Assembly (NCBI RefSeq): GCF_024346355.1
Contig: NZ_JAGQCU010000011.1
Span: 1-64,000 of the forward strand
Direction: 5' to 3'
From: Cyanobium sp. ATX 6A2
Lineage (GTDB): Bacteria; Cyanobacteriota; Cyanobacteriia; PCC-6307; Cyanobiaceae
DNA length: 64,000 bases
Shown: positions 1 through 64,000 of the stretch, in pieces
Numbering within the stretch: position 1 is the stretch's first letter
Layout: every line of letters begins with the position of its first letter
Translations under genes and position numbers: made by a program
The notes under the pieces: generated by a model
Seen by the model: only the letters and a program-made list of their open reading frames with translations
Database searches by the model: none
Told to the model about the DNA's origin: nothing

Positions 1-83
1 GGTTCATAGTGGATAAACGGAGCTGCGCAATCAGCTTCCAGGCAGTCATCCCCTGACTGCTCCTGTTCACCCTCCGGAGAGGG

Positions 84-827
84 TCACAGGACCTCCTGAG
101 TTACACCACTCGGAGGGGCGCTACCCGGACCGAGAAACGGGGCGCGGGTGGCGATGGTGGAGGACCCTGGTTCCAGCCAGAGGGTGAGGCGCCCGGACGG
201 TGTTTCGCCGGCCACCGCCTCCAGCTGCGCCGCACCAGGCAGCGTCCCCGGCGGTGGTGCTGGAGGAGAAGGCAAAACGTCAGCGAAGAACATCCGCTGG
301 GCCCTCCCGCTGCTGGTGGCGTTGATCACCGGCGAGAGCTGGCCCACCCCAAAGCAGAGGCGTTGACTGGCGAACAGCTGCTCGGCTTGAGCGGCGGTGC
401 GGGCGTCCCTCGGCTCGCCACAGGCGAGCGCCTGGCCGTCGTCAATGAGCAGGTGATGCACACTCACGCGGTTGATGAGATCGCCGGCCCCGAAAGCCCA
501 CAGCGTCAGCGTGGGTTGATCGAGCAGCATCGAGCCATCGCGGGAGTTGACGAACACCCGTGCCGGCCTGGGCCCGGACCCGATGTCGATCTCCACATCC
601 ATGCGCAGATCGAAGCCGTACTGGCTGGCCCTGGCCGCCGCCTCAGTGGTGCCGTGGGCCAGGGGCGGATTGGCCGGAAAACGGCTGTCCTGCTCATACC
701 CCACCGCCCGGGCAGGAGCGGCCGGCGCAAGGCCGAAAACCGTGAGCACCAGGCACGCCACGCCAGAACTGAGCATGCTGCGGCGCGAGGCCAGCTTCAG
801 AGCAGCCATGGCCGAATCCAGCGCCAT
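84..827 (-). CDS. Secreted hypothetical protein
   Basis: A 247-residue protein of unknown function. The N-terminus carries a positively charged patch (about residues 11-16), then a hydrophobic stretch ending in AxA-type sites near residue 40, which looks like a Sec signal peptide and predicts a periplasmic or exported protein. The mature part has several cysteines (ACGEP, RLCFG) and a Pro-rich C-terminus. A second Met at residue 8 could be the true start. The gene converges on nothing visible at its 3' side, and its 5' end faces the tmRNA gene. I do not recognise the family. Confidence 0.7.
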   Translation of the reverse strand: MALDSAMAALKLASRRSMLSSGVACLVLTVFGLAPAAPARAVGYEQDSRFPANPPLAHGTTEAAARASQYGFDLRMDVEIDIGSGPRPARVFVNSRDGSMLLDQPTLTLWAFGAGDLINRVSVHHLLIDDGQALACGEPRDARTAAQAEQLFASQRLCFGVGQLSPVINATSSGRAQRMFFADVLPSPPAPPPGTLPGAAQLEAVAGETPSGRLTLWLEPGSSTIATRAPFLGPGSAPPSGVTQEVL

Positions 828-899
828 CAGCTCAGCGGCAGCGACCCTGGGAGGCTAGACATGAAAGAGGGGCCCTTCCAGGCCCCATGGGTCATTTGG

Positions 900-1148
900 G
901 TGATAAGGCTGACCTCACCCCATCTCCCTTAGAGATGTCAGGCGGCCACGGGGGCAGGCTGACGGGAGAAACGAACGATGTTGTTCGCTGTTACGGGTTT
1001 GCTCTCACCGAGCAGGCTTCAGTCACTCTCCTCATGCCCCGTCGAAACCATTGCAGCCCCGTGAGGGGGGAATGGAGCTGAGCGGAATCGAACCGCTGTC
1101 CGAAACATTGGTGTAAGCCACCTAGTCCGGCCGAAACCGGACCTGTTC
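900..1148 (-). ncRNA. ssrA: tmRNA, circularly permuted two-piece form
   Basis: Transfer-messenger RNA for ribosome rescue. On the minus strand the acceptor piece comes first: a hairpin (GTCCGG/CCGGAC), then a T-arm (AGCGG-TTCGATT-CCGCT) and the 3' strand CAGCTCC with discriminator A at 1073. CCA is not encoded. A spacer of about 12 nt (1061-1072) follows. The coding piece then starts with GGGGCTG at 1060, which pairs with the acceptor strand. The tag frame runs from 988 down to 938 and reads ANNIVRFSRQPAPVAA-stop. A hairpin at 921-937 lies just after it. The order acceptor-spacer-coding is the permuted arrangement known in alpha-cyanobacteria, where the spacer is removed to give two RNAs. Outer ends are approximate. 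Confidence 0.93.
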
Positions 1149-1223
1149 ATTGTGGCAGCAAACTGGGGTCCGAGCCTTCAGCACCTGCTGGTGATCACCG
1201 AACCGATCCGCAGCAGCGATCCG

Positions 1224-2384
1224 ATGAGCGAACCGATCTACGGCGTGGCGGTGGTGCCCCCCGGCCTGGAGCAGCCGGCGGCAGCCGAGCTGGAGGCCCT
1301 CGGCTGCCAAGAGGTGGAGCAGCGCCGGCGCGCCGTGGCCTTTCGCACCGATCTGGTGGGCTACTGCCGGCTGCACCTGCAGGCCCGCCTGCCCTTCCGG
1401 CTGCTGCGCCAGCTGGCCCGCTTCCCCTGCCGCAGCCGCCAGGAGCTGTATGCCGGGGTGCAGAGCGCCATCCAGAGCCTCCCGCTCTGGGAGCAGTGGC
1501 TGGCGCCAGAGGCCAGCCTGCGGGTGGATGCCAGCGGCTCGGCCCCGGGCCTGAGCCACAGCCACTACAGCGCCCTGGAAGTGAAGAACGCCCTGGTGGA
1601 CCTGCAGCGCCAGCTCTTCGGCAGCCGCTCCTCGGTGAACCTGGACGACCCCGATCGCTCCTTCCACCTGCACCTGGGCGGCGACGAGGCGGTGCTCAGC
1701 CTCGATGGCAGCGGCGCCAGCCTGCACCGCCGCGGCTACCGGGCGGCCATGGGTCTGGCACCCCTCAAGGAAAACCTGGCCGCCGGCCTGATCGCCCTCA
1801 GCGGCTGGGATGGCTCGCTGCCCCTGGCCGATCCCCTCTGCGGCTCCGGCACCCTGCTGATCGAGGCCGCCCGCCTGGCCCTGGGCCGGGCGCCGGGCCT
1901 GGGCCGCCACTTCGCCCTCGAGCGCTGGCCCGACTTTGATCCGAACCTCTGGCAACGGGAGCTGGAGGCGGCACGGGGCCTGGCCCGCGATCGGCTGGCC
2001 GATGGCCGGCCCCTGGCGCCGCTGGTGGGACTGGAGCAGCAGCCCGAGGTGCTGGCCCAGGCCCGCCACAACGCCGCCGCCGCCGGGGTGGCCCCCTGGA
2101 TCGAGCTGCAGGAAGGCGACTGCCGCGACTTCCAGCCGCCACCCGGCCCCGGCATCCTGGTGTGCAACCCCCCTTACGGCGAGCGCCTCGGCGAGGCGGA
2201 TGCCCTGGAGACGCTCTATGCCGATCTGGGGGCGATGGTGAGGGAGCGCTGCTCCGGCTGGACGCTGTGGCTGCTGAGCGGCAACCCGCGGCTCACCGGC
2301 GCCCTGCGCCTGAAGGCCAGCCGCCGCATCCCCATCAGCAACGGCGGCATCGACTGCCGCTGGCTGCGCTACGAGATCCGCTGA
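1224..2384 (+). CDS. THUMP-domain class I RNA methyltransferase (RlmL/YpsC-like)
   Basis: Probable SAM-dependent guanine-N2 methyltransferase of the UPF0020/RlmL N-half family, acting on 23S rRNA. The first ~150 residues fit a THUMP RNA-binding domain. A Rossmann methyltransferase domain follows, with a glycine-rich SAM region (ADPLCGSGTLLIEAA) and the catalytic NPPYGERLG motif near residues 315-323. An in-frame start at 1152 exists, but it would almost touch the divergent tmRNA gene and adds 24 residues with no family resemblance, so I place the start at 1224. Length (386 residues) suits the stand-alone bacterial family. The exact target base is not shown by sequence. Confidence 0.85.
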   Translation: MSEPIYGVAVVPPGLEQPAAAELEALGCQEVEQRRRAVAFRTDLVGYCRLHLQARLPFRLLRQLARFPCRSRQELYAGVQSAIQSLPLWEQWLAPEASLRVDASGSAPGLSHSHYSALEVKNALVDLQRQLFGSRSSVNLDDPDRSFHLHLGGDEAVLSLDGSGASLHRRGYRAAMGLAPLKENLAAGLIALSGWDGSLPLADPLCGSGTLLIEAARLALGRAPGLGRHFALERWPDFDPNLWQRELEAARGLARDRLADGRPLAPLVGLEQQPEVLAQARHNAAAAGVAPWIELQEGDCRDFQPPPGPGILVCNPPYGERLGEADALETLYADLGAMVRERCSGWTLWLLSGNPRLTGALRLKASRRIPISNGGIDCRWLRYEIR

Positions 2385-2438
2385 GGTGTAATCCCCGGGT
2401 TGTGCCACTAGAATCAACATCAGATTTCTTCACCAGGA

Positions 2439-3074
2439 ATGACGAGATACCAGGTCAATGAGGTATTCGATTACCGCACACACCGCCTTTCAATGGGACT
2501 GATCGCCCTTCTGCTTCCTCTGATCGTGAGCGCAGTTTCAGGGGAGCGACTGGACTCCATCAGCGCCTCCTATTACACAGAGGCGCGCGACTGGATGGTG
2601 GGGCTTCTATTCGTCGTCGGCGCCTTTCTTCTGTCCTACAACGGTCATACGCAGAAACAATCCAGCGTCAGCAAAATCGCCGCCTTTGCTGCTGCAGGGA
2701 TTGCAATTTTCCCCACCGCCTGCAAGGGCTGCGAAACAACCCCTACAACAGCACTGCACTTCGCCTGCGCAGCCATATTGTTCTCCGCTCTTGCCTATTT
2801 CTGCCTCGGCCCATTTCGCGAAAAGCTCAGGGGCAGAGGTGGGAAAAAGCAACTGCGTAGCCAAATCTATCTTGTCTGTGGCACCACAATGATTGTCTGC
2901 ATGGTGGCCATCGCAGCCGCCAACCTGCTGCTTCCAGCAGAAACCGTGAGCACCTTGCGGATCGTGTATTGGGGAGAAGCCCTGGCTCTGATCGCCTTCG
3001 GGATTGCCTGGTTCGTTTCGGGCAAGGCACTCCCCCTGCTCACCGACAAGGACGAGCGGCTGATGCTGTTGTGA
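2439..3074 (+). CDS. Multi-pass membrane protein, unknown function
   Basis: A 211-residue integral membrane protein with about six hydrophobic segments (near residues 17-33, 53-65, 80-93, 106-122, 142-163 and 175-195). It resembles DUF998-like small membrane proteins in layout: a short cytoplasmic N-terminus and an early conserved SxSASYYTEARDWMVG segment. A purine-rich CCAGGA precedes the ATG. Base composition is visibly less GC-rich than the core genes on either side, and it sits beside a decayed gene, so acquisition by transfer is plausible. No partner or substrate can be named. Confidence 0.65.
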   Translation: MTRYQVNEVFDYRTHRLSMGLIALLLPLIVSAVSGERLDSISASYYTEARDWMVGLLFVVGAFLLSYNGHTQKQSSVSKIAAFAAAGIAIFPTACKGCETTPTTALHFACAAILFSALAYFCLGPFREKLRGRGGKKQLRSQIYLVCGTTMIVCMVAIAAANLLLPAETVSTLRIVYWGEALALIAFGIAWFVSGKALPLLTDKDERLMLL

Positions 3075-3104
3075 GCTCGTTACACCACACCACCAATCCC
3101 ACTT

Positions 3105-4106
3105 CATGGCCAATTCGCAGCAGGATTGGCAACACGCACGCGATCGGGCGCTAGAGGCTGCAGACGTAGGACCGTGCGGTCCACGCGCCAGGCCCTGAGA
3201 AGATTCAGAAACTCAGCGTTCTGGAGATCGTCCGCCTGTGTCCTGCGAATCCCCTCAAGGAGTGGCACATCCGCAGGCAGATGTTCCACATCAAGAACCT
3301 GGAGCGACTGCATGGTGAGGGGTCCCCAGCCTCTGGAGCACCAGCCAGGGCAGGAATCCGCCTCGATGCGTTCGAGCAGCAGCGGCTGCAGGGCGTCGCC
3401 GGGATCGTCCAGCATCAACCCATCGCGGACCCTGGCGAAGAACACCCACAGAGAGGATCGCATCGTGTGGATTGAGTCTGCGGGCCAGCAGATTGGGATT
3501 GATGTGAAAGATGTCCCCATCAATCATCCCCGTACGTGTCGAGATCGATGTGGAAGGCATAGTCATAAGTGCCCGGACTGCCAAGGCCAGCCTCGATCGA
3601 GAGCGCCTCCCCTTGGGAAACGCGTTGTCCCACCCCCCGCAGCAGTCTGAGGCAATAGGCATAGGCCTGGAAGCGCCCATGGCGGCGACCCTGAACCTGG
3701 AACGACAGCTCAAGACGCACGTGAATGCGATGGCCACAGCCGCCTTCAAATCCAGCCTTTACTCCCACGCCGGAATAGATGCAGATGACGTTGCCGCCGA
3801 AGCCCTTGGCGTAGTCGATCCCGCTGTTGTAATTCCCCGGCCGAATCGCGCGGATTTCCCCATCAGCAAAGATCGCACGGCGAACAACTCTTTTGAGGCC
3901 ATGCCCTGAGGTTGCATGAAGCCTCAGGCAATGGTGATGGAGCCCATGGCCGGATTGCCAACGGATTCATAGGGAGGCCCCACCTGGGATTCGGGAATGG
4001 GTTTATCAAAGGGGATGGTTACATCGGCTCCAGGGGAGCTGAGGTACGAAAAGAATTCAGTGCATTCAGAATGGGCATCGAGCCAGGCGGACCAGCCTAC
4101 GTTCAA
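3105..4106 (-). pseudogene. Decayed gene in several frames, possible M23-like protein
   Basis: Protein-like sequence continues across three minus-strand frames. One frame (about 3900-3520) reads a segment with GIDYAKGFGGNVICIYSG and AFHIDLDTYG and stops at 3520. A second continues with DIFHINPNLLARRLNPHDAI to about 3405. A third runs through LLLERIEADS to a stop near 3105. The spacing of a 'VSQGEALSIEAG...HID' segment recalls the C-terminal half of M23 peptidases, but the usual HxH zinc motif is not intact, so this is tentative. A further fragment (4106-3924) lies upstream and may be its N-terminal part. At least two frameshifts make a working product unlikely. Confidence 0.5.
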
Positions 4107-4267
4107 TATTCTTTATGGGTCAGATCGTCCGCCTATGGACGGCCCGAGTCGATGGGCCGACTTCCCAGCAAACCTCACTCTTTTCTGGGTGCTCTAGAAG
4201 GCCCATCGCCGAGTCATACTTTCAGGAACCCCGGCAGGAGCTCAGAGTGGTTGGCCTTCTCCAACTG

Positions 4268-4307
4268 CGCCCCACGCGGTAGGCCATAGCGCCTACCGCG
4301 TGGGGCG
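4268..4307. terminator. 17-bp perfect inverted repeat, likely transcription terminator
   Basis: CGCCCCACGCGGTAGGC (4268-4284) and its exact reverse complement (4291-4307) flank a 6-nt loop. It lies 14 bp past the stop of the Uma2 gene on the minus strand. No clear T-run follows on either strand, so it may end transcription weakly or act as an RNA-stabilising or mobile palindromic element. Confidence 0.6.
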
Positions 4308-4320
4308 GAGGATAGGCGCA

Positions 4321-4893
4321 TCACACCTCCCAGATCCGCTGGAGATCGATCACCAGCCCCGGGAACGCCTCTCCTGCCTCAAGCCGCGATGGATCACTGA
4401 GCACCTGAGGCGCTCTGGTCCCTGCCGTCCACACCTCCACGCCGCAGCTCTGCGGCAGCAGCAGCCAGCCCAGCCGGGCGCCGTTGGCGCGGTAGGCAGC
4501 CATCTTGCGCCGCAAGGCCTCCGGAGCATCGGACGGGCTGGACAGCTCCACCACCAGATCCGGACAGAGCGGGGGAAAGCCGTCACCCTCGGCTTCGCTC
4601 AGCGCCCGCCAGCGCTCCAGCCGCAGCACGCTGGCATCGGGGCTGCGGATCGAACCATCAGGCAGCAGAAAACCGCCGGAGCTGTCGAAAACAAACCAAT
4701 CGCCGGATGAGCGGGCCCAGGCGTGCAGCTGGGACAACAACGCTGTGTTGCGGGCACTTGTGCTGCCGCCGGTGGGCTGCATCTCAATGAGGGTTCCATC
4801 GGCGTCAAGCTCCAGCACCGCCTCGGGATTGCTGGCGCACACCTCGGCGAACTCGGCCGGGGTCAGCCGGAGGGTGGGGGGCAGGGTGAGCAT
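4321..4893 (-). CDS. Uma2 family (DUF820) putative endonuclease
   Basis: A 190-residue member of the Uma2 family, which is strongly expanded in cyanobacteria and has a PD-(D/E)XK restriction-endonuclease-like fold. Visible core: RSPDASVLRLERW (Asp of the active site, around residue 89), then PPLCPDLVVELSSPSD (D-x-V-x-E) and RRKMAAYRANGARLGWLL, where the lysine-containing helix and YxxxGxxxxWL signature are typical. The N-terminus (LTPAEFAEVC) also fits. Biological role is unknown; many copies are associated with mobile DNA. It lies between a decayed gene and the holin-like gene. Confidence 0.88.
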   Translation of the reverse strand: MLTLPPTLRLTPAEFAEVCASNPEAVLELDADGTLIEMQPTGGSTSARNTALLSQLHAWARSSGDWFVFDSSGGFLLPDGSIRSPDASVLRLERWRALSEAEGDGFPPLCPDLVVELSSPSDAPEALRRKMAAYRANGARLGWLLLPQSCGVEVWTAGTRAPQVLSDPSRLEAGEAFPGLVIDLQRIWEV

Positions 4894-4925
4894 GGGCTCT
4901 GCGGTAGATCGAGATCCGCTGACCC

Positions 4926-5315
4926 TCAGCGGCCCAACAGGGTCCGGGTGGTCTTGGTGATGCCGGCGGTGGTCTGGGGCAGGTAGGGGCCCTTGGTGAG
5001 CTGGCCGCCGATGCGCAGGAACAGACCCGCCAACGCCAGGTTGAGGGCCGCCAGGGCCAGGGCGCTCTGGATCCAGGTCCAGCCGAAGGCGCCGGGAAGC
5101 CAGAGCAGCAACGCCACCTCGGCGGCGATCAGGGCCAGCAGCAGCAGCACCAGGCCGCCGCTGAGCAGCAGGGCGCCGCTGAGCAGCCGGCGCTTCTCCC
5201 GATCCGCCTCCTGCAGGGCGATGCGCACGTGCAGGTCCATCACCGAGGTGACCAGGGCCCCCATCCGGCCCATGGTCCCCCGTCGCCCCTCACCGTGGTC
5301 CACCGACCCGCTCAT
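4926..5315 (-). CDS. Phage holin family protein (holin-X type)
   Basis: A 129-residue inner-membrane protein with two hydrophobic segments (about residues 46-70 and 77-100) separated by a short WTW turn, a charged N-terminus and a basic C-terminus. This layout fits the actinobacterial holin-X/DUF1469-type family, which is common in non-phage chromosomes and often sits beside DUF883-like proteins. It overlaps the upstream gene by 4 bp (ATGA type), indicating translational coupling. The name reflects the family; there is no phage context here, and a membrane or envelope-stress role is more likely. Confidence 0.75.
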   Translation of the reverse strand: MSGSVDHGEGRRGTMGRMGALVTSVMDLHVRIALQEADREKRRLLSGALLLSGGLVLLLLALIAAEVALLLWLPGAFGWTWIQSALALAALNLALAGLFLRIGGQLTKGPYLPQTTAGITKTTRTLLGR

Positions 5316-5845
5316 GCCGACCGTCTCCCGGAGGTGAGCAGCATGCCCAGCAGCACGCCCACGCCGGCGGCGATGCCGATGGCCATCAGCGGTCGCTCCC
5401 GCACCGGCTTCTCGATGCGGGGGCGCAGGGTGGCGTTGAGCTCATCGAGCAGCCCCTCAAGCTGCTGCTCCAGGGGCTCGAGGGTCTCGGCCAGGCGGTG
5501 GGTCTGCTCCCCTGCCACATCGGCCAGCTCCAGCAGCTGCCGGCGCACCACCGTTGCGGTGCGGCCACTCTGCTCGGCGATCACGTGGGTCACATCATCG
5601 AAACTGCCGCGCGTGGCCTCCAGGGTGTGGCGGGCCACCTCCGGCCACTGGCGCTGGATGCGGGGCAGGAGGCTGTCGAAACGCTCCCTGAAGCCATCGG
5701 ACAGCGCCTGGGCCACCCAGCCATCGGCCCGCGGGGAGGATCCGCCACCTGCCGCGGGGCTGTCCCCGCTGGTCTGAGTTGCGTTGCTGTCGGCAGTACC
5801 CGGCTCTGAGGGGCTGTGGTTGAGGGGGCTGTGGTCGTCTGTCAT
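5312..5845 (-). CDS. DUF883-like membrane-anchored coiled-coil protein
   Basis: A 177-residue protein. The first ~40 residues are Ser/Pro/Asn-rich and probably disordered. Residues ~55-145 are amphipathic and helical (QLLELADVAGEQTHRLAETL and following). The C-terminus has one membrane segment (RPLMAIGIAAGVGVLLGML), the hallmark of ElaB/YgaM/YqjD (DUF883)-like proteins that anchor ribosomes or envelope factors. An upstream in-frame start would add 35 low-quality residues, so I start at MTDDHS. It is the first gene of a coupled pair with the holin-like gene, and divergent from smc. Confidence 0.7.
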   Translation of the reverse strand: MTDDHSPLNHSPSEPGTADSNATQTSGDSPAAGGGSSPRADGWVAQALSDGFRERFDSLLPRIQRQWPEVARHTLEATRGSFDDVTHVIAEQSGRTATVVRRQLLELADVAGEQTHRLAETLEPLEQQLEGLLDELNATLRPRIEKPVRERPLMAIGIAAGVGVLLGMLLTSGRRSA

Positions 5846-5970
5846 GGCTCCTGGGCTGGCCGGATGTTGGTCGACCCACCCGGTGGGCTGCCGGCCTGTT
5901 TTGCAACCTAGGCAGACCTTGAGCTTTTGGAACCCTCCGCTACATTTCACGTGCTCGGCGCACGGGCCTG

Positions 5971-8900
5971 TTGGTTCACATCAATCAGGTCGAGTTGCAT
6001 CAGTTCAAGTCGTTCGGCGGATCGATGACGATCCCGCTGGACAACGGCTTCACGGTGGTCACCGGCCCGAACGGCTCCGGCAAGAGCAACATCCTCGACG
6101 CGGTGCTGTTCTGCCTGGGGCTGGCCAGCAGCCGCGGCATGCGCGCCGAACGGCTGCCAGACCTGATCAACAGCGCCATGCACCGGGCCGGCCGGGCGGC
6201 CGAAACCGTGGTGAGCGTGCGCTTTGATCTGCGCGACTGGCAGCCCGACCACGCCGAAGCCGGGCTGGAGGCGCCGGAGGAGGGGCCCTGGATCCACACC
6301 GGCCAGAGCGAATGGACGGTGAGCCGGCGGCTGCGGGTGGCCCCTGGCGGCACCTACGCCAGCAGCTTCAGCGCCGACGGCGTGGCCTGCAACCTCCAGC
6401 AACTGCAAACCCAGCTGCGCCGCCTGCGGGTGGACCCCGAGGGCAGCAACGTGGTGATGCAGGGCGACGTCACCCGCATCGTGTCCATGGGCGCCCGCGA
6501 CCGGCGGACCATCATCGATGAGCTGGCCGGCGTGGCCCTGTTCGATTCGCGCATCGAGCAGAGCCGGGGCAAGCTCGAGGAGGTGCAGGAACGCCAGGAG
6601 CGCTGCGGCATCGTGCAGCAGGAGCTGCTGGCCACCCGCCAGAAGCTGGAGCGCGACTGCGCCAAGGCCCGCACCTACCAGGAGCTGCGCGCGCGCCTGC
6701 AGGAGGGCCGCAGACAGCAACAGGTGCTCGGCTTCGAGGCCGCCCGCGAGGCCCTGCACCAGCTCGAACGCCGTGGGCAGAGCCTGCGCAGTCGCCAGCA
6801 GAGCGAGCGGGAGGCGATCGCCGCGGCGGAACAGACCCTCGGCGTCGCCGCCGGCGCCCTGGAGGAGCTGCAGGCCGAGGTGAAGGCCCTTGGAGAAGAC
6901 CAGCTGCTGAGCGTGCAGGCGGAGCTGGCGGGGCTGGAGGCCGGCGACCGCGAGCTGGCCCGCCAGGCCGAACGCCACCAGCAGCAGGCCGAAACCCTCC
7001 AGCAGCAGCGCCAGCAGCTGGGGGATCGCCAGGGAGAGCTGCGCCGCCAGCAGCAGGAGCTGGAGGCCGGAGACGACGGGACCGAGCTGGAGGCCGCCGA
7101 GGCGGCCTGCCGCAGTGCCGAGGCCGCCGTGGAGCTCTCCCGCCGGCGCCTCGGGGAGGTGGCCGGCCGCTCCGGCAGCTGGCTGGAGGACCAGCAGCGC
7201 CGCAGCAGCGAGCGCCAGCGGCTCAGCGCGCGGATCAGCCCACTGGAGGCCGAATGCCAGCAACTGCGGGAGCGCTGCCGCCAGAACGAGAGCCGCTGCG
7301 CCGAGCTCGACGCCGAACAGCGGCAGGAAAGCGAGGCCCTGGGCCAGGCCCAGGGGCAGCTGGAGGCCCTCGAACAGGAGCTGCAGCAACGGGGCCAGCG
7401 CAGCAGCAACGGCCAGGGCCAGGTGCAGGAGCTGGCCGAAGCCCTGGCCCTGCAGCAGCGCACCCGCAGCAGGCTGGAGCAGGAGCAGGCCCAGCTGGAA
7501 ACGGAGATCGCCCGGCTCGACAGCCGCCGCGAAACCCTGCAGGAAAGCCGCGGCACCGGCGCCCTGCGGGTGCTGCTGGAAGCGGGCCTGGAGGGCATCC
7601 ACGGCCCGGTGGCCCAGCTGGGCGAGGTGGAGGAGCGCTATCGCCTGGCTCTGGAGGTGGCCGCCGGCGCCCGCCTGGGCCAGGTGGTGGTCGACGACGA
7701 CGCCATCGCCGCGCGGGCGATCGAGCTGCTGCGCCAGCGCCGCGCCGGCCGGCTCACCTTCCTGCCACTCAACAAGATCCGCGGCGGCTCCGGCTCCAGC
7801 GCCGCAGGCGCAGCCGCAGCCGCCCTGCAGCGGGGGGGCACGGCCGGCGCCGGCAGCGGGCGGCTGGGGCGGGCCATCGATCTGGTGCAGCACGAGCCCG
7901 TCTACGCGGAGGTGTTCCGCTACGTGTTCGGCGACACGCTGGTGTTCAGCGACCTGGGCAGCGCCCGCCGGGAACTGGGCCGATGCCGGGCGGTGACCCT
8001 CGATGGCGAGCTGCTCGAACGCAGCGGCGCCATGACCGGCGGCAGCCTGCAGCAGCGCAGCGGCCAGCTGAGCTTCGGCCGCAGCCAGGAGGGCGATGAG
8101 GCCGCGCCCCTGCGCCGCCGGCTGCTGGAGCTGGGCGAGAGCCTGGTGGCCTGCCGCCGCAAGGAGGCGGAGCTGGCCCACCAGCTCGACACCCTGCGGC
8201 CTGAACTCAGCGGCCAGCAGCAGCGGCAGGCGGCCCTGGAGGCCGAATGCGCCAGTGCCCGCCGCGCCCTGGCCCCCCGGCTGCAGCAGCAGGAGCAGCG
8301 CCAGCAGCGATTGCAGCAGCTGCGTCAGGCCCTGGAGGCCGACCAGCTGCGCCTGCAGGCCCTGGAGGCCGAGCTGGAGCCGCTGCAGGGGCAGCTGCTC
8401 GAGCTTCAGCGGGCCGAGGCCAGCGCCGCCCACTCCGGCGATGCCGGCCGCTGGCAGGGCCTGCAGCACAACCTGGAGACCGCCGATCAGACCCTGGCCG
8501 CGGCCCGCCAGCAGCGCGATCGCCTGCTGGCGGGCCGCCGCGAGCGGGCGCTGGCTGCCGAGCGCCTGCGCCAGCAGTTCGAGGGCCTGGCGGCCGAGGA
8601 GCAGCGGCTGGTGGCCGCGGTGCAGGCCCTGGTGGAGGAGCGCCAGCAGTGGAAGGCCCGCCAGCAGGCGGGGCTGGAGCAGCGCCGGGCCCTGGAAGCG
8701 CGGCAGAGCGAGCTGCAGACCCGCTTCGGGGAGCGGCGGCGGGAACGGGATGCGGCCGAGGCCGGAGTGGCCGCCCAGCGCCAGCAGCTGCAGCAGCGGC
8801 AGTGGGACCTGCAGCGACTGGGGGAGGAGCTGCAGTCGCTGGCGGACCAGGAGCGCAGCGAGGCCCTGCGTCTGGAGCAGCTGCAGCGCGAGCTTCCCGA

Positions 8901-9585
8901 TCCCCTGCCCGAGATCCCCGAGGAGGTGCGCGCTGCGGGGCTGGAGGCCCTGCAGGCCGATCTGCGCAGCCTGCAGGCCCGCATGGAGGCTCTCGAGCCG
9001 GTGAACATGCTGGCCCTCGAGGAACTCGAGCAGCTCGAGGGGCGCCTGGCCGAGCTGGAGCAGCGCCTGGCGGTGCTCAGCCAGGAGCGCGAGGAGCTGC
9101 TGCTGCGCATCGAAACCGTGGCCACCCTGCGCCAGGAGGCCTTTCTGGAGGCCTTCACCGCGGTGGATGGCCACTTCCGCACGATCTTCGCCGAACTCTC
9201 CGATGGCGAGGGCCACCTGCAGCTGGAGAACCCCGAGGCCCCCCTGGAGGGCGGCCTCACCCTGGTGGCCCATCCCAAGGGCAAGGCGGTGCGCCGGCTG
9301 AATGCCATGAGCGGGGGCGAGAAGTCACTCACCGCCCTGAGCTTTCTGTTTGCCCTGCAGCGCTTCCGTCCCTCGCCCTTCTACGCCTTCGACGAGGTGG
9401 ACAGCTTCCTCGACGGGGTGAACGTGGAACGCCTGGCCGGCCTGATCGCCCGCCAGGCCCAGCAGGCGCAGTTCATGGTGGTGAGCCACCGGCGACCGAT
9501 GATCGCCGCCGCCACCCGTACCATCGGCGTGACCCAGGCCCGCGGCGCGCACACGCAGGTGGTGGGTTTACCGCCAGCCGCGTAA
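5971..9585 (+). CDS. smc: Chromosome segregation ATPase SMC
   Basis: Structural maintenance of chromosomes protein (about 1204 residues) that, with ScpA/ScpB, extrudes and organises DNA loops. The N-terminal ATPase half has Walker A (GPNGSGKSN, residues 32-40). Long coiled coils rich in Gln/Arg/Glu surround a hinge at about residues 535-690 (GIHGPVAQLGEV...). The C-terminal half has the ABC signature (NAMSGGEKSL, ~1109) and Walker B (YAFDEVDSFLDG, ~1136). The start is TTG 5971 or GTG 5974; the family usually begins (M)VxINQVEL. The reading frame is intact. The gene is followed after 27 bp by the PRC-barrel gene. Confidence 0.97.
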   Translation: MVHINQVELHQFKSFGGSMTIPLDNGFTVVTGPNGSGKSNILDAVLFCLGLASSRGMRAERLPDLINSAMHRAGRAAETVVSVRFDLRDWQPDHAEAGLEAPEEGPWIHTGQSEWTVSRRLRVAPGGTYASSFSADGVACNLQQLQTQLRRLRVDPEGSNVVMQGDVTRIVSMGARDRRTIIDELAGVALFDSRIEQSRGKLEEVQERQERCGIVQQELLATRQKLERDCAKARTYQELRARLQEGRRQQQVLGFEAAREALHQLERRGQSLRSRQQSEREAIAAAEQTLGVAAGALEELQAEVKALGEDQLLSVQAELAGLEAGDRELARQAERHQQQAETLQQQRQQLGDRQGELRRQQQELEAGDDGTELEAAEAACRSAEAAVELSRRRLGEVAGRSGSWLEDQQRRSSERQRLSARISPLEAECQQLRERCRQNESRCAELDAEQRQESEALGQAQGQLEALEQELQQRGQRSSNGQGQVQELAEALALQQRTRSRLEQEQAQLETEIARLDSRRETLQESRGTGALRVLLEAGLEGIHGPVAQLGEVEERYRLALEVAAGARLGQVVVDDDAIAARAIELLRQRRAGRLTFLPLNKIRGGSGSSAAGAAAAALQRGGTAGAGSGRLGRAIDLVQHEPVYAEVFRYVFGDTLVFSDLGSARRELGRCRAVTLDGELLERSGAMTGGSLQQRSGQLSFGRSQEGDEAAPLRRRLLELGESLVACRRKEAELAHQLDTLRPELSGQQQRQAALEAECASARRALAPRLQQQEQRQQRLQQLRQALEADQLRLQALEAELEPLQGQLLELQRAEASAAHSGDAGRWQGLQHNLETADQTLAAARQQRDRLLAGRRERALAAERLRQQFEGLAAEEQRLVAAVQALVEERQQWKARQQAGLEQRRALEARQSELQTRFGERRRERDAAEAGVAAQRQQLQQRQWDLQRLGEELQSLADQERSEALRLEQLQRELPDPLPEIPEEVRAAGLEALQADLRSLQARMEALEPVNMLALEELEQLEGRLAELEQRLAVLSQEREELLLRIETVATLRQEAFLEAFTAVDGHFRTIFAELSDGEGHLQLENPEAPLEGGLTLVAHPKGKAVRRLNAMSGGEKSLTALSFLFALQRFRPSPFYAFDEVDSFLDGVNVERLAGLIARQAQQAQFMVVSHRRPMIAAATRTIGVTQARGAHTQVVGLPPAA

Positions 9586-9612
9586 GCGTTGGCTCTGGAG
9601 GAGAATGCCGCC

Positions 9613-10695
9613 ATGACCAGCACTCCGCCCGGGGGCGATCGCCGCGCCCAGTCCAGTGACCCCCTTGCCGATCCCCCCAGCGATCGGCTCTGGCTGCGCT
9701 CGGAACTGATGGGCACCCAGGTGATCACCCGCGACAGCGGCCGCCGCCTTGGTGTGGTGGGGGAGGTGGTGGTGGACATCGATCGCCGGCAAGTGGTGGC
9801 CCTGGGTCTGCGCGACAACCCCCTCACTCGCTTCCTGCCGGGCCTGCCCCGCTGGATGCCGCTGGAGCACATCCGCCAGGTGGGGGATGTGATCCTGGTG
9901 GACTCCACCGATTCGCTGGCGGAGGGCTTCAACCCCGATCGCTACAGCAGGGTGATCAATTGCCAGGTGGTCACCGAAGCGGGGGAACAGCTGGGCAAGG
10001 TGCTGGGCTTCAGCTTCGACATCGAAACCGGCGAGCTCACCACCCTGGTGCTGGCCGCCCTGGGGGTGCCCCTGCTGGGCGAGGGGGTGCTCAGCACCTG
10101 GGAGCTGGCGGTGGAGGAGATCGTGAGCAGCGGCAGCGACCGGATCATCGTGTACGAGGGGGCCGAGGAGAAGCTCAAGCAGCTCGGCAGCGGCCTGCTG
10201 GAGAAGCTGGGCATCGGCGGCGCCAGCTGGGAGCAGGAGGAGCGCCAGCGTTACCGGGGCTCGATGGTGCCGGTGGAGAACCAGCTGGCTGCAGGCCTGC
10301 CGGCCGTTCAGCAGGAGCAGCGCCGCATCCAGCCCGCCAGCGCCCGCGCCTTCGAGCCCGAGGACGACTACGACTACGTGGAGGTGGAGGAGCGACGCGA
10401 ACGGGAACCGCTGCGTCAGCGCCGCTACCTCGATGAGGAGGAGGATCCCGGAGAGCGGGACTACGGGCGCCCGACCGGCAGGAGCCAGGCCAGTCGGGTC
10501 GACCCCAGCCTCGACCGGGACGCGACGGAGCCCAGGGAACCCGAGCCCTTCAGGCCGCAGCCCGCGCCCGAGCGGCGGCCTGATCTCGATGTCAGCGAGC
10601 GGCCCACTCCACCACCACCCCGGCGGCGGCCGCCGGCACCGGTCAACCGGGAGCCCCTGGATGTGGAGGTCGACGACCTCGGCGATCCCTGGTGA
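9613..10695 (+). CDS. PRC-barrel domain protein with disordered C-terminus
   Basis: A 360-residue cyanobacterial protein. Two PRC-barrel units are visible: about residues 25-95 (GTQVITRDSGRRLGVVGEVV) and 110-190 (YSRVINCQVVTEAGEQLGKV). PRC barrels are small beta barrels found in photosynthetic reaction centre H subunit and in RNA-processing RimM. The C-terminal 140 residues are Arg/Glu/Pro-rich and likely disordered, ending in a short acidic VEVDDLGDPW. The start at 9613 is chosen for its GGAGGAG ribosome site 9 bp upstream; an ATG-like start at 9589 lies before it. Directly downstream of smc and probably co-transcribed. Function unknown; a membrane or thylakoid scaffold role is conjecture. 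Confidence 0.83.
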   Translation: MTSTPPGGDRRAQSSDPLADPPSDRLWLRSELMGTQVITRDSGRRLGVVGEVVVDIDRRQVVALGLRDNPLTRFLPGLPRWMPLEHIRQVGDVILVDSTDSLAEGFNPDRYSRVINCQVVTEAGEQLGKVLGFSFDIETGELTTLVLAALGVPLLGEGVLSTWELAVEEIVSSGSDRIIVYEGAEEKLKQLGSGLLEKLGIGGASWEQEERQRYRGSMVPVENQLAAGLPAVQQEQRRIQPASARAFEPEDDYDYVEVEERREREPLRQRRYLDEEEDPGERDYGRPTGRSQASRVDPSLDRDATEPREPEPFRPQPAPERRPDLDVSERPTPPPPRRRPPAPVNREPLDVEVDDLGDPW

Positions 10696-10697
10696 GA

Positions 10698-10714
10698 CCC
10701 CCAACCGTTGGGGG
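10698..10714. terminator. Short hairpin between convergent genes
   Basis: CCCCCAA-CCG-TTGGGGG, a perfect 7-bp stem between the PRC-barrel gene and msrB, which converge here with only 29 bp between stops. It is well placed as a bidirectional terminator but lacks a T-run. Confidence 0.5.
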
Positions 10715-10724
10715 CCGGTGACAC

Positions 10725-11165
10725 TCAGGCGGGCCTGAACTCCAGCGAGGCGGAATTCACGCAATGACGCTGCCCGGTGGGGGCGGGCCCGTCGGCGAAC
10801 ACGTGCCCCAGGTGGGCCTCGCAGTTGGCGCAGCGAATCTCCGTGCGCGTCATGCCGTGGCTGCGGTCCACGAGGGTGCTGATCGCGGCCGGCTTCACGC
10901 CATCCCAGAAGCTGGGCCAGCCGGTGCCGGACTCGAACTTGGTGGCGCTGCTGAACAGCGGCGCACCGCAGCACAGGCAGTGGTAAGTGCCGGTGGCCTT
11001 GTGGTTCCAGTATTCGCCTGTGAAAGCCCGCTCGGTGCCGCCCTGGCGGGTGATCCGGAACTGCTCGGGGGTGAGCTTCTGGCGCCACACCTCCTCGCGG
11101 GCATCACGGCTGAGGCCGCTGTCAAGCCCACAGGCCGAGGCGGGGCTGGGCGTGGGCTCGGACAT
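10725..11165 (-). CDS. msrB: Peptide-methionine (R)-S-oxide reductase MsrB
   Basis: Reduces methionine-R-sulfoxide in oxidised proteins using thioredoxin. At 146 residues it is a normal single-domain MsrB. Two CxxC zinc pairs are present (CLCC near residue 65 and CANC near residue 112), the conserved SGTGWPSF motif lies between them, and the catalytic cysteine is in RHCVNSASL close to the C-terminus. The N-terminal ~25 residues are an unconserved extension. Oxidative repair is expected in an oxygenic phototroph. It converges on the PRC-barrel gene and follows the LpxB-like gene on the same strand. Confidence 0.96.
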
Positions 11166-11193
11166 GGCGGACTGGCGTGCAGATCAGCCGACC

Positions 11194-12450
11194 CTAGGAA
11201 TCACCGCCCTCCGGCGGCAGCAGCTCCCGCACCAGCGCCACCAGGGCAGCCACGGCTCCCCCCTCGCCGCGCAGGCCGCGCAACTCCAGGCGCAGGGCCT
11301 CCAGGCGCTCAGGGCGGGAGAGCCAGTCGGCGCTTTCGGCGGCGATTTGGGGCGGCGTGATCGACCCCACTCGTTCCGGCACCAGCAGATGTCCGGCGTG
11401 GATGTTGGGCAGGGCCAGCAGACCCCGCCGTCGCAGCCGCCAGGCGGTGAGCGCGCGTCCCAGCAGCAGTCCCAGCACCGGCAGCCGCGCCAGCCAGCCC
11501 GCCAGACCATCCCAGGCCCGCATCACCTCCGGGTGCTGGGTGGGCACCAGCACCAGCATCGGCAGCCCCAGGGCCGCCAGTTCGGCGGTGTTGGCGCCCA
11601 CCGTGGTGAGGGCGAGAGCGCACTGGCTGAGGGGCCCGTGGGCCGGTGCCGAGCGCGTGAGTTCAATGCGGGTGCCGGCGGGGGTGATCAGGGCCAGGCC
11701 ATCGCTCTCCAGCAGGGCGGAAGGCAGCGGCCGGGGCACACCGGAGCCGTAGCAGCGGGCGATGGGATTGCCGGCACCGGCGCAGTGCAGCAGCTCGGCC
11801 AGGTTGGTGGTGGGCGCCAGGGGCAACAGAAACCGGCAGCCGGGCCGCAGCGCCGCCAGCCGGTCGGCCGTCTCGAGCAGAAAGGGCACGCCCACCAGCA
11901 GCTTGGCCCGTTTGGAGCCCGGCAGCAGGGCCACCCACTCGCCGGCGGGCAGGGGGTCGTCGCGGCGGGCCCGCTCGCCGAGATCCGCCATCAGATCGCC
12001 CACCACCGTGCAGCGCTGGCGCCACCGGGGTGCCAGCCGGCCGGCGGCCCGCGGCCCCATGGCGGCGATGCGATCGTTCCAGCGCGGCCAGCGGGCCAGC
12101 CACTCCGCATAGGTGAGGTGCCGGTAGCCCAGGCGCGCTGAGAGCAACACCGTCCAGAACTGGTCGCCGCCCAGGAACACCACCACCCCCCGCCCGGGCC
12201 AGACCCCCCAGCGGCCTGGCCGCAGCAGCAGGGGCCAGAAGCGTCGCGCCGGGGTGATGCGCTCGAACAGGTTCCAGTCCGCCGCCACCCTGTGCTCCCG
12301 GCCGGTGCCGTTGGGACAGGGCACCAGCACCAGGTGCAGGGCGCCGGCGGCTGCGGCAGAGTGTGGCCGCAGCGGAAGCTGGCGATGCAGGCCGAGGGCC
12401 AGAGGCCGCACCCAGGTGGCGAGCTCCCCGGGGCCGTTGCTCACCAGCAC
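11194..12450 (-). CDS. Lipid-A-disaccharide synthase-like glycosyltransferase
   Basis: A 418-residue protein of the cyanobacterial 'lipid-A-disaccharide synthase-related' family, distant from LpxB (GT19). It opens with the LVSNGPGELATWVRPLA motif, matching the 'GExSGD' loop region of LpxB, has a central LLPGSKRAKL motif (like the LPGSR of LpxB), and a C-terminal nucleotide-sugar region (TTVGANTAELAALGLPMLV, then PTQHPEV). Picocyanobacteria make simplified or no classical lipid A, so the acceptor is uncertain. It ends 28 bp before msrB. An upstream start cannot be excluded. Confidence 0.8.
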   Translation of the reverse strand: MLVSNGPGELATWVRPLALGLHRQLPLRPHSAAAAGALHLVLVPCPNGTGREHRVAADWNLFERITPARRFWPLLLRPGRWGVWPGRGVVVFLGGDQFWTVLLSARLGYRHLTYAEWLARWPRWNDRIAAMGPRAAGRLAPRWRQRCTVVGDLMADLGERARRDDPLPAGEWVALLPGSKRAKLLVGVPFLLETADRLAALRPGCRFLLPLAPTTNLAELLHCAGAGNPIARCYGSGVPRPLPSALLESDGLALITPAGTRIELTRSAPAHGPLSQCALALTTVGANTAELAALGLPMLVLVPTQHPEVMRAWDGLAGWLARLPVLGLLLGRALTAWRLRRRGLLALPNIHAGHLLVPERVGSITPPQIAAESADWLSRPERLEALRLELRGLRGEGGAVAALVALVRELLPPEGGDS

Positions 12451-12520
12451 GATGGCGAACGGCTCAGGGGCGAACGGCTCAGGCGTGGCGGCTCAAGGCT
12501 GAAGGGGCTGAAGGAAAAAG

Positions 12521-12602
12521 TGCGGATGGCGAGACTTGAACTCGCAAGGCCGAAGCCACACGCCCCTCAAACGTGCGTGTCTACCAATTCCACCACATCC
12601 GC
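12521..12602 (-). tRNA. tRNA-Leu (anticodon GAG)
   Basis: An 82-nt class II tRNA. The acceptor stem GCGGATG pairs with CATCCGC, the D-arm reads TGGTGGAATTGGTAGACA, the anticodon loop TTGAGGG gives GAG (reads CUC/CUU), a short variable arm contains GGCTTCGGCC, and the T-loop is TTCAAGT. CCA is not encoded. It lies just upstream of the LpxB-like gene on the same strand, divergent from accC. Confidence 0.95.
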
Positions 12603-12735
12603 TGATGGGCCGGCTGAGGACCGAGATCCAGCGCCGGCCCGCAATATACCCATCACCCTGCCCCGCCTTCCATAGGGGGCGCTCTGTCGGCGCTGATACA
12701 GTCCGCTGCGGCCCGGTTGAGCAGAGACGCGGCGC

Positions 12736-14088
12736 ATGCCCATCGGCAAGTTGCTGATCGCCAACCGTGGCGAAATCGCCCTGCGCATTCTGCGCAGCTG
12801 CCGCGAACTGGGCATCCCCACCGTGGCCGTGTACAGCACGGTGGATCGCAACGCCCTGCATGTGCAGCTCGCCGATGAAACGGTGTGCGTGGGCGAGGCG
12901 CCCAGCGCCAAGAGCTACCTGAACATCCCCAACATCCTGGCGGCGGCCACCTCCCGGGGCGCCGATGCCATCCATCCCGGCTACGGCTTCCTGGCGGAGA
13001 ACGATCGCTTCGCCGAGATCTGCGGCGACCACGGCATCACCTTCGTGGGCCCCTCCCCCGAGGCGATCCGCTCGATGGGCGACAAGTCGACCGCCAAGGC
13101 CACCATGCAACAGGTGGGGGTGCCCACCATTCCAGGCAGCGAGGGCCTGCTGGCCTCCGTGGAGGAGGCTCGCGGGCTGGCCGCCCAGATGGGCTACCCG
13201 GTGATGATCAAGGCCACCGCCGGCGGCGGCGGTCGCGGCATGCGGCTGGTGCCCGGCGCCGATCAGCTCGAGAGCCTGTTCAAGGCAGCCCAGGGGGAGG
13301 CGGAGGCGGCCTTCGGCAATCCCGGCCTCTACATGGAGAAGTTCATCGCCCGGCCCCGGCACGTGGAGGTGCAGGTGCTGGCCGACCGCCACGGCAACGT
13401 GATTCATCTGGGTGAGCGCGACTGCTCGATCCAGCGCCGCCACCAGAAGCTGCTGGAGGAGGCGCCGAGCGTGGCCATCAACGCCGACCTGCGCCGGCAG
13501 ATGGGTGAAGCCGCCGTGGCCGTGGCCCGCGCCATCCGCTACGAGGGCGCGGGCACTGTGGAGTTCCTGGTGGACCAGAGCGGCCACTTCTATTTCATGG
13601 AGATGAACACCCGCATCCAGGTGGAACATCCGGTCACCGAGATGGTGACCGGTGTCGACCTGATCGCCGAGCAGCTGCGCATCGCCGGTGGGGAGCCGCT
13701 GACGATGACGCAGGACGACATCAAACTCTGCGGCCATGCCATTGAAGTGCGCATCAACGCTGAGGATCCCCGCCAGAACTTCCGCCCCGCCCCCGGACGC
13801 ATCACTGGCTGGCTGCCCCCCGGAGGACCGGGAGTGCGCTTCGACAGCCACGTTTACACGGGCTACGAGATCCCACCCTTCTACGACTCCCTGATCGGCA
13901 AGCTGATCGTGTGGGGGGTGGACCGCGACCACGCCCTGCGCCGCCTGCACCGGGCCCTCTCCGAATGTGCCGTCACCGGCATTCCCACCACCATCGACTT
14001 CCACCTGCAGCTGATCGAGCGGCCCGAGTTCCAGGCCGGCGATGTGCACACGAAATTTGTGGAGGAAGACATGCTGCCGATGTCCTGA
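12736..14088 (+). CDS. accC: Acetyl-CoA carboxylase biotin carboxylase subunit
   Basis: Carboxylates biotin on the AccB carrier using bicarbonate and ATP, the first half-reaction of fatty-acid synthesis. At 450 residues it is full length. The N-terminal domain begins [17 protein letters not shown]; the ATP-grasp glycine loop ([10 protein letters not shown]) is near residue 165; the catalytic region [16 protein letters not shown] is near residues 287-302; the C-terminal domain has the [12 protein letters not shown] motif. The reading frame is intact. In picocyanobacteria accC is commonly next to yggT-psbX-ycf66, as here. Confidence 0.97.
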
Positions 14089-14112
14089 GGGGCCGGCAGC
14101 CCCCCAGCCGGC

Positions 14113-14433
14113 TCAGGCCACCGTGAGTGCGCGCTGCATCAGCTGGGTCAGCAGACCCTGCTGCCCCACCAGCAGCTCCCGCAGCAGGCTGATCAGACCC
14201 ACCCACACCACCGGCGTCACATCCACGCCGCCGATGGGCTGGATCAGCCGGCGCGTCGGTCCCAGCAGGGGTTCGGTGGGCCAGGCGATCAGGCGCAGCA
14301 CGCCCTTCTGGAGATCCAGCCGGGGATACCAGGTGAGCACGATGCGGAACAGAAACAGCAACGTCCACAGCGCCAGCAGCAGGCCCAGCAGCAGATGGGT
14401 CCAGGCCAGGGGAGAAGTGGGCAGAGCTGTCAC
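14113..14433 (-). CDS. YggT family membrane protein
   Basis: A 106-residue protein with two membrane segments (about residues 10-30 and 72-95) and the family motif VLTWYPRLD...[15 protein letters not shown], typical of YggT/CCB3/YlmG. In chloroplasts and cyanobacteria relatives assist cytochrome-haem attachment or thylakoid/nucleoid organisation; in this organism the role is unproven. It converges on accC and is divergent from psbX, leaving about 90 bp for two promoters. Confidence 0.9.
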
Positions 14434-14522
14434 AAACCTCTAAGCATCAGCGCGCACAGCGTAGGGAGCCGCAGCCACTGCCTAGGATCACCACACCCAC
14501 GAGTGTCCCCGGCGACCTCCCC

Positions 14523-14645
14523 ATGACCCCTTCCCTCGCCAACTTCCTGAGCAGCCTCGTGTGGGGCGCGGTGATCGTGGTGGTGCCCATTGCCGTGGGG
14601 CTGGTGCTGATCAGCCAGACCGACCAGGTGGACCGGCGGCTCTGA
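14523..14645 (+). CDS. psbX: Photosystem II protein PsbX
   Basis: A 40-residue single-span thylakoid protein of photosystem II. The sequence begins [20 protein letters not shown] and ends [10 protein letters not shown], both characteristic of PsbX, with one hydrophobic helix (about residues 10-30). PsbX sits near cytochrome b559 and helps quinone exchange at QB. It stands alone between divergent yggT and ycf66, a synteny usual in this lineage. Confidence 0.96.
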
Positions 14646-14727
14646 GCCAAGCCGGGGCATCCGTCTCGTCTTCGTTCTTCGTCTCGGCTCTCCTTAGAGT
14701 GGGTGCACGCTCCGTCGGAGGTCGTTT

Positions 14728-15702
14728 GTGGTCAATGCCAGTCTGAATTGGGCCAGCATCGTTGGCATCGTGCTGGCGGTGGGCGGGGCGCTGCTCTACT
14801 TCATGCGCAACTTCAAGCCGGCCCTGGCGCGTGACTACGACGTGTTCTTCGCGGCGGTGGGTCTGCTCTGCGGCGGAATTCTGTTCTTCCAGGGCTGGCG
14901 CCTCGATCCCATCCTTCAGTTCGGCCAGTTCCTGCTGGCCGGCACCACGGTGTTCTTCGCCTACGAAAGCGTGCGGCTGCGAGGGGTGACCACCGAACAG
15001 GCCCGCCGCTCCGCCTACTTCGACGACGACGAGCCGATGGCGGCGGAGCCTCCTCCCTATCGCCCCCGCATGGGCGGGCGAGGCTTGGAGGACGAGGGTC
15101 CTGAGCGTCTCGACGAACCTCAGGCCCTGCGCCGGCGCATCCCAGCCCGGGGGGCCGACGACGATCAGGACGACTTCTACCGGCCCCGCCGGCCCAGCCG
15201 GGCAGCCATCCCCGAGCGCGCCGCCAGCCGCCGCGACGAGGCCAGCCGCCCCGCTCCCGGTGCCTGGGACGACGACAGCCGCGACAGCGGCCCCACGCCG
15301 CGCCGCTACAGCGCTGGCCGCCCGGATAGCGCCCCTGAATTCGGCAGCCGGCGCCGCGATCGCGACGGCCAGAGCGAGGTGCGCCGAGGCAGCCGGCCGG
15401 TGGCGGCGGCCGATGCCATGCCCCGCTCCAGCCGCCGCCCTTCCGCCACCGCCGGACCGGCGCCAGCAGCCAGTGCCTCCGCCCCAGATCCTGGACGGGC
15501 GGGCATTCCCCAGGGCTCACCGATCCGCTCCCGCGGCCCCGAAGCCGCCGCGATCAGCGACGCCGACTACAGCCCGGTGGGCCGCAGCTCCCGCCAACAA
15601 CAACCGTCTGCCAGTCCCACCGGCAGCACCTCGCCGTCCGGCGGCGTGGCCCCTGAGCGCACCAGCCGCAGCCGCGACAATTCCTCGCGATTCGACGACT
15701 GA
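14728..15702 (+). CDS. ycf66: Ycf66 family protein
   Basis: A 324-residue protein. The N-terminal ~95 residues are the conserved Ycf66 domain with three hydrophobic stretches (VGIVLAVGGALLYFMRNFKP; FFAAVGLLCGGILFF; FLLAGTTVFFAYESVRLRG). The remaining ~230 residues are an Arg/Ser/Pro-rich, probably disordered tail of low conservation. Function is unknown; the family is confined to cyanobacteria and plastids and often follows psbX. The GTG start at 14728 gives the usual (M)VNASLNW N-terminus. Confidence 0.93.
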   Translation: MVNASLNWASIVGIVLAVGGALLYFMRNFKPALARDYDVFFAAVGLLCGGILFFQGWRLDPILQFGQFLLAGTTVFFAYESVRLRGVTTEQARRSAYFDDDEPMAAEPPPYRPRMGGRGLEDEGPERLDEPQALRRRIPARGADDDQDDFYRPRRPSRAAIPERAASRRDEASRPAPGAWDDDSRDSGPTPRRYSAGRPDSAPEFGSRRRDRDGQSEVRRGSRPVAAADAMPRSSRRPSATAGPAPAASASAPDPGRAGIPQGSPIRSRGPEAAAISDADYSPVGRSSRQQQPSASPTGSTSPSGGVAPERTSRSRDNSSRFDD

Positions 15703-15757
15703 GCGGCATGATCAACCTGCGCGCTGATTTGCGCGCTGAGTCGAGCACGCCATCTTG

Positions 15758-16306
15758 ATGGCGGCACGGTCGGCCAGCCTCCCTGGGCTCACCGCCCTGT
15801 TGCTGGCGCTCCTGCTCAGCGGCTGTGGCCTGGGGCTGGGCCGGCGGGCTCCGGGGGTGGGGCTTGGGGGTGGCAATCGCCTCGATCCGGCCCTGAGCGG
15901 CGATGGTCGCCTGCTGGCCTCCGTGCTGGAGCGCGAAGGGCAGGGCCGGGTGATCCTGCAGCAGCAGCCCGGCGGGGGGCTGCGCCCCCTGCGGCTGCGG
16001 CGGCGCCAGCCCCACAGCTCGCCGAGCCTGAGCTGGAATGGTCGCTACCTGGCGGTGCTGGTGCAGGAGGGGCCCCAGCGCCGAGCCGTGATTGAAGACC
16101 GCCTGCGGGGCCGTGTGGTGCGGCTGCAGCTGCCGCCCGGCAGCCAGCCCGAGCGCCTCAGCCTCTCCAGCGATGGCTCGCGCCTGGCGGTTCAGCTGCT
16201 GCGTAACGGCCGCCGCCGAGTGGAGGTGTTCGACCTCAGTGGCCTGCTGGAGCGGGATCTGCCCCCCGCCCGGGCGGTGCTTGGCGGCGGAGCTGGCCAG
16301 CCATGA
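15758..16306 (+). CDS. TolB-like lipoprotein
   Basis: A 182-residue protein. The signal peptide ends in a lipobox (LLSGC), so it is predicted to be lipid-anchored. The mature part has short beta-propeller-like repeats resembling TolB/PD40 strands ('LDPALSGDGRLLASV', 'SPSLSWNGRYLAVLV', 'RLSLSSDGSRLAVQL'). A TTG start 3 bp upstream is also possible. Its stop overlaps the next gene's ATG by 4 bp, so the two are coupled; the product of the second gene is organised the same way. Confidence 0.78.
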   Translation: MAARSASLPGLTALLLALLLSGCGLGLGRRAPGVGLGGGNRLDPALSGDGRLLASVLEREGQGRVILQQQPGGGLRPLRLRRRQPHSSPSLSWNGRYLAVLVQEGPQRRAVIEDRLRGRVVRLQLPPGSQPERLSLSSDGSRLAVQLLRNGRRRVEVFDLSGLLERDLPPARAVLGGGAGQP

Positions 16307-16809
16307 CCCGGCTCGCCAAAGCGCCGCCCCCCCATCTGGCCCTGCTCGCCGTGGCGGCTGTGGTGGCGGGGATCGCGGGCTGTGCCGGGGAGCGGCCGCG
16401 GCCCCTGGTGGCCCTCAACGGGCAGCTGGCGGGTGAGGAGAGCAGCCGTGAGCCAGCGCTGGCGGGACGCTGGCTGGCCCTGATCAGCACACGGGAGGGC
16501 CGCGACCGGGTGCAACTGGTGGATGTGGAGCGCAACGCGCAGCTGCCGCTGCCGGGCCTGAACCGTCCCGATGCCCAGGTGCTGAACCTGTCGGTGGATG
16601 CGGCCGGTGAACGGCTGGCCCTGGTGCGCCAGCTGGACGGCCGCACCGAACTGGTGCTCTATCAGCGCTCCCAGGGGAGCCTGCGGCTGCTGCCGATCAA
16701 TCCCGCCGGCGTGCCCCGGCGGGTGCAGCTGCGCGCCGACGGCCGCCAACTGGCCGTGGAGGTCAGTCGCGCCGGGCTCTGGCAGATCGACCTGCTCGAT
16801 CTGCCCTGA
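16303..16809 (+). CDS. TolB-like lipoprotein, paralogue of its neighbour
   Basis: A 168-residue protein. The signal peptide ends in a lipobox (GIAGC, near residue 27). The mature chain has three TolB/PD40-like strands ('EPALAGRWLALISTREGRDR', 'LNLSVDAAGERLALVRQLD', 'RRVQLRADGRQLAVEVSRAG'). Same length class and repeat spacing as the preceding gene, with ATGA overlap, so this is a tandem duplication probably acting as a pair at a membrane. A full TolB has six blades; each of these has about half, so a heterodimeric propeller is possible but unproven. Confidence 0.78.
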   Translation: MTRLAKAPPPHLALLAVAAVVAGIAGCAGERPRPLVALNGQLAGEESSREPALAGRWLALISTREGRDRVQLVDVERNAQLPLPGLNRPDAQVLNLSVDAAGERLALVRQLDGRTELVLYQRSQGSLRLLPINPAGVPRRVQLRADGRQLAVEVSRAGLWQIDLLDLP

Positions 16810-16827
16810 GCGTCAGGGCACAGAGCG

Positions 16828-17058
16828 TCAGGGGACAAGGCCGGCCCAGCGCAGAAACGTCTCACCGCTGAAGGCCTCGATCAGCAGCACGGCGGTGAAT
16901 CCCAGCATGGCGAAGCGGCCGTTCACCCGCTCGGCGTAGGAGCTCCAGCCGAAGGCGGGCACATCGGCGGTGGTGGCGCTGGTGGCCGGCTCCGGGGCAG
17001 GGGAGGAGGCGTCGGAAGACATGGGGGCGGAGGCGTCAGACATTGGCGCCGAAGACAT
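16828..17058 (-). CDS. hli: High-light-inducible protein (HLIP)
   Basis: A 76-residue one-helix chlorophyll-binding protein. The signature SYAERVNGRFAMLGFTAVLL contains the ExxNGRxAMxGF chlorophyll-binding motif, followed by a hydrophobic helix and the usual short tail. The first ~35 residues are a Ser/Ala/Pro-rich extension. HLIPs protect and help assemble photosystem II under excess light. Starts at 17058, 17043 and 17022 are all possible; the first overlaps the 3' end of the ABC transporter gene, suggesting co-transcription. Confidence 0.95.
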   Translation of the reverse strand: MSSAPMSDASAPMSSDASSPAPEPATSATTADVPAFGWSSYAERVNGRFAMLGFTAVLLIEAFSGETFLRWAGLVP

Positions 17059-19024
17059 AGCCCTCGGCAGGCAGCAGCCGCCAGTGTCCCGTACCGTCCA
17101 GCTCCAGCACCGTGTCGTGGAACTCGGTGAGGGTGGGACGGTGACCCACGCTCACAAAGGCAATGTCGCGTTCGCGCAGCAGGTCGTAGAGGTGGCGTTC
17201 GGTGGCCACATCGAGGGCGCTGGTGGCCTCATCGAGCACCACGATGCGGGGGGCATTGAGCAGCAGGCGGGCGAAGGCGAGCCGCTGCTGCTCGCCGAGG
17301 GAGAGCAGGCGGGGCCAGTCCTGCTTGATGTCCAGGTCGGGATAGCGATGCACCAGCTCCGGCAGACGCACCTCTGAGAGCACATGGCGCAGCTGATCGT
17401 CGCTGAAGCGCTCCGGAGGCAGCGGATAGCTGAGCTGTTCGCGCAGGCTGCCCAGCAACATATAGGGCTTCTGGGGGATGAACAGCAGCTCCCCTTCCCG
17501 GGGCCGCTCCACCGTCCCGGCCGCCGGGGGCCAGAGCCCGCTCACCAGCCGCAGGAAGGAGGTCTTGCCGCAGCCCGAAGGCCCCACCACCAGCAGGCGC
17601 TGGTTGCGGTCCACCTCCAGGCTGAGGTCGTGCACCAGGGTGCGGCTGCTGTGGGGTGGCACCAGATCCACGTGGCTCACCAGGATCGAATCGGGGCGCA
17701 GCCCCGCCCTGGCGCCGTTGCCTCCCGCCGCCAGGGCGTGCTCACCACTGATCTCATCCACCTTGCTCTGGAAGCCCTCCAGACGGCTGATGGAGGCAGA
17801 GAACGCGGCCAGACGATCGATGTTGTTGACGATGTAGCTCACCGAGAACAGCACCTGGGAGAAGGCGATGCTGGCCTGCCCGAAGACCCCGAAATCCACT
17901 TCACGCGCAAAGTAGATGGGTGCGATCACCAGCCAGGGCAGGAAGCGGGAGAAGTAGTCGTAGGAGCGCTGGATCACGCTGATCAGCGCCTCCCAGATGA
18001 TCAGGCGGTTGTAGTTCTGAATGGCACCATCAAGCCGGCGCACCGCTTCGCGCGACTCCTGCTTCTCGCCCCGGTAGAAGGCGATCGACTCGGCATTGTC
18101 GCGGATGTGCACGAGGCCGTAGCGGAAGTTGGCCTCGAGCTTGAGCTGCTCGTAGTTGAGCTGCACCAGCTTGCGGCTGGCAAACACGATCGCCGCCGTA
18201 CCACCCACCGAATACACCAGCAACAGCAGAGCCAGCCGGTCGCTGATGCTCCACAGCACAATGATGAAGCTGAAGAACGTGAGCAGAGCTGCCAGCACCT
18301 CCACGGTCACACTCAGGCTGGTGCGGGTGAAGCTGTCGGTGTCCTGGGCGATGCGCTGGTCGGGGTTATCGATCTCCTCGGCCGATTCATCATTGGGGTT
18401 GAGCTCGTAGTAGGCCCGGTTGCTGAGGTAGCGGCCCAACAGGCGGCCGCTGAGCCATTCCCGCCAGAGCAGGCCCAGCTTGGGGATCAGGTAGCTCTGC
18501 AGGGCCCGGATCGGCAATGCCAGCACCAGGCAGAAGGCATAGATCCCGACGATTTTCCAGAAGTTGTCCTGATCAAACGCCACAAGGGCGTTATCAACGT
18601 TGCGGGCGATGAAACTGATGCCCACATTGATGCCATTGATCACCAGGATCAGCAGCAGGATCACCCCGAGCAGGGTCCAGGGCACCCAACGGCCCTGGCG
18701 CAGCTTGGTGCGCATCGCGGCAAAGGTGGCCAGCCCCCCCGCCATCAGGGTCATCACCACCCATCCCCAGGGGCCCCGCCAGAGGGCCGCCACCTGCTCG
18801 GGCACCCCTGGGAGAAAGCGGCCGCGCAGCTCGGGTATCACGGCCCCGCTGAGGGCCACCACGCCGGTGAGCAGCAGCAGAGTGAGCCCCACCACCACCG
18901 TCACGAGGGCCACCACCAGCAGGGGGAACTGCCAGGCCCTGGTGTCTTCCACCGGCAGGAAATAGGGCTGGGCCAGGCGCTGCAGCTTGCTCAGCTGGCT
19001 GCGGAGGGCCTTGAGGGGATTCAT
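17036..19024 (-). CDS. ABC transporter, fused permease and ATPase (YddA/SbmA-like)
   Basis: A 662-residue half-transporter. The N-terminal ~400 residues are an ABC_membrane_2-type domain (ABCD/SbmA family) with about six hydrophobic helices. The C-terminal ATPase has Walker A (GPSGCGKTS, ~480), an LSLGEQQRLAFARLLL signature (~571) and Walker B (IVVLDEATSALD, ~593), then the switch His (SVGHRP). It should act as a homodimer in the inner or thylakoid membrane. Relatives handle peptides, vitamin B12 or fatty acyl groups; the substrate here cannot be told. It overlaps hli. Confidence 0.9.
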   Translation of the reverse strand: MNPLKALRSQLSKLQRLAQPYFLPVEDTRAWQFPLLVVALVTVVVGLTLLLLTGVVALSGAVIPELRGRFLPGVPEQVAALWRGPWGWVVMTLMAGGLATFAAMRTKLRQGRWVPWTLLGVILLLILVINGINVGISFIARNVDNALVAFDQDNFWKIVGIYAFCLVLALPIRALQSYLIPKLGLLWREWLSGRLLGRYLSNRAYYELNPNDESAEEIDNPDQRIAQDTDSFTRTSLSVTVEVLAALLTFFSFIIVLWSISDRLALLLLVYSVGGTAAIVFASRKLVQLNYEQLKLEANFRYGLVHIRDNAESIAFYRGEKQESREAVRRLDGAIQNYNRLIIWEALISVIQRSYDYFSRFLPWLVIAPIYFAREVDFGVFGQASIAFSQVLFSVSYIVNNIDRLAAFSASISRLEGFQSKVDEISGEHALAAGGNGARAGLRPDSILVSHVDLVPPHSSRTLVHDLSLEVDRNQRLLVVGPSGCGKTSFLRLVSGLWPPAAGTVERPREGELLFIPQKPYMLLGSLREQLSYPLPPERFSDDQLRHVLSEVRLPELVHRYPDLDIKQDWPRLLSLGEQQRLAFARLLLNAPRIVVLDEATSALDVATERHLYDLLRERDIAFVSVGHRPTLTEFHDTVLELDGTGHWRLLPAEGYVFGANV

Positions 19025-19090
19025 GCGGCGTGTCGGGTAACGCCCATTCTCACCACCGCAGTCGGCCCGGCGCGTTCAGGACACGACCAC

Positions 19091-21085
<1,995 letters not shown>

Positions 21086-21095
21086 GCCGCAGAGC

Positions 21096-21266
21096 TCAGC
21101 GGCGGCGGCGGCGCTGCTGGGCCTTGCGCTTGTACTTCTCCGTGGGGGTCTCGTGGTGGCGCAGACGCTTGAGGTCGGCAAAGATGCCGGCCCTGGACAC
21201 CTGGCGCTTGAAACGGCGCAGGGCCGACTCGATGCCTTCGTTTTCGCCGACGGTGACCTGGGTCAT
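21096..21266 (-). CDS. rpsU: 30S ribosomal protein S21
   Basis: A 56-residue basic protein. It begins [20 protein letters not shown], continues with [20 protein letters not shown], and ends in a poly-Arg tail, all typical of bacterial S21, which binds near the anti-Shine-Dalgarno region of 16S rRNA. It lies 10 bp beyond the convergent yifB stop and just downstream of the DUF3747 gene on the same strand. Confidence 0.97.
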
Positions 21267-21322
21267 GAAGCTGGGTGCGTCTTGCAGAGTGGATCAAACT
21301 AGCAACTGGGCCAGCGCGGGCT

Positions 21323-22084
21323 TCAGAAGCCCCTGAGCCCGGGATCGTTGATCAGGGCGTCACTGCCGAGCTGCACGTCCAGCTCCACAGGGCCCTCCTC
21401 AGCAGCGGCTGCCGGCATCTGCCCGTCAGCCTCCACATCCATCAACGCCTCAACAGCGGCGGTGGGTGAGGCACCCGGCCAGCTGTCGCGGTAGAGGTAC
21501 ACGTGGCCGAGGTTGCGACCGTTGTAGGCGCGGCGCTTGAGCTGCCAGCCCGGCTCCAGCACCAGCTTCAGGTAGTCCGTTCCCGGGCCGTTGGTGCGGG
21601 CCACCACCATCTCGGGCCCGATTCCGGAGCGGGTGGGCACCGCCAGCAGCAGGTTGTCGTCGCTGAAGCGCACCACGCTCAACCGGTAGCCGGGGGCCAG
21701 GTCGCTGTCGCCGATCCGCACCGAGTAGCCATTGGCATCGAGATAACGGCTACAGATGCCGGTGAAATCGAAGGTGGCCAGCAACGGCTCCACCAACGCC
21801 GGCTGACTGCCGTTCACGGCAAAGCAGGTCTGCCGGTCGTTGAGCTGCTCATAGATGTTGAGCTGAGCGCGCTCACCGTTGCCGATGGGAGCGGCCACCA
21901 CGGCGAAATTACCGGGATCGAGCTCGGCGGTCTGGAACAGCGATGACGCCCGGACCGCCTGCAGCGCCGGGCCAGGGACCAGGGCCGACACGCCCACGGC
22001 GGCCAGGACAACGGCCAACGGGGTGGGAAGCAGCACGGAGCGGAGCATGGCAGGGGAGACCGGGCAGGCAGTCATGGTATGCAA
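21323..22084 (-). CDS. DUF3747 family secreted protein
   Basis: A 253-residue exported protein of a family restricted largely to cyanobacteria. A signal peptide (hydrophobic core about residues 17-42) precedes a conserved beta-rich domain: SLFQTAELDPGNFAVVAAPI, LNIYEQLNDRQTCFAV, then FDFTGICSRYLDANGYSVRI. Two cysteines may form a disulfide. The C-terminal part is acidic and less conserved. MHT at 22084 or M at residue 13 may be the start. Function unknown. Confidence 0.85.
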   Translation of the reverse strand: MHTMTACPVSPAMLRSVLLPTPLAVVLAAVGVSALVPGPALQAVRASSLFQTAELDPGNFAVVAAPIGNGERAQLNIYEQLNDRQTCFAVNGSQPALVEPLLATFDFTGICSRYLDANGYSVRIGDSDLAPGYRLSVVRFSDDNLLLAVPTRSGIGPEMVVARTNGPGTDYLKLVLEPGWQLKRRAYNGRNLGHVYLYRDSWPGASPTAAVEALMDVEADGQMPAAAAEEGPVELDVQLGSDALINDPGLRGF

Positions 22085-22126
22085 GCCAGACCGGGCTCAC
22101 CAGGGGGTGCACCTGGCAGCAGGGTT

Positions 22127-22324
22127 TCAGGCGGGCTTGTTGATGCGGATGGCCACCAGCAGGGTGGCCACCGTGCCGGGCAGGCTCAGGGCCAGGATCC
22201 AGCGGGTGGGCCCAAGCCCCAGGTTGGGATCGCCATAGGCCAGCTCGAACACGCAGCCGGTGGCCGCGATCCCCAGCACGCAGGCCAGGGCCAGGAACAG
22301 ACCGGCCAGGGGTTTCATCGGCAT
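22127..22324 (-). CDS. Small two-span membrane protein, conserved in picocyanobacteria
   Basis: A 65-residue protein with two hydrophobic segments (KPLAGLFLALACVLGIAATG and ILALSLPGTVATLLVAI) joined by a loop FELAYGDPNLGLGPT. I recall this pattern, with the YGDP loop, in picocyanobacterial small membrane proteins of unknown role. The start at 22324 or 22318 (MKPLAG) falls just after the def stop at 22332, so it is probably the downstream member of a def operon. An upstream extension would overlap def and is unlikely. Confidence 0.68.
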   Translation of the reverse strand: MPMKPLAGLFLALACVLGIAATGCVFELAYGDPNLGLGPTRWILALSLPGTVATLLVAIRINKPA

Positions 22325-22331
22325 GGCCAGC

Positions 22332-22937
22332 TCAGCGGATGGACTGCACGTCGCCGCGCTGGAAGCCGTGCTCCTGCAGCTCGCTGTTGAGGCTGAGTTC
22401 ATCGGTCACGCGGTCTACGAACAGCACGCCGTTGAGGTGATCCATCTCGTGCTGGATGCAGCGGCCGAGCAGGCCATCGGCCTTGAGGCGACGGGGTCGG
22501 CCCATCTCGTCGCGATAATTCACCTCCACCGTGGAGGGGCGCACTACGTGGAGATACACACCGGGGATGCTCAGGCAGCCCTCCTCGTAGCTGTCGAGGC
22601 CGGAGCCGAAGGAACGAATCTCGGGGTTGATCAGCACCAGCGGTGGGCTGGCGGCGTTGTCGGGATCGAGATCGATCACCAACAGCTGTTGATGCACGCC
22701 CACCTGGGGGGCGGCCAGGCCGATGCCCTTGGCGGCATACATGCTGCGCAGCATGTCGCGGACCAGCTCGCGCAGCGATTCATCCACCTTGCCGATGCGT
22801 TTGGCGGGGGTGCGCAGCACCCGATCCCCCAGGGTGTGAATCGGCAGGGGCGGCTGGGCCATCGGCTCCTTGGGCACCTGCACCGTGCGGCCGGGTTGCT
22901 CCGCCGTGCGGGCCATCTGGGCGAAGCTGCGTGCCAA
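22332..22937 (-). CDS. def: Peptide deformylase
   Basis: Removes the N-formyl group from nascent proteins. All three active-site motifs are intact: GIGLAAPQVG (residues 71-80), EEGCLSIPG (118-126, metal Cys) and QHEMDHLNG (162-170, metal His and catalytic Glu). At 201 residues it has a ~28-residue N-terminal extension relative to the core enzyme, usual in cyanobacteria. It is divergent from the S9 peptidase gene with only ~65 bp between. Confidence 0.96.
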   Translation of the reverse strand: MARSFAQMARTAEQPGRTVQVPKEPMAQPPLPIHTLGDRVLRTPAKRIGKVDESLRELVRDMLRSMYAAKGIGLAAPQVGVHQQLLVIDLDPDNAASPPLVLINPEIRSFGSGLDSYEEGCLSIPGVYLHVVRPSTVEVNYRDEMGRPRRLKADGLLGRCIQHEMDHLNGVLFVDRVTDELSLNSELQEHGFQRGDVQSIR

Positions 22938-23002
22938 CGCTCTCTCTTCCTGGTTGTGCCAGTTTAAGGCGCATCAACCAAGAACCGGTCGCGGCATCCC
23001 CC

Positions 23003-24943
23003 ATGCGGCAGTCGATGCGGCAGTCGCACATAGCGGGCCTGCCCCCGCCCGCGGGCCTGCCCCTACCTGCGGCCCTGGTGGTGGGGCGCACCCCCAGCCT
23101 GCGCGAGCCGTTGCTGCGCGGCGGGTGGCTGTTCTGGCTGGAGCAGCGCCCCCTGGAGGGGGGCCGCACCACCCTGATGATGCGAGCCGCTCGGCAAGGT
23201 GAGAGCGCAGCGGTGGAACTCACCCCGCCGCCGTGGAACCTGCGCAGCCGGGTGCATGCCTATGGCGGCGGCAGCTATGCCGTCGACGCCAACACGCTGG
23301 TGTTCGTGCACGACGGCGACCGCTGCCTCTGGCGCTGCCGGCTGGACCCGGCCAGCGGCCGGCCCCAGGAGGCGCCCCAAGCGCTCACCAGCCCTGGCGA
23401 GCGGGCCTTCGCCGATGGTCTGATCGACAGCTCCCGCCAGCGCTGGATCGGCGTGATGGAGGCCGATGGGCGCGACCTGCTGGTGGCGGTACCGCTGGCC
23501 GGCGGCGAGCCCGCCGTGCTGCACCGGCCCACCGATTTCTGCGGCTACGCCTGCCTCAGCCCCGACGGCGGCCAGCTGGCCTGGGTGGAGTGGCAGCAGC
23601 CGCACATGCCCTGGGAGCGCAGCGAGCTGTGGCTGGCCGAGGTGGCCGCCGACGGCAGCCTGCACGAGCCCCGGGTGGTGGCCGGATCAAGCGCCACCGA
23701 TGCCCAGGCCGTCTCGGTGTTTCAACCCCTCTGGCTGGGCAGCGATGAGCTCGTGGTGGCCAGCGATACCAGCGGCTGGTGGAACCTGCAGCGGCTGCAC
23801 ACCCGCTCCGGCCGCTGGCAGAGCCTGCTGCCGATGGCGGCCGAGTTCGCCATGCCCCAGTGGGTGTATGGCATGCGCACCAGCGCCTGGGACGGGGGCC
23901 AGCTGATCGCCGCGGCCTGCCGGGAAGGCGTCTGGGAGCTGGGCCGGGTGGCCCTGGAGACGGAGCTGGTGGGCAGGGCTGAGGCCTGGCAGCCCCTGGC
24001 CCTGCCCTTCGACGATCTGGCCGGCCTCAGCGCCGAGGATGGACGGCTGGTGGCGGTGGCCAGTTCCCCCACCACGCCCCAGGGACTGCTGGAACTGGAG
24101 CTGGCCGGCGGCCACTGGCAGCACACCCCCGTGGCCGTCTGCCCGCTGGCGCCGGAGGCGATCAGCCGGCCCCAGGCCTGGTGGTTCGCCGGTCACGGCG
24201 GCGAACGCACCCATGCCTGGTATTACCCGCCGATCGGCGGCGCCACTGCCCACTCCCCCCTGCTGGTGAAGGGCCACAGCGGTCCCACCGGCATGGCCCG
24301 GCCAGGGCTGAGCCTGGCGATCCAGTTCTGGACCTCCCGCGGCTGGGGGGTGGTGGATGTGAACTACGGCGGCTCCACGGGCTTCGGCAAGGCCTACCGC
24401 GAGCGCCTCGACGGCCAGTGGGGCGTGGTCGATGTGGCCGACTGCGCCGCCGCCGCCCGCTCCCTGGTGGGGGCGGGGAAGGCCAGCGCCGCACGCATCG
24501 CCATCGAAGGCGGCAGTGCCGGCGGCTTCACCGCCCTGGCAGCCCTGTGCTTCAGCGACGTGTTCCGGGCCGCCGCCTGCCGCTATCCGGTCTGCGATCC
24601 GGCGGCCCTGGCCGTGCATGACCACCGCTTCGAGGCGCGCTACCTCGATGGCCTGATCGGGCCCTGGCCCGAGGCCGCCGCCACCTACGCGGCCCGCTCC
24701 CCGCTGGCCCATGCCAACCGCATCCGCTGCCCGGTGATCCTTTTCCAGGGGCTGGAGGACACCGTGGTGCCGCCGGAGCAGACCGAGCGCATGGCGCTGG
24801 CCCTGACGGCCAACGACATTCCCGTGGAGGTGCACCTCTTCGCCGGCGAAGGCCATGGCTTCCGCGACGGGGCCGTGCAGCTCCAGGTGCTGGAGGCCAC
24901 CGAAGCCTTCTTCCGCCGCCAGTTCGGCCTGGCCGCACCGTGA
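23003..24943 (+). CDS. S9 family serine peptidase (acylaminoacyl/prolyl oligopeptidase-like)
   Basis: A 646-residue cytosolic peptidase. The N-terminal ~380 residues form a beta-propeller filter. The C-terminal alpha/beta-hydrolase carries the nucleophile in EGGSAGGF (~Ser 502), the acid in GLEDTVVPPEQ (~Asp 585) and the His in GEGHGF (~617). The open frame continues upstream into def on the opposite strand, but those residues are not protein-like; the ATGs at 23003 or 23015 are the plausible starts. Its stop overlaps the next gene's start by 4 bp. Confidence 0.92.
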   Translation: MRQSMRQSHIAGLPPPAGLPLPAALVVGRTPSLREPLLRGGWLFWLEQRPLEGGRTTLMMRAARQGESAAVELTPPPWNLRSRVHAYGGGSYAVDANTLVFVHDGDRCLWRCRLDPASGRPQEAPQALTSPGERAFADGLIDSSRQRWIGVMEADGRDLLVAVPLAGGEPAVLHRPTDFCGYACLSPDGGQLAWVEWQQPHMPWERSELWLAEVAADGSLHEPRVVAGSSATDAQAVSVFQPLWLGSDELVVASDTSGWWNLQRLHTRSGRWQSLLPMAAEFAMPQWVYGMRTSAWDGGQLIAAACREGVWELGRVALETELVGRAEAWQPLALPFDDLAGLSAEDGRLVAVASSPTTPQGLLELELAGGHWQHTPVAVCPLAPEAISRPQAWWFAGHGGERTHAWYYPPIGGATAHSPLLVKGHSGPTGMARPGLSLAIQFWTSRGWGVVDVNYGGSTGFGKAYRERLDGQWGVVDVADCAAAARSLVGAGKASAARIAIEGGSAGGFTALAALCFSDVFRAAACRYPVCDPAALAVHDHRFEARYLDGLIGPWPEAAATYAARSPLAHANRIRCPVILFQGLEDTVVPPEQTERMALALTANDIPVEVHLFAGEGHGFRDGAVQLQVLEATEAFFRRQFGLAAP

Positions 24944-26316
24944 ACGTCCTGCCGGCCTTCTCGCTGGTCTCCCTGGCCTTCGCCGCCCTGGGGCTGCTGC
25001 TGGCGCTGGGGCGGGCGATCGGGCCGGCCCTGGGACTGCAGCGACTGGGGCTGCCGGCGGCGGTGGTGGCCGGGCTGCTGGGGTTGGCGATCGGCCCCGA
25101 GGGCCCCTGGCCGCTGCTGCCAGCAGCGGTGGAGGAGCTCTGGGCCCGCCTGCCCACGATCCTGCTCACCCTGGTGTTCGCCACCCTGATGCTGGGGCGC
25201 CCCCTGCCCGCCCTGCAGAGCTTCTGGCGACCCGCCGCCGCCCAGACCCTGCTGGGGCTGACGCTGGGCTTCGGCCAGTACCTGATGGGGGCCCTGGCGG
25301 TGCTGCTGGTGCTGGGCCCGTTGCTGGGAGTGAATCCGCTGATGGCCTGCCTGATCGAGGTGGGCTTCGAGGGCGGCCACGGCAGTGCGGCGGTGATGGG
25401 GCCGATCTATGCCGACCTGGGCTTTGGCGAAGGCGGCGATCTGGGCCTGGCGATGGCCACCGTGGGGCTGCTCAGCTCCACGGTGCTGGGGGGAGTGCTG
25501 GTGGTGATCGGCCAGCGCCGTGGGTGGCTGATGGCCCTCGAGCCGCTCGCCCTCGAGGCGGCACTCCCGCAGCCCGCCGCCAGCCCCCACCAGCCCAGCT
25601 GCCCCCTGCCCGCTCCGGCCACCGGTCGGGAGCGGGGCCAGGCGGCCGTGCTGATGCTCAACCTGGGGCTGGCCGGCCTGGCGGTGGGGCTGGGGGTGCT
25701 GATGCAGGCAGGCCTGGACTGGGCTGCCACCCCCCTCCAGGGGGCCTGGCACACAGTGGTGGACGCCCTGCCCGTCTATCCCCTGGCCCTGGCGGGATCG
25801 CTGCTGGTGCGCCTGGTGCTGGAGCGCAGCGGTTTCAGCGATCTGGCCTCGCCCCAGCTGCAGACCCGGCTGGGGGGGCTGGCCACCGATCTGCTGATCA
25901 CCGCGGCGATGGCAGGCCTGAACCTGGCCCAACTGACCCAGAACTGGCTGCCGCTCACGGTGCTGGCGGTGGCCGGCCTGGGCTGGAATCTGCTGGTGGT
26001 GCTGGTGCTGGCCCGCCGCGTGCTGCCCGTCGACTGGTTCGAGCGGGCCGTGACCGAATTCGGCCAGGCCACCGGCGTGGCGGCCAGCGGCCTGCTGCTG
26101 CTGGGCATGGCCGACCCCAGCAACCGCAGCGAGGCTCTGCCCGCCTTTTCGATCAAGCAACTGCTGCTGCAGCCGGTGCTGGCCGGCGGGGTGGTCACGG
26201 TGGCGGCACCGCTGGCCGTGCACAGCTGGGGGCTGCCGCTGTGGTGCGCGCTCTGCTTCGCACTCACCGTGCTCTGGATCACACTGGCCCTGCTGCTGGC
26301 ACGCCGGCAGGCCTGA
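24940..26316 (+). CDS. GltS-like sodium/glutamate symporter, copy 1
   Basis: A 458-residue inner-membrane carrier with about ten hydrophobic helices in two inverted halves. The family signature LMACLIEVGFEGGHGSAAVM lies in the first half (re-entrant loop region), and GQATGVAASGLLLLGMADP marks the second. Members take up glutamate with sodium; specificity of this protein is not proven. The start ATG overlaps the peptidase stop, suggesting coupled peptide breakdown and amino-acid transport. A homologous second copy follows after 12 bp. Confidence 0.85.
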   Translation: MNVLPAFSLVSLAFAALGLLLALGRAIGPALGLQRLGLPAAVVAGLLGLAIGPEGPWPLLPAAVEELWARLPTILLTLVFATLMLGRPLPALQSFWRPAAAQTLLGLTLGFGQYLMGALAVLLVLGPLLGVNPLMACLIEVGFEGGHGSAAVMGPIYADLGFGEGGDLGLAMATVGLLSSTVLGGVLVVIGQRRGWLMALEPLALEAALPQPAASPHQPSCPLPAPATGRERGQAAVLMLNLGLAGLAVGLGVLMQAGLDWAATPLQGAWHTVVDALPVYPLALAGSLLVRLVLERSGFSDLASPQLQTRLGGLATDLLITAAMAGLNLAQLTQNWLPLTVLAVAGLGWNLLVVLVLARRVLPVDWFERAVTEFGQATGVAASGLLLLGMADPSNRSEALPAFSIKQLLLQPVLAGGVVTVAAPLAVHSWGLPLWCALCFALTVLWITLALLLARRQA

Positions 26317-26328
26317 GCCCCCCATCCC

Positions 26329-27684
26329 ATGAAGCTGTTCGATGTGCTGATCGCCTTCGTGGCGCTCAGCCTGCTGCTGCTCCTTGCCACCGCCCTGCGG
26401 CAGCGCTGGGGCCTGCTGCGCGGCCTGGGCCTGCCGGAAGCGCTGGTGGCGGGCCTGCTGGGGCTGGCGATCGGCCCCTTCAGCCCCCTGCGCCTGTTTC
26501 CGGAGAGCGTCTACACGGTGTGGAGCCAGACCCCGGGGGTGCTGATCAACGTGGTGTTCGCCAGCCTGTTCATCGGCCAGACCCTGCCCAGCCGCCGCGT
26601 GCTGTGGCAGCGGGCCGCCAGCCAGACCGCCTTCGGCATGGTGCTTGGCTTCGGTCAGTACCTCGTGGGTGGACTGGTGGTGCTGGTGGTGCTGCGGCCG
26701 CTGCTGGGCACCAATCCGCTGATGGCCTGTCTGATCGAAGTGGGCTTCGAGGGCGGCCACGGCACCGCGGCCGGCATGGGCTCCGCCTTCAGCCGCCTGG
26801 GGCTGGAGTCGGGCGAGGCCCTGGGCCTGGCCATGGCCACCATCGGCGTGCTGGCGGGGGTGCTGGTGGGCAGCGCGCTGGTGGTGATCGGCCGCCGGCG
26901 CCAGTGGCTGCTGCAGGAGCCGCCTCAGGCCATGACCCGCTCAGCGGCCCGCCCTGAGGTTGCGGCGGCAGCGTCCCATTCGGCCACGATCGACGGCTTC
27001 ACCCTCAATCTGGCCCTGATCGGTGGCGCCATCGGCCTGGGGGTGCTGCTGCGCCAGGCTCTGGTGAGCCTGGCCGGCGCCCTGGGCGGCCAGGAGAGCG
27101 CTCAGCTGTTCAGTGCCCTGCCCCTGTTCCCCCTGGCCATGGTGGGGGGGCTGCTGGTGCAGCAGCTGCTGCGGTGGCAGGGGCATCCCCGCCTGGCATC
27201 GGTGAGCGCCCAGCGCAGCATCGGGTCGCTGGCCATGGATGTGCTGATCGCCGCGGCCATGGCCAGCCTCAACCTGCCCCTGGTGGAAGAGGCCTGGCTG
27301 CCGCTGCTGGTGCTGGCCCTGGTGGGCCTGGGCTGGAACGTCAGCGTGTTCCTGTGGCTGGGGCCGCGGCTGTTCCGGGATGCCTGGTTCGAGCGGGCGA
27401 TCGCCGATTTCGGCCAGAGCACCGGAGTCACGGCCACCGGACTCCTGCTGCTGCGCATGGCCGACCCCTATGGCCGCAGCCCCGCTCTGGAGGCCTTTTC
27501 GTTCAAGCAGCTGGTGTTCGAACCCTTCCTGGGCGGCGGGCTGATCACGGCCTTCGCACCGATCGCCCTGGTGGCCCTGGGGTTGCCGCTGTGGACCCTG
27601 CTGGCCCTGGGCCTGACGGCCACCTCCCTCGCGTTCGGCGCCCGCATGGCCCGTCAGCTGCCGGCGGGATCGGCGGCGCCGTAG
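26329..27684 (+). CDS. GltS-like sodium/glutamate symporter, copy 2
   Basis: A 451-residue paralogue of the preceding gene, with the matching signature LMACLIEVGFEGGHGTAAGM and second-half motif GQSTGVTATGLLLLRMADP. Divergence along the length is clear while topology is kept, so this is an old tandem duplication rather than a recent one. The two could form a heterodimer or differ in substrate. Its 3' end overlaps the convergent aldolase gene by 31 bp. Confidence 0.85.
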   Translation: MKLFDVLIAFVALSLLLLLATALRQRWGLLRGLGLPEALVAGLLGLAIGPFSPLRLFPESVYTVWSQTPGVLINVVFASLFIGQTLPSRRVLWQRAASQTAFGMVLGFGQYLVGGLVVLVVLRPLLGTNPLMACLIEVGFEGGHGTAAGMGSAFSRLGLESGEALGLAMATIGVLAGVLVGSALVVIGRRRQWLLQEPPQAMTRSAARPEVAAAASHSATIDGFTLNLALIGGAIGLGVLLRQALVSLAGALGGQESAQLFSALPLFPLAMVGGLLVQQLLRWQGHPRLASVSAQRSIGSLAMDVLIAAAMASLNLPLVEEAWLPLLVLALVGLGWNVSVFLWLGPRLFRDAWFERAIADFGQSTGVTATGLLLLRMADPYGRSPALEAFSFKQLVFEPFLGGGLITAFAPIALVALGLPLWTLLALGLTATSLAFGARMARQLPAGSAAP

Positions 27685-28325
27685 TTGAGCTCGGCCATGC
27701 GAGCGGCCACCCGGGCCATCTCGGCGGCCTCAAGCAGCGGCGGCTCCCCCAGCCGCAGAGCCTCGAGATACATCTGGGCCAGGGTCTCCACCTCCAGAGC
27801 CAGCGCCACGGCCTGGTCGAGATCCCGGCCCAGGGTCACCTGGCCGTGGTGGGCCAGGAGGCAGGCCCTGCGCGCGCGCAGGGCCTCGAGGGCACGATCG
27901 GACAGCTCCTGGCCGCCGAACGTGGCGTAGGCGGCGCAGCGGATGTCAGCGCCACCGGCCTGCACCACCATGTAGTGGAAGGGCGGGATACCGCGCCCGT
28001 GGCAGGCGAGGGCCGTGGCCCGGATCGAGTGGCAGTGCACCACGGCCCCCACCTCGGGCCGGCTGCGCAGAAGGTCGGCGTGCAGGCGCCACTCGGAGGA
28101 GGGCCGCCGCCCCGGGGCGGCCTGGCGCACCCGCCCGTTGGCATCGAGTTCCACCAGGTCCTCGGTGCCCATCCGCTCGCAGGGCAGGGAGCTGGGGGTG
28201 ATCAACAGCCCGTCGCCCAGGCGCAGCGAGAGGTTGCCGGCCGTGCCTTGGTTGAGACCAAGGGCCGAAAGCCGCTGGGCGGCGGCCAGCAGCTGGCGCC
28301 GGCTCTGTTCCCTCGCCTGCGCCAT
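27654..28325 (-). CDS. Class II aldolase/adducin family protein
   Basis: A 223-residue metal-dependent aldolase-fold enzyme. Visible signatures: GNLSLRLGDGLLITPSSLP (phosphate and substrate loop), VVHCHSIRATAL (metal HxH pair) and LLAHHGQVTLG (third metal His). It is closest in pattern to L-fuculose-phosphate aldolases and the Ald2 enzyme of the DHAP shunt, which cleaves 5-methylthioribulose-1-phosphate to DHAP and a methylthio-aldehyde; MtnB dehydratase is the alternative. The mtnA gene on the same strand 7.8 kb away supports the salvage role, with the island lying between. Confidence 0.82.
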   Translation of the reverse strand: MAQAREQSRRQLLAAAQRLSALGLNQGTAGNLSLRLGDGLLITPSSLPCERMGTEDLVELDANGRVRQAAPGRRPSSEWRLHADLLRSRPEVGAVVHCHSIRATALACHGRGIPPFHYMVVQAGGADIRCAAYATFGGQELSDRALEALRARRACLLAHHGQVTLGRDLDQAVALALEVETLAQMYLEALRLGEPPLLEAAEMARVAARMAELNYGAADPAGS

Positions 28326-28453
28326 CGCGGATCGCCTGCTGCGGTGACCCTACGGACCCGGCGACGGAATCCCGATGCCGAGGGCAGAGGCCTGATTCGA
28401 TGGGAACGTCGCCTTAACGACGACTTAACCTGCCCCCGCCTGCCGCCAGCCCA

Positions 28454-29217
28454 ATGCGCAGCCGAAGACGACAGGGCCTGCTGATGGTGCTGGCGGGGCC
28501 ACTGCTGCTGGCCTCCTGGCTGGCAGCAGGGCCGATCCGGCCGCTGTGGGACGGGCTCGACCGCTGGTTCTTCTCCATCACCAACGCCAGCCTGGGCCTC
28601 AGCCCGCTCTGGGATGGGCTCTGGGCCATCACCAACCACCGGCTGTTCGACCTGCCGGCAGCCCTCACCATGGCGGGCCTGTTTCTGTTCTCGGGCCGCA
28701 GCAGCAGCCCCCCCGCTGGGCCACGCTGTTGGTCCATGCTCTGATCGGGGCGCTGCTGGGCCTGCTGGCCCAGGGCTTGATCTATAAGTGGGTAGATCTC
28801 AGCCGTCTCAGCCCCACCCTGGAGCTGCCGGGCAGCCAGCGGCTCAGCGAGCTGACGCCCTGGATCCGCACCAAGGACGCGTCCCGTGGCAGCTTCCCCG
28901 CTGACCATGGCCTGATCCTGTTCACGCTCACCCTCTATGGCTGGCGCGTCCTGGAACCCTGGGCCCGCTGGAGCGCCGCCGCCGGCGCCGTGCTGTTCAC
29001 CCTGCCGCGGCTGATGAGCGGGGCCCACTGGCTCACCGACATCCTCTGCGGCTCGATCCCGATGGGACTGATCACCGTGGGGCTGTACCAAGGGCTCGGC
29101 CTCGACGGTCCGATCGAGCGCCGCATCGTGCCCCTGCTGGAACACTGGATCCGGGCGCTCACCCCGGCACGGCTGCGGCGCTGGCTGGATCGGCAGCCAC
29201 GCCGTACAGCCTGCTGA
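28454..29217 (+). pseudogene. PAP2 family phosphatase with a C-tract frameshift
   Basis: A membrane PAP2-type phosphatase of about 250 residues split between two frames. Frame one runs from ATG 28454 through several helices and stops at 28744. The next frame, from about 28708, continues WATLLVHALIGALLGLLAQG and carries the phosphatase motifs: KDASRGSFPADHG (K...FPxDH) and RLMSGAHWLTDILCG (SGxHxxxD). The break falls in a run of seven C (28708-28714); one more C would restore a single frame. Homopolymer error, phase variation or recent inactivation are all possible. Substrate class: lipid phosphate or diphosphate. Confidence 0.75.
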
Positions 29218-29225
29218 GGCCGTCC

Positions 29226-29290
29226 TCACTGGCCGGGGTGACGCAGCGCCACGTAGTACGGCACGCCGTTGTCGCCGGCGGCATGGGGGC
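29226..29290 (-). pseudogene. Short mtnA-like fragment, left of the integron
   Basis: The minus strand reads AAGDNGVPYYVAL followed by RHPGQ and a stop. Intact MtnA in this window (residues 271-283) reads AAHDNGVPFYVAL. DNA similarity to that part of mtnA extends over about 30 bp. It is too short to be functional and ends immediately after the match. Because the match is short, this could still be coincidence. Confidence 0.45.
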
Positions 29291-29353
29291 AGGTGGGCTG
29301 GAGCGAACTGAGGAAGTCATGGCGGGGCAATCCTGAGACAGCCCACCAAGGCC

Positions 29354-30299
29354 ATGACCATGACATCCGAGGCCAAGCCTGCAGGCCTGATCCAGCGATT
29401 CCGTGAGGAGCTGGAGGTGCGCCGCTATGCCCGGCGGACGGTGGCGACCTATGAGCAGTGGCTGCGGCGATACCTGCGCTTTCACCGGATGCGGCATCCC
29501 CGGGAGATGGGAGAGGCTGAGATCAATGCCTTCCTCAGCCATCTGGCCACGCAGGAGCACGTGAGTGCCTCAACGCAGAACCAGGCCCTGGCGGCACTGC
29601 TGTTTCTCTATCGCCGGGTGCTCGGCAGTGATGTGGGGAACCTGGAAGGGGTGATCCGCGCCCGAAGGCGGCCGCGCCTTCCCGTAGTGCTCACGGTGGC
29701 GGAGGTTCGCGCCGTACTGGGTCATCTCGATGGAGCCGAGAGCCTGGTGGCCCAACTGCTGTATGGCAGTGGCCTGCGGCTGATGGAGGCGCTCCGCCTG
29801 CGGATCAAGGATGTGGATCTGGAGCAGCGCTGCATCACCGTGCGCTGCGGCAAGGGAGACAAGGACCGGCGCACTGTGCTTCCTTCCAGCCTGGTGGAGC
29901 CCCTGAAGCGGCACCTGCAGGGCGTGAGACGTGTGCACCACGCCGATCTCGCTGCCGGCTGGAGTGCCGTGGAGTTGCCCCATACCCTGGAGAGGAAATA
30001 CCGCAACGCGGCCCGGGAATGGGGCAACTCCACGGCAGAACATCGAGGGAAGGCACCATCTCGATCCCAGCCTTGTGCAGCGCGCCGTGCGCGCAGCCGT
30101 GCAGGCCGCGGGGATCAGCAAACCGGCGACCTGCCACACCTTCCGCCATTCATTCGCCACACACCTTCTGGAGCAGGGAGCCGACATCCGCACGATTCAG
30201 GAGCTGCTCGGCCACAGCGATGTGAAAACCACCATGATCTATACCCATGTGCTGAATCGCGGTCCCTCAGGAGTTCGCAGCCCCGCAGACCTGCTCTGA
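29354..30299 (+). pseudogene. intI: Integron integrase IntI, frameshifted
   Basis: Tyrosine recombinase of the integron type, catalysing attI x attC recombination. The N-terminal SAM-like domain is intact, as is box I with the first catalytic Arg ([18 protein letters not shown]142). The IntI-specific patch begins normally ([18 protein letters not shown]). There the frame changes: the expected continuation (WGWQYVFP-like, family knowledge) is missing and the rest lies in another frame: RRHHLDPS-like start, [23 protein letters not shown], and catalytic Tyr in [10 protein letters not shown], ending at 30299. The first frame itself runs on to 30340. The protein is probably inactive unless recoding occurs. 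All other catalytic residues remain. Confidence 0.88.
29965..30037. repeat. Exact 18-bp inverted repeat at the integrase lesion
   Basis: TGCCGTGGAGTTGCCCCA (29965-29982) and its perfect reverse complement (30020-30037) flank 37 bp. The right arm sits exactly where integrase homology breaks and the frame shifts. The left arm encodes normal IntI residues (the SAVELPH region), so the right arm looks like an inverted copy laid over lost sequence, as template switching during replication would produce. Confidence 0.85.
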
Positions 30300-30464
30300 G
30301 GAATGGAGAGATCTTCCGCGGACCGCGTAACAATCCATGAAGCAGGTAGCGATCCCCAAGAAGCCTTGCTACAGCTAAACTGTCGAAAGTCGAGGAGGTG
30401 AACTCTCGCAGCTTATGCGACAAAGAATTGGCTGGCGCGAGCTTCTGTGGACTGCCGAATCACT

Positions 30465-30471
30465 GTTAGGT
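30465..30471 (+). other. attI-like core site
   Basis: GTTAGGT matches the GTTRRRY core and is the left boundary of the first cassette. Its exact complement ACCTAAC ends that cassette's gene at 31284. The region 30300-30464 between the integrase and this core holds no gene; accessory attI integrase-binding sites and the cassette promoter would be expected there, but I could not identify them. Confidence 0.7.
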
Positions 30472-30479
30472 ATCCAAGC

Positions 30480-31289
30480 GTGAAGCATCGATTGCCAGGG
30501 CCAGAAGACCTGACCGCAGAGATGCTTATAGAGCAAGTTGCTGAGCTCCGTGAGATTGGCATTTGCGAACAGGAACCCATTCAGCTGGCACTGGCGCAAA
30601 GCATTATCATTAACTCTCTCGGTGGTGAGTTCTGGGCAAGCGAATGTACTTCTTTCGGGAAGAAGCAGGAGTTCTTCGCACAGAAGTCTGACGTACGCGT
30701 CATTCATCTTGCACACGTGCTTTGGTGTCTAAAAGGGAGCCCGGGCTTCCACGACTTTCTCAAGAAAAACGATAGCAATAATTTTGAGTCTACATACTAT
30801 GAGGCAGTTGTCGCATATCTGTTTTACAAGGAGTCCTGCTCGGTTGAGCTGGTAATCCCGTCTCAAGTCAGGGGAGAGGATTTCGACCTCAGGATTAAAG
30901 GCTTCGGAACATATGCAAGCCTAAACGTCGAGGTTAAAGCTCGGCGAAACATCTTCCGCAGCCAAGACCAAGCCTTGAATTTCCTAAAGAGTCACCGGAG
31001 CCAGCTTCCCAGGGATATGAACGGCGCGATCTTCATCAAGTTAGATATAGGCAACGGATCCATCGATCAGGTCGCACTTATTTCTGCTACCAAACGTTTC
31101 TTGAAAGACACATCCCGTGTCAAGTTTGTCGTGTATTGCTGGGACGGATCCCCTATAGAGAATGCCATTGCTCTTGAGTATTGCGCCGTTGACTTGAATG
31201 GTTCCATGGGGGCGATACTTGGTTCGGCATTCCGACCAGTTGCTCCACAGTTCATGATTGATGCGGCAATCATGAACAAAAATACCTAA
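30480..31289 (+). CDS. Cassette 1 protein, putative PD-(D/E)XK-type nuclease
   Basis: A 269-residue soluble protein of lower-GC codon usage than the host. The central region STYYEAVVAYLFYKE then GEDFDLRI...LNVEVKARRNIF places an acidic residue before an ExK pair (about residues 145-165), the spacing of restriction-endonuclease-like active sites. The GTG start at 30480 lies 9 bp after the recombination core; an upstream GTG would span the core and is unlikely. The stop codon lies inside the attC core, the normal compact cassette design. A defence role is a guess; no methyltransferase partner is present. Confidence 0.72.
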   Translation: MKHRLPGPEDLTAEMLIEQVAELREIGICEQEPIQLALAQSIIINSLGGEFWASECTSFGKKQEFFAQKSDVRVIHLAHVLWCLKGSPGFHDFLKKNDSNNFESTYYEAVVAYLFYKESCSVELVIPSQVRGEDFDLRIKGFGTYASLNVEVKARRNIFRSQDQALNFLKSHRSQLPRDMNGAIFIKLDIGNGSIDQVALISATKRFLKDTSRVKFVVYCWDGSPIENAIALEYCAVDLNGSMGAILGSAFRPVAPQFMIDAAIMNKNT

Positions 31290-31370
31290 CATCATCATCC
31301 ACCCGGCCCGTTTCAGAATCTAGGTTCATTGGCCATGGTCCCTACGGGCGGGTGATGATGGGCGTTCGGC
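31284..31370 (+). repeat. attC site of cassette 1
   Basis: Core ACCTAAC (31284-31290) and core GTTCGGC (31364-31370) enclose an imperfect palindrome: ATCATC-C-ACCCG pairs with CGGGCGGGTGATGAT, leaving unpaired extrahelical bases on one arm as in typical attC hairpins. About 87 bp, in the normal size range. Confidence 0.85.
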
Positions 31371-31398
31371 TAGGGAGGTGAGTCGCTTCGAGGAGGCC

Positions 31399-31725
31399 AT
31401 GTCGATCCTCGAGGCGGTGAAAGAGGTGATGCGACTGCGTGGGTCGGCGATGACGGTCGCCGAGGTCTACGGCGACGTCATTGCGGCTGGCCTGTACACC
31501 TTTCACGCCGACAACCCGCACCAGATCGTAGCGGGCCAGATTCGCCGGCATTGCATCGGGCTCGTCTTCCCAACCGCGACCCAGTCCAAGCACTTCCGGA
31601 TCGTCGATCACAACAAGTGCTACTTCCTGGATACGCTGACCGCGGCGTGGTTCGATCAGGCGGGGTGCCGGGCACCGCTGGCTGCGCAAGGGAGCGCTGC
31701 CGGCGAGGGCAATGTTGTGGATTGA
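31399..31725 (+). CDS. Cassette 2 first gene: small winged-helix (HARE-HTH-like) protein
   Basis: A 108-residue protein starting MSILEAVKEVMRLRG (an in-frame GTG at 31378 is also possible). The pattern AMTVAEVYGDVIAAGLYTF ... IVAGQIRRHCIG ... KHFRIVDHNKCYFLD resembles the HARE-HTH/HB1-ASXL winged helix fused to restriction endonucleases and to RNA polymerase delta subunit, where it helps read DNA features. Here it stands alone near the left edge of a two-gene cassette. The C-terminal ~25 residues are Ala/Gly-rich. Function is inferred only from the fold. Confidence 0.6.
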   Translation: MSILEAVKEVMRLRGSAMTVAEVYGDVIAAGLYTFHADNPHQIVAGQIRRHCIGLVFPTATQSKHFRIVDHNKCYFLDTLTAAWFDQAGCRAPLAAQGSAAGEGNVVD

Positions 31726-31740
31726 CGGTGTGGGGTGAAC

Positions 31741-31763
31741 CCGCGGCCGCTGGCCGGCCGCGG
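31741..31763. terminator. GC-rich hairpin after the wHTH gene
   Basis: CCGCGGCCG (31741-31749), loop CTGGC, then CGGCCGCGG (31755-31763): a perfect 9-bp stem 16 bp past the stop. No T-run follows. It could end or slow transcription inside cassette 2. It is not an attC site, since no cores flank it. Confidence 0.5.
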
Positions 31764-31843
31764 CGGGGGAGCGGTGTGCTCGTGCGGCGGGAATGCGGCT
31801 CAATGGGGCCGGGGATCGGTGCGTGCGGACGGTTGCGGCCTGG

Positions 31844-31872
31844 TTGACAGTGTTGCACGCAGGGGCCAAGAT
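31844..31872 (+). promoter_or_regulatory. Candidate promoter for the 555-residue gene
   Basis: TTGACA at 31844-31849 is a perfect -35 hexamer; 17 bp later CAAGAT is a weak -10. The gene starts 67 bp further on, with a GGGGAGAG ribosome site. An internal promoter would let the second gene of the cassette be expressed regardless of position in the array. The weak -10 keeps this tentative. Confidence 0.35.
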
Positions 31873-31938
31873 CGGAATATCCGGTCGTGTGTGACTGGTG
31901 CTTGTACTTCCTACGCGCTGCCTGACTAGGGGAGAGAC

Positions 31939-33606
31939 ATGCCAGACATCAGAAGCTTCGGCCCCGATCTCATCGTCCACCCAGTCTACGACCCGGCAAT
32001 CAAGGCCTTGCTCAACAAATGGCGGCTTGTGCGGACGGCGCGGATATTGGTCGTGGTCGATCCCAGCATTGCCGTCGCACCCGTGCCGAACGGCTTCGGC
32101 ATCTCGCGCGTGATCGAGCTTATCCGCAACACCCGGATCGGCTGCCTGCGGTTCCGGGTCGATATCGCCCAGCGCGGGCTCGGCTCGCCCGCGGTGGTCG
32201 CCTCGCCTTCGCCGACGCAGCCGAAATACACCAATTTCCGCTTCAATATGCTCGATGGCGGCGCGGCCGTGATCGACCAGTACGAACAGATTTGGTGCTT
32301 CGGCTTCGAGCCCGACAACAACGGCACGACGAACGACAGCCCGATCATGGCTGCTGGCAATTTCCCCTCCACCGATGCCGAGCTGACCAAGCTCGATGAA
32401 TGGATGACGGAGAAGAAGGGCGGCCTGTTCGGTACGGGCGATCACCACTATCTGGGCGCGTCGATGTGCCACCGCATTCCCCGGCTCGGCACGATGCGGC
32501 GCTGGACCAATGCCGACGGGGTTCCGACCCAGTTCGGCACCACCCGGATCGACACGCTGCGCCCACCCTCGGCGGCGTTCGAGCCCGGCGCGCCCGGCGG
32601 CCCGCAATCCCTCGACAACACGCCGCATCAGGGCGACCTGACGGTGCAGCCGATCACCTGGCTGCCCGATGCCTCGGTGCGGATCTCGTTCATCCACTAC
32701 AAGCGCCGCCCGCACCCCGTGCTGTGCCACCCCGAGCTCGGGCCGATCAACGTCATGCCCGATCACGCCCATGAAGGCTGGTGCGTTCCCGAACCCGATC
32801 TTGCGGCCAAGAAGAAGTTCAAGAACGAGCCAGAATATCCCGATGCCATCGACGGCGGCGACAAGCCCGCGCCGCAGATCATCGCGGTCGGAAGCAATCT
32901 GGGGCATCCGCCCTACAATTTCGGGAAGGGGCCGCAGGCGGCCCGCGTCAACAACCCGATGATCTCGGTCTATGACGGGCACCGCGCCGGCGTCGGCCGC
33001 GTGGCGACCGACAGCACGTGGCACCACTGGATGGATGTCAACATCGACAACATCGCCATCGCCAACACCAATGATTGGAAGAAAATCGGCCGCTACTTCC
33101 AGAACCTGGCGGTCTGGCTCTGCCCGCCGGGCTTCGGCACTTCGTGCTTCCACGCGGCGGTGGTCTTCAGCCATTTCGAGGCCGTCGGCTTCCAGGAATA
33201 TTACCGCGATGCCCCGGTGCTCGAACTGGGCGAGGCGGCGCGCAAGCATCTCTACCTGACGCTCGGCCCCTGCTGGGTGTCGCAGTTCCTGATCGACATC
33301 ATTCTCGATTTCAAGCTGGTGAGGCGCGAGCTTATTCCGGACATCCGCAAGCGGCTGCCGGAGGTCACCTTCGACAATGTGCTGCTCGAACAGCTGGTGC
33401 TCGGCCACATGGTGAAGGCAACGTTCGACCAGGCCGAGGAGATCAGGAGCGCGGGCGGCGCGATCGAGAAGCTCCAGCTCAAAGAGCTGCCCGAACCCGC
33501 CAGGTTCTTTGCCGAGCCGATGAAGAAGGCGGTCGGCGAGTACCGGGACACGACGCGTCAGGCCGCCGAAAACCACCTGAAGGGGCTCGACATGCTGTTC
33601 AGCTGA
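31939..33606 (+). CDS. Cassette 2 second gene: large protein of unknown function
   Basis: A 555-residue protein, unusually long for an integron cassette. The start ATG has a good ribosome site (GGGGAGAG). The N-terminal half contains a Rossmann-like strand (TARILVVVDPS) and a KKGGLFGTGDHHYLGASMCH segment, recalling the elbow of class I glutamine-amidotransferase/ThuA-like folds, though no clear catalytic cysteine is assigned. The middle has several His/Asp/Trp-rich stretches and the C-terminal 120 residues look helical. Codon choice (frequent GCG, CGC, AAT in 'aatatt') and GC differ from neighbouring cassettes and suggest a proteobacterial donor. Family not recognised. Confidence 0.7.
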   Translation: MPDIRSFGPDLIVHPVYDPAIKALLNKWRLVRTARILVVVDPSIAVAPVPNGFGISRVIELIRNTRIGCLRFRVDIAQRGLGSPAVVASPSPTQPKYTNFRFNMLDGGAAVIDQYEQIWCFGFEPDNNGTTNDSPIMAAGNFPSTDAELTKLDEWMTEKKGGLFGTGDHHYLGASMCHRIPRLGTMRRWTNADGVPTQFGTTRIDTLRPPSAAFEPGAPGGPQSLDNTPHQGDLTVQPITWLPDASVRISFIHYKRRPHPVLCHPELGPINVMPDHAHEGWCVPEPDLAAKKKFKNEPEYPDAIDGGDKPAPQIIAVGSNLGHPPYNFGKGPQAARVNNPMISVYDGHRAGVGRVATDSTWHHWMDVNIDNIAIANTNDWKKIGRYFQNLAVWLCPPGFGTSCFHAAVVFSHFEAVGFQEYYRDAPVLELGEAARKHLYLTLGPCWVSQFLIDIILDFKLVRRELIPDIRKRLPEVTFDNVLLEQLVLGHMVKATFDQAEEIRSAGGAIEKLQLKELPEPARFFAEPMKKAVGEYRDTTRQAAENHLKGLDMLFS

Positions 33607-33716
33607 ACGCACAACAGTGCCCAACCGGATCTCTCTGGAATTAGGGCTTGCTGAATTACCCAGATCTATTGCGCCGCATTCCCTCCTCATCTGACCGCAC
33701 AGAGGCCATGACGGCC

Positions 33717-33807
33717 GCCGAACAATACCATCCACCTGAGCCGCCTCCATATAAGCCTTTGCTTTCTCCGCCAGCTCATTGCGGCCAGGCGATGGCAAGC
33801 GTTAAGC
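33717..33807 (+). repeat. attC site of cassette 2
   Basis: Core GCCGAAC (33717-33723) is the exact complement of this cassette's left-edge core GTTCGGC. The distal core is GTTAAGC (33801-33807). Inner arms pair as CCATC-CACCTG-GCCGC with GCGGCCAGGCGATGG, with a few unpaired bases. About 91 bp. The 110 bp between the large gene's stop and this site hold no gene. Confidence 0.82.
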
Positions 33808-33809
33808 GT

Positions 33810-34523
33810 ATGCATATCGTAACCTGGAACTGCAATGGTGCATTGCGCAACAAGCTCGATGCTTTAGACGCCTTGAATTTTGATATTGCCGTCATCCAAG
33901 AGTGCGAGGATCCTGGACGCTCCACGAGTGCTTCGTATAAGTCATGGGCGAAGAACTATCTGTGGACTGGACAGAATAGGCACAAGGGGCTTGGAGTGTT
34001 CGCTGCTCCCGGAGTAAAGCTTGCCCCTGTTGATCTTGATCTAGGCAAACTCGAATCGTTTCTTCCGTGCCAGGTTCACGATAGCTTCTTGCTCGTGGCT
34101 GCATGGACTCGGCAAGCAAACTCACCTACCTTCCAATACATTGGACAGCTCTGGAAGTTCATTCAAGCTCACCGCGCCGTGCTTTCAACTCAGCCAATGG
34201 TGATCGCGGGAGATCTGAATAGCAATGTCCGCTGGGATAAATGGGATCGCTGGTGGAACCACACTGATGTAGTCAGAGAGCTCTCGGAAATGGGCCTGGA
34301 GAGCGTCTACCACCGTAGTCGCGGAATTCCGCAGGGTTCAGAACCGGAGCCAACCTTCTTTTTACAGCGGAATCCTGCCAAGGCGTATCACATCGATTAC
34401 GCCTTCGCGCCTGTTGCATGGCTAGGTGACTGTTCAGCTTGGGTTGGTGAATCAGACCAGTGGTTGCAATGGAGCGATCACATGCCTCTCGTAGTTCGAG
34501 TGGATCTTCCCAATGATGCCTAA
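33810..34523 (+). CDS. Cassette 3 protein: endonuclease/exonuclease/phosphatase family
   Basis: A 237-residue EEP-fold enzyme (DNase I/AP-endonuclease/inositol phosphatase superfamily). All landmark motifs are present: TWNCNGAL at the start (metal Asn), IAVIQECED (metal Glu), VIAGDLNSN (catalytic Asp and Asn), HIDYAFAP and WSDHMPLVV (catalytic Asp-His). It is therefore likely an active metal-dependent phosphodiesterase; substrate unknown. The start at 33810 is 2 bp past the recombination core; a longer frame upstream crosses the attC and is not used. The stop TAA is inside the next attC core. Confidence 0.88.
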   Translation: MHIVTWNCNGALRNKLDALDALNFDIAVIQECEDPGRSTSASYKSWAKNYLWTGQNRHKGLGVFAAPGVKLAPVDLDLGKLESFLPCQVHDSFLLVAAWTRQANSPTFQYIGQLWKFIQAHRAVLSTQPMVIAGDLNSNVRWDKWDRWWNHTDVVRELSEMGLESVYHRSRGIPQGSEPEPTFFLQRNPAKAYHIDYAFAPVAWLGDCSAWVGESDQWLQWSDHMPLVVRVDLPNDA

Positions 34524-34607
34524 CATGCCCCCTGAGTGGACAGGCCACCAGCGATTCTCTGCTTGCGTTTTAGACTATTTGCCTGCCACTCAGGGGCAGC
34601 GTTATAT
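34518..34607 (+). repeat. attC site of cassette 3
   Basis: Cores GCCTAAC (34518-34524) and GTTATAT (34601-34607). Inner arms TGCCCCCTGAGTGG and CCACTCAGGGGCA pair over 13 bp with one bulged base, giving the strongest hairpin in the array. About 90 bp. Confidence 0.9.
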
Positions 34608-34630
34608 CGCTACGTGGTTGTGTAATCGAG

Positions 34631-34951
34631 ATGCATCCTAAATTGGCATGGATACCTGTCCAGTTGGTGATGGTTGTCATCGGTCTAAGTGGAATAATAT
34701 TGGCCAACTCACGATTTGGAGGCGCGTTCTTCTGGGGGTTGCTCGTGGTGGTCGCGCCATTGGCTTGCGCCTATTTCATCTTGTTTCGGGTGGTTCCCGT
34801 CCGTTGTCCGAGCTGCAAGGGAAAGATGAGATTTCGAACCATCAGGCGTGGGATAGGCCCGGGATCACAAAAGGCAGAAACCCGGCTTCTGCACGGCTTT
34901 GTGTGCGCCAGGTGTTCCGAAGAAGATCTTCATGAGATCCCATTCAGCTAG
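34631..34951 (+). CDS. Cassette 4 protein: small membrane protein with zinc ribbon
   Basis: A 106-residue protein. Two hydrophobic segments (about residues 8-25 and 31-52) are followed by a cytosolic or periplasmic tail with two CxxC pairs (CPSCKGKMRF and CARCSEE), which could bind zinc. The stop is 2 bp before the attC core, so the gene fills the cassette. No family is recognised; small membrane proteins of unknown function are common cassette cargo. Confidence 0.72.
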   Translation: MHPKLAWIPVQLVMVVIGLSGIILANSRFGGAFFWGLLVVVAPLACAYFILFRVVPVRCPSCKGKMRFRTIRRGIGPGSQKAETRLLHGFVCARCSEEDLHEIPFS

Positions 34952-34953
34952 AG

Positions 34954-35018
34954 ATATAACCAATCGTTGCACGGGTCGCCTCCTTGCGGGCGGCGCCCGT
35001 GAACTCGATGCGTTAACT
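34954..35018 (+). repeat. attC site of cassette 4
   Basis: Core ATATAAC (34954-34960) is the exact complement of the cassette's left-edge core GTTATAT. The distal core is GTTAACT (35012-35018). Inner arms CACGGG-T-CGCC and GGCG-CCCGTG pair. At 65 bp this is the shortest attC of the array and the last one seen. Confidence 0.85.
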
Positions 35019-35077
35019 AAGAAACGGTGACGGGTACGCCCACCACCAGCCACAGACTGACCGCCCGCCTGTTCACC

Positions 35078-35190
35078 CCTTCTCCCCAGAAAGACCCGCA
35101 ACCCTACCTCTCTCGGCGGCTCCACGCCCCGCGCTCTGATCAGGCCGCTCACCAGCGGTGCCGGCGTCAGGTCGTACGCCAAGCTGGCGC
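35078..35190 (-). pseudogene. mtnA 3' fragment, right of the integron
   Basis: The minus strand reads AYDLTPAPLVSGLIRARGVE then PPREVGLRVFLG. The C-terminus of intact MtnA 1 kb away reads AFDVTPARMVTALITERGVA then PASEAGLRGLYG (residues 337-367). Homology is confined to about 35 codons and there is no upstream coding sequence in frame that fits MtnA. It is a decayed partial copy beside the array end. The 230-bp gap 35019-35248 otherwise shows nothing. Confidence 0.68.
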
Positions 35191-35248
35191 CATCGCCAAG
35201 GCGCTCCACCGCTGCTACCACTGCGGGTGATCCGCGTCGCGTCGCACC

Positions 35249-36145
35249 ATGGCCCTGCGCACCAGCCTGTTTCTGCTCACCAACCTGGCGGTGGTCGCCA
35301 CAATCGCCGTGCTGCTCGGCCTGGCCACCGCCGCCGGTCTCCTGCCCAGCGACCTTCCCTTCATCCCCCTGCTGATCGGCAGCTTCTTCTGGGGGGCCGT
35401 GGGCTCCTGGATCTCGCTGCAGCTGTCGCGCGAATCGGCGATCCGCGGCATGGGCGTGCAGCTTGTGGATCAGACCAGCGCTCCGGAAGCCCGCTGGCTG
35501 GTGAACACCGTGGCCGCCCTGGCCGGGAAGGCCGGCCTGCCGATGCCCGATGTGGGCGTCTACGCCGCGCCCGAGTTCAACGCCTTCGCCACCGGGCCCT
35601 CCCCCGATCGCGCTCTGGTGGCCGTGTCCACCGGCATCCTCGAGGGCATGCCACCGACCGAGTTGGAGGCAGTGCTCGGCCATGAGCTCAGCCACGTGGG
35701 CAATGGCGACATGGTGACCATGACCCTGCTGCAGGGGGTGGTGAACGCCTTCGTGCTGTTCCTGGCACGGCTGCTGTGGTTGGCCCTGCCCCGCGGCAGC
35801 GACGAGCAGGGCCGCGTTCGCGCTCCCTCCCCGCTGCTGGTGCAGCCCTTCGAGCTGCTGCTCGGCCTGGCCGGATCGCTGGTCACCGCCTGGTTCTCCC
35901 GCCACCGGGAATACCGGGCCGATGCCGGCGCCGCCGCGCTCGTGGGTGCCGAAGCCATGACGGCTGCCCTGGAGCGCCTCGGCGCTGCCGTGCAGCTGGC
36001 GGACCGGCGCGATGGCCCCGCCTTCGACACCCTCAAGATCGCCGCACCACCGGCCCTGCTCGGCCTGTTCGCCAGCCATCCGCCCCTCGAAGACCGCATC
36101 CGCGCCCTGCGCGAGGCCCAGGCGGTTCAGGCGGTCGCCCCGTAA
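35249..36145 (+). CDS. htpX: M48 family metalloprotease, HtpX-like
   Basis: A 298-residue membrane zinc protease for quality control of membrane proteins. Two N-terminal hydrophobic helices (about residues 5-30 and 35-55), then the zinc site VLGHELSHVGNGDM (HExxH, ~residue 143), another hydrophobic pair, and the third zinc ligand in REYRADAGAAAL. Length and layout are standard for HtpX. Its 3' end overlaps the convergent mtnA by 19 bp. Confidence 0.94.
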   Translation: MALRTSLFLLTNLAVVATIAVLLGLATAAGLLPSDLPFIPLLIGSFFWGAVGSWISLQLSRESAIRGMGVQLVDQTSAPEARWLVNTVAALAGKAGLPMPDVGVYAAPEFNAFATGPSPDRALVAVSTGILEGMPPTELEAVLGHELSHVGNGDMVTMTLLQGVVNAFVLFLARLLWLALPRGSDEQGRVRAPSPLLVQPFELLLGLAGSLVTAWFSRHREYRADAGAAALVGAEAMTAALERLGAAVQLADRRDGPAFDTLKIAAPPALLGLFASHPPLEDRIRALREAQAVQAVAP

Positions 36146-37242
36146 AGCCCGCGCAGCCCCGCCTCGCTCGCCGGCGCCACGCCCCGCTCGGTGATCAGGG
36201 CGGTCACCATCCGCGCCGGCGTCACATCGAAGGCCGGGTTGAAGGCCGTGCTGCCCTCCGGTGTGAGCCGCACCCTGGTGATCGACCCGTCGGCGCCCAG
36301 GCCCTGGATGTACGTCACCTCCTCGGCGCCGCGGGCCTCGATCGGGATCTCCGCCAGCCCATCGCTGATCGCCCAGTCGATCGTGGAGCCAGGCAGGGCC
36401 ACATAGAAGGGCACGCCGTTGTCATGGGCAGCCAGGGCCTTGAGGTAGGTGCCGATCTTGTTGCACACGTCACCACAACGGGTGGTGCGGTCGCTGCCCA
36501 CGATCACCGCATCCACCTGGCCGTGCTGCATCAGATGGCCGCCGGCGTTGTCGGCGATCACCGTGTGCGGCACCCCCTCCCGGCCCAGTTCCCAGGCGGT
36601 GAGGCTGGCGCCCTGGTTGCGCGGCCGCGTCTCATCCACCCACACGTGCACCGGCAGTCCGGCCCGGTGCGCCTTGTAGATCGGCGCCAGGGCCGTGCCC
36701 CAGTCCACCGTGGCCACCCAGCCGGCGTTGCAGTGGGTGAGCACGTTCAGGGGCTCGCCCTGGCGGCCGGCTGGCCTTGCCACCGCCAGCTCCTGCAAGA
36801 GGCGCAGGCCGTGCTCGCCGATCGCCTCGCCCATGGCCACGTCCTCATCGGCGATGGCGCCCGCCTCCGCCTTGGCCGCCTCGGCCCGCTCGGCCGGGGG
36901 CAGCGGCTGCACCCGCGCCCGCACCCGCTCCAGGGCCCAGCGCAGGTTGATCGCCGTGGGCCGGGTGGCATTGAGCTGCTCGAACGCCGCCGCCAGCGCC
37001 CCATCACCGGGATCGGCCTGCAGCGCCAGCATCAGCCCGTAGGCCCCGGTCACACCGATCAGTGGCGCCCCCCGCACCACCATCGTGCGAATCGCTTCGG
37101 CCGCCTCGTCGCAGCTGCGCAGGCTTCGGGTGCTGAAGCGGTGGGGCAGCAGCGTCTGGTCGATCACGCCGATCGCGTGGAGGCCCGAGCGCCCGTCGGG
37201 CTCCAGCCAGATCGTGCGCCAGGGCCTGCCGTCGATGTTCAT
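36127..37242 (-). CDS. mtnA: S-methyl-5-thioribose-1-phosphate isomerase
   Basis: Converts methylthioribose-1-phosphate to methylthioribulose-1-phosphate in salvage of methylthioadenosine from polyamine and SAM metabolism. Full length (371 residues). The catalytic Cys is in THCNAGWVATVDWGTALAP (C171) and the catalytic Asp in VGSDRTTRCGDVCNKIGTYL (D251), both intact; MVVRGAPLIGV near residue 54 binds phosphate. The class II aldolase at 27.7-28.3 kb could take its product. In between lies the integron island. Confidence 0.95.
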   Translation of the reverse strand: MNIDGRPWRTIWLEPDGRSGLHAIGVIDQTLLPHRFSTRSLRSCDEAAEAIRTMVVRGAPLIGVTGAYGLMLALQADPGDGALAAAFEQLNATRPTAINLRWALERVRARVQPLPPAERAEAAKAEAGAIADEDVAMGEAIGEHGLRLLQELAVARPAGRQGEPLNVLTHCNAGWVATVDWGTALAPIYKAHRAGLPVHVWVDETRPRNQGASLTAWELGREGVPHTVIADNAGGHLMQHGQVDAVIVGSDRTTRCGDVCNKIGTYLKALAAHDNGVPFYVALPGSTIDWAISDGLAEIPIEARGAEEVTYIQGLGADGSITRVRLTPEGSTAFNPAFDVTPARMVTALITERGVAPASEAGLRGLYGATA

Positions 37243-37309
37243 GGCTGCGGGGTGAGGGCGGAAGGGATGCCCTGATCATCTCCGTCCAGGTCTGGCAGGC
37301 GCTGGCTGC

Positions 37310-37885
37310 TCAGATCGGCCGGTACCCGAACCAGTCCGGCACCTGGGGCTGGCTGCGGCCCTGGGGGTGGGGCTCCAGGTGCACGTGCCAGCGATCGTCG
37401 CCCAGCAGCTCCAACTGCTCGAGGGCCAGGCAGTCGTCCACGGCGGCCAGGTCGTCCTTGTGCTGCTGCAGCTCGCCCCGCAGCCACTGGCGCCTGGCCG
37501 CCGCCTTGGCAGCCTGGGCCGAGCGGGCCACCACCAGGCCGAAGTGGTGCAGCTCCGCCAGCGAATCGGGGCGGTAGGCGCCCAGGTTCACAAACCACAG
37601 CCGCTCAGCCCTGGGGGCGCCAGGCTCGCGCCCCAGGCTCACCGTCCAGCCATCCACCGCCCGCACCGCCATCCAGGCATCCAGGTGCAGGCCCTCACGC
37701 CGCCCGAACCACTGCCGCCGCAGCTCCGGGATCGCCGCCTCGATCGTGGCAGCGGCCACGAAGCGCACGTCGTGCAGCTCGATGCGGCAGCCCGGCGCGC
37801 GGCCCCCCAGCACCGCCAGCAACAGCTGGGGCAGCGGTGGGGGCAGGCCGGGCATCACGGGCTCAGGCATCGCCGACTCAGGCAT
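37310..37885 (-). CDS. DUF1543 family protein
   Basis: A 191-residue protein with a conserved segment IELHDVRFVAAATIEAAIPE and RRQWFGRREGLHLDAWMAVR, characteristic of DUF1543, followed by a second beta-rich part (LWFVNLGAYRPDSLAELHHF) resembling a repeat of the same fold. Biochemical role unknown. The frame continues upstream antisense to the reductase gene; the ATG at 37885 gives MPESAMPEPVMPGLPP and is the likeliest start. Divergent from the aldo/keto reductase gene. Confidence 0.8.
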   Translation of the reverse strand: MPESAMPEPVMPGLPPPLPQLLLAVLGGRAPGCRIELHDVRFVAAATIEAAIPELRRQWFGRREGLHLDAWMAVRAVDGWTVSLGREPGAPRAERLWFVNLGAYRPDSLAELHHFGLVVARSAQAAKAAARRQWLRGELQQHKDDLAAVDDCLALEQLELLGDDRWHVHLEPHPQGRSQPQVPDWFGYRPI

Positions 37886-37989
37886 CGCTCCACACCACAA
37901 GAGGCTCCCCTTTGCTGTCACCAGGTGGTCTGTCGCCAGCCGGAACCGGACAACGCCAGGCTGGCAGCGCACTCCCGTCCCCGTCCTCC

Positions 37990-38928
37990 ATGGCTGCAGC
38001 GCTCGCGTCGATGCCCGCCCTGGGGCTGGGCACCTGGAAGGCCGCCCCCGGAGAGGTGGGCGCAGCGGTGCGCTCCGCCCTGGCGCTGGGCTACCGCCAC
38101 ATCGACTGCGCCGCCATCTACGGCAACGAAGCCGAGATCGGTGCTGCCCTGCAGGGGGCACTGGCAGAGACAGACCTGCAGCGCCAGCTGCTCTGGATCA
38201 CCTCCAAGCTCTGGAACGACTGCCACGCCCCCGAGCAGGTGCGCCCGGCCCTGGAGCGCACCCTGGCCGATCTGCAGCTCGACCATCTCGACCTCTACCT
38301 GATCCACTGGCCGGTGGTGCACCGCCAGGGGGTGCTGATGCCGGCCATCGCCGCCGACCAGATCCCCCTCGAGCGGCTGCCGTTAGCCACCACCTGGGCG
38401 GCGTTGGAGGAGCTGGTGGATGCGGGGCTGGTGCGGCAGATCGGCCTGGCCAACTGCAGCGCGGCCAAGCTCGCCGCCCTGCTGCCCCACTGCCGCCACC
38501 GGCCGGCGGTGAACCAGGTGGAACGCCACCCCTGGCTGCAGCAGATCGCTCTGCTGGCCTATTGCCGCGAGCAGGGCATCGCCGTCACCGCCTACTCACC
38601 CCTGGGATCCCCCAGCAGCGGCGGCCCGGCACCGCTGTTCAGTGATCCGGTGATCACCGCCATCGCCGCGGCCCACGGCGTCAGCCCGGCCCAGGTGCTG
38701 CTGGCCTGGGGCATCACCTGCGGCACCGGCGTGATTCCCAAGTCGGTGCGAACCGAGCGGCAGGCGGCCAATCTCCAGGCCGCCCTCCAGCTGCAGCTCA
38801 GCCCCGACGAGATGGAGCGGATCGCCGGCCTCGACCGGCACCATCGCTTCGTGGATGGCAGCTTCTGGGAGCTCCCCGGCGGGCCCTACAGCCGCGCTGC
38901 CCTCTGGGATGAACCCACCACGGTCTGA
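37990..38928 (+). CDS. Aldo/keto reductase
   Basis: A 312-residue NADPH-dependent carbonyl reductase with the TIM-barrel family motifs: LGLGTWKA, ALGYRHIDCAAIYGNE (Asp and Tyr of the tetrad), ITSKLWN (Lys), LYLIHWPV (His), then VNQVERHPWLQQ and the cofactor-binding VIPKSVRTER near the C-terminus. The tetrad is complete, so it should be active on aldehydes or sugars; substrate unknown. An upstream in-frame extension lies antisense to the DUF1543 gene and is not used. Confidence 0.93.
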   Translation: MAAALASMPALGLGTWKAAPGEVGAAVRSALALGYRHIDCAAIYGNEAEIGAALQGALAETDLQRQLLWITSKLWNDCHAPEQVRPALERTLADLQLDHLDLYLIHWPVVHRQGVLMPAIAADQIPLERLPLATTWAALEELVDAGLVRQIGLANCSAAKLAALLPHCRHRPAVNQVERHPWLQQIALLAYCREQGIAVTAYSPLGSPSSGGPAPLFSDPVITAIAAAHGVSPAQVLLAWGITCGTGVIPKSVRTERQAANLQAALQLQLSPDEMERIAGLDRHHRFVDGSFWELPGGPYSRAALWDEPTTV

Positions 38929-38951
38929 ATGCAAGCGGGGGTTGGCTGCGC

Positions 38952-39347
38952 TCAGGGCTGAATGCGCACGGGCGTGCCCACGGCCGTGCGCTCGAACAGC
39001 CAGCGGGCGGTGGCACGGCTCAGGCGGATGCAGCCACGGCTGCGAGGCACACCGAAGCACTCGCCGGCGTCCTCCTGCCAGGGAGCGGGATGCAGGCAGT
39101 AGAGGTCGGCCCCCAGACCGCCACCGCCGAGGCACATCACATCGGCCACCGGCGGGGTGCGGTAGTCGCTGCCGGAGAGAGGAGTGTGGGCGTACTTGCT
39201 GGCGATGTGGAAGTCGCCCACCGGCGTGGGGGAGGCGGCCACACCGGTGGACACCGGGGCGCTGTAGATGGGCTGCGCGCCTCCGGCGTAGGCGTGCAAC
39301 CGCTGGCTGGAGAGATCAATCAGCAGCAGGGTGATCAGCTCCAGCAC
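38952..39347 (-). CDS. L,D-transpeptidase (YkuD family)
   Basis: A 131-residue YkuD-domain enzyme that cross-links or modifies peptidoglycan. The domain starts LIDLSSQRLHAYAGGAQPIY, has PTPVGDFHI (strand before the active site) and ends with the catalytic CxxR-type motif VPRSRGCIRLSRATA, where C and the preceding S/H pocket are intact. There is no clear cleavable signal; the N-terminal ~10 residues are hydrophobic and could serve as an anchor. It lies between the reductase and the suf cluster. Confidence 0.9.
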   Translation of the reverse strand: MLELITLLLIDLSSQRLHAYAGGAQPIYSAPVSTGVAASPTPVGDFHIASKYAHTPLSGSDYRTPPVADVMCLGGGGLGADLYCLHPAPWQEDAGECFGVPRSRGCIRLSRATARWLFERTAVGTPVRIQP

Positions 39348-39386
39348 GGCGGGCCGCCGGAATGCAGCCTCAGCATGGCGGGCCGC

Positions 39387-40700
39387 TCAGCTGTGTTCGC
39401 GCAGGAAGCCGATCGTGCCCTCGAGCTCCTCGGCGAAGCGGTCGATCTCCTCAGGCGTGGTGGTGAAGCTGAGGCTGGCGCGGGCCGAACCGGGGATGCC
39501 GTAGAGGCGGTGCAGGGGCTGGGTGCAGTGGTGGCCGCTGCGGATGCAGATGCCCGCCGAATCGAGCAGGGCGGCGATGTCGTTGGCATGCAGGCCGTCC
39601 ACCGTGAAGGCGGCCAGGGCGCCGCGGTGGGGCTGCTGATCAGGCGTGGGGCCAAGAATCGTCACCCCCTCGATCGCCTGCAATCGCTGGAACAGGCGAC
39701 GGGTGAGCCCCTGCTCCCAGGCGTGGATGCGGTCGAGGCCGATGCCCTCGAGGTAATCGAGGGCCGCTCCCATGCCGATCGCCTCACCGATGGCCGGGGT
39801 GCCGGCTTCGAACTTGTGGGGCAGCTCCGCCCAGGTGCTGTGATCGAGAAACACGTCCTGGATCATCTCGCCGCCACCGAGAAACGGGGGCATGGCCTCC
39901 AGCAGGGCTTCCCAGGCCCAGAGGAACCCCATGCCGGTGGGGCCGCAGAGCTTGTGGGAGCTGCCGGCGAGGAAGTCACAGCCCAGCTCGCGGACGTCGA
40001 CCGGCATGTGCGGCAGGCTCTGGCAGGCATCCACCAGCACCAGGGCGCCCACCGCATGGGCCAGAGGTGCGATCTCCGCGATCGGATTGAGACAGCCGAG
40101 GGTGTTGCTCACCTGCACCAGGCTCACCAGCCGGGTGCGCTCGTTGAGCTGGGCCCTGAAGTCGTCGAGATCCAGTTCGCCGCTGGGGGTGAGGCCCACA
40201 TGGCGCAGCACACAGCCGGTGCGCGCCGCCAGCATCTGCCAGGGCACCAGGTTGCTGTGGTGCTCCATCACCGAAAGCAGCACCTCATCGCCCTCACCCA
40301 GGTTGACCTCACCCCAGGTGTGGGCCACCAGATTGATGGCCTCACTGGCGTTGCGCGTGAACACGATCTCGCGAGGGCTGGCAGCACCCACGAAGCGCGC
40401 CGCCTTCCCGCGCGCCGACTCGAAGCCTTCGGTGGCGCGCGCACTGAGCTGGTGGGCACCGCGGTGCACGTTGGCGTTGTCGAAGCCGTAGTAGCGCTGC
40501 AGGACCTCGAGCACCTGGCTGGGCTTCTGGCTGGTGGCCGCATGGTCCAGGTAGATCAGCGGCTGACCGAGACAGGCGGTCTGCCCCAGCAGCGGGAAGT
40601 CGGGCCGGGTGAGGGCCGCCAGGTTCTCAGCGGCAGGTGCGGCACCCGGATCCCCCAGGCGCGGCCCCGATGGAGAACGAATGGCGGGAGAAGCGGTCAT
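39387..40700 (-). CDS. sufS: Cysteine desulfurase SufS
   Basis: PLP enzyme (437 residues) that takes sulfur from cysteine for Fe-S assembly. PLP lysine in LAGSSHKLCGPTGMGFLW, phosphate site VMEHHSNLVPWQ, and the persulfide-forming Cys within the RSGHHCTQPLHR loop (~residue 390) are all seen. The spacing of the Cys loop fits group II (SufS) rather than IscS. Last gene of the sufBCDS cluster, 5 bp after sufD. Confidence 0.97.
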   Translation of the reverse strand: MTASPAIRSPSGPRLGDPGAAPAAENLAALTRPDFPLLGQTACLGQPLIYLDHAATSQKPSQVLEVLQRYYGFDNANVHRGAHQLSARATEGFESARGKAARFVGAASPREIVFTRNASEAINLVAHTWGEVNLGEGDEVLLSVMEHHSNLVPWQMLAARTGCVLRHVGLTPSGELDLDDFRAQLNERTRLVSLVQVSNTLGCLNPIAEIAPLAHAVGALVLVDACQSLPHMPVDVRELGCDFLAGSSHKLCGPTGMGFLWAWEALLEAMPPFLGGGEMIQDVFLDHSTWAELPHKFEAGTPAIGEAIGMGAALDYLEGIGLDRIHAWEQGLTRRLFQRLQAIEGVTILGPTPDQQPHRGALAAFTVDGLHANDIAALLDSAGICIRSGHHCTQPLHRLYGIPGSARASLSFTTTPEEIDRFAEELEGTIGFLREHS

Positions 40701-40705
40701 GGTGG

Positions 40706-41862
40706 TCAGGCGGCTCCCAGCAGAGCGGTCATGGGATCGTGGCGAAGCGCCCCGGCCGGCAGCTCCCGCAGCACCTCCTGGCAGAAGGCGCGCTGCAGCA
40801 GACCGGCGGCCGTCGTGGAGTCGATGCCCCGGCTACGAAGGTAAAAGAGTTCTTCGCTCTGCAGCTGGCTCACGGTGGCGCCGTGGGCACACTTCACGTC
40901 GTCAGCGACGATCTCGAGCTCCGGTTTGGTGTCGATGCGGGCCCGATCCGAAAGCAGCAGCGTGCGGCTGAGTTGGGCGGCGTTGGTGCGCTGGGCGAGG
41001 CGGGGCACCTGCACGGCCCCGTTGAACACGCTGCGGCCGCTGCCATCCGCCACCGCCTTGTGCAGCTGATCGAGCTCGCCCTCAGGGCCATCGAAGCGCA
41101 CAAAGCTGTGGGTGTCGGCCAGCTCACGGCCATCCACCCGCTGCAAACCCAGAAGGCGGGTGCGGGCGGCGCCCTGCTCCTGCACAACGCGGGGCTCATG
41201 GCGGGCGAGCACCCAGCCACTGGACACCAGCGTGGCCTGCAGCTCACTGCCGCTGGCCTGGCGTACGGCCAGATGGTGGAACAGGGCGGCCTGGTTGTGG
41301 CCCTGGGCCAGACAGCCCAGCTGCAGCCGGGCGCCTTCACCGAGCACCACCTCACTCACCAGGCTGAGCAACTGGCGCTGGGCGGGAGCGGGGGCGGGAA
41401 CCTGGAGCAGGTCCAGCCGGGCACCGGGCTCCAACACCAGCAACAGCCGCCAGGCCACCACACCCTCGCCAGCGGGCGCGGGCAGGGGCAGCTCCAGGGT
41501 GCCGGCGTCACCCTCCACCTTCAGGGCCAGCAGGGCGGGCCGGGCCCCGGCATTGAGGAGCACCGGCCAGTGCTGCTGGCAGCCACTGACCGCCAGGGCA
41601 GTGCCCAGCTGGGCCTCGGCAGCGGCGCCGGCCAGACGGGTCACGCCGGCGGGCAGGCTGAGCTCAGCCCAGGGGTCCCCACGCTGGTCAGCGGCCGGGG
41701 CAGCCACTCCGGCCGGAATGGCAGCCAGGGAGGAGAGATCGGTGAAGCGCCAGTCCTCCTGGCGGCGCGTGGGCAATGGTGCGCCGGCCAGGTCGGCCAG
41801 CCAGGCGAGGGACGCGGCGGTGGATCCGGCGGCTGCAGCCTGCACGGCAGGAGCGGCCACCA

Positions 41863-41863
<1 letters not shown>
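40706..41863 (-). CDS. sufD: Fe-S cluster scaffold component SufD
   Basis: 385-residue beta-helix protein of the SufBCD scaffold. The C-terminal half has the SufD/SufB core: CAHGATVSQLQSEELFYLRS followed by RGIDSTTAAGLLQRAFCQEV, and HSFVRFDGPEGELDQLHKAV precedes it. Its ATG overlaps the sufC stop (TGATG), so the two are translationally coupled. The N-terminal domain is poorly conserved, as usual for SufD. Confidence 0.96.
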
Positions 41864-42678
<815 letters not shown>

Positions 42679-42745
42679 GGCAGAAAGGGAACGGGGAACG
42701 GGAGAAGAGAGCTGAGGCGGGGGACGTGGGCGTGAGGCCAGGCGA

Positions 42746-44188
42746 TCAGCCCACGGAACCCTCGAGCTTGAGGGCCAGCAGTTTGTCGGCCTCGGCAGCG
42801 AACTCCATGGGCAACTGGTTGAACACGTCGCGGCAGAAGCCACTCACCATCATCGACACAGCCTCCTCGAAGCCGATTCCCCGGCTCTGCAGATAGAAGA
42901 GTTGATCTGCGGAAATCCGGCAGGTGCTGGCCTCATGCTCGATGCTGGCCTGGGGCTGCTGGCAGCGAATGTAGGGGTAGGTGTTCGCGGCCGCCTGATC
43001 GCCGATCAGCATCGAATCGCACTGGCTGTAGTTGCGAGCACCCACAGCCTTGGGGCCGATCTGCACCAGGCCGCGGTAGCTGTTGCTCGAGTGACCGGCA
43101 CTGATGCCCTTGCTCACGATTGTGGAGCGGGTGCGGGGGCCCACGTGCACCATCTTGCTGCCGGTATCGGCCTGCTGACGATTATTCGTGAGGGCCACGG
43201 AGTAAAATTCTCCCACCGAATCGGCACCCTGGAGAACACAGCTGGGATATTTCCAGGTGATGGCTGATCCGGTTTCCACCTGGGTCCAGCTGATGTGGCT
43301 GCGATCACCGCGACAATGTCCGCGCTTGGTGACAAAGTTGTAGATTCCGCCCACGCCATTCTCATCACCGGCATACCAGTTCTGAACAGTGGAGTACTTG
43401 ATGGAGGCATCATCGAGAGCCACCAGTTCAACCACAGCTGCGTGCAGCTGATTGGTATCGAACATCGGCGCCGTGCAGCCTTCAAGATAGCTCACCGTGG
43501 AGGCTTCCTCGGCGATGATCAAGGTGCGCTCAAACTGGCCGGTGTCACCGGAGTTGATGCGGAAGTAGGTGGAGAGCTCCATCGGGCACTCCACGCCCTT
43601 GGGAATGAAAACAAAGGACCCATCACTGAAGACGGCTGAATTCAGGGCCGCAAAGTAATTGTCGTTGGTTGGCACCACCGTGCCGAGGTAGCGCTGCACC
43701 AGCTCCGGATGGTCTTTGACTGCCTCGCTGATGGAGCAGAAGATCACACCGTGCTCAGCAAGCTGCTCACGGAAGGTGGTGGCAATCGAAACACTGTCAA
43801 ACACCGCATCCACCGCCACATTCGAGAGGCGCTTCTGCTCGCTCAGCGGGATACCAAGCTTTTCGAAGGTTTCCAGCAGCTTGGGATCCACCTCATCAAG
43901 GCTTGCCTTTTTATCTTGCTGCCTGGGGGCTGCATAATAAATGATCTCCTGGAAATCGATCGGGGGGTATCCCAGGGTGGCCCAGTCAGGCTCATCCATC
44001 TGCAGCCACTGGCGATAGGCACGCAGGCGGAAATCAAGCAGAAACGCAGGCTCCTGCTTCATCGAAGAGATCAGCCGCACCACCTCCTCACTGAGGCCCT
44101 TGTCGATCTTGTCGGTGGCGATGTCGGTGACAAAGCCGTACTTGTACGTCTGGGAAACCAGATCACCAACGGTTGCGGAGCTGCTCAT
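42746..44188 (-). CDS. sufB: Fe-S cluster scaffold SufB
   Basis: 480-residue core scaffold on which the cluster is built. Conserved blocks: [16 protein letters not shown] near the N-terminus, [40 protein letters not shown] (Cys loop), and [20 protein letters not shown] then [20 protein letters not shown] near the C-terminus. The protein is complete. First suf gene after ftrC, 36 bp downstream of its stop. Confidence 0.98.
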
Positions 44189-44224
44189 GGTGAAGGGGGA
44201 ACGGGACTGAACAGGGGGGGGGGA

Positions 44225-44626
44225 TCAGCTGCTGGCCGTGGCAGCGTGAATCTCTGCAGTGGTGATGGTCTGCTTCTCGCCGCGGAAGGGGTTGTCCTCG
44301 GTGAGGAACAACATGCAGTGGCACTCCTTGCGCTCGCGCATGGGCACACAGGGGCAGTTCCAGAAGGCCTGCGCCACCTCCGCCTCCTTGTCTTCGTAGT
44401 GGCGGCAGGGGCAGAGGGCACCACCAAGGTCTTCCTTGTGCTTGGCCAGGCCCTCCAGCACCACCGCCGTCACGCCGGGGTCACTGCAGAAATAGGTCCC
44501 AGTGCGCTGGGCGTAGGTTTCCGCGAATTTGCGGATCACCTCAAGGTTCTCAGGACTCGCAGTGGCACTGGCAGAGGCGGTGGCGCCTTGATCTGCGGCA
44601 GTGTTGGCATTGTTGGTGTCGGACAT
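44225..44626 (-). CDS. ftrC: Ferredoxin-thioredoxin reductase catalytic chain
   Basis: 133-residue catalytic subunit that uses a [4Fe-4S] cluster and a redox disulfide to pass electrons from ferredoxin to thioredoxin, switching Calvin-cycle enzymes in the light. The cysteine pattern CPCRHYEDK ... FWNCPCVPMRERKECHC carries the cluster and disulfide cysteines. The first ~35 residues are an Ala/Ser/Thr-rich extension. ATG at 44626. It lies immediately upstream of sufB on the same strand, linking an Fe-S client to Fe-S assembly. Confidence 0.96.
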   Translation of the reverse strand: MSDTNNANTAADQGATASASATASPENLEVIRKFAETYAQRTGTYFCSDPGVTAVVLEGLAKHKEDLGGALCPCRHYEDKEAEVAQAFWNCPCVPMRERKECHCMLFLTEDNPFRGEKQTITTAEIHAATASS

Positions 44627-44784
44627 AGCGGCGGAAGAGCTGCACAGCGGAGAAAGGAGCCAACTCTGAGCACCGGTGGAGCGGAAAGCGCGGGCGGCCG
44701 GAGCAGAAAGCGGGGCAGAAGCCGTGAGGCGGATCGACAATCCTGGAACGGCCACGGTGGAGCGGCCGACTGGATAGGAACCGC

Positions 44785-44866
44785 CCGGTTGCGAAACCAG
44801 ACCGGTTGCAGAACCAGAACCAGCTGAAAAGCCAGATCCAGCTGCGGAACCAGTTGCGAAACAAGG
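44785..44866. repeat. Degenerate short tandem repeats in the ftrC-sufR gap
   Basis: Imperfect units of about 12-18 bp recur, built on a '...GAACCAG...' / '...GCGAAACCAG...' theme; TTGCGAAAC occurs twice. This stretch lies within the ~546-bp gap between ftrC and sufR (44627-45172), which has no recognisable gene. Confidence 0.5.
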
Positions 44867-44885
44867 CTGTTTCGATATTCGCAAC
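44853..44885. promoter_or_regulatory. Nested inverted repeats, candidate SufR operator
   Basis: GTTGCGAA (44853-44860) and TTCGCAAC (44878-44885) form an 8-bp inverted repeat. Inside it CGAAACA (44857-44863) pairs with TGTTTCG (44868-44874) around AGGC. The position between divergent ftrC-suf and sufR suits an operator for a dimeric regulator. It does not match the CAAC-N6-GTTG motif described for Synechocystis SufR. Confidence 0.5.
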
Positions 44886-45172
44886 CCTAGGGCGGCGATC
44901 CGGCTGTTGGGTCCGCCGTCATTGTGCCGCCCCGGTCCCTGGGCGGCTGGCCCCAGCGAATCCCCAACTCCCACCCATACGTGGCATGGTGAAACCGCTG
45001 GATCCCGCCCATGGGCATGCGCACAGTCACTGCCAGCGATCCTGCAACGGTCTCCGCGGCCAAGGTCGCCACCAAGCTCGCCACCGAGGACGCCACCGAG
45101 GACGTCGGCGAGCACGTCGATGTCGAGATCAGGAACGTGGTTATTGAGGAGGTCGTAGAGGAGGTCGTGCCC

Positions 45173-45904
45173 ATGGATCGAGCCCACACGATTCCCACCG
45201 TGGAGTCCAATCCGGCGGCGGAGTCTGCGCCCGGTGCGATGCCTGCGGGTGACGCCTCAACCCGGGAGGCCGTGCTCTCCTCGCTGCTGCGGCACGGTGA
45301 GCTCACCGCCGCTGAACTGGCCAAGCTGCTCGGGGTGTCCGTGCAGGCCATGCGCCGCCATCTCCGCGGCCTCGAGGTTGACGGGCTTGTACAGGCGAGC
45401 ACCACCACGCAAGGGCCCGGCCGGCCCAGCAACCGCTGGCAGCTCACCGCCAAGGCCCGGGCCCGCTTCCCCGATGGCAGTGAGGATTTCGCCCTCGGGC
45501 TGCTGCAGTCGATGGCCCACGCCCTGCCGGCCCACACCATCGAGCAGCTGCTCACCCAGCAGGCCCATCAGAAGGCGGCGGCCTACCGGGCGCACATCGG
45601 GCCGGGCCCGCTGCAGCAGCGCCTGCAGCAACTGGTCGAGCTGCGACGCCAGGAGGGTTTTGTGGCCGAGTGCAGCCCGGATCCGGAAGGGCAGGGCTGG
45701 CTGATGCGCGAGTTTCACTGCTCGGTGATGCGCATCGCCGAACAGTTTCCCTGTGTCTGCGACCAGGAACTGCGGCTGATCCGTGAAACCTTCCCCGACT
45801 GCCAGGTGGACCGGGTGCACTGGCGGCTGGAGAAGGGCCATTCCTGCGGCTTTCGCCTGCGGCCCTTCGCCGAGGCGGCCCATGTCGAGGCCACTCAGCC
45901 CTGA
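45173..45904 (+). CDS. sufR: Iron-sulfur cluster-sensing repressor SufR
   Basis: 243-residue DeoR-type winged-helix regulator. HTH: REAVLSSLLRHGELTAAELAKLLG then VSVQAMRRHLRGLEVDGLV (written in two parts), followed by a GRPSNRWQLT wing. The C-terminal cluster-binding region shows three conserved Cys (FHCSVMRIAEQFPCVCDQEL) plus CGF near the end. In cyanobacteria SufR represses sufBCDS when clusters are plentiful. The start at 45173 has a strong GAGGAGG site 8 bp upstream; an in-frame ATG at 45011 would add 54 acidic, repetitive residues. Confidence 0.92.
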   Translation: MDRAHTIPTVESNPAAESAPGAMPAGDASTREAVLSSLLRHGELTAAELAKLLGVSVQAMRRHLRGLEVDGLVQASTTTQGPGRPSNRWQLTAKARARFPDGSEDFALGLLQSMAHALPAHTIEQLLTQQAHQKAAAYRAHIGPGPLQQRLQQLVELRRQEGFVAECSPDPEGQGWLMREFHCSVMRIAEQFPCVCDQELRLIRETFPDCQVDRVHWRLEKGHSCGFRLRPFAEAAHVEATQP

Positions 45905-45909
45905 GCCCC

Positions 45910-46329
45910 ATGGAGGCTGATCAGCGCTGCGGTCCACTCACGAGCGCCGAGGTGCAGGAGCTCGACTCCACCCTGCTGCCGGCCCTGGAGCGCCATCACC
46001 TGCGTCTGCTGGCCCATGGCCTGCGCAGCCTGCAGGCGGCGGCCAGCCGCCGCCATGGCGAGGGTCCCGATCCGGACGCACTCAGGAACTGGGTTCTGGC
46101 TCAGCCGCAGGTGGCCGACACACCGGAATTCGCCGAGGTGTTCCTGCAACAGCTGCAGCACCTGGCCAGCCAGCTCGAAACCATCGCCGCCGAGCAGCGC
46201 TGTGCGCCCCTGGCCCTGAATCTCGATCAGCTGGTGCACTGGGCGCGCAGACAGGCGGATCAGCGCACCAGCAGCCACACCCCCAGCAGCCCCAGCCCGG
46301 CGGCCAGCCAGCCCCGCGGCCCGGGCTGA
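45910..46329 (+). CDS. Hypothetical helical protein downstream of sufR
   Basis: 139-residue soluble protein, starting 5 bp after sufR and so likely in one transcript with it. Residues ~15-115 look all-helical (EVQELDSTLLPALERHHLRL; FLQQLQHLASQLETIAAEQR); the last ~20 are Ser/Pro-rich and overlap the convergent transporter gene by 70 bp. No motif is recognised. Position suggests a link with Fe-S or redox control, but nothing in the sequence proves it. Confidence 0.6.
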   Translation: MEADQRCGPLTSAEVQELDSTLLPALERHHLRLLAHGLRSLQAAASRRHGEGPDPDALRNWVLAQPQVADTPEFAEVFLQQLQHLASQLETIAAEQRCAPLALNLDQLVHWARRQADQRTSSHTPSSPSPAASQPRGPG

Positions 46330-47171
46330 TCCCCCTCCAGAGGCGCCAGCAGCACCGCCATCAGGGGGGCTGTGGCCAGTAACGCCACCGCCAGGCCGAC
46401 CGGCAGACGCAACAGCGCCAGCTGTTGCAGGCCGATCCCAGCCGTGGTGCCCAGCAGGGTGGCGGCCAGCACCAGCGGCCAGCGCCGACCGGCAGGACGG
46501 GGTTGACCGCGCCCCAGGACCGGGCCCAGCAGGGCCGGCAGCAGCGGCAGCAGCACAAGGCAGGCTCCCAGGAGCCGCACACTGGAGGCCTGCAGCGGCG
46601 AGATCGGCTGCAGGCGCAGCGCCGCCCGGGCCAGCAGGGCACCAGCGCTGCCACAGAGCAGGGCCAGCAGGGCCAGCAGCAGCCCGAACCGCTGCGATGC
46701 CGGTGTTGGCGAAGCGGCGCTGTCAGCGGCCGCTGGCAGCTGGGGTGAACGCTGCAGCGCCACCAGCACCAGCGCCAGGCTCACCAGCGCCGTACCGGCC
46801 CATTGCTGCGCTGCCGGAATCTCAGCCAGCAGCAGCACGCCGGCGGCACTGGTCACCGCCGGTCCACCGGCCTCCACGGTGAGGGTGCGGCGGGTGCCCA
46901 GGCGGCGCAGGGCCGCGAAGTAGAAGCTGTCGCCAGCGGCGATACCCATCACCCCACTCACCAGCAGCAGGGCCATGGGGATCGGTGCCACCGCTGGCAG
47001 GGCGAGGGCCAGCAGCGGTAGCTGCAGCGCCAGGGCGATCAGGTTCTTGAGCAGATTCAGCTGGGCCGGCCCCAGGGAGGTGGGCAGACGCCGCCACAGA
47101 CCACTCGCCAGCGTCCAGCCCAGGGCGGCCAGCAGGGCCGCCGCCACCCCAGTCGCCACCGCAAACGCCAC
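46260..47171 (-). CDS. EamA/DMT family transporter
   Basis: 303-residue inner-membrane protein with about ten helices in two homologous EamA halves (e.g. AALGWTLASGLWRRLP at the start; LLALLCGSAGALLARAALRL opening the second half). Drug/metabolite exporters of this superfamily move amino acids, sugars or other metabolites; substrate not predictable. Divergent from the lyase gene with a 37-bp gap. Confidence 0.85.
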   Translation of the reverse strand: MAFAVATGVAAALLAALGWTLASGLWRRLPTSLGPAQLNLLKNLIALALQLPLLALALPAVAPIPMALLLVSGVMGIAAGDSFYFAALRRLGTRRTLTVEAGGPAVTSAAGVLLLAEIPAAQQWAGTALVSLALVLVALQRSPQLPAAADSAASPTPASQRFGLLLALLALLCGSAGALLARAALRLQPISPLQASSVRLLGACLVLLPLLPALLGPVLGRGQPRPAGRRWPLVLAATLLGTTAGIGLQQLALLRLPVGLAVALLATAPLMAVLLAPLEGDQPGPRGWLAAGLGLLGVWLLVR

Positions 47172-47208
47172 TGCGCCCTGCGATCATCGCCACAGACGCC
47201 TGCCTGTC

Positions 47209-47820
47209 GTGGCCGAGCCGATCGCCGACGCCATCAGCTTTTTCCAACTCAGCTGCGGCCGCTGGCGCTCCCAGCGCAGCAGCCACCACCTGCTGCACCG
47301 CCGGGCCGAAGCCGGCGGATCCTGGATCGAAGTGGTGGAACTGGCGGCCGACGATCCCCGGCTGATCGCCATTGCCGAGCTGCACGGCCAGGATCCCGAT
47401 GGGCTGGTGGGCGGCTGCCGGGTCACCTGGAGTGCCTCGATGGCCTGGGACAAAGCCGGCGAGGCCCACCAGGGGGAGAGCGTGTTCGGCCTGATCCCCA
47501 CCGATACCTGCGGACGGGAGGGCCTGCTGCTGCGGGATCGGGGCTATGCCGAAACCGCACCGGTGGCCGGGCGCTTCGCCATGGATGAGCGCGACGGACT
47601 GCTGCTCACCACCGGCTACGAAACCATGAACAGCCTGGAGCGCTTCAGCTTCGCCGGCCCCGACGTGCGACTGCGCACCAGCACGGTGGAGGGGCTCTCG
47701 AACACCGCCTCCTTCTGCGTGGAAACTCGGGTGAAGGGAGAAGCCGTGGTGGAACGGCCTGGGACGAGCGGCCAGGCACTCGCCGACAACGCCGCAGCGC
47801 TCTCCCCACTGGGCTGGTGA
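47209..47820 (+). CDS. CpeS/CpcS family phycobiliprotein lyase
   Basis: 203-residue lipocalin-fold protein that attaches bilins to phycobiliprotein cysteines. The start DAISFFQLSCGRWRSQRSSH followed by HLLHRRAEAGGS is the family signature; later segments (GCRVTWSASMAWDK, GYETMNSLERFSFAGPDVRL) form the barrel. Start GTG at 47209 gives MAEPIADAISFF; longer frames are antisense to the EamA gene. It precedes cpcG, consistent with phycobilisome assembly. The exact bilin and target (CpeS or CpcS type) are not settled. Confidence 0.9.
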   Translation: MAEPIADAISFFQLSCGRWRSQRSSHHLLHRRAEAGGSWIEVVELAADDPRLIAIAELHGQDPDGLVGGCRVTWSASMAWDKAGEAHQGESVFGLIPTDTCGREGLLLRDRGYAETAPVAGRFAMDERDGLLLTTGYETMNSLERFSFAGPDVRLRTSTVEGLSNTASFCVETRVKGEAVVERPGTSGQALADNAAALSPLGW

Positions 47821-47962
47821 GGGCAGGCCGGTGCGCCGGGAATCGAGCGCAGGCGCCCTGGGGCGATGGTGTTGAACGTTACGGACTGTGAGCCCTGCCG
47901 GAAAGGCCTCGGTGCCCCCCCGGACGCACTTCTACGATCCCAGCGACGGATGCTGAACTCGT

Positions 47963-48721
47963 GTGGCCCTGCCTCTCCTGAAGTACGCGCCTATCACCCA
48001 GAACGCGAGGGTTTCCCCCCTGCGGGTGGGGTCGGACGAGGACCCCAAGGCCACCTCCATGGACAAGGCCATGGACAGGGAGGACCAGAACTTCGTGATC
48101 GAAGCGGCCTACCGCCAGATCTTCTTCCACGCCTTCAAGGTCGACCGCGACCGCACCCTGGAATCCCAGCTGCGCGATGGACAGCTGACGGTGCGGGATT
48201 TCATCCGCTCCCTCTGCCTGTCGGACACCTTCACCCGCAGCTTCTACAACCTCAACAGCAACTACAAGGTGGCCCGCCACCTGGTGGAGAAGCTGCTGGG
48301 CCGCAAAACCCACGGCAAGGCGGAGGAGATCGCCTGGTCGGCCGTGCTGATGACCCGAGGGGTCAAGGGCATGGTCGACGACATCCTCGACAGCGACGAA
48401 TACCTCCAGGCCTTCGGCTACGACAACGTGCCCTACCACCGCAACCGGGTGGTGGGCAGCCGCGATCTCGGTGACACTCCCTTCAACATCACTAGCCCCC
48501 GCTACGACGCCTACCACCGCAACATCCTGGGTTTCCCCCAGGTGGTGTACACCGGCACCGCCCGCGCCTTCCCGGAGCGCGCCCGCCAGCGCCGCGGCGG
48601 CTCCCCGGCCGACTACCTCGACTGGGTGCGCAGCCTGCCGGCCATGCGCGCCAGCAGTTCCTCCGCCAGTGCCGACATGGACTACATGGCCCGGGTGCCT
48701 TACCGCAGCATCGGCCGCTGA
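47963..48721 (+). CDS. cpcG: Phycobilisome rod-core linker CpcG
   Basis: 252-residue linker joining phycocyanin rods to the allophycocyanin core. N-terminus MALPLLKYAPITQNARV is typical of CpcG. A PBS-linker domain spans about residues 20-190 (FVIEAAYRQIFFHAFKVDRD; LCLSDTFTRSFYNLNSNYKV; DDILDSDEYLQAFGYDNVPY). The C-terminus ends MARVPYRSIGR. GTG start at 47963. Confirms that the organism builds phycobilisomes. A terminator follows at 48787. Confidence 0.95.
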   Translation: MALPLLKYAPITQNARVSPLRVGSDEDPKATSMDKAMDREDQNFVIEAAYRQIFFHAFKVDRDRTLESQLRDGQLTVRDFIRSLCLSDTFTRSFYNLNSNYKVARHLVEKLLGRKTHGKAEEIAWSAVLMTRGVKGMVDDILDSDEYLQAFGYDNVPYHRNRVVGSRDLGDTPFNITSPRYDAYHRNILGFPQVVYTGTARAFPERARQRRGGSPADYLDWVRSLPAMRASSSSASADMDYMARVPYRSIGR

Positions 48722-48786
48722 GCCCAGGCCGTCCGCCCGCCCACCAGCGCTCAACCGGTCCACCGTTAGCCGATCAGAGCTTTTCA

Positions 48787-48808
48787 GGCGACCGCGAGGT
48801 CGCCTTTT
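48787..48808 (+). terminator. Rho-independent terminator after cpcG
   Basis: GGCGACC (48787-48793), loop GCGA, GGTCGCC (48798-48804), then TTTT. A classic intrinsic terminator 66 bp past the cpcG stop. Confidence 0.85.
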
Positions 48809-48919
48809 CCATGGCCGATCCCGGCACCGGTGCCTGCGTCAGTGCTTGCTGACCACCAGGGCCCAGCCTCGGCCTGGGGTGACAGAGTCTTGCGACTGAT
48901 CCCAAAGGAAACGTTCACT

Positions 48920-50008
48920 GTGGTCAAGTCACTCGGATCGCTGGCACGCATGACCCTTCGACAGCTGCGTCAGGTCGCCAGCGATCTTGGCGTTGGCCTC
49001 TACAGCCGCAAATCCAAGGAAGAGCTGGTTGCCGCTATCGAGGAGTGCAGCGACGAAGACAGCAGCCAGCCCAGCCTCCAGGCCATGGAGGCGGAGATGG
49101 AGCCGGCCCCCAGGCCGGAGGCAGAAACCAGCGTGGTGTTTCTGCCCCGCGATCCCCAGTGGGCCTACGTGTTCTGGGAGATCTCCGATCACGACCGCGC
49201 CTCCGCCCAAGCCACCGGCGCCACCCAGCTGTGTCTGCGAGTGGCCGATGTCACCGGGCTGCCCGGGGGCTCGGTTCACCCCCACACCATGCAGGAGGTG
49301 ATCGTCGACAGTCACGCCACGGAGTGGTATCTGCCGGTGCCCCTGAGTGATCGCGACTACCGGGTGGAGCTGGGCTACCGCCAGGGCAGCGCCGGTGGCT
49401 GGATGTCCCTGGCCTTCTCCTCGGTGGCACGGGTGCCGGCCCTGCACCCCAGTGAACAGATCCTCGATCAGTTCGTGCCCTTCTCGCTCGAGAGCACCCC
49501 GTCCCCCATCCTGCCTGCACCTGGACTATCGCCGGCCGAACCGGCCGATACGGGGCTGCACGAGCGCCTGTACCAGAGCGCCACAGCGCAGTGGCGGCGC
49601 GTCAGCCGCGGCTCGGAGGCCTTCCACGAGCTCGACACCGTCGGGCTCGACTCCGGCGATCTGATCAACCCGTCCGGTGCCGGCCTGTGGGCCAGCGGGC
49701 GCGACTCGGGCATCGGTGGGGTGGCGCCGCGACAACGCTCCTTCTGGCTGGTGGCTGACGCGGAACTGATCGTCTACGGCGCCACAGATCCCTCGGCACG
49801 GCTGAGCATCGGTGGTGAGGATGTGCCCCTCTCCTCCGACGGCACCTTCCATGTTCAGGTGCCGTTCCGGGATGGCAAACAGCTCTATCCGATCGAGGCC
49901 GTGGCGGCCGACGGTGAACAGAAGCGCAACATCACCCTGGAGTTCATCCGCACCACCCCGGAGGACAACAGCAACCCGGCAGAGAAGGCCGCCAGCGAGT
50001 GGTTCTGA
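48920..50008 (+). CDS. DUF4912 protein with Rho-N/SAP-like domain
   Basis: 362-residue protein. Residues ~14-45 (TLRQLRQVASDLGVGLYSRK...KEELVAAIEE) form a Rho-N/SAP-like nucleic-acid-binding helix pair. A DUF4912 domain follows (VVFLPRDPQWAYVFWEIS ... YRVELGYRQGSAGGW), and a C-terminal beta domain (FWLVADAELIVYGATDPSAR) resembling an Ig-like fold. Start GTG 48920 has an AAGGAAA site; longer frames have no support. Found widely in cyanobacteria; function unknown. Confidence 0.85.
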   Translation: MVKSLGSLARMTLRQLRQVASDLGVGLYSRKSKEELVAAIEECSDEDSSQPSLQAMEAEMEPAPRPEAETSVVFLPRDPQWAYVFWEISDHDRASAQATGATQLCLRVADVTGLPGGSVHPHTMQEVIVDSHATEWYLPVPLSDRDYRVELGYRQGSAGGWMSLAFSSVARVPALHPSEQILDQFVPFSLESTPSPILPAPGLSPAEPADTGLHERLYQSATAQWRRVSRGSEAFHELDTVGLDSGDLINPSGAGLWASGRDSGIGGVAPRQRSFWLVADAELIVYGATDPSARLSIGGEDVPLSSDGTFHVQVPFRDGKQLYPIEAVAADGEQKRNITLEFIRTTPEDNSNPAEKAASEWF

Positions 50009-50110
50009 GTTTCGTCTGAACCCTTGCTCTGAAGAGTTGATCTGAACCGCTCACCAGGTGAGCAGCCGATGTGGCAACCCTGAACAGGGTTCCCCTCGTT
50101 CATCACCACC

Positions 50111-51475
50111 GTGGGCCTGCGTCGCTACCCATGGGTCCCAGCTGTGGCCCTGCTCCTGGCCGGCTGCGGCGCCGAGGCCAGGCTGGTGGGAGCTCCCGCG
50201 CCACCGCTGCCTCTGCCTGAGGGCATCGAGGTGGCCTTCAACCACAACCCCAGCAGCCGCTACCGGAGCCCGATCACGGGCCACTGGCGCCGCGGCGACG
50301 ATCTGGAGGCCTTCGTGCTCCAGTCGATCGCCGCGGCCGAACGGGAGATTCTGGTGGCAGTGCAGGAACTCACCCTGCCGCGCATCGCCGAGGCCCTGGT
50401 GCAGCGCCATCGCCAGGGCCTGCGCGTGCGCGTGGTGCTGGAGAACAACTACAGCGCCCCCTGGAGCGCGCAACACCCCGCCGACCTCACCCCCCGCCAG
50501 CGCCAGCGACAGGAACAGCTGCAGGCCCTGGGCTGGGGCGATGCGGTGGCCATCCTGCACCGCGGCGGCGTGCCGGTGATCGACGACACCGCCGATGGCA
50601 GTGCCGGCAGCGGTCTGATGCACCACAAATTCATGGTCGTCGATGGGCGGGAGGTGATCACCGGCTCCACCAACTTCACCGCGTCCTGCGTCCACGGCGA
50701 CCCCGATGCCCCCAGCACGCGAGGCAATGTGAACCACCTGCTGCGGCTGCACAGCAGGGAGCTGGCAGCACTGTTCCGCGAGGAATTCGAGCGCATGTGG
50801 GGGGATGGGCCGGGCGGCGGCGCGAACAGCCGCTTCGGCCTGGGCAAGGAGAGCGAGGGGCTGCGCTGGGTGCGGGTGGGCACCACCCCGGTGGGCGTGC
50901 TGTTCGCTCCGCACAGCCCCAGCGATCCACGCCATGCACTGGACCTGCTGGAGGAGCTGTTGCAGGACACCCGAACGCAGCTGGATCTGGCCCTGTTCGT
51001 GTTCTCCGCCCAGCGCCTGGGCAATGTGGTGGGAGAGCTGCACGATCGGGGGGTGACCGTGCGGCTGCTGGCCGATCCGGGCTTCGCCAACCGCTTCTTC
51101 AGCGAAGTGCTCGATCTCCTGGGCCTGGAACTGCCCGATCACCGCTGCATCGTGCAGGCGGAGAACCGCCCCCGGCGGGAGTCGCTGCCAGGGGTGGGCA
51201 CACCCCGGCTTTCCGGCGGCGATAAACTCCACCACAAGCTGGCGGTGATCGATGGCCGGCGCGTGATCACCGGCTCCCTGAACTGGAGCCCCTCGGCGGC
51301 ACACCGCAACGATGAAACCCTGCTGGTGATTGATTCGGCCAGAGTCGCGGCCCACTTCGGCGCCGAGGTGGATCGACTCTGGAAAGGGGCCGAGCTGGGC
51401 GTCACCGAACGGCTGCAGCGCAAGCAGGAGCGCATGCGGCAACGCTGCGGCAGTGGTCGCCGGGCCGCCGCCTAG
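50111..51475 (+). CDS. Phospholipase D-like lipoprotein
   Basis: 454-residue protein. Signal peptide with lipobox (LLLAGCG, ~residue 19), so lipid-anchored. Two complete HKD motifs: HHKFMVVDGREVITGSTNF (~residue 177) and HHKLAVIDGRRVITGSLNW (~residue 376). The duplicated catalytic halves indicate a working phosphodiesterase, either lipase or nuclease; the extracytoplasmic location suggests lipid or DNA outside the cytoplasm. GTG start at 50111. Separate from its neighbours. Confidence 0.88.
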   Translation: MGLRRYPWVPAVALLLAGCGAEARLVGAPAPPLPLPEGIEVAFNHNPSSRYRSPITGHWRRGDDLEAFVLQSIAAAEREILVAVQELTLPRIAEALVQRHRQGLRVRVVLENNYSAPWSAQHPADLTPRQRQRQEQLQALGWGDAVAILHRGGVPVIDDTADGSAGSGLMHHKFMVVDGREVITGSTNFTASCVHGDPDAPSTRGNVNHLLRLHSRELAALFREEFERMWGDGPGGGANSRFGLGKESEGLRWVRVGTTPVGVLFAPHSPSDPRHALDLLEELLQDTRTQLDLALFVFSAQRLGNVVGELHDRGVTVRLLADPGFANRFFSEVLDLLGLELPDHRCIVQAENRPRRESLPGVGTPRLSGGDKLHHKLAVIDGRRVITGSLNWSPSAAHRNDETLLVIDSARVAAHFGAEVDRLWKGAELGVTERLQRKQERMRQRCGSGRRAAA

Positions 51476-51500
51476 GATTCACATAGGCACTCCTGCGCTG

Positions 51501-51743
51501 ATGCCCGCCCCTTCCGGAACCCGCGAACAGCACGCCACCCTGGACGCGATCCAGCTGATGCTGCGCGATCTGCACACCCGCCACGACGACATCCGCCACC
51601 GGGCAGCGTTCCGGGGCTGCACCGGCGAACTGCTGGACGTGCAGCAGGAGCTGGTGGATTACCTGCTGGCCAAAAAGAGCGAGCTGATGGGCCAGAGCCG
51701 CCGCGACGGCCAGTCCCATCCCAGCTACACCGCCTATCTCTAG
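51501..51743 (+). CDS. Small conserved hypothetical protein
   Basis: 80-residue soluble, mainly helical protein (TLDAIQLMLRDLHTRHDDIR; LLDVQQELVDYLLAKKSELM), ending SHPSYTAYL. ATG at 51501, 25 bp after the lipoprotein stop. The charged helix pair suggests a dimeric or coiled protein. No motif is recognised; similar small proteins occur in other picocyanobacteria to my recollection. Confidence 0.6.
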   Translation: MPAPSGTREQHATLDAIQLMLRDLHTRHDDIRHRAAFRGCTGELLDVQQELVDYLLAKKSELMGQSRRDGQSHPSYTAYL

Positions 51744-51801
51744 GCCCGATCCCCTGGGGCACCCGAGCTCCAACCATCCCCCCGGCCGCGGCCCTGCGAT
51801 C

Positions 51802-53079
51802 GTGATCGTGGGCGCAGGACCGGCGGGTACCAGCCTGGCGCTGCGCCTGGCCAGGGCAGACCAGGCCGTGACGCTGGTGGAGGCGAGTCCGCCCGAGAGC
51901 CTCGATCGCCAGTTCCGGGGCGAAGCGCTCATGCCCCATGGCCTGGCGGCGCTGGAGGCCATGGGGCTGCTGCCCCTGCCGGCTGCCGTACCCCAGCGCC
52001 CGCTGGCCGGCTGGCGCTTCGTGCTTGAGCAGCGCGAGTTGTTCCGGCTGGCCGAGCCGCTGGAAGTGTCGCCGGCAGCGGTTCCCTGCACCCTGATCAG
52101 CCAGCCGGCCCTGCTGGGCCAGTGGCTCCGCGAACTCCAGAGCCTGCCGGCAGCCCAGGTGCTGCTCGCGCAGCGGGCCACAGGCCTGCTGTGGGGCGGC
52201 GGCCGGGTGCGGGGTGTGCAGCTGGCCGATGGCCGAGCGCTTGAGGCCTCGCTGGTGGTGGCAGCCGACGGCAGGGGGTCGCGGCTGCGGCAGCAGGCGG
52301 AACTCACGCTGCTGCGCACCGGCAGCCCCATCGACCTGCTCTGGTTCCGGCTGGATGGCCACGACCCCAGCCCCCTGGATGGCTGCTTCACCACGGTGGT
52401 GGGCCCCACAGGGTTGTTCAGCGCCTTTGACAGTGCCAGCGGGGGCGTGCAGCTGGGCTGGGTGGTGGACCGGCAGCCTTCCGCAAGCGGCAGTCGACGC
52501 AACGCACTGGAGAGCGACGCCACCCCCTGGGCCGAGCGCTTCGCCGCCCTGAGCCCCGCCCGGCTGGCGGCTTGGCTGCGGGCTTCGGCGGACGGACTTC
52601 AGGAGCCGGTGCCGCTGCGGGTGGAGGTGGGCCAGGCCAAGCGCTGGTGGCGCCCCGGCCTGTTGCTGCTCGGGGATGCCGCCCACCCCATGAGTCCGGT
52701 GCGCGCCCAGGGCATCAACCTGGCACTGCGCGATGCCTGCACTGCGGCCGAGGAACTGCTGGCCGCCCTGTCCCCAGCCGCTGGGGCGGCGGAGGCAGAG
52801 GAGGAGGGGGCGGAGAGGCTGGATCGGGCACTGGCCCGGATTGAGGCGCGTCGACGGCCCGAGAGCGAAACGCTCCAGCGCCTGCAGGCCGATGAGACCC
52901 GACGCGGCAACCTGCTGCGCCACCAGGGCTGGCTACGGCGCACTCTGGCCCTGGGCGCCCCCTGGCTGGGGCCGCTGGTGGCCGGGCGCTGGCGCCAGCA
53001 GCAGACCCCCCTGCGCCTCGGCGTCACCAGCCCCATGGGGGCCAGTGGCGCAGCCGGCTCCCCAGTCCGGCGGCAATGA
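51802..53079 (+). CDS. FAD-dependent monooxygenase
   Basis: 425-residue flavoprotein of the aromatic hydroxylase family. Rossmann FAD motif at the very start (IVGAGPAGTSLALRLARAD), the middle DG-motif (VVAADGRGSRLR) and the second FAD motif (LLLLGDAAHPMSPVRAQGIN) are all present. The GTG at 51802 removes only a few residues before the usual start; coding sequence reads PAIVIVGAG just upstream without a normal start codon, so the first residues are uncertain. Substrate unknown. Confidence 0.9.
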   Translation: MIVGAGPAGTSLALRLARADQAVTLVEASPPESLDRQFRGEALMPHGLAALEAMGLLPLPAAVPQRPLAGWRFVLEQRELFRLAEPLEVSPAAVPCTLISQPALLGQWLRELQSLPAAQVLLAQRATGLLWGGGRVRGVQLADGRALEASLVVAADGRGSRLRQQAELTLLRTGSPIDLLWFRLDGHDPSPLDGCFTTVVGPTGLFSAFDSASGGVQLGWVVDRQPSASGSRRNALESDATPWAERFAALSPARLAAWLRASADGLQEPVPLRVEVGQAKRWWRPGLLLLGDAAHPMSPVRAQGINLALRDACTAAEELLAALSPAAGAAEAEEEGAERLDRALARIEARRRPESETLQRLQADETRRGNLLRHQGWLRRTLALGAPWLGPLVAGRWRQQQTPLRLGVTSPMGASGAAGSPVRRQ

Positions 53080-53597
53080 TGGAGGCCCACGCCAGGGCCG
53101 CTGGAGCCATGCACCGACCGTCTTCCTCAACGGCGCCCCGCGGCCGGCGGCACAAACTCTCAGCGCAGCTGCGGCGATTGGCGCTGCTGGGTGGCCTGGC
53201 CTCGCTGAGCGCACTGGCGGCAGCCACGGCGGTGCAGGCTGCCGAACCGCCCTACCCCGGCAGGGAGCAGCTGCGCGAGCTGCAGCTGCTCACCTTCAAC
53301 TGCGCCCGCGACAACCAGCGCGACGACTGCGATCGAGCCCGACTGCAGGCCGACCCACTGCTCGACCACCCGCGTCTCTCTGGGCTGTGCAAGGACGCCA
53401 TATGGACGATCCGGGAGGATGCTGTGGTGGTCCCCCGCAACAGCTTCGAGCGCCGCGACCGGCTCGATCGGGCCGGCGAGGATCTGCTGCGCTTCTGCCC
53501 ACCCAATCCCCCATCCCCCGCCCGCGGCAGCGGTGCGGCCGGAGGGCCTCCAGGCGGGCCGCCCGGGGCTGGATTCAGAGGACTGCCTGGGCGCTGA
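53076..53597 (+). CDS. Secreted hypothetical protein
   Basis: 173-residue protein with a basic then hydrophobic N-terminus (LALLGGLASLSALAAATAVQ) ending at an AxA site near residue 55. The mature part has several cysteines (FNCARDNQRDDCDRARL, LCKDAIWTIREDAV, RFCPPNPP) that could form disulfides, then a Gly/Pro-rich tail. ATG overlaps the upstream stop (ATGA); M at 53109 is another start. Its 3' end overlaps the convergent gene by 23 bp. Function unknown. Confidence 0.65.
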   Translation: MMEAHARAAGAMHRPSSSTAPRGRRHKLSAQLRRLALLGGLASLSALAAATAVQAAEPPYPGREQLRELQLLTFNCARDNQRDDCDRARLQADPLLDHPRLSGLCKDAIWTIREDAVVVPRNSFERRDRLDRAGEDLLRFCPPNPPSPARGSGAAGGPPGGPPGAGFRGLPGR

Positions 53598-53958
53598 TCA
53601 GCTCGAGGAGCTCCTGGGCGGTGGCCTCCATGAACGCCACCGACCAGGTGGGCTGAACCACGGCCCGATTGGAGAGCTCACAGAGCGCGTTGCGTTCAGC
53701 GGCCGCGTCACAACTGGCCACCATCACCAGCAGGGCGTTGGTGAGCTTGCCGCGCAGACAGCTCTGGCTGCCCTTGCGGGCGAGCACCGCTGTGGCCGCG
53801 GATCGGGTCCGTCCGATGGCCTGGTCGTAGGGCAGGGCCCGGGCCCCACCGATCACTGCGGCGGCGGCGGGCAGCCCAGCCACGAAGCCGGCGAGCACCA
53901 TGGCGGCAGCCGCACCCCTGAGCCAGCTGCCCGCCCCTGGGAAAACCGGCGGGGTCAT
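53575..53958 (-). CDS. Secreted hypothetical protein
   Basis: 127-residue protein with a signal-like N-terminus (hydrophobic residues ~15-35) and a mature domain with three cysteines (SQSCLRGKLTNALLVMVASC, NALCELSNRAVV). It resembles nothing I can name. It converges on the preceding secreted protein and is divergent from pgm, separated by about 140 bp without visible features. Confidence 0.6.
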   Translation of the reverse strand: MTPPVFPGAGSWLRGAAAAMVLAGFVAGLPAAAAVIGGARALPYDQAIGRTRSAATAVLARKGSQSCLRGKLTNALLVMVASCDAAAERNALCELSNRAVVQPTWSVAFMEATAQELLELISAQAVL

Positions 53959-53980
53959 CGGTGTGTTGAGCGCGTGTTGA

Positions 53981-55771
<1,791 letters not shown>

Positions 55772-55811
55772 GAGATGTCAGGGGCGCACTCAGGAGTTGC
55801 CGACCCGCGCT

Positions 55812-56135
55812 CTACTCCCCATCGCGATCGGCATCCGGGGAGAACTTGGAAGACTCTGGAGGGTGAGGATCTCCGGAACTGCCGAGCCTTTTCCCCATCC
55901 CCCCCTGCCGGTATCCCTGGATGCTCTCCAGCTGCTTCATGGTCTGGGTGGCCAGGCCCCACAGCGCCCCGAAGGCGGTGAGCAGAACCATCCACCAATA
56001 AAAGGTGGTGGGTTGCACCTGGGCCGGAGTGTTCTGGATCAGGGACCGCAGCAACAGGGCAACGCTCAGCCCGACGCCACCACCCACCAGAGCGGCCACT
56101 GTGGCGATGGCACCATTGAAGCGGGTGCGCGCCAT
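55812..56135 (-). CDS. Small membrane protein, end of the RND cluster
   Basis: 107-residue protein with two hydrophobic segments (IATVAALVGGGVGLSVALLL; FYWWMVLLTAFGALWGLATQ) and a charged Ser/Asp-rich tail. It starts at the same base at which the RND permease ends (TGATG-type overlap), so it is coupled to the pump. It may be a small accessory subunit of the pump, in the way that AcrZ is of AcrB, but no similarity to AcrZ is seen and that idea is speculative. Confidence 0.65.
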   Translation of the reverse strand: MARTRFNGAIATVAALVGGGVGLSVALLLRSLIQNTPAQVQPTTFYWWMVLLTAFGALWGLATQTMKQLESIQGYRQGGMGKRLGSSGDPHPPESSKFSPDADRDGE

Positions 56136-59100
56136 CAGCTGCTGATGTTGTCGGCCAGGACGTCGTCACCAGCCTCGGGGCCGCCTGGATCATCCTCGGG
56201 ACGGCCGCCGAACAGCTGTTTCATCACCACATAGAAGGCAGGCACCACCAGCAGGGAGAGGACAGTGGCCATCAACAGGCCGCCGAAGACCACCGTGCCC
56301 AGCGAGGCCTGGCTACGGGCACCGGCACCACTGGCCACCACCAGGGGCAGGAAGCCAAACAACGAGGAAATGGCCGTCATCAGGATCGGCCGCAGACGGG
56401 ACTGGGCAGCTTCCCGGGCGGCCACCTGGGCCGTGGCCCCGGCAGCCATGCGCTGGTTGGCCAAGTCCACAATCAGGATGCCGTTCTTGGCCGCCAGGCC
56501 GATGAGCATCACCAAACCAACCTGAGCGTAGATATTCAGCACTTCACCGCGAATGGCCAGAAACATGAGAGCCCCGAGCATCGCCGTAGGCACCGTCATC
56601 AGGATGATCAGTGGGTCGGTATAGCTCTCGTATTGGGCTGAGAGCACGAGGAATACCACCAGAATGCCCAGCGCAAAGATCACAATGGCCAAAGCCCCAG
56701 CCTTCACCTCTTCTCGCGAGATCCCTGTCCAGTCATAACCAAGGCCGGGCACACTGAGTTTCTCAAATTGGGATCGGATGGTGTTAATCGCATCACCAGA
56801 GCTTCTGCCTGGAGCAGCATTGCCTTCCACGCGCACAGCCCGGAAGAGGTTGAACCTTGGAATCACAGAGGGTCCAGTGGCGGGGCGCAAGCTGAAGAAT
56901 TCAGAGAGCTGCACCTGATCGCCAGCACTATTCCGAACAAACAATTCGGTGAGAGATTCGGGGGTCGACCTGTAGGCATCATCAGCCTGGATGTAAACAC
57001 GCCTGGCTTGACCCTCAACAAACGTGTCATTCACATAAGAGCCACCGAAGTAGAAGCTGAAGGTGCTCATGGCGTCGCCATAGTCAATCCCAAGCGAAGC
57101 CATTCGATCCCGATCCACAAGCACCTCCAATTGCGGGCCTTCCGGAGAGAACTGGGTGAACACGCGGCTGAACACGCCTGTTTGCGTGGCGTTGCGGATC
57201 AGGGTGTTCGCCTGTTCAGCCAGATCGGGCAAGGAGAAGGCACCACCGCTCTGATCCAGCAGTTGCAGCTCAAAACCATCGCCGGTTCCATACCCAGGCA
57301 CTGCCGGCGGCTCCACAACAAACACACGGGCGCCTTCCACCGCCTGAAGTTTGCGGTTGAGGCGCTCCACGATCGCTCCCACACTGCGCTCAGGAGACTG
57401 ACGTTGATCCCAGTTTTCAGTGCCGATGAAGAAAATACCGCGGTTGGGAGCATTTCCTTGCAGGCTGGCGCCACTGAACAGAGCTGCACTCTGAACCCCG
57501 TTCTCCTCCTCCGATCGCAGGATCTCTGCCACCTCACGATTGATGGCCTCGGTGCGCTCCAGCGATACGCCATCGGGAGCCTGCACGAAGCCGATGGCAA
57601 AGCCCTGATCCTCAGTGGGCACAAAGCCCGAAGGCATGGCATTGAAAGCCACGCCCGTCAGGACAATGCCGCCCACCAACAGCCCCATGACAAGGCGGCG
57701 ATAGTGCAGAACCCAGCTGAGCAGGCGTTTGTAACCACTTTCCGCCTGCCCATAGAAGCGGTTGAAGGCGGCAAAGATGGGCTCCAGGAAAAAGCCCAGC
57801 AGCAGGCCAACAGCTGTGAAGATCACCACCGGCAGAAGATTGGGGACGCCACCAAACGCCAGTCCCGTGGCGGCACCGCCGATGGCAAAGGGCAGGCGCA
57901 GGGGCAGTCCCGTGATCAACTTCAGAGCGAAGCCAACCAGCAGGCCGGCCAGCGTGGCCAAGAGCACCGGCACCACGCCGCCACCGGCAGATAGAAGTCC
58001 ATAGACGAAGCCCACGAAGCCACCACCGATGCAGTAAGTGCGTCGGGAGGGAGTACTGGCATCCATGCCCAGCAGCAGACCGGAGAGCATGGGTGAGAAG
58101 GTGAGGGCATTGAACGTAGAGATAGCCACCGAAAAGATAATTGTTGCGGCAAACTGCTGATAGATCGTCCCAGTTGCACCTGGGAAGAAAAGCACCGGCA
58201 CGAACACCGCAAACAGCACCAGTGAGGTGGCGATGATGGCGCTGAACAGCTCATCCATGGTGGCTTTAGCCGCCTCAATCGCGCCCATTCCCGCCTGCTT
58301 CTTGGTGCTTGTATCTTCAATCACCGTGATCGCGTCATCCACCACCAGACCAGTGGCTAGCACTAGCCCGAATAAGGTGAGCTGATTCAGCGAGAAACCG
58401 GCAATAAGAACACCACCAAAGGTGCCGATCAAAGCCACCGGAATAGCGATTCCCGGCACCAGGGTTGACTTCCAGTCCTGCAGGAACAGGAACAGCACCA
58501 GCACCACCAGCACCACCGCATCCCGCAGGGCATTGGCCACACCACGGATCGACGCGTTGATGAAATCCGTGACGTCGTAAATCTTCTCCACCTTCACCCC
58601 AGGGGGCAGCGTGGCGGTGAATTCCGAAATCACCTGCTCCACCCCGCCCGATACCTCCACGGCATTGCTGCCACTGAGCTGGTAAATCGCCATGCCAACC
58701 GACGGCACGCCATTGATGTCGGTGGCACCGATGTTGAAGTTTTCACCCCCGAGGGACACGCGACCCACATCCTTGAGCCGGATCAGTGAGCCATCACCCA
58801 TTCGCCTGATAATTAGGTTCTCGAACTCCTCAACTGAGCGCAGGCGGCCCTGGAGTTGCACTGTGAAGGTATAGGCTTGGCCCTCCGGTGAGGGTTCTCC
58901 CCCCACCTGGCCCGCCGGTACAAGTCTGTTCTGACTCTGCAACGCTGCCCGCACATCAGCAGAGGTGAGGCCAACCGCATTGAGCCGTCTGGGGTCGAGC
59001 CAGATCCGGTAAGCCAGCTGCCGATTGCCGAAGTAGGCAAGGCTTCCAACGCCTTTCACGCGACGAACAGGGTCGGTGAGGTTCTGATCCAAGAGGCCTG

Positions 59101-59575
59101 AAAGGAGCTCAACGCTGTAGGGATTCTGAGGATCCTCCGATGTGAAGTTGTAAACCAGAAGAATTGAACTGGATGCCTGGAGTACGGTCACGCCGGTCTG
59201 CCGCACTTCCTGAGGCAGGCGCGGTTCTGCGCGCGCCACACTGTTCTGCACATTCACCTGGTTGATGTCCCCGTCCGTGCCACTGGCGAAGGACACGGTG
59301 ATGCTGGAGACACCATCGGCAGAACTGTTGGAGCTGATGAACTCCATATCCTGGACGCCGTTGATCTGCTGCTCCAGCACCGATGTCACGCCCTCCTCCA
59401 CGGAAACCGCATCGGCACCCGGGAAGATCGCGTTAACCGTGATTGTGGGCGGAGCGATGTCGGGGAGGTTCTCCACCGGCAGCACTGGAATGGCGATCAA
59501 ACCGATGATCACGATCAGCAGGCTGCAGACCGTGCTAAGAACCGGCCGGGTGATGAAGGTGTTGGAAGCGGACAT
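56135..59575 (-). CDS. RND efflux permease (HAE1/AcrB-like), pump 1
   Basis: 1146-residue inner-membrane proton antiporter. Typical start NTFITRPVLSTVCSLLIVII, conserved proton-relay Asp pair in [19 protein letters not shown], and C-terminal [18 protein letters not shown]. At ~1146 residues it is ~100 longer than AcrB. The extra length is a glycine-rich hydrophobic stretch around residues 500-610, between the sixth helix and the next periplasmic half. Codons in part of the gene are less GC-rich than usual for the window. Preceded by its adaptor gene, 11 bp away. Confidence 0.93.
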   Translation of the reverse strand: MSASNTFITRPVLSTVCSLLIVIIGLIAIPVLPVENLPDIAPPTITVNAIFPGADAVSVEEGVTSVLEQQINGVQDMEFISSNSSADGVSSITVSFASGTDGDINQVNVQNSVARAEPRLPQEVRQTGVTVLQASSSILLVYNFTSEDPQNPYSVELLSGLLDQNLTDPVRRVKGVGSLAYFGNRQLAYRIWLDPRRLNAVGLTSADVRAALQSQNRLVPAGQVGGEPSPEGQAYTFTVQLQGRLRSVEEFENLIIRRMGDGSLIRLKDVGRVSLGGENFNIGATDINGVPSVGMAIYQLSGSNAVEVSGGVEQVISEFTATLPPGVKVEKIYDVTDFINASIRGVANALRDAVVLVVLVLFLFLQDWKSTLVPGIAIPVALIGTFGGVLIAGFSLNQLTLFGLVLATGLVVDDAITVIEDTSTKKQAGMGAIEAAKATMDELFSAIIATSLVLFAVFVPVLFFPGATGTIYQQFAATIIFSVAISTFNALTFSPMLSGLLLGMDASTPSRRTYCIGGGFVGFVYGLLSAGGGVVPVLLATLAGLLVGFALKLITGLPLRLPFAIGGAATGLAFGGVPNLLPVVIFTAVGLLLGFFLEPIFAAFNRFYGQAESGYKRLLSWVLHYRRLVMGLLVGGIVLTGVAFNAMPSGFVPTEDQGFAIGFVQAPDGVSLERTEAINREVAEILRSEEENGVQSAALFSGASLQGNAPNRGIFFIGTENWDQRQSPERSVGAIVERLNRKLQAVEGARVFVVEPPAVPGYGTGDGFELQLLDQSGGAFSLPDLAEQANTLIRNATQTGVFSRVFTQFSPEGPQLEVLVDRDRMASLGIDYGDAMSTFSFYFGGSYVNDTFVEGQARRVYIQADDAYRSTPESLTELFVRNSAGDQVQLSEFFSLRPATGPSVIPRFNLFRAVRVEGNAAPGRSSGDAINTIRSQFEKLSVPGLGYDWTGISREEVKAGALAIVIFALGILVVFLVLSAQYESYTDPLIILMTVPTAMLGALMFLAIRGEVLNIYAQVGLVMLIGLAAKNGILIVDLANQRMAAGATAQVAAREAAQSRLRPILMTAISSLFGFLPLVVASGAGARSQASLGTVVFGGLLMATVLSLLVVPAFYVVMKQLFGGRPEDDPGGPEAGDDVLADNISS

Positions 59576-59586
59576 CCTTCAGTGCC

Positions 59587-60681
59587 TCACTTCACAAACA
59601 CCGGCGTGCCATGCCGGAGTCTGATCAGATTGCTGGAGATCACCCGCTCCGCCTGCTGGAGTCCCTTGAGCACCGGGTAGCGCTCACCCTGCACGAAACC
59701 CAACTCCACCGGCGTCTGCAGTGCGTAGGTGCCATCAGATGGCAGGGCGGCCAGCTGCTCAGGGGTGAGCTGTCCCGGATTGGATCTCAGGTCCTGCAGG
59801 CTGCCCAAACGGAACACAAAGCTCTGGCCTGAGGTTTGCCGCACGGCAGCGAACGGCACCGACAGCTGCGGAGCGGTGTCGAACACCACCCGGGTGCTGA
59901 GGCGCATGCCGTTGCGCAGGTCCGGTCCGGGGTTCTGGAACGGCATGGTCACCAGCAGACCCTGGGTGTCGGCCGTGACACTGGGATCCACGAAACTCAC
60001 TTGACCGGTGGCCAGGGTGCCGCCGCCGCCCGGTGCCTCCACAAACACCTGTTGGCCGAGCCGCAGGCGGGAGGCATAGACGGCCGGCACCTCGACACGC
60101 ACCTGCAGCCGGTCGTTGCGGATCAGGCTGGTGAACGGCGTGCCCTCGCGGATCACATCCCCCAACTTCACCTCCAGGTCGCTGACGATGCCGCTGATCG
60201 GTGCGCGCAGGTCCTTGAAGGCCAGGTCGGCCTCCCGGACGCGCACGGCTTCCTGCGACTGCAGCAGGGCCTCCCGGAAGCGATCGCGCTGGAACGCACT
60301 GGCCGCGCCCTGCTCAGCCAGAAATTCGAACCGCCTGAAATCCACCTTGTTCTGCTCCATCACGGCCCTGGCCGCAGCCAGCTCGGCCTGGCTCTGCTTC
60401 TGATCGAGCACCACCAGCAACTGGCCCGCCTCCACCACCTCACCCTCGCGCACGAGGATGCGCTCGATACGGCCGCCGGCCCGCGCCGCCAACGACACCT
60501 TCTCCACCGACTCCAGGGTGCCCACGGTGTTGAGTTGATCGGCAAACGGTGCCAGCTGCACCGGCGTGGCCTCCACGGGCACCAGGGCGGCAGGCGCGGC
60601 CTGCTCCGTTCCTCCACAGGCCACCAGAGCGGGCAGAGCCCAACCGGTGAGGGCGAGAGCCGAGATTCTCCGAACGAGCAC
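59587..60681 (-). CDS. RND efflux periplasmic adaptor (membrane fusion protein)
   Basis: 364-residue lipoprotein. Signal peptide with lipobox (ALVACGG, ~residue 23). Barrel-sandwich hybrid domain (ATPVQLAPFADQLNTVGTLE; AARAGGRIERILVREGEVVE) flanking an alpha-hairpin (residues ~90-140), second half-lipoyl DLRAPISGIVSDLEVKLGDV, then a beta-barrel. It links an inner-membrane RND permease to an outer-membrane channel. It lies between two permease genes and probably serves one or both. No TolC-type gene is in view. GTG at 60681 gives the best signal peptide. Confidence 0.92.
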   Translation of the reverse strand: MLVRRISALALTGWALPALVACGGTEQAAPAALVPVEATPVQLAPFADQLNTVGTLESVEKVSLAARAGGRIERILVREGEVVEAGQLLVVLDQKQSQAELAAARAVMEQNKVDFRRFEFLAEQGAASAFQRDRFREALLQSQEAVRVREADLAFKDLRAPISGIVSDLEVKLGDVIREGTPFTSLIRNDRLQVRVEVPAVYASRLRLGQQVFVEAPGGGGTLATGQVSFVDPSVTADTQGLLVTMPFQNPGPDLRNGMRLSTRVVFDTAPQLSVPFAAVRQTSGQSFVFRLGSLQDLRSNPGQLTPEQLAALPSDGTYALQTPVELGFVQGERYPVLKGLQQAERVISSNLIRLRHGTPVFVK

Positions 60682-60777
60682 GCGGCACCAGCAGTCGGCG
60701 CCATTGTGACCGCAGACCCGCCCGGGGGCGAGGTCTCTGCCGCACACCGGCACCGCGGCTGGAGCGGCCCGCTGGTC

Positions 60778-63700
60778 TCAGCGCAGCGGCGCCGGGCCGA
60801 CCTCGCCAGCGGCCGGAGGGCCAAACAACCGTTCCTCCAGCGCCTTGACCACCACATAGAAGGGGGGTACCACCCCCAGGGACAGGACGGTGGCCACCAG
60901 CAGGCCGCCGAAGATCACGGTGCCCAGGGATTGCTGGCTGTTGGCACCGGCGGTGGTGGCGAGCACCAGGGGCAGGAAGCCAGCCAGGGACGCGATGGCG
61001 GTCATCAGGATCGGGCGCAGGCGTGACTGGGCGGCGGCGATGGCGGCATCCACCGCGGCGAGTCCCTTCTCGCGCTGCTGCTGCTCAGCGAGCTCCACGA
61101 TCAGGATGCCGTTCTTGGCTGCCAGGCCGATCAACGTCACCAGTCCCACCTGGGCGTAGATGTTGAGGTCGATGGAGCGCAGGGCCAGGAACACCAGCGC
61201 CCCCAACATGGCCAGCGGCACGGTCATCAAGATGATGACCGGGGTGACATAGCTTTCATACTGGGCGGAGAGCACCAGGAATACAAACATAATGCCGAGG
61301 CCAAACACCAGCACACTGGCGTTACCCGCCGAAAGCTGCAGGGCAGCGATACCGGTAAAGGCATAGCCTATGTTGTTGAAGTCCTGCTCCTTGAAGATCC
61401 TCTGGATCGCCTCAAGGGCTTGACCGGAGCTCTTGCCGGCCGCCTCCACACCCTGTACCAGGATGGTGCGGTAAAGATTGTAGTGGCTGATCACCGGCGG
61501 AGCACTGGTGAGTTCGGCCTGCGCAAACTGGGACACCTGGATCAGCTCGCCATCGCGGCTGCCCACGTAATAGCTGAGGATGTCATCGAGCTGGCTGCGT
61601 CCGCTCTCGGCGGCCTGCACATAGATGTTGCGCACCTGGCCGCCCTCATAGGTAAGGCCCGAATAGTTGCCACCGGCAAGGATGGCGATGGTCTGCATCG
61701 CCTGCTGAAAGTCGATGTTCAGAGCTCCCATGGTGGAGCGATCGATGCTCAGGCCGAAGGCTGGGGAGCTGGGAATGAACTGGGTGTAGAGCGACGCGAA
61801 GGCATTGCTGGCCTGGCCCGCCACAAGCAGGTTCTGGGCCTGCTGGTCGAGCTCCACGAAGCTGAGGGCACCATTGCTGAGGTCGTTGAACTGGAAATAA
61901 AAGCCGCTCTGGGCGGAGAAGCCGGGAATGGCCGGTGGCTGGGTGGCCGCGGCCAGGCCGGTGCTGAACTCGCCGAGCCTGCCGTTGAGGCGGGCCACGA
62001 TGGCGGGGGCCCGATGCTCGACGCCGGATCGCTCCTCCAGGGGCCTCAGGCCGAAGAAGAACAGCCCCTGCTCGGGGCTGTTGCCGTTGAAGCCGGCGCC
62101 GCTGATCATGGCTGCGGAGGTCACATCCTCCTCCTCGCGCAGCACCGCCGCGATCTGATTGCCCACCTGCCGGGTCTCGCTGAGGGAGGCGCCGCTCTGG
62201 AGCTGGAAGATCCCCAGGCCATACCCCTGGTCTTCCTCGGGGATGAAGGCGGTGGGCAGGGCCGTGAAGGCATAGCCAGTGACCAGGATGCCGACGCCGA
62301 GCACAACCAGCACCAGCCGGCGCCTGCCAACCAGCACCCTGAGCAGGCGGCTGTAGCCCTCCTCAAGCCACCGAAAGCCAGTGTTGAAGGTGTCAAACAG
62401 CCAGGCCAGTCGAAATCCGGCCAAGCCGAACACAAGCAGACCGAACACATAGGCCCGGGGTCCGAAGGATGCTGCGCTGAAGCGACCGAAGGCCAGTCCC
62501 ACCGCCAGTCCACCGATGCCCCAGCCCCAGCCCCGGGGCCTGGGGGGCGCGTCGGTCTTCAGCAGGAGAGCCGCCATCATCGGCGAGAAGGTGAGGGCGT
62601 TGAAAGTGGAGATGGCGATGGAAAAGGCGATCGTGAGTGCAAACTGTCGGTAGATGATGCCGATGCCTCCCGGATAGAAGGCCACCGGCACGAACACCGC
62701 CATCAGCACCAATGAGGTGGCGAGGATGGCACCGAACAGTTCGCCCATGCAGGCAGTGGCAGCCTGTCGTGGACGCATGCCCTGCTCGATCTTGCTGGAT
62801 ACGCCCTCGATCACAACAATCGCGTCATCCACCACCAGGCCGGTAGCCAGCACCAGCCCTAGGAGTGTCAGCTGATTGATGGAGAAGCCGAACACCTGGA
62901 TGAAGGCAAACGTGCCAACCAGGGAGATGGGGATCGCCAGGCTAGGCACCACCGTGGCGCGCCAGTTCTGCAGGAAGAGGAAGAGAATGACCAGCACCAG
63001 CACGATCGCCAGCCCGAGGGCGTCCACCACACCGCTGACAGCTGATTCGATGAACTCTCCCACGTTGTAGATCGGCGTGAGGGTGACGCCTGGAGGCAAC
63101 TGCTGGGAGAAATCCTGCATCAGTGCGACCACGGCTTCCGACACCTGCAGGGCATTACTCTCGGGTGTCTGATAGACCCCGATGGTGATGGCAGGGTAGC
63201 CATTGATGTCAACAGCCTCGGTGGAAAAGGTGTTGAAGCCGTAGGTGGCCTGGCCCACATCCTGTAGACGCAGGAGGTTCCCTTGGGGCGTGCGACCGAT
63301 CACCAGCTGGTTGAACTGGTCGATCGAAATCAGGTTGCCGTTGTCCTCCACCAGAATCGGGTAGGTGAACATCTGATCGCCGCCGGCCGGTGGGCCGCCC
63401 ACCAGTCCTCCCACCGCCACGGTGTTCTGGCTGCCCACGGCCATCACCACCTGATCGGCGGTAATGCCGTTGGCGGCCAGTTTCACCGGATCCACGAACA
63501 GCCAGAAGGCCGGTTGACTGCCCCCATACAGGGCGACCTGAGCCACGCCTGGAATCCGACCAAGCTGGTAGTAGAGCTGCTGGTAGATGAGGCCGTTGAG
63601 ATAGGCCGCATCAAACTGTCCCTCACTGGACGACACCTGATAGGCCAGCAGGATCGAAGGGTTGGTCTGCTTCACCGACACACCGGTGCTGCTCACCTGC

Positions 63701-64000
63701 GCAGGCAGCTGAGGCATCGCCAGCGACACCCGGTTCTGAACATTCACCTGGTCAATGCTGATGTCAGTGTCCTTGTTGAAAAACACGTTCACCGTGCTGG
63801 ATCCGGTGCTGGTGGTCAGCGAGGAGATGTAGTCGACACCGGGCACACCATTGATCTGCTGCTCCAGCACATTGGTCACGGCCTGCTCGGTGACCAGGGA
63901 GTTGGCGCCGCCGTAGGTGGCGCTCACCTGGATCTGGGGTGGCGCGATGTTGGGCAGGTTTTCGATCGGCAGGGCCGGGATGCTGATCAGGCCCACCAGC
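60778..64000 (-). CDS. RND efflux permease (HAE1/AcrB-like), pump 2, cut by window edge
   Basis: About 1073 residues visible; the frame is open to the window end, so the first ~25 residues lie outside. Motifs as in pump 1: [20 protein letters not shown] near the start, [19 protein letters not shown] (proton relay Asp pair), and [19 protein letters not shown]. It also has a shorter hydrophobic insert around residues 495-545. It lies upstream of the adaptor and pump 1 in one direction, so the three probably form one transcript. Related to but clearly distinct from pump 1. Confidence 0.93.

Follow-up and report, generated by a model that had tools for sequence, protein, structure and literature searches.

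How ordinary genes turn into integron cassettes remains poorly understood, partly because a chromosomal source can rarely be traced. This question is raised by the second cassette of an integron array in Cyanobium sp. ATX 6A2 (contig NZ_JAGQCU010000011.1, positions 1 to 64,000, the stretch of DNA analyzed here and hereafter termed the window). An earlier note, made from the DNA letters, had described this cassette as an unusually long two-gene cassette of probable foreign origin that behaves as a single unit. Cassette 2 (31365-33801, plus strand, 2437 bp) carries the two open reading frames that had been described, one for a small HARE-HTH-like protein (wHTH; 31378-31725) and one for a protein of 555 residues (31939-33606).

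The window, from a host genome of 3.0 Mb, contains a cyanobacterial tmRNA. The intI of the array (29354-30299, plus strand) is oriented like the array itself. On its 3' side follow four cassettes, whose attC sites end at 31370, 33807, 34607 and 35018, and then by a chromosomal gene labeled HtpX-like, a name read from its sequence. In one frame the intI matches TIGR02249 over positions 1-213 of 315, the remainder lying in another frame, and the break site near 30026-30032 has 7 nt compared to 42-54 nt in relatives, a deletion of about 35-47 nt. Based on this comparison, the array's own intI is a pseudogene, broken by a frameshifting deletion. Five intI-like matches were detected in the host genome, namely this broken copy and those on contigs C7, C34, C42 and C45, with the copy on C7 comprising 335 codons. 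Among 121 genomes of the family, 22 had intI-like matches, and arrays of this type abound in related genomes; the array of one related cyanobacterium (locus L068, genome G582) has at least 13 attC sites and includes a cassette of 2.75 kb between attC sites ending at 7162 and 9910.

Cassette 1 starts on the attI side at core GTTAGGT (30465-30471, plus strand), the R'' at 31284, ACCTAAC, being its exact reverse complement, and none of Pfam, NCBIfam, PADLOC and PHROGs convincingly matched its 280-aa protein (30447-31289). Cassette 3 (33808-34523) encodes a relative of exodeoxyribonuclease III from the endonuclease/exonuclease/phosphatase family (PF03372, E=9e-7); since its listed open reading frame opens at 33648, before the end of the preceding attC, the true start is probably inside the cassette. 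The small protein of cassette 4 (34631-34951) matches a YgiT-type zinc finger exactly at the cut-off, and the attC of this cassette is short (65 bp) with a poor model fit (14.7 bits).

Cassette 2 is a single cassette as judged by its ends. Its 5' boundary is the R' of the attC of cassette 1 (31284-31370, plus strand; detected by hairpin scan and, at 62.6 bits, by covariance model), and its own attC (33717-33807, plus strand; 21 arm pairs by hairpin scan and 67.9 bits by covariance model) forms the R''/L''/L'/R' hairpin of an integron cassette at the 3' end, with R' being GTTAAGC (33801-33807). The 5' core GTTCGGC (31364-31370) is the exact reverse complement (7/7) of R'' GCCGAAC (33717-33723) of this attC, as in a circularised cassette. 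The covariance model was built from 27 attC sites of related integrons and gave 67.9, 63.8, 62.6 and 14.7 bits for the four attC sites of the window, scores that are not independent as these four sites sat in the training set; the hairpin scan is independent of the model. A match between R'' and the cassette's own 5' core was observed for 27 of 44 cassettes of eleven arrays, cassette 2 included, compared to a mean of 1.9 and a maximum of 8 in 2000 shufflings of partners. Thus, the argument that the earlier note drew from the complementary cores is sound, and the core match vouches for the ends of cassette 2 only, not for its interior.

Within cassette 2 (31371-33716), no attC was found, the best covariance model score being 3.7 bits. 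The hairpin scan, which recovers the four attC sites of the window, likewise detected none between the two genes, and the degraded attC that might have split the cassette in two at 31726-31938 was not seen by either method. Cassette 2 is long, as claimed, but not unique in this respect, as it is one of 3 cassettes of at least 2.4 kb among the 44 of this array and related arrays. The arms of its attC are nearly identical to those of attC sites of related cyanobacteria, and by this likeness the ends and attC of cassette 2 are assigned to the cyanobacterial integron pool.

The gene for the 555-residue protein (31939-33606, plus strand, 555 codons), as judged from its DNA and protein sequence, clearly came from an Erythrobacteraceae donor. 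Its nearest relative, in a metagenome-assembled genome of Erythrobacter sanguineus (locus L002), is 90% identical in protein and 89% identical in DNA, with the DNA match spanning from the RBS at 31923 to the stop codon at 33606. In the tree, the window protein and that of E. sanguineus group together at 100/100 and are nested in Erythrobacteraceae; the next to join are two further Erythrobacter and one Novosphingobium, every step being supported at 99 or higher. At loci L002, L003, L004 and L005 the relative has pnp and a spermidine-synthase-like gene, both named from sequence, as its neighbors, and it is thus a resident chromosomal gene there. Nothing upstream of the RBS aligns with these four loci. 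The family is patchy in the Erythrobacter family (4 of 249 genomes) and was not detected in 291 other sampled cyanobacterial genomes. Comparison to L002 gave a dN/dS of 0.19 at a dS of 0.33, which indicates that its protein has been maintained ever since the two lines parted, although the donor lineage may account for most of this period. A phage or plasmid origin was also considered and rejected, as phage and plasmid records held no relative; the sole match on a viral contig was weak (28% over 198 residues). The foreign origin that had been proposed for the cassette therefore stands for the 555-codon gene, but only this gene and its immediate edges are traceable to the donor.

On the 3' side of the 555-codon gene, the order is stop codon, probable terminator remnant of about 34 nt, IS-end relic and cyanobacterial-type attC. 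The terminator remnant (33607-33640, plus strand), which probably stems from the donor gene, was detected by local alignment with L002, its one relative here, at a score of 27 that was reached by 2 of 300 shuffles. The Erythrobacter homology breaks off near 33640, close to the IS end. This end relic (33638-33678, plus strand, about 40 nt) matches the terminal 37-44 bp of IS elements of related cyanobacteria and is 81-86% identical to their repeated ends; the source IS is about 1.78 kb, has seven end copies in one genome, and encodes transposase domains DUF772 and DDE_Tnp_1_2. A second IS end was not seen in cassette 2, spacer included. Thus, cassette 2 is one cassette, but its description as a single unit of foreign origin proved too simple, as the attC and its flank are of a local cyanobacterial type, with an IS-end relic among them.

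The wHTH gene (31378-31725, plus strand) encodes a predicted DNA-binding protein of 115 aa from GTG or of 108 aa from ATG at 31399, the position equivalent to that at which a Massilia relative begins. Its open reading frame starts 7 bp after the 5' core, as in a simple cassette gene, compared to a leader of 213 bp for the 555-codon gene, and the wHTH gene thus looks like the original single-gene content of the cassette. The protein matched PF05066 (HARE-HTH) at E=0.014 and 16.2 bits, under the Pfam curated cut-off of 25.9. Over 70 aa it shares 50% identity with the N-terminal part of an endonuclease with HARE-HTH and Mrr_cat domains encoded by Massilia plasmid NZ_CP103373; as this relative is likewise under the cut-off (20 bits), a relation to HARE-HTH is likely and membership is not claimed. 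HARE-HTH domains have been proposed to be readers of DNA modification (PMC11037411), and the cassette protein may have a stand-alone DNA-binding role. Single-sequence structure prediction gave no usable fold (pLDDT 42). Relatives of the wHTH protein were rare, with 2 detected in 398 Pseudomonadota genomes (one marginal), none among 12 other genomes of the genus, and no match in E. sanguineus genome G292.

The spacer that follows (31726-31922, 197 bp) contains both the internal GC hairpin and the perfect TTGACA that had been pointed out. A 9-bp inverted repeat without mismatch (CCGCGGCCG-CTGGC-CGGCCGCGG, about 31740-31762) makes up the hairpin, though in this GC-rich stretch its fold is not above that of shuffles (z -0.92) and it has no T run, and a terminator or structured RNA was rejected for it. 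TTGACA is located at about 31844, and no promoter-like site was scored there. The spacer had no match in plasmid records and no convincing match in 120 other genomes of the family; two short matches in cyanobacteria, one of them antisense in a murJ-like gene, were set aside, neither being accompanied by a convincing wHTH relative.

A composition unlike that of the host (GC 0.67-0.70) and of the other cassettes (0.49-0.53) was confirmed for the 555-codon gene (0.641) and the wHTH gene (0.638) but not for the spacer, which at 0.695 is host-like. The GC of the Erythrobacter locus is 0.643. On the minus strand, an open frame of 818 codons (31342-33798) lies antisense to nearly all of cassette 2, and a 600-codon open frame lies opposite the relative in L002; these long antisense frames are probably an effect of GC-rich codon structure.

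How the two genes came to share one cassette was addressed by weighing four explanations. The reading that we favor, and to which we give roughly an even chance, is that cassette 2 is one integron cassette of composite origin, with cyanobacterial ends and attC, the wHTH gene present first, and the Erythrobacteraceae gene gained in an IS-linked manner. The original cassette would have been short and cyanobacterial, with a single small HARE-HTH-like gene. The Erythrobacteraceae gene, from its RBS to the first part of its terminator, would then have been gained between the wHTH gene and the attC, and an IS-linked rearrangement may have fused the incoming gene to the tail of the cassette. As the enlarged cassette keeps a valid attC, an integron integrase that is active could cut it out and move it, such as the 335-codon copy on contig C7 might provide. 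In favor of a composite origin are the end of Erythrobacter homology near the IS end and the cyanobacterial attC arms; counting against it, neither a wHTH-only form of cassette 2 nor a mobile-element relic at the upstream joint was found, and the match to the donor terminator is weak and comes from a single relative. In addition, the IS could have arrived after cassette 2 was complete, and the similar GC of the two genes fits a shared origin equally well. Such a shared origin would be explained by one-piece capture of the wHTH gene, spacer and 555-codon gene from an unsampled alphaproteobacterium, with a cyanobacterial attC gained and the IS landing later and decaying between stop codon and attC. 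Both genes, at a GC of about 0.64, are close to the Erythrobacter locus, and the actual donor strain is outside the sample (dS 0.33 from L002), with its upstream region unseen. By contrast, the wHTH gene was near none of the relatives of the 555-codon gene in 23 loci (covering up to 8 kb per side where contigs allow) and the E. sanguineus genome had no match to it, and the lack of alignment upstream of the RBS also argues against transfer in one piece, which we regard as rather unlikely.

The remaining explanations are less probable still. One open reading frame per cassette is the commonest arrangement (PMC8618304), and the 213-bp gap between the genes could have housed an attC, such that cassette 2 might be two cassettes fused after loss of the attC between them. 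However, nothing attC-like was detected there by hairpin scan or covariance model, although a clean deletion would leave no trace, and the exact match of the outer cores would require chance or an identical core in both cassettes; we thus judge fusion improbable. A toxin-antitoxin or defense pair, in which the wHTH gene would always be adjacent, had also been raised by the earlier note. Two-ORF cassettes are known, some of which encode toxin-antitoxin systems (PMC8618304), and the wHTH protein is similar to the domain at the N-terminus of a restriction endonuclease. The constant pairing that such a functional module would require was seen at none of the 23 loci, PADLOC gave no defense match for the genes of cassette 2, relatives of the 555-codon gene mostly stand alone, and the gene sizes, spacing and absence of overlap do not suggest an operon. 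This pair reading is thus largely disfavored, to the point of being very improbable, and the wHTH and 555-residue proteins may well act independently.

A more specific and tentative claim, with a less than even chance, is that a chromosomal gene resident in one phylum entered a mobile cassette of another through IS-linked joining to the attC of a cassette that already existed. Should this be true, IS-linked joining would be a route to long multi-gene cassettes without a new attC.

The 555-residue protein had no family match in Pfam, NCBIfam, PHROGs or PADLOC, and no Pfam match was found for any of 24 members. Its AlphaFold model (pLDDT 77.6) has an alpha/beta core (residues 32-399) and a C-terminal helical part. 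VIA-align placed the core with ThuA-like and class I amidotransferase-like structures, the best being 1t0b_A (Z 14.1, rmsd 3.4, 213 aligned residues). Foldseek gave no significant match to the model, and membership in the ThuA family (PF06283) by sequence was rejected, as hhalign to 16 ThuA domains gave a probability of 0.2%; with both of these comparisons negative, the ThuA-likeness is a statement at the level of fold and shows no function. The positions invariant in all 24 members include many His, Asp and Glu residues (D168, H169, D275, H276, H278, E279, D358, H362 and H363) and may mark a hydrolytic site of metal-dependent or acid-base type, and the model is consistent with a putative enzyme of ThuA/class I amidotransferase-like fold. 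A vanadium-chloroperoxidase-like gene was near the relative at L010, L012 and L014; as this neighbor is confined to 3 of the 23 loci, it was given no weight in proposing a function. Cassette 2 also draws attention to a conserved family of about 550 residues that spans at least four phyla (Pseudomonadota, Nitrospirota, Acidobacteriota and Bacteroidota) and is without a Pfam model.

Cassette 2 is a rare case in which the source of a captured gene is traceable, and with the source group, gene boundaries, local attC type and transposon scar all visible, one route of cassette making is directly testable. As two-ORF cassettes are known (PMC8618304), cassette 2 is of a kind already known; what makes this variant noteworthy is its IS scar together with a source that can be traced across phyla. 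Of its products, the 555-residue protein comes closest to ThuA-like and class I glutamine-amidotransferase-like proteins, as VIA-align superposes its predicted core (residues 32-399) on ThuA-like structures, but it differs from ThuA in having no sequence or profile similarity to PF06283, an extra C-terminal helical part and other conserved motifs. Likewise, the wHTH protein has the N-terminal HTH part in common with the Massilia HARE-HTH and Mrr_cat restriction endonuclease and differs from it in being an HTH alone with a short tail and no nuclease domain. As a whole, cassette 2 is similar to the cassettes of cyanobacterial sedentary chromosomal integrons in that it has an attC with arms like theirs, cores that match, and a place in an array that follows intI. 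By contrast to these, it has two open reading frames, a 213-bp gap and a length of 2.4 kb, and it carries an internal IS-end relic and a gene of another phylum with a traceable resident source.
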